Virus record (IMG/VR): IMGVR_UViG_3300048589_000381
Location: 1-30,477 of that record
Source: a virus
DNA length: 30,477 bases
Strand: one strand, 5' to 3'
Below the pieces are notes generated by a model, which saw only the letters and a program-made list of their open reading frames with translations, made no database searches and was not told the DNA's origin. Shown piece by piece: positions 1 through 30,477 of the stretch. The translations under genes were made by a program, and so were the position numbers. Positions within the stretch are counted from its first letter, which is position 1; each line of letters opens with the position of its first letter.

Positions 1-2
1 AT

Positions 3-479
3 TTGGTTATGGATGCGAGCGCAGATACAAATATTACTTTTGGAGTTGGCGAAACAAAGTTACAGGCTACTTATAAATTCAAAGGCGACACCGAAACAGG
101 TAGTGTTTCAGATTACACGGTTATTAGTGCGCCTTATGCAACGCCAAAAGCAACACAAATCACCAAAACCGCAAACTTCACCTTAGACCCAACAGAAAAT
201 GATGCCACGATAATAAGCGAAGGAAAGATTTGTACGATTGACCCCATAACAAAGACCTACCCATCCGCTTTTACGGTGGCTATGAAAAACGATGCAGCGG
301 CTACAAATTTGGTCATAGTGCCAAAAACAGGATGGAGCTACCAGCTTAACGATGCCGATGCCGTATCACTTACCACAGGCGGGAGCAATGTTACATTAAC
401 TTGGACAAAGGGCGGAACGTGTACGGTAATTTTAAAAGGTTCAACCAATAAAATTATGATAGATGGCGGCGTTGAATAA
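3..479 (+). CDS. Phage structural (tail/fibre) protein, 5' end missing
   Basis: This frame is open from the first bases of the window, so the true start probably lies upstream. The visible 158 residues are rich in Thr, Ser, Ala and Asn with short alternating hydrophobic stretches and no membrane segment, typical of beta-rich phage tail or fibre proteins. It overlaps the next gene by 17 bases and precedes the lysis genes, which is where tail-tip and fibre genes usually lie. No catalytic motif is seen. The structural role is inferred from position and composition only; I do not recognise the family. Confidence 0.5.
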   Translation: MVMDASADTNITFGVGETKLQATYKFKGDTETGSVSDYTVISAPYATPKATQITKTANFTLDPTENDATIISEGKICTIDPITKTYPSAFTVAMKNDAAATNLVIVPKTGWSYQLNDADAVSLTTGGSNVTLTWTKGGTCTVILKGSTNKIMIDGGVE

Positions 480-1266
480 ATTGCAGCTGCAGGTTTTTGG
501 GAGAGTCTTGAATAATGAATCAACCATTATATTAAAAGGCGTAGCTTCTACTATAAACACGGAAACTCTTTTTGCATCTTACTTTAATTTTTCTGATTCT
601 GATATATCGAATTTTATAGTTGATGTGGGCTTAAATACCGTTACTGCGATTATAGGAGTAACAGATATAATTGTTAATACTAATGGCTTTATAAATAATT
701 CACAATTAACATCTTTTTATTTTCAAGGAAAATCCCTTGACACGGGTATTCAAGGCTTTAGAAATTGCGCCAATCTTGCAAATTTTGATTGTGATGGCGA
801 TGTATATCTAAATGGCTCATCTTTTCTTCAATGCGCAAAACTTAGAGTTAATTGGATAGTTTTTACAAAAAAAGTGTTTATAAACTATTTTACTCAATGT
901 TTTAATTTAATAATGAACGCTGGAGGTACTTTAAATTTATCGGGAGTTGATAGTATAATAACCGATAGCCAAGTTCACCTGGCTTTTGGTGCGCGAACAT
1001 ATACAATAAACCTAAACAACTGCCATACATTGAATATTAATAACACAGACGGTTATACCACCTTGTTTTCCAATTTCAATGGGACTATAAATCTTGCGAA
1101 TTTAACCACTATGGGAGTTCCCTCAGTTAATAAAAATGTTTTTGGCACGCATACAACCACAATGACCGTAAATGTAAATGCCGTGATGGCAACAATTAAT
1201 GGAGGGCTTCCTCACGCTGAACTACAATCGGTAGTGGCTAGAGGCGGAACTGTAAATTATATATAA
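463..1266 (+). CDS. Probable receptor-binding or fibre protein with BspA-like leucine-rich repeats
   Basis: A 267-residue protein starting at ATG 463, inside the end of the previous gene. It has irregular repeats of about 20-25 residues with the pattern F.NC.NL / F.QC..L (for example around residues 97-108, 121-129 and 144-151), reminiscent of BspA-type (LRR_5) leucine-rich repeats found in secreted Bacteroidota proteins and some of their phages' tail proteins. No signal peptide or membrane segment is seen. With the upstream structural gene and the lysis cassette downstream, a host-recognition role is a reasonable inference but unproven. Confidence 0.5.
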   Translation: MAALNKLQLQVFGRVLNNESTIILKGVASTINTETLFASYFNFSDSDISNFIVDVGLNTVTAIIGVTDIIVNTNGFINNSQLTSFYFQGKSLDTGIQGFRNCANLANFDCDGDVYLNGSSFLQCAKLRVNWIVFTKKVFINYFTQCFNLIMNAGGTLNLSGVDSIITDSQVHLAFGARTYTINLNNCHTLNINNTDGYTTLFSNFNGTINLANLTTMGVPSVNKNVFGTHTTTMTVNVNAVMATINGGLPHAELQSVVARGGTVNYI

Positions 1267-1268
1267 TT

Positions 1269-1379
1269 ATGAAACTAAAAACCTTACAACCAGTAACAAT
1301 AGCCCAAGCCCGCCAATTTGAGGACGAACAGGGATTGAAAGGCATTAAAAAAGAAAATATTTTCAGTCAGGCAGACTGA
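1269..1379 (+). CDS. Small hypothetical protein (36 aa), possibly the first half of a frameshifted gene
   Basis: ATG at 1269, two bases after the fibre gene stop, gives a 36-residue polar protein starting MKLKTLQPVTIAQARQFEDE and ending at TGA 1377-1379. The next short frame starts 10 bases later in the +1 frame, so the two could be halves of one protein. Similar short ORFs after tail-fibre genes are common in Bacteroidota phages, but no function can be assigned. Confidence 0.45.
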   Translation: MKLKTLQPVTIAQARQFEDEQGLKGIKKENIFSQAD

Positions 1380-1389
1380 AATAGACGTA

Positions 1390-1518
1390 GTGAAAGTATA
1401 TGAAGATGTATTAAAAATGGGGTACGAAAGCAAACAGATTTACGATGTGTTAATAAAAGAATACAACAAAAGAAACGATACAATTAAAGTTAACTATTAT
1501 AAAAAACTAAAAGGATGA
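1390..1518 (+). CDS. Small hypothetical protein (42 aa), GTG start
   Basis: A lysine-rich 42-residue frame from GTG 1390, or from an uncertain upstream point in the same frame that stays open back to about 1337. Its TGA at 1516-1518 overlaps the ATG of the next gene (ATGA), which suggests translational coupling and supports its being translated. It is predicted helical (VYEDVLKMGYESKQIYDVLI) and resembles a small helix-turn-helix-like segment, but no family is recognised. It may be the C-terminal part of the preceding ORF after a +1 shift. Confidence 0.4.
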   Translation: MKVYEDVLKMGYESKQIYDVLIKEYNKRNDTIKVNYYKKLKG

Positions 1519-1760
1519 AAACAAAACTTATTTATGCAGGAATTATTGCCGCACTTTTCGCACTTGCAATGATTATATTCCATAAAACAATGACACTTAG
1601 AGAAATTATACTTGCATTTGTTGGCGCAGGTTCCACAATTGGATGGATTTGGAAATGGATTTCAGAATCAGAATCAAAAACAGAAAACAATCAATTAAAA
1701 TTAGATTTCAAAAAAGCCAATGGAATCACTATTGAAAAATTCAGAAAAGAAAATAATTGA
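1515..1760 (+). CDS. Small membrane protein of the lysis region
   Basis: 81 residues with two hydrophobic segments (about 5-22 and 29-49) separated by a short polar turn, and a charged Lys/Glu-rich C-terminal tail. Two membrane spans with a charged tail fit a small class II holin or holin-associated protein. It sits directly upstream of a larger holin-like gene and the endolysin. The start ATG overlaps the upstream stop. A lysis role is inferred from topology and position. Confidence 0.5.
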   Translation: MKTKLIYAGIIAALFALAMIIFHKTMTLREIILAFVGAGSTIGWIWKWISESESKTENNQLKLDFKKANGITIEKFRKENN

Positions 1761-1792
1761 ATTTTGAATAATTTATTTTAAATCCCCACAAA

Positions 1793-2347
1793 ATGATCAA
1801 TACAATAATATTTTTTATCCTACGAAATATTTTAGCAATCCACAGTGGAACGGCTGTTGTAAAATTCAAATCACTTTTGATTTTATCAATGCCAATTGCA
1901 ACCACTGTTTTTTTCAATCCAATATCAGAATGGATTGATAAAAATATTGCATATATCGGTTTTGTATTGGTTGCCATTGCTATTGATCATATTCTTGGCA
2001 GTGCTGTTCACGCATTTATAAAAAATGATTTTACATTTAGAAAAAATATAGTTGGTTTATCAGTAAAATTGGCCCTTGCTTTAAGTGTTGGGATTTTGTT
2101 TGAAGGGTTTCAATTTTTATATCCTGATAAAACACCAATGATCCAGGTTGTGATGGATTATCTTCTTGCAATCACCCGGATAATGGTGTTTTTATATCCT
2201 GCATCATCAGCATTTGTGAACAGCTCAATATTGACAGATGGAAAATTTCCACCTTTGGGATGGATCAAAAAAATAGATAAATTCAATAAATCAATGGATA
2301 TAAAAGAACTAAACAATGAAAACGAAGATTCAAACCAAGAAAACTAA
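1793..2347 (+). CDS. Putative holin (multi-span membrane protein)
   Basis: 184 residues with four or so hydrophobic segments: about 2-18, 26-42, 52-68, 83-100, plus a weaker one around 119-142. They are followed by a polar, acidic C-terminal tail rich in Asn and Glu. The segment AIDHILGSAVHAFIKNDFTF, with a following Lys-rich turn and hydrophobic helix, resembles the phage holin 4 type, in which a conserved Asp lies in a membrane helix before a basic loop. Holins time lysis by opening the inner membrane to the endolysin. The endolysin gene is downstream, and this gene overlaps the next one by 32 bases. The family assignment is by eye and moderately confident. Confidence 0.6.
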   Translation: MINTIIFFILRNILAIHSGTAVVKFKSLLILSMPIATTVFFNPISEWIDKNIAYIGFVLVAIAIDHILGSAVHAFIKNDFTFRKNIVGLSVKLALALSVGILFEGFQFLYPDKTPMIQVVMDYLLAITRIMVFLYPASSAFVNSSILTDGKFPPLGWIKKIDKFNKSMDIKELNNENEDSNQEN

Positions 2348-2597
2348 CATTAGTATTTTATCCAAAATAACAAATGTTTTAGTTACACTTTTTTTAATCA
2401 TGTTAATCCCAATAACAATTGTGGGAACATATTCAGTTGCTGTTAATAGTGTTGATATAAAAGAAAACACAAAATTCCGTGTAAAATCAGAAAAAACAAT
2501 TGACAGTTTATTGATACAGCTCAGATTGGAAAAAAAAATTAATACAATTCACCGTGATTTTATTAAAGACGAAATAATAATTGACACTGTTAAATAA
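2316..2597 (+). CDS. Single-span membrane protein, possible lysis accessory protein
   Basis: 93 residues: a basic N-terminus of about 20 residues, one strong hydrophobic segment (about 20-45), then a charged region likely to form a helix. The topology is that of a type II membrane protein with a periplasmic domain, as in spanins and antiholins. It begins inside the end of the holin-like gene and ends just before the endolysin gene, so a role in lysis is plausible. No sequence family is recognised. Confidence 0.5.
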   Translation: MKTKIQTKKTNISILSKITNVLVTLFLIMLIPITIVGTYSVAVNSVDIKENTKFRVKSEKTIDSLLIQLRLEKKINTIHRDFIKDEIIIDTVK

Positions 2598-2616
2598 TAA
2601 CTTTAAAAATTGAATT

Positions 2617-3135
2617 ATGAACAGAATAAAAGTATCAGAAAATTTCTTTTTGGATGAATTCATTGATCCGCACAGCTATTTGACACGTTCAGATAATGGA
2701 CTTGGATTGATTGATAAAAAAGTTATTGCCATAGCTCAAAAGGTCCGTGAATTAAAAGGATCTTCAATCACCATAAATAATTGGTGGAACCACCTGGATA
2801 AATACACCGGTGATGCAGTAAAGTTTTTAAAATATTGCAATGATTCCAGGTTCATCAGGTGTTGGAGTGGTTACAGATCACCACTTTGCACAATCGGTGC
2901 CACAAATTCAGCACACAGAAAAGGATGGGCCGCGGATATGGCCGGTGATGAAAAAGAATATTATAATATTGTGAAAGGGAACGCAGCCTGTTTTTATTTT
3001 ATGGGTTTGAGGCGTTTGGAAGATAGAAGTATCACAAAGGGTTGGATGCACTTTGATATTTGGGAAAAAAATACACAGCCAAATTCAATCCGTGTTGTGG
3101 ATCTTAAAAAATGCACTGAAACAATCCGTTGGTAA
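2617..3135 (+). CDS. Endolysin, M15-type (DD/LD-carboxypeptidase-like) peptidase
   Basis: 172 residues. The sequence contains SAHRKGWAADM (residues 98-108), matching the zinc-binding H-x(6)-D motif of M15 peptidases (H100, D107). A later GWMHFDIW (142-149) supplies the third metal ligand H145. The N-terminal region has the NFFLDEFID pattern typical of M15_3 phage peptidases. Such enzymes cut peptide cross-links in peptidoglycan at the end of infection. No signal peptide is seen, so export would depend on the holin. The neighbours are membrane proteins, which makes this the core of the lysis cassette. The length fits a single-domain enzyme. Confidence 0.8.
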   Translation: MNRIKVSENFFLDEFIDPHSYLTRSDNGLGLIDKKVIAIAQKVRELKGSSITINNWWNHLDKYTGDAVKFLKYCNDSRFIRCWSGYRSPLCTIGATNSAHRKGWAADMAGDEKEYYNIVKGNAACFYFMGLRRLEDRSITKGWMHFDIWEKNTQPNSIRVVDLKKCTETIRW

Positions 3136-3136
3136 A

Positions 3137-3538
3137 ATGGAAAATCAGAAAAAGTCATTTAAAAGCTATTTAACGGCCAAAAATATTATAATTGGTGTTC
3201 TTGGCCTTTTTTTGATTCTTTCATTAGCAATTGGCGGTTATGGTTATCGTATGCTTAAAAAAAGGATCGAAAAAGAAATACAATTGAAGGAAACCCAAAT
3301 TTTGGATTCACAAAGAAAACAGGATAGTATTTTGAAGATTGTGAACATTTATAAAAGTGATGCAGATTATTACCGTGAACAATCGGAAACATTAAGTGCC
3401 AAAAACAAAATTTTGAACAATGAAATCAAACGTAAACAAAAACTTCTTTCTATCAGGGATACTTCTTTTCGTAACAATGCACGGATCATCACAAACGGTG
3501 TTAACAGATACTATTCAGGAAAGGACAGTATTAGATAA
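3137..3538 (+). CDS. Spanin-like inner-membrane protein (Rz-like) with coiled coil
   Basis: The start is taken at ATG 3137, one base after the endolysin stop; an in-frame TTG further upstream would lie wholly inside the endolysin gene. The 133-residue product has a short basic N-terminus, one membrane span (about 16-35), then a long Lys/Glu/Gln-rich helix with heptad character. This is the layout of inner-membrane spanin subunits, which bridge to the outer membrane in the last step of lysis. The next gene starts inside this one in another frame, as in Rz/Rz1 pairs. The call is based on architecture, not sequence identity. Confidence 0.55.
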   Translation: MENQKKSFKSYLTAKNIIIGVLGLFLILSLAIGGYGYRMLKKRIEKEIQLKETQILDSQRKQDSILKIVNIYKSDADYYREQSETLSAKNKILNNEIKRKQKLLSIRDTSFRNNARIITNGVNRYYSGKDSIR

Positions 3539-3878
3539 AAAGGCTACAATTGCAACCGGAAACCTATTGAAAGAAGGTGAAGGATATAAAAGCCTATTCA
3601 GTGAACAGCAGGTTTTGGTTGATAGCCTGATAAAACAAACTGAGATCCAAAAAAAGGAAAATGATGTTTTCCGGTTGAAGGTTGTTCCAGGATTGGAAAG
3701 TTTGAACCGTGAACAAAAAAAGGAAATCCAATTTGTGAATGAAAAAATTGAACTTAAAACTGAGCTTTTGCAAACTCAGTTGAAAAGGGAAAAAGGAAGG
3801 AAGTGGACCTTTGGCGCAATTGGCACTGGATTTGGCGTTTTGATAACTTTGGCAGGGTTGTTATTGTTTGGGGGGTGA
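3420..3878 (+). CDS. Exported coiled-coil protein overlapping the Rz-like gene; possible second spanin component
   Basis: 152 residues starting at ATG 3420, so its first 119 bases are shared with the upstream gene in another frame. The N-terminus looks like a signal peptide (basic start, hydrophobic FFLSGILLFVTM, then HGSSQ). A long charged coiled coil follows (about 55-125), ending in a C-terminal hydrophobic span (about 131-150). Nested genes are typical of spanin pairs, but there is no lipobox cysteine after the signal, so it is not a standard outer-membrane lipoprotein subunit. Membrane anchoring at the C-terminus is the more likely mode. Confidence 0.5.
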   Translation: MKSNVNKNFFLSGILLFVTMHGSSQTVLTDTIQERTVLDKKATIATGNLLKEGEGYKSLFSEQQVLVDSLIKQTEIQKKENDVFRLKVVPGLESLNREQKKEIQFVNEKIELKTELLQTQLKREKGRKWTFGAIGTGFGVLITLAGLLLFGG

Positions 3879-3894
3879 ATTTGATATATATTTG
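3863..3894 (+). promoter_or_regulatory. Bacteroidota-type promoter (ATTG-N20-TATATTTG)
   Basis: The -7 box TATATTTG at 3887-3894 is a perfect TAnnTTTG match, with ATTG at 3863-3866 as the -33 box 20 bases upstream. It lies at the end of the last lysis gene and points into a region with no ORF before the terminator at 3944-3974. It would therefore produce a short RNA of about 75 bases starting near 3901. Confidence 0.5.
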
Positions 3895-3900
3895 CACTGT

Positions 3901-3977
3901 TTGTGTATCATATCTACATACTGATACTAATTATCGTTTGTTTGAAAACCCTTCAGTTTAACTGGGGGGTTTTCTTC
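3901..3977 (+). ncRNA. Candidate small RNA complementary to the phage leader motif
   Basis: A stretch with no ORF, between a good promoter and a strong terminator. It holds a 5' hairpin (GTATCA 3905-3910 with TGATAC 3922-3927), then TTATCGTTTGTTTG (3931-3944), then the terminator hairpin. The 14-base segment is the exact reverse complement of CAAACAAACGATAA, the core of the leader found just upstream of seven phage genes or operons. This is what a trans-acting antisense RNA would look like. Existence of the transcript is inferred. Confidence 0.4.
3944..3977 (+). terminator. Strong intrinsic terminator after the lysis cassette
   Basis: A 14-bp stem (3944-3957 with 3961-3974) with loop TTA. 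It reads GAAAACCC..CAGT / ACTG..GGTTTTC with two G.T pairs, followed by TTCTTT. It closes the late (lysis) transcript and the candidate small RNA. Confidence 0.8.
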
Positions 3978-3978
3978 T

Positions 3979-4051
3979 TTAATAAAGATTTTTATTAATT
4001 TATTAGGTTTTAATAAAATCCTTTATTATTTTTGTCTTAACAAACAAACGA
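3979..4051 (+). promoter_or_regulatory. Promoter with tandem palindromic operators and CAAACAAACGA leader (module 1 of 4)
   Basis: Two palindromes with 31 bp between centres: TTAATAAA-gatt-TTTATTAA (3979-3998) and TAATAAAATCCTTTATTA (4011-4028). The second ends exactly at the TA of the -7 box TATTTTTG (4027-4034); a weak -33 TTAG is at 4003-4006, 20 bases upstream. The predicted transcript opens with CAAACAAACGA (4041-4051), five bases before the ATG at 4056. The same arrangement recurs before 10222, 16676 and 26563, which argues for a shared dimeric regulator. Confidence 0.65.
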
Positions 4052-4055
4052 AATT

Positions 4056-4502
4056 ATGGAACAAATAAATCAAAGAACAAAAAATTATGTGGAACATTAT
4101 GAAAAAGTTGATCCACGAAAAATATATTCATTAACTGAATTATTAGAGTTAAGCGAATTAGAACTTCTTAATCTGATGCCACAAAATCAATGTGTTGATG
4201 AATATTCAGATAAACATGGTTTTAACATAACAAAACATATTGTTGGATTTGGAATTTATAAAATAATTGATGGCACTTGGCGAATTGGTTATTATGAAAA
4301 CCACAGAGATAAAAAACAATCAGAACAATATAAACTTTTTGAAATTTCCTATGTAAATGATTTGAAAATTGGATTAGTTGATTTGTTTCTTATGGTTCAA
4401 AATAGAAGTATTGAATATTTTAATGGTGTTAAGTCAGGCCGTATAAAATTAAATCTTTCTGAAAGTTGGGATAATCGTGAAGAGTTGGGTTTATCAAAAT
4501 AG
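4056..4502 (+). CDS. Hypothetical protein, first gene of the left early operon
   Basis: A soluble 148-residue protein, acidic at the N-terminus (helical, rich in Leu/Glu: SLTELLELSELELLNLM), with a Trp/Tyr-rich middle (IIDGTWRIGYYENH) suggestive of a small beta-sheet domain. No family is recognised. It is the first gene after a strong regulated promoter, as expected of an early protein that acts on host takeover, but no activity can be read from the sequence. Confidence 0.7.
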   Translation: MEQINQRTKNYVEHYEKVDPRKIYSLTELLELSELELLNLMPQNQCVDEYSDKHGFNITKHIVGFGIYKIIDGTWRIGYYENHRDKKQSEQYKLFEISYVNDLKIGLVDLFLMVQNRSIEYFNGVKSGRIKLNLSESWDNREELGLSK

Positions 4503-4508
4503 CAAGTA

Positions 4509-4649
4509 ATGGAAGAAATCGAAACACTTTTAAAATCGGAAAACATTCTTTTTGCCAATGGTTATATTGAAAAATATGAAGGCAGTTTTTGTGTTGTGTT
4601 CAGGAACCAAAATGAAGATGCATTTCTTTTGGAAACTTCTTTAAATTAA
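4509..4649 (+). CDS. Small hypothetical protein (46 aa)
   Basis: ATG at 4509 follows the previous stop by six bases, and the frame ends at TAA 4647-4649. The product begins MEEIETLLKSENILFANGYI and is predicted to have a helix followed by a beta hairpin (YEGSFCVVFR). Tight packing between neighbours and the same A-rich start context support it as real. The function is unknown. Confidence 0.55.
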   Translation: MEEIETLLKSENILFANGYIEKYEGSFCVVFRNQNEDAFLLETSLN

Positions 4650-4666
4650 TTTCTAAAAATATCACT

Positions 4667-5137
4667 ATGTATAGTTACGGATTAGTACAGTTTTTACAAG
4701 CTAAAAAACTTAAATCAAATGAGTGTATAAATGCTTTTTTGAAATCAGAAAACGTTTCAGAATTTACTGCAAAAAATCACAATAGGGTTAATATCTACAT
4801 TGAAAAACACTGGAATAAATTTGCATCCTTTGTTGATAGAGGCATTAAAAATGGTGATTTAAAAGGCAAACCGGTTAAACTTAATCATCATTTTGACGAA
4901 CAAAGGGAAAGAAATGAAAGGATAAAAAAAGAATTTCAAGATGTAAATCTAAATTCAGAACAACAAAGAATCATCAATGAAATCAAAAAAGATGGAGTTG
5001 GAAAATTTCAATCTGCAATGATGAAAGAAGGAATCAATCCAGTTGGGAAAGATTATGCTTTTGAATCAAAAACTTTGCAATGGTTGCCTTTGGTGAATCA
5101 GATAATTGAAAATAATATATTAACCTTTAAAAATTAA
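4667..5137 (+). CDS. Hypothetical protein (156 aa)
   Basis: A soluble, basic and largely helical protein with a Lys/Glu-rich middle (RERNERIKKEF). The first 60 residues (ECINAFLKSENVSEFTAKNH, then HWNKFASFVDRG) could hold a helix-turn-helix-like bundle. No motif is strong enough for a family call. It is followed by a putative DNA-binding gene at a three-base gap, so both are likely co-expressed in the early operon. Confidence 0.65.
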   Translation: MYSYGLVQFLQAKKLKSNECINAFLKSENVSEFTAKNHNRVNIYIEKHWNKFASFVDRGIKNGDLKGKPVKLNHHFDEQRERNERIKKEFQDVNLNSEQQRIINEIKKDGVGKFQSAMMKEGINPVGKDYAFESKTLQWLPLVNQIIENNILTFKN

Positions 5138-5140
5138 ACT

Positions 5141-5497
5141 ATGGCTGAAAAGCAAAGAAAATTGTATTTGGATGTTCCAAAACTGATTGAGATCCACAAC
5201 AGAAACAATCCAAATGATATTGTTGATCGTGATGGATTTGCAAAGAAGTTTGAAACTACATATCAAACTTTGACAAATTACAATGGCGGTGTTATTCCTA
5301 AATCATTGGAATTGGTGAACAAAATTTTAACCGTATCAAAAGCAAAATATGAAGAAGTTTTTGTTGAGGTTGGAAAAGAAAAAATTCAGGAACCAAAAAC
5401 GAAAAAACAAGATCCATTTCCTGATTCACTTCAGAAGGCCATCAATGAAATTGGTGGTGATGAAATAATTCAAATTTTAACCAAAAGAAAAAAGTAA
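5141..5497 (+). CDS. Putative helix-turn-helix DNA-binding protein
   Basis: 118 residues. Residues about 30-62 (DGFAKKFETTYQTLTNYNGG, then a helix leading to VNKIL) fit a Cro/XRE-like helix-turn-helix, with FAKKFETTYQTL as the likely turn and recognition helix. The rest is Lys-rich, with a C-terminal helix. Its stop overlaps the start of the nuclease gene by one base. As an early DNA-binding protein it is one candidate for the regulator acting on the palindromic operators, but nothing links it directly. Confidence 0.45.
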   Translation: MAEKQRKLYLDVPKLIEIHNRNNPNDIVDRDGFAKKFETTYQTLTNYNGGVIPKSLELVNKILTVSKAKYEEVFVEVGKEKIQEPKTKKQDPFPDSLQKAINEIGGDEIIQILTKRKK

Positions 5498-6636
5498 TGA
5501 AAAAAGCAAACGATGAAAACAAAGAAAATTCAGTTCAAAAAGGAATTGATGAACTGAATGAAATCAAATTTCAATCTGAGGAAAACAGTGATGCATTTCA
5601 GGAATTATTGGATGATAATCCTGAAGGCGTTTATCAATTGGCACCTGGATTGACAGTGGAAGAAATGAAGGCAATCTTCTTTGATTATGATGCACTTGTT
5701 GAGGCGCCACAAAAGGTTTACAGGTTGCAGGGTTCAAAAGATCGTTATTATTATACATTTAATGAAGATGGAACCGTTTCTTTTTACACTTCAGTAACCA
5801 CAATGATCAAATTCACAATGCCAACATCACCACATTTGATCAAATGGATTGCGGATATGGGTTATGATGAAAGTAAAAATTATGCAGCGGAAAGGGCCGA
5901 TTATGGAACATTTATGCATAAAGAATTTGCTGAGCTTGCAATCAACAGGCGTTATGATACCACAAAGTTGAAATCAAAATTAAAAGCATATTGTGAGGAA
6001 GAAAAACTTCCAATTGATTTCATCAATCATGAAGATGAATTGAAAAAGGATATTATGGCATTTGCTCAATTTATGATTGATTACAAGGTTAAACCATTAG
6101 CAGTTGAAATTGTATTAACACATCCGAAAGATGGTTATGCAGGTGCCGTTGATATGCCGTGCAAAATGACAATTGAAGTTGATGGATTGGATGAAGAAAA
6201 TCCATATAAAACAGGGCCAAGAAAAGGCGAACCGAGAGAAGTAAAAGTTGAAAAAGAAATTTCTGCAATTGTGGATTTCAAATCAGGCCGTAAAGGATTT
6301 TATGAAGAAAATGAAATTCAACTGGAGGCCTACAAACAAATGTGGGATCTTCATTTTCCAAACAAACCGGTTGAAAAGATCTACAACTTTTCACCTAAAG
6401 ATTGGCGAACAAAACCATCTTACAATCTAAAGGATCAAACCGATTCACGCAGCCGTGAAAAACTTCAATATCTTGTTGAACTTTCCAGGATTGAAAGCCT
6501 CAGAAGATCAAACACGGTTACAATCATTGATGGCATTATTGAACTTGACAAAGGAATTAATGAAAACGTTTCTGAAATTTCATTTGATGAACTGATTCTG
6601 AAAAGAAATGCAGAAAAAGAAAAACCCAATAAATAA
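5497..6636 (+). CDS. PD-(D/E)XK superfamily nuclease (RecB/Cas4-like phage exonuclease)
   Basis: 379 residues. The C-terminal two thirds carries the RecB-type nuclease motifs in order: YGTFMH (136-141, motif with H141), a conserved E204, GYAGAVDM (213-220, metal ligand D219), AIVDFKSG (257-264, the D-x-K pair D260/K262) and QLEAYK (275-280, the QxxxY motif). Such proteins process double-stranded ends in phage recombination or degrade DNA. The N-terminal 90 residues are acidic and unassigned. It sits between a DNA-binding candidate and the directionality-factor-like gene. Confidence 0.8.
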   Translation: MKKANDENKENSVQKGIDELNEIKFQSEENSDAFQELLDDNPEGVYQLAPGLTVEEMKAIFFDYDALVEAPQKVYRLQGSKDRYYYTFNEDGTVSFYTSVTTMIKFTMPTSPHLIKWIADMGYDESKNYAAERADYGTFMHKEFAELAINRRYDTTKLKSKLKAYCEEEKLPIDFINHEDELKKDIMAFAQFMIDYKVKPLAVEIVLTHPKDGYAGAVDMPCKMTIEVDGLDEENPYKTGPRKGEPREVKVEKEISAIVDFKSGRKGFYEENEIQLEAYKQMWDLHFPNKPVEKIYNFSPKDWRTKPSYNLKDQTDSRSREKLQYLVELSRIESLRRSNTVTIIDGIIELDKGINENVSEISFDELILKRNAEKEKPNK

Positions 6637-6785
6637 TGAAAAGGTTTTTCATCTTTCAGGTTGTTGATGGGTTTTTCACTTTGAATGGAAAAAAGATTGA
6701 TTATCCATCAATGACTGTTGAAGAAAAAGCCATTCTTAGTTTTCACATTAAAAAACAAAAACAAATTTATTATGGCCAAAGGTAG
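6636..6785 (+). CDS. Small hypothetical protein (49 aa)
   Basis: ATG 6636 overlaps the nuclease stop by one base, and TAG at 6783-6785 overlaps the start of the next gene by 14 bases. The product begins MKRFFIFQVVDGFFTLNGKK and is predicted to form a beta hairpin plus a helix. The linked overlaps on both sides support translation. No function is recognised. Confidence 0.6.
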   Translation: MKRFFIFQVVDGFFTLNGKKIDYPSMTVEEKAILSFHIKKQKQIYYGQR

Positions 6786-7473
6786 GATTATAAGACAGGA
6801 ACCAAATCAATCATTGAAACTTCCAAGAGTTGGAATGATCAAAACAGGTTTCAAAAATGAAAATGGATTTCCACAAAGCACTGATTACTTCATTGCAACT
6901 GGAAAATATTCCGAACTTTTTAATCGGGAATATCCAAACAAACCATCAACAATTCAGGTTGTTTTTTGGGATGATGATCCTGAAACAATGTGCCAGGAAC
7001 GTTTTGAATATCGGGATGCACAGGGAAAGTTATTTGCATCCGGTGATGGTGAAAACTTTAAAGTTTGGAACAGTACTGAAAAGAAATATCAGGACATGAA
7101 TACTGTTGATGTTCCTAACTTAATGGAACAGATCCATAAAAAAGTGAATTACAAAGGTTGGAGTGTTATTCTAACTTTGCGTTTTTTACTTCCAAAGGTG
7201 AAGGATATTGCCGGATTTTGGGAGTTCAATACAAAAGGTGAGGCATCAACAATTCCTGCCATCAGGGATATGTTTGATGCAATGCTGATGCAAAGGGGTT
7301 CAGTTCGTGGTGTTATCTTTGATTTGAACGTTGTATTTGCCAAAAGCCAAAAACCTGGAGTTGGTTCACGTTATCCTGTTGTGAATTTGGTTCCAAACCA
7401 AAGCAAAGAAAACATTCAGGCGCTGAAGGGTTCAATGATGAATGTTGAAGAACCTAAGCAATTAAATCAATAA
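6772..7473 (+). CDS. Recombination directionality factor-like protein (phiC31 gp3-like)
   Basis: The start is taken at ATG 6772 (MAKGRIIRQEPNQSLKLPRV), giving 233 residues; an upstream TTG would overlap the previous gene by 68 bases. The pattern LPRVGMIKTG, DYFIATGKY, WDDD, SGDGENFKVWN and a late SRYPVVNLVPNQ resembles the Gp3-like family, whose founder controls the direction of a serine integrase. No integrase is in the window, and many family members are of unknown role, so the functional call is tentative. It is the last gene of the left early operon. Confidence 0.5.
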   Translation: MAKGRIIRQEPNQSLKLPRVGMIKTGFKNENGFPQSTDYFIATGKYSELFNREYPNKPSTIQVVFWDDDPETMCQERFEYRDAQGKLFASGDGENFKVWNSTEKKYQDMNTVDVPNLMEQIHKKVNYKGWSVILTLRFLLPKVKDIAGFWEFNTKGEASTIPAIRDMFDAMLMQRGSVRGVIFDLNVVFAKSQKPGVGSRYPVVNLVPNQSKENIQALKGSMMNVEEPKQLNQ

Positions 7474-7479
7474 TTTTTT

Positions 7480-7487
7480 TATATTTG
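7480..7487 (+). promoter_or_regulatory. -7 promoter box TATATTTG
   Basis: A perfect TAnnTTTG box right after the stop at 7473. No clear TTTG is seen at the expected -33 distance, so strength is uncertain. A transcript from here would start near 7494 and consist of the structured RNA described next. Confidence 0.45.
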
Positions 7488-7494
7488 CGTTAGT

Positions 7495-7587
7495 GTTGCG
7501 CTCGACTAAAGCAACAGCAAAGATTTTTATAACACCCTTTTAATGAATTTTCCAGTCGAGCGGAAAAGGATTTAAGAGGGTTTTTTA
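7495..7587 (+). ncRNA. Structured leader or small RNA with two hairpins whose loops are complementary, ending in a terminator
   Basis: Hairpin 1: GTTGC (7495-7499) pairs with GCAAC (7511-7515), exposing loop GCTCGACTAAA. Hairpin 2: ACCCTTTTAA (7534-7543) pairs with TTAAGAGGGT (7572-7581) and TTTTCC (7548-7553) with GGAAAA (7562-7567), exposing the 8-base loop AGTCGAGC, followed by a T run. The two loops are perfect complements over GCTCGACT/AGTCGAGC, so they can kiss. Alternatively 7499-7507 can pair with 7554-7562 as one long stem. The second hairpin is also an intrinsic terminator just before the gene at 7598, so this may be an attenuator or a free small RNA. Confidence 0.6.
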
Positions 7588-7597
7588 ATTGTAAAAA

Positions 7598-8374
7598 ATG
7601 AAAAGAACAGATTATATACATATTCAGGGGTGGATGGTTTCAGATTTAAAATTGAAAGGAAATGAATTGTTGGTTTTTGCAACTATTCACGGTTTTTCTA
7701 AAGATGGTGTAAATAAATACAGGGGTAGCATTTCTTATGTTTCTGAGTTTATTTCAATATCAAAACGATCTGTTGTTACCATTTTATCAAATCTCGTTGA
7801 AAAAGGTTATGTATCTAAAGAAGAAAATCCAACTGGAAATTTATTTCAATCACTATTTTTCGGTGATGAATTTGAAGTAGTGAAAAAGTTGCATAGGGGT
7901 AGTGAAAAAGTTGCACAGGTAAGTAGTGAAGAAACTTCACCACTTAGTAGTGAAAAAGTTGCATATAATAATAATAAACATAATAATAAGAATACATATA
8001 ATAATATGGAGTTTGAGTTTTTTAAAAATCCTTTAAAAGACAAAAAAAATAAAAAAGAAAAACCTACAAAAGAAAAAGTTTTGATGCCATTTGATTCGGA
8101 AAACTTTATTCAGCAATGGCAGGTTTGGAAGGATTATAAATTTAAGGAACATGGATTCAGGTATAAATCAACCACAAGCGAACAGGCGGCTTTAAAAAAA
8201 CTATCCGAACTTTCACACGGAATGGAACAGAAAGCCATTAAAATAATACACGAATCAATTTCAAATGGATGGAAGGGATTCTTTGAACTCAAAACAAACA
8301 ACGATGGAAAAAAGCAAGCACTTAACGAACTTGGAAGTATCGCAATCAACTGGAAAAGAAATAACGCTTCGTGA
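7598..8374 (+). CDS. Phage replication protein with N-terminal winged helix-turn-helix
   Basis: 258 residues. The N-terminal 75 residues (WMVSDLKLKGNELLVFATIH, then SISYVSEFISISKRSVVTIL, then LVEKGYVSKEE) form the classic winged helix of phage replisome organisers. A low-complexity Asn/Lys linker follows (about 115-165, with runs of AAT repeats in the DNA). The C-terminal part (FIQQWQVWKDYKFKEHGFRY, then a helix and GWKGFFEL) matches the C-terminal region of many Bacteroidota replication proteins. It probably binds the phage origin and loads the helicase encoded downstream. It lies just after the structured terminator at 7534-7587. Confidence 0.65.
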   Translation: MKRTDYIHIQGWMVSDLKLKGNELLVFATIHGFSKDGVNKYRGSISYVSEFISISKRSVVTILSNLVEKGYVSKEENPTGNLFQSLFFGDEFEVVKKLHRGSEKVAQVSSEETSPLSSEKVAYNNNKHNNKNTYNNMEFEFFKNPLKDKKNKKEKPTKEKVLMPFDSENFIQQWQVWKDYKFKEHGFRYKSTTSEQAALKKLSELSHGMEQKAIKIIHESISNGWKGFFELKTNNDGKKQALNELGSIAINWKRNNAS

Positions 8375-8378
8375 AATA

Positions 8379-8693
8379 ATGAACGATGATTTGACAAGGA
8401 ATATTTTGGTTGCACATCAATTCCTTTCAGAAACGAATTTCACGCCACAAACGATATTTGAACAATCAGATGCGTTGAAAACAATTTTCCCTTCAGTACC
8501 TATCAAAAATATAATTAAAGCCATTTACAACGGTTATACAGGTTTTTATGGAAAAACATTCAAACTTAATATGCAGGAAATGTGCATTTGGGTTCGTTGC
8601 TATGAAAACAAGTGCAAACCAAACGATCTGAAAACAGAAAAACCATTTAATGCCTTTGAAGAAATGAAAAAAGGAAAACACGTAAACCACTAA
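8379..8693 (+). CDS. Hypothetical replication-region protein
   Basis: The start is taken at ATG 8379, four bases after the previous stop (104 residues). An in-frame ATG at 8304 would add 25 residues at the cost of a 76-base overlap and cannot be ruled out. The sequence (LVAHQFLSETNFTPQTIFEQ; YNGYTGFYGKTFKLNMQEMC) is predicted helical. Its place between a replication initiator candidate and the helicase suggests a helicase-loading or primosome role, but no motif proves it. Confidence 0.6.
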   Translation: MNDDLTRNILVAHQFLSETNFTPQTIFEQSDALKTIFPSVPIKNIIKAIYNGYTGFYGKTFKLNMQEMCIWVRCYENKCKPNDLKTEKPFNAFEEMKKGKHVNH

Positions 8694-8695
8694 AA

Positions 8696-9682
8696 ATGGA
8701 AGAAAAAAAAATGTTAGATGGTTTTAAAATAGTTTCAGGATCTGAATTAACTCAGGATTTGGTTAATTATGCAGAACAGGGAGCTTTAAGGGGTGTTTGG
8801 TTAGGGTTCCCAAATATTCACGAACATTATACAATGAGTTTGCCTGGCGTTACCGATTGGAGTGGAATTCCAGGATCAGGAAAGAATGAAGTTCTGATGG
8901 AGTTCCAAATAAATACATCAAAATTCTATGGTTGGAAACATCTTCTTTATATGCCTGATGCCGGCGATCACATTGAAATACTTTCAGATATTATTCAAAA
9001 GGTTTCAGGGAAAACATTTGATAAAAGATTCAGCAATATTATTGATGAAGTTGAAATTTCACATCACCTTCCATGGGTTTTGGAACACTTTAAAATATTG
9101 GTGAAAACCGATATGAAGGCAAAATTAACACCCTACCAGTTTTGGGATTTGGCCGTTGAAATAAAAAAAAGTGAAGGACTTCAAACGGCAACAATAGATT
9201 CTTGGAAAGATATGGATCACAGCCGGGAAAAGGAAATTGGCAGAACGGATCAATATCTTGATGATGTACTTGCGTACCGAAACGCAATTTCAAAATCAAA
9301 CAATCTTCATTTACATACAATTATCCATTCATTAAAAACTGATAAAGATAAAGATGGAAAGAGAAAACCATCAACCGCATACGATTTAAAAGGTGGTCCA
9401 AGTTGGTTCGATAACGGAAAAGTAATGGTAACGGCACACCGGCCAGATGGAAAAGAAAATTTAACTGAAATTTATTGGAATAAAGTAAAGCCAAGATCAA
9501 TTGGAAGTTTGGGAGTTGATGAACTTTTGTTTGATACAGCAACAAGGAATTTTTATATCAATGATATTGATGAAAATGGCAATACTTTTAAACGATATGC
9601 AGAAAAAGAACCTTATAAACTAAAAAGGCAGTTTGTTGAATCACTTAGCGATGATGATGAAGATAATCAAGTTCCTTTTTAA
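8696..9682 (+). CDS. RecA-fold ATPase, DnaB/twinkle-like replicative helicase core
   Basis: 328 residues. The Walker A loop is SGIPGSGKNE (56-65) with K63. A hydrophobic strand ending in DSW (ATIDSWKDM) serves as the Walker B-like element, and HLHTIIHSLK supplies the polar residues of the H3/H4 region. There is no N-terminal primase or DnaB N-domain, so it resembles the stand-alone helicase cores seen in phages. The C-terminus is an acidic tail ending NQVPF, similar in form to the SSB tail DDLPF encoded at 16082-16522. The neighbours support replication. Confidence 0.7.
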   Translation: MEEKKMLDGFKIVSGSELTQDLVNYAEQGALRGVWLGFPNIHEHYTMSLPGVTDWSGIPGSGKNEVLMEFQINTSKFYGWKHLLYMPDAGDHIEILSDIIQKVSGKTFDKRFSNIIDEVEISHHLPWVLEHFKILVKTDMKAKLTPYQFWDLAVEIKKSEGLQTATIDSWKDMDHSREKEIGRTDQYLDDVLAYRNAISKSNNLHLHTIIHSLKTDKDKDGKRKPSTAYDLKGGPSWFDNGKVMVTAHRPDGKENLTEIYWNKVKPRSIGSLGVDELLFDTATRNFYINDIDENGNTFKRYAEKEPYKLKRQFVESLSDDDEDNQVPF

Positions 9683-9691
9683 AAATATCTG

Positions 9692-10144
9692 ATGAAAGAT
9701 TTAAAAAAAAATAGGGAAACCGGAAAATATACTGAATTGAATCAATTGCAGTTGAATTCAAAATTGGTGAAAAAATTAATGGATGATTATTATATTGCAG
9801 CAAAGGAATCAAACCTGGAAGATCTTCAATTTGGATATAATATTTTAAATTTAACTGAAAATTTATCTGATTGGCTGAAAAAGATTGATGAAAATAAAAA
9901 GCCTGATCAACACAAAACACTTTCAAAAATGGCAAATTCTTGTGTTGAAATATTGGTTTATCAGCAATCTTTCAAAATGAAAATGGCACGTTCCATTGTT
10001 GAAACTGAAAAGTGGAAAGAACAATGGCAAATCCAGTATAAAAAAGCAAATGAATTTGAAGAGTTGATTAAGCGAAAAGAAAACACAATCATTTCATTGC
10101 AACGTGAACTGGAATATCTAACAAAGGAAAATCAAAAGAAATAA
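9692..10144 (+). CDS. Hypothetical coiled-coil protein
   Basis: 150 residues, predicted almost wholly helical and highly charged. The C-terminal 60 residues (EFEELIKRKENTIISLQREL) form a coiled coil. No enzyme motif is seen. It is the last gene before the regulated promoter at 10142-10196, and the operator DNA starts immediately at its stop codon. Confidence 0.65.
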   Translation: MKDLKKNRETGKYTELNQLQLNSKLVKKLMDDYYIAAKESNLEDLQFGYNILNLTENLSDWLKKIDENKKPDQHKTLSKMANSCVEILVYQQSFKMKMARSIVETEKWKEQWQIQYKKANEFEELIKRKENTIISLQRELEYLTKENQKK

Positions 10145-10219
10145 CAAAGATATTTATTTTTTTAACCATAAAAAACAAAGGATTTTATTAAATTTACACC
10201 ACAAACAAAAACAAACGAT
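10142..10219 (+). promoter_or_regulatory. Promoter with tandem palindromic operators and leader (module 2 of 4)
   Basis: Upstream half: TAACAAAGATATTTATTT (10142-10159), 12 of 14 arm positions as in the consensus TAATAAA-N4-TTTATTA. Downstream half: AAACAAAGGATTTTATTA (10173-10190), which matches the reverse complement of the module 1 operator at 16 of 18 positions and ends at the TA of the -7 box TAAATTTA (10189-10196). Centres are 31 bp apart, as in the other modules. The -33 box is poor. The leader copy AAACAAACGAT is at 10209-10219. Confidence 0.55.
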
Positions 10220-10221
10220 TA

Positions 10222-12396
10222 ATGAAACAAACATCAGATTATCAGAGATTTTTAAAAACGAAAGAAAAAACATTTATTTCAAGTGGTTTCATAGTTGATG
10301 AAGAAAAGCTAAATCCAATGCTTTTCCCTTTTCAGAAATATTGTGTAAAGGTTGCACTTGAAAAAGGAAGGTTTGCACTTTTTGAAGATTGCGGACTTGG
10401 AAAAACAGCTCAGCAACTTGAATGGGCGCATCAGGTTTATTTGCATACTGGAATGAAAGTTTTAATACTTGCACCTTTAGCAGTAGTTGAACAAACCAAA
10501 AGAGAGGCTAAAAAGTTTAATATTCCAAGTGAATGTTTTGATATTACAAACTTCGATCAATTGAAAAATATTGATTGCTCAGTTTATTCAGGAATTGTTT
10601 TGGATGAATCAAGTATCTTAAAAGGAAAAGACGGAAAACTTTCATCATTGATTATTGAAACCTTTAAAAATACACCGTACAAGTTAGCATGTACAGCAAC
10701 ACCATCACCAAATGATCACATGGAATTGGGCCAACACGTTGAATTTTTAGGTTTTGATAGTTATGAAAATATGAAATCAATGTTTTTTATTCAAGATCAA
10801 AAAATAAAAAGCAATGATAAATGGAGGTTAAGAAAACACGCTGAAGATGATTTTTGGAAATACGTTTGCACTTGGAGTATGTCAATTGATAATCCTTCAA
10901 CTTTGGGTTTTGATGGTGAAGGCTTTAATCTTCCTGAAATTGAATTTGTAGAACATATAATTCCAGTTGAAAACAAAAGCGGAAATCTATTCAATGACGT
11001 TGCAGTTAGTGCAACTGATTTGCACAAAGATTTGAAACGTTCATTTGATAAAAGGATTCAAAAAACAATTGAATTAGTGAACAGTTCTGATGAACAATGG
11101 TTGATTTGGACATTAAAAAATGATGAAGCTGATGCACTTTCAAGAGCAATTAAAAATTCAGTAAATGTTCAGGGTTCAAACAATGCAGATTATAAATCAA
11201 AAAATCTAAATGGTTTTGCAGATAACGAATTTCAAAATCTTATAACAAAAACTTCAATTGCTTCATTTGGGATGAACTTTCAAAATTGCAGCAATATGAT
11301 ATTCACGTCCTATGATTTTAAATTTGAACAATTTTATCAGGGTGTTAGGCGATCATATCGCTTCGGACAAAAAAACAAAGTTACAGTTCATTTATTGGTT
11401 CCTGAAACACAAAAAAATGTGAGGCAATCAATATTGGAAAAAGAAAGAAAACACAAATTAATGATTTCAGAAATGGCAAAATACTCAGCAAATACAGATT
11501 ATAAAAAAAATGAATCTGCAATAAATAAAAACTTCCGTGAATTTAAAAGTGAAAACTTTTGGTTAATGGAAGGCGATTGTGTAGATAGGACAAAGGAAAT
11601 TGAAGATGAAAGCGTTGATTATTCATTTTTTAGTCCACCGTTTAAAGATTTATATACTTATTCTGATGATCCGAGAGATTTATCAAACGTAACAAATGAT
11701 GATGATTTTTACAAACACTTCAGGTTTTTAGTCCCTGAACTTTTTAGAGTTTTAAAACCTGGAAGATTATTATCAATGCATATAATGCAGGGAACAACAT
11801 CAATTGGAAAAGATGGTTTTCTTTCAATTATTGATTTTAGAGGTGAACTAATACGTTTGTTTCAGGAATATGGTTTTATATTCCACGCTGAAAAGATGAT
11901 TCGTAAAAACCCACAATTGGCAGCAGTAAGGACAAAAAACATTCAATTGATGCACGGCCAAACAAAAAGAGATAGTTCAATCAATAGGCCTGGATTGGCT
12001 GATTATGTTATTACATTTAGAAAGCCAGGCCAAAACATTGTTCCAATTCAAAATGATATTGATTTTGATCTTTGGTGTAAATTAGCTGAGCCGGTTTGGA
12101 TGGATATAAATGAAAGTGATGTTATTTCAAACTTCAGAAAAGCAAAAGGAAAAAATGATGAAAAACACATGACACCAACGCAGTTAAGTGTTATCAGAAA
12201 TTGTTATTTGCTATGGAGTAATCCTGGTGATGTTTGTTTCAGTCCGTTTGGTGGTGTTGGCAGTGAGGGTTGCCAGGCTATAAAAATGGATAGAAAAAGC
12301 ATAAATATAGAACTGAAGGAAAGTTATTTTGATATGAATTATTCAAATCACAAAGCATTTGAAGAAAATAAAAACTCAGTTCTTACTTTGTTTTAA
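10222..12396 (+). CDS. Fused SNF2/DEAD-type helicase and DNA methyltransferase
   Basis: 724 residues in two parts. Residues about 30-430 are a superfamily 2 helicase: DCGLGKT (56-62, Walker A), IVLDESS (125-131, DExx box), TATPSP (158-163, motif III), and a C-terminal helicase lobe with QGVRRSYRFGQKN (motif VI). Residues about 450-724 are an amino-methyltransferase: SPPF (471-474, catalytic motif IV), then PFGGVGSEG near 675-683 (AdoMet-binding motif I). The order IV then I is that of beta-class N4-cytosine/N6-adenine enzymes. The likely role is to translocate on and modify phage DNA against host restriction. It heads the operon behind module 2. Confidence 0.8.
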   Translation: MKQTSDYQRFLKTKEKTFISSGFIVDEEKLNPMLFPFQKYCVKVALEKGRFALFEDCGLGKTAQQLEWAHQVYLHTGMKVLILAPLAVVEQTKREAKKFNIPSECFDITNFDQLKNIDCSVYSGIVLDESSILKGKDGKLSSLIIETFKNTPYKLACTATPSPNDHMELGQHVEFLGFDSYENMKSMFFIQDQKIKSNDKWRLRKHAEDDFWKYVCTWSMSIDNPSTLGFDGEGFNLPEIEFVEHIIPVENKSGNLFNDVAVSATDLHKDLKRSFDKRIQKTIELVNSSDEQWLIWTLKNDEADALSRAIKNSVNVQGSNNADYKSKNLNGFADNEFQNLITKTSIASFGMNFQNCSNMIFTSYDFKFEQFYQGVRRSYRFGQKNKVTVHLLVPETQKNVRQSILEKERKHKLMISEMAKYSANTDYKKNESAINKNFREFKSENFWLMEGDCVDRTKEIEDESVDYSFFSPPFKDLYTYSDDPRDLSNVTNDDDFYKHFRFLVPELFRVLKPGRLLSMHIMQGTTSIGKDGFLSIIDFRGELIRLFQEYGFIFHAEKMIRKNPQLAAVRTKNIQLMHGQTKRDSSINRPGLADYVITFRKPGQNIVPIQNDIDFDLWCKLAEPVWMDINESDVISNFRKAKGKNDEKHMTPTQLSVIRNCYLLWSNPGDVCFSPFGGVGSEGCQAIKMDRKSINIELKESYFDMNYSNHKAFEENKNSVLTLF

Positions 12397-12659
12397 TGAG
12401 CAAAGAAATGCAATATTGCCTAAAGAATGGAATCAAAGTTTATCCATTTATGCAGCACGGATTCAAAAGCACTGCAAAACAGACTTTCAAAGATAGGCAT
12501 TGGTATTTGGAGGTTGATAACAACGGTAAAAAAATCAGATATGATAAATCACTTGGAACTGGAATTTTAAGAGGTAAGGCACTTCAGGAACCGATTGAAA
12601 AAACTTATTCATTTTGGTACAATAAATTAATTAAAAACAAATCCAATGAGAGAACCTGA
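12396..12659 (+). CDS. Hypothetical protein (87 aa)
   Basis: Starts at the last base of the preceding stop (TAATG), so translation is coupled. Small, basic and soluble, with a central beta-like stretch (HWYLEVDNNGKKIRYDK) and a helical C-terminus. No family is recognised. It overlaps the RusA-like gene by 14 bases. Confidence 0.65.
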   Translation: MSKEMQYCLKNGIKVYPFMQHGFKSTAKQTFKDRHWYLEVDNNGKKIRYDKSLGTGILRGKALQEPIEKTYSFWYNKLIKNKSNERT

Positions 12660-13179
12660 AGTATTGGCACATTTAAAATTATTGGATCCACCATCAAAGT
12701 ATTTCAAAAAGCACAAAAAACCCAAATACGATGATGATAAAGGAAAATTGATATTGGGAAAAGATTACTATCTAACTAACAATATTTTCTTTGGCAATTC
12801 TATTCATTGGAGTACACAATATGAAATCATCAACTTTGCAAAAGATTGGTTATATCTGAGGCTTTTGGATCTTCCTAAAATTGTAAAGTGCCGGATTGAT
12901 ATTGTTTATCATCATCCCACTGATAATTGGGATCTTGATAACAAAGGTGCATTTTGGTTGAAGATGATTTTGGATATTTTGAAAACACCAACAGAAAAAC
13001 AACATGCAAAGGCAAAACGTTTCAATTCCTACATCAAAACCGTGAATTGCATCCCTGATGATACTGTTCGATATGTTACCGGTTACAGTGTAGAATATAA
13101 TAAAGGTGTTCATTGTTTGGAAATTAAAATCACTGGATTTTTGGATGATTTTGGAAAACAGGAAAAGTTGTTTCAGTAA
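12646..13179 (+). CDS. RusA-like Holliday junction resolvase
   Basis: 177 residues. The RusA signature is visible: an acidic DNWDLDNKG (aspartates in the D-x-D-N motif, around residue 90) after a hydrophobic strand (KCRIDIVYHH), then a helix (FWLKMILDIL) and a later IPDDTVRYV (paired Asp, around residues 140-148), then a strand (HCLEIKITG). RusA cuts four-way DNA junctions so that phage DNA can be packaged. The protein is longer than classical RusA (about 120 residues) because of an N-terminal extension. It sits among other recombination genes. Confidence 0.65.
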   Translation: MREPEVLAHLKLLDPPSKYFKKHKKPKYDDDKGKLILGKDYYLTNNIFFGNSIHWSTQYEIINFAKDWLYLRLLDLPKIVKCRIDIVYHHPTDNWDLDNKGAFWLKMILDILKTPTEKQHAKAKRFNSYIKTVNCIPDDTVRYVTGYSVEYNKGVHCLEIKITGFLDDFGKQEKLFQ

Positions 13180-13430
13180 TGGAAAAATTGAAATCTTTAT
13201 GGGTTGATTGTCCGTTTTCTGAAGGGATAAAAATTGATGATTTCCTGGTTGCGATCGGTGAAAAAAAATCAAATAGCGTTTATCACGTTGCTGATGTTAA
13301 AACAAAGGATTCACCAAAGCCAAGAATGAAAAGGCACCATTTAAAGGTTTATAAAAGTGATATTATCACAGCATTGAAAAGGGATGAAAACCAAAATCTG
13401 ATTCCTTTTTATTGGTACAAAAGAAAATAA
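13179..13430 (+). CDS. Hypothetical protein (83 aa)
   Basis: A basic, soluble protein starting at the last base of the RusA-like stop. The N-terminal WVDCPFSEGIKI and central HVADVKTKDSPKPRMKRHHL suggest a small nucleic-acid-binding domain, but no known family matches by eye. The next gene has its own promoter, so this is the last gene of the operon that starts at 10222. Confidence 0.6.
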   Translation: MEKLKSLWVDCPFSEGIKIDDFLVAIGEKKSNSVYHVADVKTKDSPKPRMKRHHLKVYKSDIITALKRDENQNLIPFYWYKRK

Positions 13431-13446
13431 AACACTTTTGTTTTTA

Positions 13447-13467
13447 TATATTTGTAAAACAAACGAT
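13447..13467 (+). promoter_or_regulatory. Promoter -7 box TATATTTG with CAAACGAT leader
   Basis: TATATTTG at 13447-13454, followed at once by AAACAAACGAT (13457-13467), 8 bases before the ATG at 13475. The palindromic operators of the four module promoters are absent here, so this promoter is probably controlled differently but shares the leader motif. Confidence 0.55.
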
Positions 13468-13474
13468 TAAACAA

Positions 13475-13987
13475 ATGCATCACGAAGTAATTTCATTCGG
13501 ACATGTGAACGGTGAAGGCGAGTTATCATTATATGATAAAAAATCCTTTTCATTGGCAGTTAAGAACAAATTGAAAAACAAATCAATTGAGCTTATTGCA
13601 CGTGAACGTTTTTATCCATTTTCCGACAAACAAAGGGCATATTATTTTGCCGTGATAGTTACTGAAGCAAAACATGCGTTTCTTTCATCAGGTGTTTTAA
13701 AAAGCCTAAAGGAAACAGATACTTTTTTGCGTGAATCATTTCTTTTCAAAGAAACATTAAATCCTGAAACTGGAATTTATGAAAAAGAGGTTTACAGTTT
13801 GGGAAATTTAAACCAGGAAGTGAGCAAAAAAATGATGCGTGAATTTTGCGAAACTTGCATTATATTCTGTATCACTTCGCTTGACTGGGCAGTGCCGTTT
13901 CCAAATGAAATATTTGGCCCAAATGAAATGACTGAAAAGCAAAAAAATGTTTCATCAGGCAAAACATTAAAGGAATCAACTTTTTAA
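13475..13987 (+). CDS. NinB-like phage recombination protein (tentative)
   Basis: The start is taken at ATG 13475 behind the promoter and leader. 170 residues. The pattern PFSDKQRAYYFAVIV (basic residues plus 'Q-x-x-YYF') and a C-terminal helix followed by WAVPFPNEIFGP resemble a group of Bacteroidota phage proteins related to NinB, which helps recombination in lambda. The resemblance is by pattern and weak. The position between RusA-like and NinG/SSB genes fits a recombination function. Confidence 0.4.
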   Translation: MHHEVISFGHVNGEGELSLYDKKSFSLAVKNKLKNKSIELIARERFYPFSDKQRAYYFAVIVTEAKHAFLSSGVLKSLKETDTFLRESFLFKETLNPETGIYEKEVYSLGNLNQEVSKKMMREFCETCIIFCITSLDWAVPFPNEIFGPNEMTEKQKNVSSGKTLKESTF

Positions 13988-13996
13988 ATTGATTAT

Positions 13997-14092
13997 AACG
14001 AATGGGGAGTATGTTTCGTTGCCGTGTGTGTAAAACTACCTTTTTCAGGTGGTTTGGGAACACGAAAGGCAATGAACGATTTAAAAAGCCCT
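13997..14092 (+). repeat. Left end of an island: inverted repeats A and B with a hairpin between
   Basis: A = AACGAATGGGGAGTAT (13997-14012) and B = CGATTTAAAAAGCCCT (14077-14092); each has an exact 16-bp inverse copy on the other side of the gene at 14174 (B' 14571-14586, A' 14588-14603). Between A and B lies a long imperfect hairpin (GTTGCC..GTGTGT..ACTACC / GGTGGT..AACAC..GGCAAT). After B is a short GC-rich stretch up to about 14135. No ORF is seen here. Confidence 0.7.
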
Positions 14093-14173
14093 GCCGTAGG
14101 CAATGATACATAATCCGTGTTCGCGGGTCGTAACCTTAACAAACTAAATATTAACTAAACACAATTATAAATT

Positions 14174-14554
14174 ATGGAAGCAAAAATTAAAACACTTACA
14201 GTTAAACAAGCGATAGAAGAAGGATACACTCTTTGCGGTTTTGCGAACAAAGATTGGCAATCATTAATTCCTCTTGAAGATATTACAGATGAATATTTTA
14301 AAGATTCTTCGTACAACGGCAAATTAGTTTTAGCAGAAAAGCAAAGCCATTCGTATTTAGTGGATGCCGAAACATTTAGGGATTTATTAGCTGATACCGT
14401 GGGAGAAAATTACAGACAGGAATGCGCTGATGATACGGATGAAATTGAAGAACTGATAAAAGAAGTTGATTTCACTGAAATTGTAAACACAATAAATGAA
14501 AAAATATCCGTAAAAAAATGGTGGATATTAACAAATATTGAATTAAATCCGTGA
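14174..14554 (+). CDS. Accessory protein of unknown function inside the inverted-repeat island
   Basis: 126 residues, soluble and acidic: a helical N-terminus (VKQAIEEGYTLCGFANKDWQ), an acidic C-terminal half with EIEELIKEVDF, and an aromatic end KKWWILTNIELNP. I recall similar proteins in Bacteroidota mobile elements but cannot name a family. Codons such as GCG, TCG and ACG are used more than in neighbouring genes, and the flanking DNA is more GC-rich and repeat-bounded. Transfer as a cassette is likely; its effect is unknown. Confidence 0.6.
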   Translation: MEAKIKTLTVKQAIEEGYTLCGFANKDWQSLIPLEDITDEYFKDSSYNGKLVLAEKQSHSYLVDAETFRDLLADTVGENYRQECADDTDEIEELIKEVDFTEIVNTINEKISVKKWWILTNIELNP

Positions 14555-14570
14555 GCGATAGCGAGGGGAA

Positions 14571-14603
14571 AGGGCTTTTTAAATCGAATACTCCCCATTC
14601 GTT
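14571..14603 (+). repeat. Right end of the island: inverted repeats B' and A'
   Basis: B' AGGGCTTTTTAAATCG (14571-14586) and A' ATACTCCCCATTCGTT (14588-14603) are exact 16-bp inverse copies of B and A on the left. They are separated by one base here, but by 64 bases on the left. The order A-B-gene-B'-A' is that of terminal inverted repeats around a passenger gene. Confidence 0.7.
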
Positions 14604-14730
14604 CACGGGCATTAGGAAATCTTGAGCCTTTTGCTTTTCGCAAATTGCGGATTTACGTATCCGATGCAAAGGCAAGTGGGAACGGTGCAACGAGTTGACA
14701 CTTGCCTTTGTTGAGGTTATGCCCGTGAAC
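14601..14730. ncRNA. Highly structured GC-rich element (multi-hairpin)
   Basis: The outer stem GTTCACGGGCAT (14601-14612) pairs with ATGCCCGTGAAC (14719-14730), 12 bp perfect. Inside it are CGCAA/TTGCG (14639-14649), CGGAT/ATCCG (14648-14663) and a 12-bp perfect stem CAAAGGCAAGTG (14667-14678) with CACTTGCCTTTG (14699-14710). Such nested pairing fits a folded RNA or a folded single-strand DNA recombination site. There is no ORF, and strand is unknown because most stems are symmetric. Confidence 0.5.
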
Positions 14731-14765
14731 ACCAAAATAAAAAACCGTTTCAATGTTTTTTATTG

Positions 14766-14787
14766 ACTGTTATAAACAGTTTTTTTA
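14766..14787 (+). terminator. Intrinsic terminator
   Basis: Stem ACTGTT (14766-14771) / AACAGT (14775-14780), loop ATA, then seven or more T. It lies 35 bases after the structured element and closes transcription through the island, before the gene at 14818. Confidence 0.65.
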
Positions 14788-14817
14788 AATGAATATTAAT
14801 TTAATTTTTATATAAAT

Positions 14818-15411
14818 ATGGCACCTTTAAAACAAATGAAAAGGGATGATTTTTCCCTTAAAAAAGTAAGGTTTACAAATCCAGGATTGGAATGTTCCTT
14901 TGATGGAAAACAAATTGTGGATGGAAAAACAGAACCTTTTGAAACAACACGGAAAAGTAAGTATCAACCGCATCAGGATTTGATTTCATTCAAAAATGAT
15001 CTGAAACATTATTTGGCAAAGGCATATCAGTTCCATGTTGGATTTGATATTGCTGAAAAGTATCTGAAAGGCGAACAAAAACAAAAAGCAATTGATGCAA
15101 AGATTGAACTTTTTGAAAAGATTGAGGTAACTGGTGTTTCCGTTGGTGGAACCGATGAATTGCGTGGAATTGTTATTTCAGGAAAGATTGAAAGCAACAA
15201 CGGTTCCAAATGTGCAATCAATACACCAAGAATTGTTTTTTCATCTGATAAACTTGGTTATGAAGATGAAGTTGAAAAGATATTTGAATTGATCCAAATG
15301 GAGGTTTTCAGATATGTTTTTGAAGGGCGTTCCGGTGATGCAACACTTTTTGATGATCAGGATGAAAAAGATGAAGAAAAAGTTGAGGCACCAAAAGTTG
15401 ATGCCGCATAA
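14818..15411 (+). CDS. Hypothetical phage protein of the replication/recombination region
   Basis: 197 residues. The first 50 are basic and the C-terminal 25 are very acidic (DDQDEKDEEKVE then APKVDAA). The middle has alternating strands and a helix (EDEVEKIFELIQMEVFRYVF). The gene is followed by a tight terminator and then the NinG-like and SSB genes. I do not recognise the family. The acidic tail resembles those of proteins that bind SSB or DNA-mimic proteins, but this is only a remark. Confidence 0.65.
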   Translation: MAPLKQMKRDDFSLKKVRFTNPGLECSFDGKQIVDGKTEPFETTRKSKYQPHQDLISFKNDLKHYLAKAYQFHVGFDIAEKYLKGEQKQKAIDAKIELFEKIEVTGVSVGGTDELRGIVISGKIESNNGSKCAINTPRIVFSSDKLGYEDEVEKIFELIQMEVFRYVFEGRSGDATLFDDQDEKDEEKVEAPKVDAA

Positions 15412-15420
15412 TTAAAACAG

Positions 15421-15446
15421 GGCCGGTTGAAAAACACCGGCCTTTT
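15421..15446 (+). terminator. Intrinsic terminator with GC-rich 7-bp stem
   Basis: GGCCGGT (15421-15427) pairs with ACCGGCC (15436-15442), loop TGAAAAAC, then TTTT. It lies 10 bases after the previous stop and 7 before the next start, so it sets the relative level of the downstream NinG-like and SSB genes. Confidence 0.75.
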
Positions 15447-15452
15447 AATCCT

Positions 15453-15881
15453 ATGGAAGTAAAGCCAAAAAAATGTGCCAACGTTGATTGTGATAATGTT
15501 TTTACACCGAAATACAGAACAACTGAAAGAACATGTTGTTATGCTTGTGAAAAGGCATATCAGGACAGTAAACCGCAAAAGGAACAAAAGCATTATAAAA
15601 TTCCAAGAGTTTCAAAAAAACGTTCTAAAGAAGAAAAAATTTACACAGCTCGAAGGATTGTATTTCTTTCAAAGCCTGAAAACAAACTTTGCAGGATCAA
15701 TGGCACAAATTGCACTTCATTAGCAACCACAATTGAACATTCAGCCGGAAGAGGCATCAACTATCTAAATGAAGAAACCTGGAAACCTGCCTGTTCAAAT
15801 TGCAATATTGAACTGGAAAACAATTCAGAACTTTCAAAGGAACATCAGGTTAGTAAAATTCATGGAGGAAAAAAGATTTGA
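15453..15881 (+). CDS. NinG/HNH-like zinc-finger nuclease
   Basis: 142 residues. An N-terminal zinc-finger-like set CANVDCDNVF and CCYACEKAY gives clustered cysteines (about 8-32). The C-terminal part has ATTIEHSAGRGINYL, then WKPACSNCNIELENNSE with the C-x2-C and following N of an HNH/NinG fold, and HxxGGK at the end. Lambda NinG acts in Red/RecF recombination, and HNH members cut DNA. The position directly before SSB and after recombination genes supports a recombination role. Whether it is catalytic cannot be seen. Confidence 0.6.
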   Translation: MEVKPKKCANVDCDNVFTPKYRTTERTCCYACEKAYQDSKPQKEQKHYKIPRVSKKRSKEEKIYTARRIVFLSKPENKLCRINGTNCTSLATTIEHSAGRGINYLNEETWKPACSNCNIELENNSELSKEHQVSKIHGGKKI

Positions 15882-15884
15882 TAA

Positions 15885-16094
15885 ATGGCAAAGATTAAAT
15901 ATCCAAAAAGCGACAAAGCAAAAGTTATATTTGAATTCAACCGGTCCAAATTAAACAGTTCAAAATATCTTGCTGAAAGATTGGGATTAACACAATATTT
16001 CGTTGATAAAACAATTACTGATTATTTGAACCAAAAAAAGGAAAAAGCAAATTTGATAAATAAATTAAACCGAAAAATACAATGGGAAGATTAA
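15885..16094 (+). CDS. Small helix-turn-helix-like protein
   Basis: 69 residues, strongly basic. SSKYLAERLGLTQYFVDKTI (about 24-43) fits a helix-turn-helix with a 'ERLGLT' turn. It follows the NinG-like gene by three bases and overlaps SSB by 13 bases, so the three are co-transcribed. It could be a small regulator or an SSB-linked DNA-binding protein; no homologue is recognised. Confidence 0.5.
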   Translation: MAKIKYPKSDKAKVIFEFNRSKLNSSKYLAERLGLTQYFVDKTITDYLNQKKEKANLINKLNRKIQWED

Positions 16095-16522
16095 ACAAAG
16101 TGCAATTAATAGGCAGGACCGGAAACGAAATAAAAATTCACAATTTTGAAAACGGCAATGCAATTGGAAATGTTTCTTTGGCAACAACTGAAACATATAA
16201 AAATCAACAAGGTGAAAAAGTGGAAAACACTGAATGGCACAATTTGGTTTTCAGGAACAAAGCATGTGAAATAATTGAAAAGTATGTTCCAAAAGGAACT
16301 GCATTATATGTTGAAGGCCGTTTGAAATATCGAAAATGGCAGGATAAAGATGGTGTTGATCGTTATTCAACTGAAATACACATTTCAGATTTTGAATTTT
16401 TGGAAAGCAAAAAGGATTCAAATTCATCCAGTGGTTCAAATGCAAGTTCGAATTCCAGTGCAACACCACCACAACAAAACAATTATACACCAAATGAAGA
16501 GGAAGATGATCTTCCATTTTAG
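16082..16522 (+). CDS. ssb: Single-stranded DNA-binding protein
   Basis: 146 residues. The N-terminal OB fold (about 1-108) has the typical SSB order: LNKVQLIGRTGNEIKI, ATTETYKNQQGEKVENTEWH, FRNKACEIIEKYVPKGTALY, VEGRLKYRKWQDKDGVDRYS. A Ser/Asn/Gln-rich linker (about 112-136) follows, then the conserved acidic tip EEEDDLPF. Length and layout match bacterial and phage SSBs. It coats single-stranded phage DNA and recruits repair and replication partners through the tip. It is the last gene before a terminator. Confidence 0.95.
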   Translation: MGRLNKVQLIGRTGNEIKIHNFENGNAIGNVSLATTETYKNQQGEKVENTEWHNLVFRNKACEIIEKYVPKGTALYVEGRLKYRKWQDKDGVDRYSTEIHISDFEFLESKKDSNSSSGSNASSNSSATPPQQNNYTPNEEEDDLPF

Positions 16523-16542
16523 GATCCAATAATTCTATATTT

Positions 16543-16573
16543 AAGGCCTCAGCATTTTATGTTGGGGTTTTTT
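16543..16573 (+). terminator. Intrinsic terminator after ssb
   Basis: Stem AAGGCCTCAGC (16543-16553) with GTTGGGGTTTT (16561-16571), containing several G.T pairs, loop ATTTTAT, then more T. It ends the operon running through ssb. Confidence 0.7.
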
Positions 16574-16585
16574 ATTTTAAAGAAA

Positions 16586-16662
16586 TAATAAAAGTTTTTA
16601 TCATTTTATTTGGTAATAATAAAAACCTTTATTAAATTTGTTCCAACAAACAAACAAACGAT
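16586..16662 (+). promoter_or_regulatory. Promoter with tandem palindromic operators and leader (module 3 of 4)
   Basis: Operators: TAATAAAAGTTTTTATCA (16586-16603, one arm mismatch) and TAATAAAAACCTTTATTA (16617-16634, perfect), centres 31 bp apart. -33 TTTG (16609-16612) lies 20 bases from -7 TAAATTTG (16633-16640), a full consensus promoter. The leader CAAACAAACGAT is at 16651-16662, with a second partial copy AAACAAACGA just before the ATG at 16676. Confidence 0.7.
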
Positions 16663-16675
16663 TAAAACAAACGAC

Positions 16676-16999
16676 ATGAAAACACAAACAAATTTCCGTT
16701 CAAACGTATTTGCAAAAGCACATTTAATTTTTTCATCAACTCGCATTTCATTTTCCGATGCATTGAAAAAAGCCTGGAAACTTTACAGATTATCAAAGCA
16801 ACTTTTTTCAAAGGATGAAGTGAAATTTAGCTACAAAAAAGTTGATGGCACTTTAAGAACTGCCTATGGCACTTTAAAGAACGTTTCACAATTCATAAAA
16901 GGAAACGGAACGCCAAATAATAAAGTTTTCAATTATTGGGATTTGGAGGCCGTTGGTTTCAGATGTTTCAAAATAGAAAACATTGTTTCAATAGGATAA
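16676..16999 (+). CDS. SH3-fold protein of the DUF2693 type
   Basis: The start is taken at ATG 16676 after the regulated promoter (107 residues). The motif VKFSYKKVDGTLRTAYGTL, then FNYWDLEAVGFRCFKIENIV, is the pattern of the short beta-barrel DUF2693 (WYL_2-like) proteins common in Bacteroidota phages and mobile elements, in which a strand with 'DG-x-R-x-A-x-GT' is followed by 'YWD-x(7)-R-x-FK'. The N-terminal 45 residues are an extra helical part. The function is unknown; the gene is expressed from one of the four module promoters. Confidence 0.6.
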   Translation: MKTQTNFRSNVFAKAHLIFSSTRISFSDALKKAWKLYRLSKQLFSKDEVKFSYKKVDGTLRTAYGTLKNVSQFIKGNGTPNNKVFNYWDLEAVGFRCFKIENIVSIG

Positions 17000-17004
17000 A
17001 AACT

Positions 17005-17072
17005 AAAGCCTTTGTTATTTCCAATTTTTGATGTGAGGTTAATATTTGGAAATTCCTCAGCAAAGGCTTTTT
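17005..17072 (+). terminator. Terminator with internal predicted pseudoknot
   Basis: The outer stem AAAGCCTTTG (17005-17014) pairs with CAAAGGCTTT (17061-17070), followed by further T. Inside, ATTTCCAA (17017-17024) pairs with TTGGAAAT (17046-17053), and loop bases TGAGG (17034-17038) can pair with CCTCA (17055-17059), giving an H-type pseudoknot. It lies between the DUF2693 gene and the gene at 17087. Confidence 0.55.
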
Positions 17073-17086
17073 AAAAATCTTCCAAA

Positions 17087-17317
17087 ATGGCAAAGAAATC
17101 TGAAAATTTAGTTGTTGCAGAAATCAACAAAAACTTCCTGATCCAGTGGAAAAATCAGGATGAAAAAGAAACACAGCTTGTTTCAGCAGGAAAGTATCAT
17201 ACAATTGTAGGTGCTGAGTTTGCAGAAAAGCATTTTAAGAAGGTTTTGGAAGGTGGGCAACAGAATTACACGTTTCTGATTAGAAAACGTCTTAGAATTA
17301 AATTTTATTCAAAATAA
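17087..17317 (+). CDS. Hypothetical protein (76 aa)
   Basis: A small basic, beta-rich protein: NFLIQWKNQDEKETQL, then FAEKHFKKVLEGGQQNYTFL. It lies right after the structured terminator, so it is probably made by read-through or attenuation, and before the GHKL-like gene, which has its own leader motif. No family is recognised. Confidence 0.6.
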   Translation: MAKKSENLVVAEINKNFLIQWKNQDEKETQLVSAGKYHTIVGAEFAEKHFKKVLEGGQQNYTFLIRKRLRIKFYSK

Positions 17318-17340
17318 CTTAAATAAAAACAAACGATAAA

Positions 17341-18636
17341 ATGAAGTATTTAAAAATTTCAAACAAAGGTGTTGTTGAACCTGAGGCCTTCAGTTTAGTT
17401 GGCGCATCAACAAAAAGAAACGATGATTCAAAAATTGGAATGTTTGGATCAGGAAACAAATATGCAATCAGTTTCCTATTCAGGAACAAAATGAACTTCA
17501 GGGTTTTCACTGGAGGCCGTGAAATGACATTTACAACCGTTGAAAAGGCATTTGCAGGAAAAACATTTGATGTTATTGTTATTGATGGAAAAGAAACTTC
17601 TTTAACTACTGAAATGGGGCCAAAATGGAAATTGTGGCAGGCAATCAGGGAACTTTATTCAAACGCAATGGATGAAGGCCTGATTGAATTTAAAATGGTT
17701 GATGCCATTTCTGATGATGAACCAACTGATGAAACTTCAATTTATATTGAGGCAAACATGGAACTGTTGGAAATGCATTTTGAAATTGATAAATACTTTT
17801 CACATGGCAGGGTGCCAATTTATGAAAACAAGTTTGGAAAGATTTACAAAAGCTCAGGTAAAAGTTGCGTGGTTTACAGAAAAGGAATCAAAGCAATTGA
17901 AAATGAAAAACCTGGAATATTTGATTATGATCTGAATGATTTGGATTTAACTGAAGATAGGATTGCAAGATATTCATGGGATGTTCCTCAGGGAATTTGG
18001 AACCTGTTGGAACTTTGTGATGATGATTTTATTGTTCGCAAATTGCTGATGGAAATTCCAAACCGTGAATATTTTGAAAACAATGTTGATGATTCATTTG
18101 TAACTGTTTTCACTGGTGGAAAATTTCCTCAGGTTTGGAAAGAGGCACTTTGTGATTCCAAGATTGCGCCAAGAAACATGGGCGGTTTTGTAAAGGATGA
18201 AGAACGTGCAAAAACAACACTTTTACCATCACGTTTATACAATGCAATGGTTGCCAGTTTTGGAAAGGATCTGAAAACACAATCTTTTAAAACATCTGAT
18301 GTTGGATTGCCTTATGTGATTGTAGAGCAAAAGGAATTTGAAAAGAAAATTCTGAATGATGTAAAAGGTTTTTTCACGGAATGTAAATTTGATATTGATT
18401 ATGATATTCGCATTGTTGATTTTAAAGATGCTGATATTCATGGTTCAATTGAAGGTGAAACAATTCTGATTGATATAAATGCTTTTGAACGTGGAAAGGT
18501 TTGGATTGCAAACGTTATCATTGAAGAGTATATTCACATAAAGCATAATGCAGCCGATGAAAGCCGAAAGTTCCAGGATGCATCAATTGGTGAACTTTTA
18601 ACCTATATGCAAAAAATAAATTCATTTTTGTTATGA
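17341..18636 (+). CDS. GHKL-like ATPase with motifs in permuted order and a zincin-like C-terminus
   Basis: 431 residues. An N-terminal glycine loop (KIGMFGSGNKYAI, 31-43) precedes the N-box-like IRELYSNAMDEG (102-113, with E104 and N108 in the E-x3-N pattern that holds ATP-Mg). In Hsp90/gyrase-type ATPases the N-box comes first, so the order looks permuted. Near the C-terminus IIEEYIHIKHNAA (E395, E396, H399, H402) resembles a zincin E-x2-H motif. Similar proteins occur in Bacteroidota phages, often annotated only as ATP-binding. Substrate unknown. The leader AAACAAACGATAA (17327-17339) ends just before the ATG. Confidence 0.6.
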   Translation: MKYLKISNKGVVEPEAFSLVGASTKRNDDSKIGMFGSGNKYAISFLFRNKMNFRVFTGGREMTFTTVEKAFAGKTFDVIVIDGKETSLTTEMGPKWKLWQAIRELYSNAMDEGLIEFKMVDAISDDEPTDETSIYIEANMELLEMHFEIDKYFSHGRVPIYENKFGKIYKSSGKSCVVYRKGIKAIENEKPGIFDYDLNDLDLTEDRIARYSWDVPQGIWNLLELCDDDFIVRKLLMEIPNREYFENNVDDSFVTVFTGGKFPQVWKEALCDSKIAPRNMGGFVKDEERAKTTLLPSRLYNAMVASFGKDLKTQSFKTSDVGLPYVIVEQKEFEKKILNDVKGFFTECKFDIDYDIRIVDFKDADIHGSIEGETILIDINAFERGKVWIANVIIEEYIHIKHNAADESRKFQDASIGELLTYMQKINSFLL

Positions 18637-18995
18637 AAGAATTTTTAAAAACTTTGATCTATTGCATCAGGCAGGCAATTGAAATTCAGAAGGCAATCAC
18701 CGGTTTAAAAGATAGGCCGGTGATTGATCACAAATTTACACGTGGTGAATGGCACGTTGTGGAATATGCAGGATTTGGAATTGTTCAAGATTCTGATCAG
18801 TACGATGGAAAAAAATTATTGGATTTGGAAGAAGTTTCTGAAGATGAATTTTATGCAAATGCACGTTTAATTGTTGCAGCGCCAAAACTTCTTCAGATTG
18901 CAGAAATGTACTTTGATTCAATGCGTGGAACTGGATTAGAAAATTCCCTTCCCTATCAGATAACTTTGAAAACCTTAAAAGAAATTGAAGGATGA
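18633..18995 (+). CDS. Phage protein with an 'ANARLIVAAPKLL' motif
   Basis: 120 residues. The conserved tail DEFYANARLIVAAPKLLQIA is found in many small phage proteins of unknown role, usually next to replication or accessory genes. The N-terminal part (TLIYCIRQAIEIQKAI) is hydrophobic and helical but not a clear membrane span. It overlaps the preceding gene by four bases and the next by four, so it belongs to the same operon. Confidence 0.6.
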   Translation: MKEFLKTLIYCIRQAIEIQKAITGLKDRPVIDHKFTRGEWHVVEYAGFGIVQDSDQYDGKKLLDLEEVSEDEFYANARLIVAAPKLLQIAEMYFDSMRGTGLENSLPYQITLKTLKEIEG

Positions 18996-19186
18996 AAAAT
19001 GAAATAAATGATCCAATTATTATTGATGCAGTTTTTGTTAGGGAAACAAAAGATGCAATTCTTTTTGATTGTGAAGGTGATTTGGAATGGTTTCCGAAAA
19101 AGAACATAAATTTTGATTCTGAAAACGATGAATTGGAAGTTGAAAGATGGATTTTAAAACAGAAATTTCCTGATGAAAGCTATTGA
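18992..19186 (+). CDS. Small acidic phage protein (64 aa)
   Basis: 64 residues in the pattern DAILFDCEGDLEWFPKKNIN, then a short acidic stretch, then VERWILKQKF. This resembles a small domain seen in phage proteins (a strand, a 'W-x-P-K' turn, an acidic turn and a 'W-I' helix). The function is unknown. It overlaps its neighbours at both ends. Confidence 0.6.
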   Translation: MKNEINDPIIIDAVFVRETKDAILFDCEGDLEWFPKKNINFDSENDELEVERWILKQKFPDESY

Positions 19187-19433
19187 TATGAAAAGGAAAA
19201 GATTATGCAATTATGATGTTCAACTTTGGCTGCCTGAAAATGAACGTGAAAGTGAAGATGATCCAGGATTTGTTTTGGTTTCCGGCACTGGATGGTTTCA
19301 TTGTTGGGCCAATGATATTGAAGCTGATGGAAAGGATCAGTTGAACAACATCACAGTTGGAATTGTTGAAGATGCTGAAACCGGAAAAGTTTACAATGTT
19401 CACCCAAATAACATTCAATTTATTAAAGATTAG
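19173..19433 (+). CDS. Small beta-rich hypothetical protein (86 aa)
   Basis: ATG 19173 overlaps the previous gene by 14 bases; an alternative in-frame ATG at 19188 lies just after the previous stop. The protein has a Trp-rich middle (GFVLVSGTGWFHCWANDIEA) and a C-terminal strand pair (TGKVYNVHPNNIQFI), typical of small phage beta proteins. No function is known. Confidence 0.6.
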   Translation: MKAIDMKRKRLCNYDVQLWLPENERESEDDPGFVLVSGTGWFHCWANDIEADGKDQLNNITVGIVEDAETGKVYNVHPNNIQFIKD

Positions 19434-19436
19434 ATA

Positions 19437-19694
19437 ATGGAAAACATAATAAAAAATATTGATTCAAAAGAAATAATTGATGAAATAAAAAATGATCGTT
19501 TCATTAAAGAATATTACTATCAACTTTATATTTTGAATCAAAAAGCAATTCCTGAAAAGATAATATTAAAAGGAAGTGAAATAATTTATAATTATTCAGA
19601 TTCTTTTAATGCAACTGAAATCAAAATTAAAGAATTTATAAAAGAAAGAATTAATCAAATTATTGAACGATGGCAAACACAAAATCAAAAGTAA
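19437..19694 (+). CDS. Hypothetical protein (85 aa)
   Basis: 85 residues, rich in Ile, Lys and Glu and predicted helical (EIKIKEFIKERINQIIERWQ at the C-terminus). It starts three bases after the previous stop. The DNA is distinctly AT-rich. The function is unknown; the last 25 bases overlap the next small gene. Confidence 0.55.
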   Translation: MENIIKNIDSKEIIDEIKNDRFIKEYYYQLYILNQKAIPEKIILKGSEIIYNYSDSFNATEIKIKEFIKERINQIIERWQTQNQK

Positions 19695-19837
19695 ACAGAA
19701 ACGTTCCTGATTCTGATTCAATACAATTAAGATCAGATTTTTGGAACCAAAAATGGATAAATCCAATTTCAGGATTTGAAGAAAGGATTTATTCAAAGAA
19801 AAATGAGCCAACAAAACATTTTAATTACGAACACTAA
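19670..19837 (+). CDS. Small hypothetical protein (55 aa)
   Basis: ATG 19670 lies inside the end of the previous gene, and TAA ends at 19837. The product begins MANTKSKVNRNVPDSDSIQL and contains SDFWNQKWINPISGF. It is soluble and basic. The overlap and A-rich context support translation; no function is recognised. Confidence 0.5.
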   Translation: MANTKSKVNRNVPDSDSIQLRSDFWNQKWINPISGFEERIYSKKNEPTKHFNYEH

Positions 19838-19849
19838 AACAAAACGATT

Positions 19850-20398
19850 ATGAAAACAAAAATCACATTACTAATGCTATTTGTAACAATGGCAATTTCA
19901 GCACAGGTTGAACCGTTCTTTGGATTTTCAATTGATCCAAAAATGGCAATTGAAGGACCGTACAAAGGCAAAACAAACGACATTGGAACAACTTTCAATG
20001 GTGAATTTAAAATTGGGGTTGATTTTGATGATTTCCGATATACAATGATGGTTGAAATCCATCCTGCAATCAATTACACCAAATGGACCTGGATCGCATT
20101 GGATTATAAAATAGCAGATTTTCCAGTTAAAAGATTTGGTACTTATATTGGACTTGAAAGCTCAGTTATTTACAGAACCAATTCAAATCCCGATTACACC
20201 GATGGTAACAATTATAAAAAGCACCAAAGCACAAGGGCAATAAATCCTGGTGTTAACTTGGAATTTCAATATAGGGTTTACAAAACATTTTATTTAAGTT
20301 CAGGGATCAATGTTTTTGGCGCTGAAGAAGCATTGACACGATATGATAAATATATCCGGTGGGATTGGATGATTGGCGGTTATTATAAATTTAATTAA
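19850..20398 (+). CDS. Secreted outer-membrane-like beta-barrel protein
   Basis: 182 residues. A clear signal peptide (MKTKITLLMLFVTMAISAQ; cleavage likely after AQ or before it) is followed by alternating strands such as FNGEFKIGVDFDDFRYTMMV and YIGLESSVIYRT, and an end GGYYKFN with the terminal aromatic pattern of outer-membrane barrels. It resembles small porin-like or OmpA-barrel proteins. A phage-encoded outer-membrane protein could alter the receptor or block superinfection. The leader AAAACGATTA (19841-19850) precedes the ATG. Confidence 0.6.
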   Translation: MKTKITLLMLFVTMAISAQVEPFFGFSIDPKMAIEGPYKGKTNDIGTTFNGEFKIGVDFDDFRYTMMVEIHPAINYTKWTWIALDYKIADFPVKRFGTYIGLESSVIYRTNSNPDYTDGNNYKKHQSTRAINPGVNLEFQYRVYKTFYLSSGINVFGAEEALTRYDKYIRWDWMIGGYYKFN

Positions 20399-20446
20399 GT
20401 TCATTGATTTATATTTATTATGTTTACAATATAAAGTCATATAATT

Positions 20447-20983
20447 ATGAAAACTGATGAAATGTATGAACTGTATAAAAAGGGATACAGTTTAGCTGAT
20501 ATTGCAAATGTTTGCTCACTAAGTCGTCAATCTGTTTATTCTCGTTTTAAGAATAAAAAATTAAAGTTGCGTTCAAAAAAGAAAAAACCATTCATAATTA
20601 TAGATGGGTTGAGATTCACAATAAATAGAGATGGTTATTATGAATGTACGACAATTGACAGGTTAATGCTTCACAACTATAATTGGGAGAAAATAAATGG
20701 TAAAATTCCAAATGGATATGAATTACATCATAAAGACTTGAATAAAATAAACAATGAAGTTTCAAATTTACAGCTTGTAACCCCAAAACAACATACAGAG
20801 ATTCATTCAAAAATTAGAAATGGTAGTGGAATGAACAAAAAAGTAAAATGTATTGAAACAGGCGAAATATTTGATAGTATAGTTCAGGTAGCAAAAAAAC
20901 ACAATCAGTATTCATCAAACGTATCAAGATATTATATTGATGGAAAAAGAAAATTAGATGGATTTACTTATGAGAAAATATAA
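20447..20983 (+). CDS. HNH homing endonuclease with helix-turn-helix and NUMOD1-like domains
   Basis: 178 residues. Residues 8-35 (YKKGYSLADIANVCSLSRQS) form a helix-turn-helix. The HNH core ELHHKDLNKINNEVSNLQLV (92-111), with H94/H95, N107 and H116/H120, is clear. The C-terminal 45 residues (KCIETGEIFDSIVQVAKKHN and on to DGFTYEKI) match the NUMOD1 DNA-binding module. Such enzymes cut DNA near their own insertion point and spread selfishly. The gene ends 26 bases inside the next gene, the methyltransferase, which is its likely target region. Confidence 0.8.
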   Translation: MKTDEMYELYKKGYSLADIANVCSLSRQSVYSRFKNKKLKLRSKKKKPFIIIDGLRFTINRDGYYECTTIDRLMLHNYNWEKINGKIPNGYELHHKDLNKINNEVSNLQLVTPKQHTEIHSKIRNGSGMNKKVKCIETGEIFDSIVQVAKKHNQYSSNVSRYYIDGKRKLDGFTYEKI

Positions 20984-22991
20984 TATTGGTTCAGATTGTT
21001 CGGGTGTGGGTGCATTTTTGCAGTCATTAAATAGATTGGGTATTGACTATGAAGAAAAATTTTCAACAGATTTTGATTATTATGCAAGGTTGACATATTT
21101 GCTTAATTATGGAACTGAAGAAGATATTGAACTTGGAAATTCAAAAGAACATAAAATATTTGCGGATGGAGTTAAACAAATAGCACTATCTGAAAAAGAA
21201 CCAACGGATGAAGAAATAGCATTTTTAAACGATGCTAACGAATTTTCAAAAAAGTTTTCCTTTTATTATCCATTCAATATGTACCAAAGGGAAATACCTT
21301 CAAATCCATTGGATATTTATATTGGAAGTTTCCCATGTCAAAGTTTTAGTTTATCAGGAAAAAGAAAAGGGGAAGAAGATAAAAGGGGGATTCTTTTTTA
21401 TAATGGACACGAATTTATTAATAAAAATAAGCCAAAAATATTCATATTAGAAAATGTGAAAGGCTTATTGAGTGATGATGGTGGCAAAACCTTTCAAAGA
21501 TGGTTGGATTTTCTTGGTGGAAAATCAGTAAATGGAAACCCGGTTATTTTTCCACATCCTGAAAGCGTTCCATATCATATTTATCATCAGGGTTTAAATG
21601 CAAAGGATTATGGAGTTCCACAAAATCGGGAACGCATTTTTATAATTGGGATCCGTGATGATTCAGATAATACCTTTTCATTTCCAAAACCTTTTCATTT
21701 GAAAAAAAGATTGAAAGATGTTATTGATTTGGAAGTTGATAAAAAATATCACCTCAGCGAAAAAATGATTAATTATCTTTTTAGCCGTGCCGGAAACTTC
21801 AACAATGGAAAAATAAATTTTAAAGGTGAAGATGATATTGCATCATCAATAACTGCATCCAGTAAATCATTGGATATTTCTGATAATATATTAAAAGTTG
21901 GGAATGTACATCCAAGCGGAAACGGAATGAATGGAAATGTTTTTTCTGTTGAAGGAATTTCTCCATCATTAACAACTAATAAAGGTGAAGGATTAAAAAT
22001 ACAAATTGCCGCGAATCGCGGCAGAAACCCACAAAACCCAAAATCACGTGAAACAGGAAAAGAAACCGTTCAAATGTTGGAAGTAAATGAAAACGATGTT
22101 TCAAATGCACTTACAACAGTGCAAAAAGATAATGTTGTTTTGATCCGTAATGTTCATGGCGGTTTTGGTGAAAGTGAACCAAGTGTTGTTCAAATGAATC
22201 CATCAAAGGAAAGTGGAGGGCAACAACCGTATAAACAACACCGTATTTTTCATGGTGATGGTTTATCACCTGCATTAGATACTGAATGTGGAAGGCCAAA
22301 CTATTTGTTTAACTATAACAAAAACATTATCTTTAATGGGATAAATATTAAGTATAATGAACAAAAAAGCATTAGCGAAACATTGTGGTTACTGCAAGAA
22401 GAAATTGGAAAGAAGGAAATTGAATCGTGGGGATTACGAATCTTGGAAACAATTCGAGAAAAAGAAATATTGCAATCGGGAATGCATGAAAAAAGCATTC
22501 AAGGAAAAACCAAAAAAACAACAAAAGGATTTATCAGTAAGATACAGCAGAGTAAAGGCACAAAAGAAAATGCCTTTATCATTATGCGAAGTTTGTCAAA
22601 AGAAAAATGGGAAAGATGTTCACCATATAGACGAAAATCCATTAAACAATGCGTTAGAAAACTTAATGAGAGTTTGCAGAAGTTGCCATCTGAAAATTCA
22701 CAGGCCAAAATCAATTTGCAAAGTGGAAAGTTTCAGTATAGAAATGAAGGGGTTAGGATATTGCAACAAGCATTATATACGATTCAAGAAATATGGAAAT
22801 CCAATGATAACGAAATATCCAACTCGTATATAATAAGAAGGCTTACAGTACGTGAATGTTTCAGATTGATGGATTTTCCTGAAACGTTTGACATTTCAAA
22901 AGTAAGCGATTCTCAAGGTTACAAACAGGCAGGAAATTCAATTGTTGTTGCGGTGTTGGCTGCATTAATAGAAAAACTACCTTTAAAATAA
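20958..22991 (+). CDS. DNA (cytosine-5)-methyltransferase interrupted by an in-frame 525-base insertion
   Basis: 677 residues as read. Motif I is IGSDCSGVGAF; motif IV FPCQSFSLSG with catalytic C127; motif VI ENVKG; motif VIII QNRERIFIIGI; motif IX RRLTVRECFRLMDFP starts at residue 627; motif X QGYKQAGNSIVVAV. The region from N452 to I626 (22311-22835) looks alien: it is basic, without m5C pattern, and lies opposite the HNH gene at 22357-22833 in another frame. Removing it would join GRPNYLF to RRLTVREC as in normal enzymes. The insertion lies between target-recognition region and motif IX. It probably protects phage DNA. Alternative start: ATG 20970. Confidence 0.8.
   Translation: MDLLMRKYNIGSDCSGVGAFLQSLNRLGIDYEEKFSTDFDYYARLTYLLNYGTEEDIELGNSKEHKIFADGVKQIALSEKEPTDEEIAFLNDANEFSKKFSFYYPFNMYQREIPSNPLDIYIGSFPCQSFSLSGKRKGEEDKRGILFYNGHEFINKNKPKIFILENVKGLLSDDGGKTFQRWLDFLGGKSVNGNPVIFPHPESVPYHIYHQGLNAKDYGVPQNRERIFIIGIRDDSDNTFSFPKPFHLKKRLKDVIDLEVDKKYHLSEKMINYLFSRAGNFNNGKINFKGEDDIASSITASSKSLDISDNILKVGNVHPSGNGMNGNVFSVEGISPSLTTNKGEGLKIQIAANRGRNPQNPKSRETGKETVQMLEVNENDVSNALTTVQKDNVVLIRNVHGGFGESEPSVVQMNPSKESGGQQPYKQHRIFHGDGLSPALDTECGRPNYLFNYNKNIIFNGINIKYNEQKSISETLWLLQEEIGKKEIESWGLRILETIREKEILQSGMHEKSIQGKTKKTTKGFISKIQQSKGTKENAFIIMRSLSKEKWERCSPYRRKSIKQCVRKLNESLQKLPSENSQAKINLQSGKFQYRNEGVRILQQALYTIQEIWKSNDNEISNSYIIRRLTVRECFRLMDFPETFDISKVSDSQGYKQAGNSIVVAVLAALIEKLPLK
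22304..22335 (+). promoter_or_regulatory. Possible promoter for the nested HNH gene
   Basis: TTTG at 22304-22307 and TATCTTTA at 22328-22335, separated by 20 bases, lie just before ATG 22357. The fit to TTTG-N20-TAnnTTTG is good. It would let the nested HNH gene be transcribed on its own. It overlaps the last codons of the intact methyltransferase part. Confidence 0.4.
22357..22833 (+). CDS. HNH endonuclease nested out of frame inside the cytosine methyltransferase gene
   Basis: 158 residues in a frame different from the host gene. The N-terminal Cys pairs (C10/C13, C39/C43) suggest one zinc site. The HNH core LCEVCQKKNGKDVHHIDENP (76-95) is followed by LNNALENLMRVCRSCHLKIH (96-115), with C77/C80 and C107/C110 binding zinc and H89/H90, N98 and H115 in catalytic positions. 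A tail NKHYIRFKKYGNP follows. The stop TAA (22831-22833) falls one codon before the conserved methyltransferase motif IX. There is no room for a group I intron, so it appears to be a free gene inserted directly in coding DNA. Confidence 0.8.
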   Translation: MNKKALAKHCGYCKKKLERRKLNRGDYESWKQFEKKKYCNRECMKKAFKEKPKKQQKDLSVRYSRVKAQKKMPLSLCEVCQKKNGKDVHHIDENPLNNALENLMRVCRSCHLKIHRPKSICKVESFSIEMKGLGYCNKHYIRFKKYGNPMITKYPTRI

Positions 22992-22995
22992 TATT

Positions 22996-23220
22996 ATGAA
23001 TGATCAGGAAAGAAAATCAAAACAATTAGTTGAAAGGCAAAATTATTATTCTGCCAACTATTCAAAGATAATTGTGAAGTATCAGAACAATTCAAAAAAG
23101 GTTTTCACACCTGATGAATGGGCATTGTTTGAAGATGCCGTTAACAAGGTTGCAAAGAATATAAAGTTTGTTTCAATTAAAAAAACAAGTTTTTGGAAAA
23201 GGCTTTTTGGAATTGGATAA
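22996..23220 (+). CDS. Hypothetical protein (74 aa)
   Basis: Starts two bases after the methyltransferase TAA. 74 residues, highly basic, with a C-terminal SFWKRLFGIG end that may contact membrane or nucleic acid. Predicted mostly helical (TPDEWALFEDAVNKVAKNI). No function is recognised. Confidence 0.55.
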   Translation: MNDQERKSKQLVERQNYYSANYSKIIVKYQNNSKKVFTPDEWALFEDAVNKVAKNIKFVSIKKTSFWKRLFGIG

Positions 23221-23230
23221 TATTTTTCAC

Positions 23231-23259
23231 TATATTTAAACAATCTTAAAACAATCTTA
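23231..23259 (+). promoter_or_regulatory. Possible promoter followed by a tandem 11-bp direct repeat
   Basis: -7 box TATATTTA (23231-23238), with TTTG at 23206-23209 (21-base spacing) as a possible -33. Immediately after it are two exact copies of AAACAAT CTTA (23238-23248 and 23249-23259). An 11-bp repeat is one helical turn, as in some operator sites. The stretch to 23465 has no ORF; it carries the terminator below and the next promoter. Confidence 0.35.
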
Positions 23260-23340
23260 AAACCTCAGCACCATGAAAAAAATGTAAAAAATTAATTTGA
23301 TTCATAATTAAATTAAAATTTGTTTAGTTAGTTAAAATGA

Positions 23341-23371
23341 AAAACCCTTCAGTAATCTGAGGGGTTTTTTT
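23341..23371 (+). terminator. Strong intrinsic terminator
   Basis: A 12-bp stem AAAACCCTTCAG (23341-23352) with CTGAGGGGTTTT (23357-23368), one G.T pair, loop TAAT, followed by a T run. It has the same build as the terminator at 3944-3974. Confidence 0.8.
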
Positions 23372-23410
23372 ATTTGAACCGTAAATATTTAAAATATTTT
23401 CAATAAAAGT

Positions 23411-23464
23411 ATTGTTATTACAAAAATAGGTTGTATATTCGTACCAACAAACAAAACAAACGAT
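23411..23464 (+). promoter_or_regulatory. Promoter and AAACAAACGAT leader for the small-gene block
   Basis: ATTG (23411-23414) and TATATTCG (23434-23441) at 19-base spacing, then the leader AAACAAACGAT at 23454-23464, directly before ATG 23466. It lacks a good copy of the palindromic operator (only 8 of 14 positions fit), so control probably differs from the four modules. Confidence 0.55.
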
Positions 23465-23465
23465 T

Positions 23466-23786
23466 ATGAAAACTACAATAACAAACGCAGAATTCGATTT
23501 ATTTTTAAACTCTTGTGAAATTTCCTTTAATGCAGAGCAATACGGCCATTCATCAACTGATTATGATATGAAAGGTTATATGAATGATTCTGAAGGTGAA
23601 AGAATTGCAACAATTGATTTTGTAAAGGGAACAACTGAAGTTGAAAAAGAAATCTACATTGATGATGAAACCTGTTTTTCACCATCAGTTATCCAAGAGG
23701 CAAAAATATTGGATGCCATTGATAAAGGAACTTCAATTGATCGTGAAAGATGGGTTGATGAATTTTTGAACCAAGAAACCTGCTAA
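23466..23786 (+). CDS. Hypothetical protein (106 aa), first gene of the small-gene block
   Basis: A soluble acidic protein: MKTTITNAEFDLFLNSCEIS, then beta-rich GERIATIDFVKGTTEVEKEI, and a helical end. The leader motif and promoter immediately upstream show it is the first gene of a transcript. No family is recognised; first small genes of phage accessory operons often act against the host, which is only an inference. Confidence 0.65.
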   Translation: MKTTITNAEFDLFLNSCEISFNAEQYGHSSTDYDMKGYMNDSEGERIATIDFVKGTTEVEKEIYIDDETCFSPSVIQEAKILDAIDKGTSIDRERWVDEFLNQETC

Positions 23787-23788
23787 TT

Positions 23789-23980
23789 ATGCGACACGTT
23801 GCCACAATTACAGTTTATTCCTTTGGGGATGATGATAAAACATCATTCCAACAGGCTCAAAAGATGGTTGAAATGTTGAATAAAAATTTTGATGGTTGCA
23901 ATGCAAATGTTGAAGGATTTGCAAAACAGGAATTTGGAACTATTGGTTCAACAGCACTGGAAATTGACAATTTGAAATAA
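23789..23980 (+). CDS. Small hypothetical protein (63 aa)
   Basis: 63 residues starting two bases after the previous stop. A ferredoxin-like alternation of strand and helix is suggested (HVATITVYSFGDDDKTSFQQ, then AQKMVEMLNKNF). It is followed by a perfect hairpin (23987-24014), so it ends this transcript or part of it. No function is recognised. Confidence 0.55.
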   Translation: MRHVATITVYSFGDDDKTSFQQAQKMVEMLNKNFDGCNANVEGFAKQEFGTIGSTALEIDNLK

Positions 23981-23986
23981 CACGGA

Positions 23987-24014
23987 AATAAAACCAGTTT
24001 AAATTGGTTTTATT
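23987..24014. terminator. Symmetric hairpin, probable two-way terminator
   Basis: AATAAAACCA (23987-23996) pairs with TGGTTTTATT (24005-24014), 10 bp perfect, with the inner bases also pairable. The T-rich right arm and following T-rich DNA fit a terminator; the A-rich left arm would serve the other strand. The gap to 24067 also has a small GGGAA/TTCCC hairpin (24039-24053). Confidence 0.6.
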
Positions 24015-24067
24015 GGATGTTATTTATTTTTAATAATCGGGAACCTACTTCCCAAAAAATTAATATT

Positions 24068-24196
24068 ATGGAATTCCCCAAATCAAAAGAAGAGTTGGAA
24101 AACTCTATTAATGAAAATGGCTATAATCAATTATTAAATGATGCCATTGCTGCAACTGAATATGAACACTTTTATAAACAATTTCAAATAAAATAA
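24068..24196 (+). CDS. Small acidic hypothetical protein (42 aa)
   Basis: ATG 24068 to TAA 24196, beginning MEFPKSKEELENSINENGYN. It is predicted helical. It ends four bases before the next start and has the A-rich upstream context of its neighbours. The function is unknown. Confidence 0.5.
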   Translation: MEFPKSKEELENSINENGYNQLLNDAIAATEYEHFYKQFQIK

Positions 24197-24200
24197 ACCT

Positions 24201-24491
24201 ATGTACTGGAGTTACAACAAAAAAACAAAGAAACCAGGATTTCACACTTCTAAAAAAAAGATTTCTGATTTCACTGGAATCAAATATGATAAAATTTCCT
24301 ATGAATTGGGAGTTAAGGAACAAAGCGAAATGGAAACGGATGATTTCTATGTTTCAAAATGTTCATCTGTTGAAGATGCAATGCTGAAATATTCAGAAAA
24401 AGCAAATCCAGTTGAAGAAAAAACATTGATAGGATCATTGGATATTTCAGGCAACAAAACAAATTTTTTCCTTCAAACAGTAAAAGAATAA
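24201..24491 (+). CDS. Hypothetical protein (96 aa)
   Basis: 96 residues, basic N-terminus (YWSYNKKTKKPGFHTSKKKI) and acidic C-terminal half. The N-terminal aromatic/Lys mix suggests nucleic-acid or protein binding, but nothing more can be read. It sits in the densely packed small-gene block. Confidence 0.55.
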   Translation: MYWSYNKKTKKPGFHTSKKKISDFTGIKYDKISYELGVKEQSEMETDDFYVSKCSSVEDAMLKYSEKANPVEEKTLIGSLDISGNKTNFFLQTVKE

Positions 24492-24493
24492 CT

Positions 24494-24631
24494 ATGTGTT
24501 CAGGAAACTATAAACCGGAATTTGAAAGAAAAATTAAAAACAAAGCAATAATGAATTTTCAAATAACTTTGTTGATAATTAATATTTTGATTTTTTCAAT
24601 AAATATTTACCTAACTTATTTTAAAAAATAA
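24494..24631 (+). CDS. Small single-span membrane protein (45 aa)
   Basis: ATG 24494 to TAA 24631. It has a charged N-terminus (MCSGNYKPEFERKIKNKAIM), then one hydrophobic segment of about 22 residues, and a short basic tail. It is too short for an enzyme. The function is unknown; small single-span phage proteins often modify the host envelope. Confidence 0.5.
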   Translation: MCSGNYKPEFERKIKNKAIMNFQITLLIINILIFSINIYLTYFKK

Positions 24632-24635
24632 AGCT

Positions 24636-24911
24636 ATGCATCCAACAAAATTTGATGGTTATAATACTGAGCTGACAAAGCCAAAACAAATGACTGATGA
24701 ACAATGTGGTTCAATGTTCGTTTTCCGTGATGGCATCCAGTGCATTTCATCTTGGAAAGTTCCATTTTTGGAACGTTTAAAGATTCTTTTATTTGGCCGT
24801 GTTTGGGTTGGGGTTATAAATGGTAGAACACAACCACCGATTTATTTAACACCTGATAAACCGGAAATGAAAAACGGTTTGCACATCATAAAAAATAAAG
24901 ATGATGAATGA
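24636..24911 (+). CDS. Small phage protein with a 'WKVPFLERLKILLFGRVWVG' pattern
   Basis: 91 residues. The core ISSWKVPFLERLKILLFGRV followed by GVINGRTQPPIYL is a pattern I know from many phages of different hosts, where it is annotated only as hypothetical. The aromatic helical segment may lie on a membrane. It overlaps the next gene by 11 bases. Confidence 0.6.
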   Translation: MHPTKFDGYNTELTKPKQMTDEQCGSMFVFRDGIQCISSWKVPFLERLKILLFGRVWVGVINGRTQPPIYLTPDKPEMKNGLHIIKNKDDE

Positions 24912-25218
24912 TGTTCAATCAAAAAAACAAGCTATTGAAAAGGCAGTTGATGAAATGAAATTGATTGCGCTTCAGTTGAAATGGTGTAAAAAACATTTTG
25001 ATATTTGGTTTCCACTTGCAATGAAACTATCATCAAAAGCACTTGAAATTGCAATGATTAAATCACAGCCAATTTTTCCCAAAGGTGGAGTTGTGGATCA
25101 CAGAAACGGAATCATTTATTGTGGTTCCGATTTTGGAAAAGGTAAATCACAATCTGTTGAATATTTCATTGATGCTAATGGCAAAACAATTCAATTAAAT
25201 CCACCTAACAAATTTTAA
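24901..25218 (+). CDS. Hypothetical protein (105 aa)
   Basis: 105 residues from ATG 24901 (or the next ATG, 24904). The N-terminal half is helical and Lys-rich; the C-terminal half is beta-rich (GGVVDHRNGIIYCGSDFGKG). Single Cys residues and no metal motif. The function is unknown. Confidence 0.6.
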   Translation: MMNDVQSKKQAIEKAVDEMKLIALQLKWCKKHFDIWFPLAMKLSSKALEIAMIKSQPIFPKGGVVDHRNGIIYCGSDFGKGKSQSVEYFIDANGKTIQLNPPNKF

Positions 25219-25221
25219 AAG

Positions 25222-25500
25222 ATGGCTATTAAAAGCAAAAAAAATAAACATCAAAAAAAGGTAAAAACTAAAAAGTTCGTTCCGCAATGCAAACCGGATC
25301 CAATAAAATTATATTTCAGGAAAAACACCTGGAAAGATATTGTTGTGAGGCCTTCAGATTTCAATGATGGTGCCGTTGTAATGATAAATGAAAGAAATGA
25401 AGTTTTGGCAATCACAACTGAAGTTGCACAATACTTTGTTGATAATCCCAAAAATTTTTATGAAATTAATTTTCACCTAAAACACCCAAAAGATGAATAA
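25222..25500 (+). CDS. Hypothetical basic protein (92 aa)
   Basis: Starts three bases after the previous stop. The first 35 residues are extremely basic (KSKKNKHQKKVKTKKF), followed by a small sheet-like domain (VVMINERNEVLAITTEVAQY). Binding to nucleic acid is plausible. Overlaps the next gene by eight bases. Confidence 0.55.
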   Translation: MAIKSKKNKHQKKVKTKKFVPQCKPDPIKLYFRKNTWKDIVVRPSDFNDGAVVMINERNEVLAITTEVAQYFVDNPKNFYEINFHLKHPKDE

Positions 25501-25711
25501 TCACATTTTAACAATCGTAGCAATCAATATAATTGGATTTGTATTGGTTTTCATTTTCCAACTTTACAAAAGGATTTTCCAGTTGAAGAAATTCGCATTT
25601 GTGGATTACTTTGTTTCATTTGTCATTTTGACACTTGGAAGTTTTCTATTTATAGCCGTTTTAAACCCTCTTATTTTTTGGGTTGTGAAAATCCTTCAGA
25701 AATTTATGTAA
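25493..25711 (+). CDS. Small membrane protein with two spans (72 aa)
   Basis: 72 residues, mostly hydrophobic. Spans about 5-23 and 36-56 (ILTIVAINIIGFVLVFIFQL; FVSFVILTLGSFLFIAVLNP), with basic residues between them. No known family. The A of its TAA is the first base of the next gene's ATG. It could be an envelope-acting accessory protein. Confidence 0.55.
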   Translation: MNNHILTIVAINIIGFVLVFIFQLYKRIFQLKKFAFVDYFVSFVILTLGSFLFIAVLNPLIFWVVKILQKFM

Positions 25712-25911
25712 TGGATCAAGGCGCAAAGCAAACGACAAACACCGCATTGAATAGGCGTTATTATCTTCATCAGATAATAAAAAATGTAGGTTTCAAATAT
25801 GATCCCTACAAAAGAACGGTTTTTGTGAACGGTGCGTATAACAAAAACAACCGTTACATCAATGAACTTCAGAAAAATTATAATTATAGCGTTCAATTTG
25901 AAATTAAATAA
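25711..25911 (+). CDS. Small hypothetical protein (66 aa)
   Basis: The start is taken at ATG 25711, which overlaps the preceding stop by one base; an upstream ATG at 25678 would give a longer overlap. A basic protein with aromatic residues (ALNRRYYLHQIIKNVGFKYD, then RTVFVNGAYNKNNRYINELQ). The function is unknown. Confidence 0.5.
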   Translation: MDQGAKQTTNTALNRRYYLHQIIKNVGFKYDPYKRTVFVNGAYNKNNRYINELQKNYNYSVQFEIK

Positions 25912-25923
25912 TAATTAAACTAT

Positions 25924-26190
25924 ATGAAAGTATTCAAAATTTATTCAGAAGATTACTATTACGCTTATTCATCGGAAACAGAAGAAGAAGCCGTAAAACT
26001 ATTTATTGAAGAACAAGGCGATTTGTTCATTGATAAGATAGAGGAAATACCCGAATCGCAATGGGACGAAAAAATAATCAATGTTTGGGAGGACAACGAT
26101 TTTGATACTGAACCGTGGAAAGTTTCAATAAGGGAAGAAATTTCAGAAACCCCCAGCCTACTATTCACTAATGATTTTTCAAACTTTTAA
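25924..26190 (+). CDS. Acidic hypothetical protein (88 aa), possible acquired gene
   Basis: 88 residues with very high Glu/Asp content (YYAYSSETEEEAVKLFIEEQ and onward), predicted to be alpha/beta. Its codon use (ATA, CCC, TCG, GAC) is unlike the GAT/CCA/GCA-rich neighbours, which hints at recent acquisition. Small highly acidic phage proteins are sometimes DNA mimics that block host nucleases, but this is only a possibility. Confidence 0.5.
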   Translation: MKVFKIYSEDYYYAYSSETEEEAVKLFIEEQGDLFIDKIEEIPESQWDEKIINVWEDNDFDTEPWKVSIREEISETPSLLFTNDFSNF

Positions 26191-26209
26191 CACTTAAATA
26201 TTTTTTAAA

Positions 26210-26476
26210 ATGGCAAAACAAAAAAAGAATGTTCGATCTTCCAGGACCGGAAGATTTGTAAATCAAGAAATGGCAGAAACGAACCCAAATGAAACCGTTA
26301 CCGAAACAGTAAGGGAACCATTGCAGGAACTTGTTGAAGCGGTTGAATCAGCAACTAACGTTCAAACAATTTCCTATCATTCAAACACAAAGAAATGGGA
26401 AATCATTTTTAAGAACGATTTGGAAACCAATACAGTTGAAACAAGGAATCTTATTGAATTTCTTGAAAACGTTTAA
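26210..26476 (+). CDS. Hypothetical protein (88 aa)
   Basis: 88 residues: a basic, disordered start (MAKQKKNVRSSRTGRFVNQE), a Thr/Glu-rich linker, a short helix (LQELVEAVESA), then a strand-rich end (WEIIFKNDLETNTVETRNLI). It is the last gene before module 4 of the shared promoter. The function is unknown. Confidence 0.55.
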   Translation: MAKQKKNVRSSRTGRFVNQEMAETNPNETVTETVREPLQELVEAVESATNVQTISYHSNTKKWEIIFKNDLETNTVETRNLIEFLENV

Positions 26477-26483
26477 AAACAAA

Positions 26484-26557
26484 ATATAAAGGTTTTTGTT
26501 ATTTCATTTGGATTTAATAAAAACCTTTATTATTTTTACAATCACAAACAAACGATA
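26484..26557 (+). promoter_or_regulatory. Promoter with tandem palindromic operators and leader (module 4 of 4)
   Basis: Upstream half ATATAAAGGTTTTTGTTA (26484-26501, 11 of 14 arm positions); downstream half TAATAAAAACCTTTATTA (26515-26532, perfect), centres 31 bp apart. -33 TTTG (26507-26510) is 20 bases from -7 TATTTTTA (26531-26538). The leader CAAACAAACGATA is at 26545-26557, shortly before ATG 26563. Confidence 0.65.
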
Positions 26558-26562
26558 CTACA

Positions 26563-26949
26563 ATGAAAAATCTTCAAAAACATGATTTTGTTACTTGTGT
26601 AGCAAAGCACGGAAACAGCACAGCAAAACTAAAAATTGGCACTTCATATCGGGTTGTTCACATAAAAAAATACACCCTTGGCGAAAACCCAAAAACAAGG
26701 GAATTCACAATTCTTGATGATAGAGGAATGAAAAGGGTTTATCTAACATCAACAAAAATGTTTGAACGTACAGATGGCACCGATTTATTCAATGATTCAC
26801 ATTTCAACATCATGCGACTTTTCGCAAATGAAATTGAAAATCTAACAATGTGTTCACTTCAGGCTGATATTTCTGAAGATGATATTGAAAAGGATAAAAG
26901 CGCCAAAATAAAAGAATATTTAATTAAGTTGATGAAGGTAAAAAAATAG
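26563..26949 (+). CDS. Hypothetical protein (128 aa), expressed from a module promoter
   Basis: 128 residues. The N-terminal 70 are beta-rich and may form a small SH3-like barrel (HDFVTCVAKHGNSTAKLKIG, then FTILDDRGMKRVYL); the C-terminal half is helical, with a DISEDDIEKDK linker. Behind the shared regulated promoter it is predicted to be co-expressed with the genes at 4056, 10222 and 16676. The function is unknown. Confidence 0.65.
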   Translation: MKNLQKHDFVTCVAKHGNSTAKLKIGTSYRVVHIKKYTLGENPKTREFTILDDRGMKRVYLTSTKMFERTDGTDLFNDSHFNIMRLFANEIENLTMCSLQADISEDDIEKDKSAKIKEYLIKLMKVKK

Positions 26950-26952
26950 ATT

Positions 26953-27120
26953 ATGAAAAATAAATCAAAACTTTCAGATTGTATTGCAGGTGGATTTTTA
27001 GGAATTGGATTTGCAATGGGTTTTTTCCCAATACTGATTGCATCATTAATAATTCAGCACAATCTTTTTCTTGAAATGATTGAAAGAATGGATTCATTTT
27101 GGAAGGAACGGCAAATTTAA
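26953..27120 (+). CDS. Small membrane protein with one glycine-rich span (55 aa)
   Basis: ATG 26953 to TAA 27120. One long hydrophobic region (about 11-37) with a glycine motif GGFLGIGFAMGFFP, then a charged tail. The glycine spacing would allow helix packing within the membrane. The function is unknown. Confidence 0.5.
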   Translation: MKNKSKLSDCIAGGFLGIGFAMGFFPILIASLIIQHNLFLEMIERMDSFWKERQI

Positions 27121-27124
27121 AATT

Positions 27125-27406
27125 ATGGGTTTAAAAGTTTTCAGTGAATGTTGCCAAAACTGCCTTTTATCAAAAAACAGAATTGTAAGTTCTGAAAGAG
27201 CAAAGGAAATCATAAAAACCTGCAAAGAAAAACAGCAATATTTCATTTGCCACAAAGCCAGTATTAAAAATGAAGATATTGTTTGCAGTAAATTCTTTAA
27301 AGATTTTGGGGGTTTCAGCCAAATGATAAGAATTGCCGAAAGATTGAACGCAGTTGAATTTGTTCCACAAACCGACAATGAAAAATTGCCACCTTTTAAA
27401 AAATAA
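27125..27406 (+). CDS. Cysteine-rich protein, possible zinc or Fe-S binder
   Basis: The start is taken at ATG 27125, four bases after the previous stop (93 residues). Cysteines appear as ECCQNCLLSKNRIVSS, then KTCKEKQQYFICHK, then EDIVCSKFF, that is C-C-x2-C followed by separated C, C and C-x positions, with a helical linker. The ICHK step and the general spacing resemble a group of phage Cys-rich proteins. A metal site of zinc or Fe-S type is likely, but the role is unknown. Confidence 0.55.
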   Translation: MGLKVFSECCQNCLLSKNRIVSSERAKEIIKTCKEKQQYFICHKASIKNEDIVCSKFFKDFGGFSQMIRIAERLNAVEFVPQTDNEKLPPFKK

Positions 27407-27415
27407 TTATATTTG
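27386..27415 (+). promoter_or_regulatory. Promoter (TTG-N19-TATATTTG) directly ahead of a terminator
   Basis: -33 TTG (27386-27388) and -7 TATATTTG (27408-27415), 19 bases apart, near the end of the Cys-rich gene. The next feature downstream is a terminator at 27452, so the product would be a short RNA of about 65-70 bases. Confidence 0.45.
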
Positions 27416-27451
27416 AAATCGTATTTCATTTATTTTCAATTTGCGTTGAAC

Positions 27452-27488
27452 AAAAATCCCTTCAGTGTAAAAACCAAAGGGATTTTTT
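27452..27488 (+). terminator. Intrinsic terminator
   Basis: AAAAATCCCTT (27452-27462) with AAGGGATTTTT (27477-27487), 11 bp perfect, loop of 14, and a T run. It ends the small-gene block and any short RNA from 27422. Confidence 0.75.
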
Positions 27489-27500
27489 AATTTAAAAAAC

Positions 27501-27508
27501 TATATTTG
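27501..27508 (+). promoter_or_regulatory. Promoter -7 box TATATTTG
   Basis: A perfect -7 box just after the terminator and 20 bases before the small gene at 27529. There is no clear -33 TTTG. The likely start is near 27515. Confidence 0.4.
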
Positions 27509-27528
27509 AAAAACAAAAACTTTCAAAA

Positions 27529-27639
27529 ATGATAACTTACAGCATTTGCCCAATAGTGGGAATGAAATTTTACTTTGATCCAGTTCCAATTGTAAACAGG
27601 CAGCAAAGAATAAAATCAAAGCTCAGAAAATCAAAATGA
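27529..27639 (+). CDS. Small hypothetical protein (36 aa)
   Basis: ATG 27529 to TGA 27639; begins MITYSICPIVGMKFYFDPVP and ends with a Lys/Arg-rich tail. It follows a promoter box and precedes a small ATCAGG/CCTGAT hairpin (about 27658-27677). Its size makes it uncertain. Confidence 0.35.
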   Translation: MITYSICPIVGMKFYFDPVPIVNRQQRIKSKLRKSK

Positions 27640-27697
27640 AATAATTACTTTTGATGCATCAGGGGTAAAAGCCTGATAAAATTCAAAACAATTTATT

Positions 27698-27955
27698 ATG
27701 CGTTCAATTAGAGCAAAATTTCAATGCACAACTGTAATTCCACCAACACAAGATTATGATGCAGTTGCTTATTTAAGTGCCGTTTATGCAAATGATGATG
27801 GAACCGTTAACGAAGAAAACCAAAGTTTTTCCAGTGCAACACCATCAGGACAAATCACCATTTCAATTTCAAAGGATGTTCCGGCAAGTAAGTTTTTTAA
27901 ACCTGGAAGAAGTTACTATTTGGATTTTACAAAAATCCCAATTGAAAAAAAATGA
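27698..27955 (+). CDS. Hypothetical phage protein (85 aa)
   Basis: 85 residues: FQCTTVIPPTQDYDAVAYLS, then FSSATPSGQITISISKDVPA, then FFKPGRSYYLDFTKIPIEKK. The pattern 'AKF-C-T-V ... SATPSG ... FKPG-x-YYLDF' is familiar from small phage proteins of several hosts, all hypothetical. It sits upstream of the packaging genes and may be a minor structural or regulatory protein. Confidence 0.6.
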   Translation: MRSIRAKFQCTTVIPPTQDYDAVAYLSAVYANDDGTVNEENQSFSSATPSGQITISISKDVPASKFFKPGRSYYLDFTKIPIEKK

Positions 27956-27973
27956 TGATATGAAATAAATCAT

Positions 27974-28056
27974 TATATTTGATTTGTCATAATACATCAA
28001 AGTTCAAACTTTAAAACACCACCAAAGGAAACAACAATTCCAGGTGGTGTTTTTCA
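27974..28056 (+). terminator. -7 box followed by a strong terminator
   Basis: TATATTTG at 27974-27981 (no good -33 box), then AAAACACCACC (28013-28023) pairing with GGTGGTGTTTT (28043-28053), 11 bp perfect, and a T run. This ends the transcript from 27698, and possibly a short RNA of about 65 bases. Confidence 0.7.
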
Positions 28057-28075
28057 TTTATAAAAAATCAGTAAG

Positions 28076-28104
28076 TTTGTATTAAAGAAACTAATATACT
28101 TTTG
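28076..28104 (+). promoter_or_regulatory. Promoter for the packaging operon
   Basis: TTTG (28076-28079) and TACTTTTG (28097-28104), 17 bases apart, a good Bacteroidota promoter 48 bases before the small terminase ATG at 28152. Without the operator palindromes, it is likely controlled separately from the four modules, as expected of a late promoter. Confidence 0.55.
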
Positions 28105-28151
28105 CAGGTTTCAAATCAGAAAACTCAAAAGGATAAAAAGGACAATACACA

Positions 28152-28721
28152 ATGAAAGAATCAACACTGAAAAAACATCAATCCGTAATTGATGAATATG
28201 TAATTAACGGTTTTAACGGAACAAAGGCATATCAAAAAATATATCCAAAAGTAAACGATAATACAGCCGGCGTAAAGTTCAATGCATTGGTAAGGAATGG
28301 TAAGATTCAGGAATATCTTAAACACAAACAGAAAAAAGCATCAGAATTTGCCACTGTAACGCACCAGGAACTGTTGGCTGAGCTTAAAAGATGGGCGTAT
28401 AGTGATACTACCGAATTCATAAATCTAACACCTGAGGACGTTAAAAAGATGCCAATTGAATTAAGGCGTTTGGTTCAGGGTTTTACAATTACATCCACAA
28501 CAACCGGAACCGGAAAAGATGCCGTTACTACTCAAATGGTGAAACTTTCATTTGTGAACAAAAAACAGGCATCAGAAATGATTGCAAAACACATTGGTTT
28601 CTTTGGTGAACACAATTATCAAAAGGCCATTCCTATTTCAGATCTTTCACCACAGGAACGCAGGGCCAAAATCAAAGAATATCAGGAAAAGATTGATAAA
28701 ACCTTAAACAAAACCCAATGA
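28152..28721 (+). CDS. terS: Terminase small subunit
   Basis: 189 residues. The N-terminal DNA-binding helix-turn-helix (FNGTKAYQKIYPKVNDNTAG, then ALVRNGKIQEYL) with the 'A-x-x-A-x-x-KI-x-x-YL' pattern matches Terminase_2 small subunits. The middle holds the AELKRWAYSDTTEFI stretch common to the family and the C-terminus is a charged helix. It selects phage DNA for packaging and recruits the large subunit, whose gene follows after one small ORF. Length is normal for the family. Confidence 0.85.
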   Translation: MKESTLKKHQSVIDEYVINGFNGTKAYQKIYPKVNDNTAGVKFNALVRNGKIQEYLKHKQKKASEFATVTHQELLAELKRWAYSDTTEFINLTPEDVKKMPIELRRLVQGFTITSTTTGTGKDAVTTQMVKLSFVNKKQASEMIAKHIGFFGEHNYQKAIPISDLSPQERRAKIKEYQEKIDKTLNKTQ

Positions 28722-28915
28722 CAATCAACAATGAATTTGAAATTGGGCAAACTGTATATTTGAAAACAGATCCAAACCAGTACCAAAGGATGGTGGTTCA
28801 AATCGTTATCAGGGCAAAGGATATTCTTTATGATATTGTTTGCGCTGAATCACTTTATACGGCACATTCTTTTGAACTTTCATCAGAAAAGGATCAATTA
28901 ATGATTTGCCAATGA
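28718..28915 (+). CDS. Small protein between terminase subunits (65 aa)
   Basis: 65 residues, overlapping TerS by four bases and TerL by four bases (ATGA). Predicted beta-rich (EIGQTVYLKTDPNQYQRMVV, then IVCAESLYTAHSFE). The tight overlaps suggest coordinated translation with the terminase; its role is unknown. Confidence 0.6.
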   Translation: MTINNEFEIGQTVYLKTDPNQYQRMVVQIVIRAKDILYDIVCAESLYTAHSFELSSEKDQLMICQ

Positions 28916-30477
28916 TAGCATCAGATGAAATCAGTGATCAGGAACTGAAGGAACTGGAAGAGCTTTTGCGACTGGAGGAAATTGATATGCTTTATGATGG
29001 CCTGATCAATCCAGGACCTGATGCAAATCCAAACTTCAAATATTTAAAGCAGTGTTTCCAGGATCAGAAATGGAACGCCAATGATGAACTGATTGCAGGG
29101 AAAAAAGGCGTTGCATTGGAAGGTTCAACAAGAAGTGGAAAAACCTGGTCCGGTGTTGATTTCATTATTTGGTTATGCACAAGAGTTGAAACAAATTGTA
29201 AAATCAATATTTATAGGGCGACATTTGCAGAATTCAAAGATACTTTATATGAAGATTTCAGAAGGCGCTTGGATGATTTTGGAATTCCAAACAAATTTGA
29301 AAATGCTGAGGTTGTAAAATCGTTTCGCATTGGTGGAAATGTGATCAGTTTTAAGGGATGTGATAAACTTGGAAAAAATCACGGTGCCGGTGCTGATTAT
29401 GTATTTTTTAATGAAATCATGCATATTCCGGAAGGGATATTTAATCACGCAGCAATACGATGCAGAAAATTTTGGTGGGCAGATTACAATCCATCATTCA
29501 GTTCACATTGGTTTTTTGATCGTGTTGTTGGCAGGAAAGATGTTGGTTTTCTTCGTACTACTTTCCAGGATAATCCATTTATTTCACCAAACGAAAAGAA
29601 GGAAATCACCATCAAAGAACCCTGGCAAACTGGTTCCTATTATGTAACACCTGAGGGTGAATTGATGTATAATGGATCACCTATTGATTCAAACAATCAA
29701 CCACCGCCAAACCTGGATAATTTGGAAACCGCTGATGAATATTTTTGGAGGGTTTACGGTTTGGGATTACGTGGTTCAATGGAAGGCGTTATTATTGATA
29801 GGATCCATTGGATTGATGAATTTCCTGAAGATATGGGATATTTTTATGGCAATGATTTTGGTTTTTCTGTTGATCCTAATGCACTGGTTCGATATGCTGA
29901 AGATGAAAACAATATTTATTTTGAACTGTTGTGTTATAATCCTGTTGAAACTGATGATGCACTGGATGAACTTTATACGGAACTTGGAATTGAAAAGGCA
30001 CTGCCAATAATTTGTGATTCATCAGATCGTTTTGTTTCTGAGCATAAAGGGGTGATTGAAATGGTGAAAGGCCTCAGGAAAAAGAACTGGAGGGCAAAGA
30101 AGGTGAAGAAAACAAAATCAGTGATGTATTGGTTAACATCAATGAAAAAGAAGAAACTTCATTGTGTTAAGAACCATTTATGGCAAAAGGTAAAAACTGA
30201 ACAGGAAAACTATAAATTCAAAAAGGTTGCCGGAATTCAAATAAATCAGCCTGAGGATAAATACAATCACTGTTTTTCTGCTGATACTATGGTTTTGACA
30301 ACTAAAGGAAATAAAATGATAGTTGATGTTGTGGTGGGGGATATTATTATTAATTCATTTGGTGAACATAAAGTAATAAATTCATTCCTAAGTCGCAAAG
30401 ATGCTGAAACAAACGACTATAAAATATCTTGTGGCATTGGTAACTATTATGTATCTTCAACAAGCGAACACAAAGTT
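28912..30477 (+). CDS. terL: Terminase large subunit, incomplete, with intein insertion
   Basis: 522 residues visible; the gene continues past the window. ATPase domain: Walker A GSTRSGKT (71-78), Walker B-like YVFFNE (163-168, catalytic E168). The nuclease domain begins at YGNDFGF (D315 metal ligand) and has a second acidic site IICDSSD (D369). At residue 454 the terminase pattern EDKYNH breaks and an intein starts (Cys454). In intact relatives EDKYNH is followed directly by an Asp of the third nuclease motif ('H-x2-DA-x-RY'). The start ATG 28912 overlaps the preceding stop. The motor packages DNA into capsids. Confidence 0.9.
   Translation, partial: MIASDEISDQELKELEELLRLEEIDMLYDGLINPGPDANPNFKYLKQCFQDQKWNANDELIAGKKGVALEGSTRSGKTWSGVDFIIWLCTRVETNCKINIYRATFAEFKDTLYEDFRRRLDDFGIPNKFENAEVVKSFRIGGNVISFKGCDKLGKNHGAGADYVFFNEIMHIPEGIFNHAAIRCRKFWWADYNPSFSSHWFFDRVVGRKDVGFLRTTFQDNPFISPNEKKEITIKEPWQTGSYYVTPEGELMYNGSPIDSNNQPPPNLDNLETADEYFWRVYGLGLRGSMEGVIIDRIHWIDEFPEDMGYFYGNDFGFSVDPNALVRYAEDENNIYFELLCYNPVETDDALDELYTELGIEKALPIICDSSDRFVSEHKGVIEMVKGLRKKNWRAKKVKKTKSVMYWLTSMKKKKLHCVKNHLWQKVKTEQENYKFKKVAGIQINQPEDKYNHCFSADTMVLTTKGNKMIVDVVVGDIIINSFGEHKVINSFLSRKDAETNDYKISCGIGNYYVSSTSEHKV
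30271..30477 (+). other. Intein N-terminal part inside TerL
   Basis: From Cys454 the protein reads CFSADTMVLTTKGNK, then IVDVVVGDIIINS: intein block A, with the nucleophilic Cys and the conserved 'GD'. About 55 residues later SSTSEHKV supplies block B with the T-x2-H motif (T, then H). The remaining blocks, any homing endonuclease and the C-terminal splice junction lie beyond the window. If functional, it splices itself out to restore EDKYNH joined to the downstream extein. Confidence 0.85.

Follow-up and report, generated by a model that had tools for sequence, protein, structure and literature searches.

A predicted splicing intein in a phage large terminase gene that probably shares its DNA with an out-of-frame HNH endonuclease gene

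The stretch of viral DNA analysed here, hereafter the window, comprises 30,477 bases and is the entire IMG/VR record IMGVR_UViG_3300048589_000381. The frame at 28912–30477 encodes the large terminase subunit (TerL) and is open to the final base of the window (Table 1). Its N-extein matches the Pfam families Terminase_6N (E = 1.2e-9) and Terminase_3 (E = 7e-6) and the PHROGs family phrog_2, terminase large subunit (E = 5.9e-24). About 70 relatives of this TerL were found; those named after a host are mostly from Bacteroides and Flavobacterium phages, and the nearest are from Cellulophaga phages. With a slash marking the junction, the frame reads ...INQPEDKYNH/CFSADTMVLTTKG...GNYYVSSTSEHKV, and at the intein entry ...QPEDKYNH/CFSADTMVLTTKGNK...GNYYVSSTSEHKV. 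The first-pass annotation had proposed an intein at this position from its blocks A and B, and both blocks lie exactly where it placed them.

Table 1. Features of the window and of contig L004, which supplies the continuation of the intein.
Feature	Sequence	Position	Strand	Size	Remark
N-extein, terminase large subunit up to QPEDKYNH	window	28912..30270	+		covers the ATPase domain and the greater part of the nuclease domain
Intein residues 1–69, N-terminal part of the splicing domain	window	30271..30477	+		cut by the window end
Block A, CFSADTMVLTTKG	window	30271..30309	+		Cys1 at 30271–30273
Block B, GNYYVSSTSEHKV	window	30439..30477	+		T-x-x-H (TSEH) at 30460–30471
Complete intein	L004	6984–7904		307 residues	
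Out-of-frame HNH gene	L004	7205–7849		214 codons	starts 15 bases past the window end
Second out-of-frame HNH ORF	window	22357–22833	+	158 aa	nested in the C5 DNA methyltransferase ORF 20958–22991, just before the RRLTVRECFRLMDFP motif
HNH-type ORF	window	20447–20983	+		overlaps the start of the methyltransferase ORF
HNH-type ORF	window	15453–15881	+		

Because the window is the whole record, the next 1.5 kb is not in it. The C-terminal half of the intein was taken from L004, a contig of another sample that is 99.986% identical to window positions 23288–30477 over 7,190 bases. The TerL ORF of L004 (5619–8003, 794 aa) is open through the insert. The C-terminal junction sought there was found as ...LANEILVHN/CFDAVRY, in short form HN/CFDAVRYCHIEFNRP, and the insert ends as VYDLTIEDKHEFLANEILVHN/CFDAVRYCHIEF. 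The expected residues C1, T64/H67, N307 and Cys+1 are all present in L004. Across 40 aligned inteins C1, H67 and N307 are invariant, and the Thr of block B is at least 90% conserved. The insertion point lies directly before the Asp of D-x-x-R-Y, which is kept by all TerL relatives compared and which we take to be the last metal-binding acid of the nuclease; the L004 junction thus bears out the proposed position of the intein, directly ahead of the final conserved Asp in the nuclease motif.

The complete L004 insert matches the Pfam family Intein_splicing (PF14890) with an E value of 8.4e-11, above the gathering score. In an AlphaFold2 model built from the alignment of 40 sequences, residues 1–90 and 268–307 adopt a Hint fold at pLDDT 92–97, and the middle of the insert is of low confidence (block means 32–74). 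A Foldseek search with this model gave the gp41-1 intein as the top solved-structure match (E = 6.5e-7, TM 0.80 on target), and the top sequence-profile match is likewise the gp41-1 intein. A second copy of the intein, 91.5% identical to that of L004, is present in contig L072, and two TerL genes (L002 and L003), 98–99% identical, are without the insert and read EDKYNHCFDAVRY and EDKFNHCFDAVRY. The copy in L072 and the insert-free state of the same gene in L002 and L003 exclude a chance insert. The empty site also occurs in 67 further TerL relatives. Sequence and model together confirm that the insert in this phage TerL is an intein with a Hint fold, predicted to splice, and DNA packaging by the terminase can soundly be expected to depend on protein splicing.

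The intein-free L002 and L003 share a sample record with the intein-bearing L072. The window itself ends at 30477 inside the intein, though the near-identical L004 continues. Assembly could have broken at this position if alleles with and without the intein coexist in one population.

In the intein frame, no endonuclease was seen between the splicing halves. An HNH gene lies there in another reading frame, so that the homing endonuclease considered in the first-pass annotation is present between the blocks, as a separate gene and not as an intein domain. The intein frame is offset by plus one base from the HNH frame. Along the whole HNH gene neither of the two is interrupted by a stop, and the third frame has 29 stops over the HNH domain. 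The ATG of the HNH gene arises within Gly-Trp codons of the intein and its TGA within the Tyr-Asp codons of VYDL. The encoded protein matches HNH_3 (PF13392, E = 3e-17) and, weakly, further treble-clef families, and its model has a pLDDT of 90.7. The His and Asn of the HNH motif and the treble-clef Cys are invariant. A search of the HNH profile against the PDB gave no sequence match, and the fold match of the model to I-HmuI is weak (E = 0.06). Gene tables can be misleading at such loci: those of the records examined give either the long terminase or the HNH, never both.

Elsewhere in the window there are three HNH-type ORFs, rather than the two that had been counted for this phage. One of them likewise lies out of frame inside another gene, here a methyltransferase ORF whose frame has 0 stops through the HNH, compared with 17 in the third frame. 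This HNH is absent from 14 of 14 methyltransferase relatives, and only the identical contig L176 has it. By eye, another ORF on the plus strand (10222–12396, 724 residues) consists of a helicase-like part joined to a DNA-methylase-like part.

The nested layout is not confined to L004 and L072. A first HNH scan found it in six other contigs of two divergent lineages; among named phages it occurs in Tetrasphaera phage TJE1, Acinetobacter phage Highwayman and Rhodobacteraceae phage LS06-2018-MD07. Automatic classification of a profile scan gave 65 nested loci (one offset, zero stops), 14 split inteins and 21 HNHs without an intein. Two further scans used new queries, with genes seen before removed and, in the second round, copies of the same HNH sequence dropped. 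Together with two Bacteroidales loci from a narrower genome scan, both nested, they added 69 nested loci at +1, one at another offset, four split inteins and 12 HNHs without an intein. The totals are 134 nested loci at one frame offset, one at the other and 18 split inteins; the counts take in related contigs, the classification profiles had a training set of 11 members, of which eight are nested, and a single HNH family seeded the search, so that only its inteins are counted. Where the junctions were read, the flanks fit TerL at the same motif or a few codons away.

The split inteins have the HNH between their halves in TerL genes (L083, L094, L095, L105, L107, L109, L115, L116, L118, L137, L142, L146, L148, L158, L284, L288, L307 and L339), which include those of Lactobacillus phage CL2, Vibrio phage 1.238.A and Brochothrix phage BL3. 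These 18 loci are candidates for new natural split inteins. Many of the intein-free HNHs follow immediately 3′ of a terL that is intact and has no intein. The sole nested intein at HNH +2 instead of +1, the frame usually richest in stops, is at L306 2495–3076.

We compared the open intein frames with a permutation in which synonymous codons were shuffled within each HNH, keeping the protein and the codon usage. By permutation, 7.7 of 65 and 9.0 of 69 frames would be open, and all 134 were observed to be so. HNHs without a complete intein had about as many stops as expected (5.3 observed vs. 5.6 and 6.1 vs. 5.9), as did the split-intein HNHs (6.8 vs. 6.7). In L306, no stop interrupts the +2 frame, whereas 2,000 permutations gave 7.2 on average and never fewer than 2. 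These results show that stops are selected against in the intein frame of the nested set, for which a chance open frame is ruled out by the synonymous permutation and the non-intein controls. The window's own HNH copy alone would be open by permutation with a chance of 8%, or 0.5% with TerL codon usage; the evidence for a selected open frame comes from the whole set, and this single-copy test is weak. A frameshifted pseudogene is ruled out because both frames are open in 135 of 135 nested loci. In pairs of relatives, the shares of substitutions at HNH codon positions 1:2:3 are.29:.23:.48 for nested HNHs and.29:.24:.47 for free-standing ones, an equal pattern. Selection thus keeps the linker open, with no detectable conservation of its protein sequence. 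A protein function of the overprinted linker thus finds no support in its free-standing-like substitutions and low-confidence fold.

The nested starts carry a strong Shine-Dalgarno match in 46% of 59 and 38% of 68 loci, compared with 8% for the control, same-frame ATGs in the upstream part of terL of the same loci (p = 3.6e-7 and 1.4e-7). This enrichment favours internal initiation. The start codon is in place in 68 of the 69 nested loci of the later scans. The window's own clade has no Shine-Dalgarno site at the nested start, a point in favour of frameshifting there; Bacteroidota generally do not depend on such sites. In L004, seven A followed by four G (ATA AAA AAA GGG) lie just past the HNH start codon, and this run would move a ribosome into the HNH frame. 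Ribosomes translating the terminase frame might thus enter the HNH by a −1 frameshift and produce a fusion of TerL-N, intein-N and HNH. However, judged from translations, the run is not preserved in the relatives L075–L079, and the Shine-Dalgarno enrichment and start codons at nested loci elsewhere also speak against frameshifting, which we consider unlikely. As a general mechanism, programmed frameshifting was set aside because only the window and its own partner contig share the A7G4 run, and a Shine-Dalgarno site and a start codon are present in many relatives.

Two other readings concern the nature of the insert itself. If the intein were decaying, the HNH would formerly have been in frame, paired indels would have displaced it, and the intein frame would be open only as a leftover. 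Overlaps of frames are often accidental, and the offset of 134 of the 135 nested loci is inherently poorer in stops (0–12, vs. up to 46 in the other frame). However, no in-frame HNH–intein fusion occurs among the 153 intein-associated HNHs of all scans, catalytic residues are conserved in both the intein and the HNH, and the open frames persist above expectation over deep divergence, which makes decay very unlikely. Group I introns of phages often carry HNH genes, and the insert could accordingly be read as an RNA-level intron with an HNH gene. This is the least probable of the alternatives, given the Pfam Intein_splicing match, the confident Hint fold and the residues conserved at both ends, and given that no Rfam match at the gathering score was obtained in ten nested loci. 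A group I or group II intron was rejected on the absence of a ribozyme core by Rfam in these 10 loci.

From sequence comparison and modelling, we consider it highly probable that one stretch of DNA in TerL encodes both a splicing mini-intein and an HNH that is translated independently. In this reading a mobile mini-intein, predicted to splice, lies directly before the last conserved nuclease Asp, and an HNH_3/treble-clef endonuclease gene occupies the usual endonuclease site between its splicing halves in the other frame, making the DNA double-coding. The terminase frame would yield a precursor of TerL-N, intein-N, a linker of about 177 residues without conserved sequence, intein-C and TerL-C, and splicing of this precursor would give active terminase. 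From the internal start codon in the other frame, a free HNH endonuclease would be translated separately; it would be expected to cut intein-less terminase genes and in this way to promote copying of the insert.

In a tree of 92 HNHs, the nested, split and free-standing states are intermingled. The starred branches imply at least five changes for the nested and at least three for the split state, on a topology with unsettled bootstrap and long branches. The tree supports repeated passage between the three states and does not give its direction. The double-coded layout may be a stage toward naturally split inteins. It is conceivable, at a little under an even chance, that the TerL inteins of this group represent a widespread third kind of mobile intein with an overlapping, out-of-frame endonuclease gene, that the HNH family passes between three states, and that the nested state is the missing step from continuous to split inteins. 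These observations address how a parasitic endonuclease gene joins a splicing domain and how split inteins originate. One HNH family is found free-standing beside terL, overprinted in an intact intein and between split halves, in one codon neighbourhood of one gene, which makes the evolutionary steps directly testable. The overprinted state also suggests that the splicing domain tolerates about 180 arbitrary residues at the endonuclease site, which would be useful in intein engineering.

Inteins with an in-frame HNH domain, an HNH-type mobility enzyme at the usual endonuclease site, exist; in these the intein protein itself contains the HNH as a domain, whereas here it is a separate overlapping gene. 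The ShiLan domain is an out-of-frame HNH hidden in a phage DNA methylase (Arsenault, Gosselin and Gogarten 2025, PMC11855218). It shares with the present system the nested HNH, a host-gene frame open through the insertion, a patchy distribution and an unexplained expression of the HNH. It differs in having no splicing domain and is thought to be retained in the protein, whereas here the insertion is an intein with a Hint fold in TerL, and Shine-Dalgarno sites precede many of the nested starts. The methyltransferase-nested HNH of the window shows no obvious splicing motifs and is similar to the ShiLan domain (PMC11855218). A full-text literature search of incomplete coverage found no out-of-frame endonuclease inside a true intein; bioRxiv 10.1101/2025.01.02.630785, which PMC11855218 cites on overlapping frames in actinobacteriophages, may overlap with our observations if it covers endonuclease frames within inteins of those phages. 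The naturally split inteins of fractured genes of the gp41-1 type (Dassa et al. 2009, as cited in PMC6801210) likewise have an endonuclease gene between two intein halves, and gp41-1 is the top solved match of our model. Compared with that type as cited there, the halves here are joined by an open frame (L004 and L072), and 18 relatives have a broken one. Because the halves are joined through the endonuclease gene, splicing should be in cis. The mycobacteriophage TerL inteins (Kelley et al. 2016, PMC5050341) also have the large terminase subunit as host protein, and in that study splicing was shown for five and cleavage of empty sites for two; they lie in its ATPase domain, whereas the intein described here interrupts the nuclease domain, at its last acidic position.
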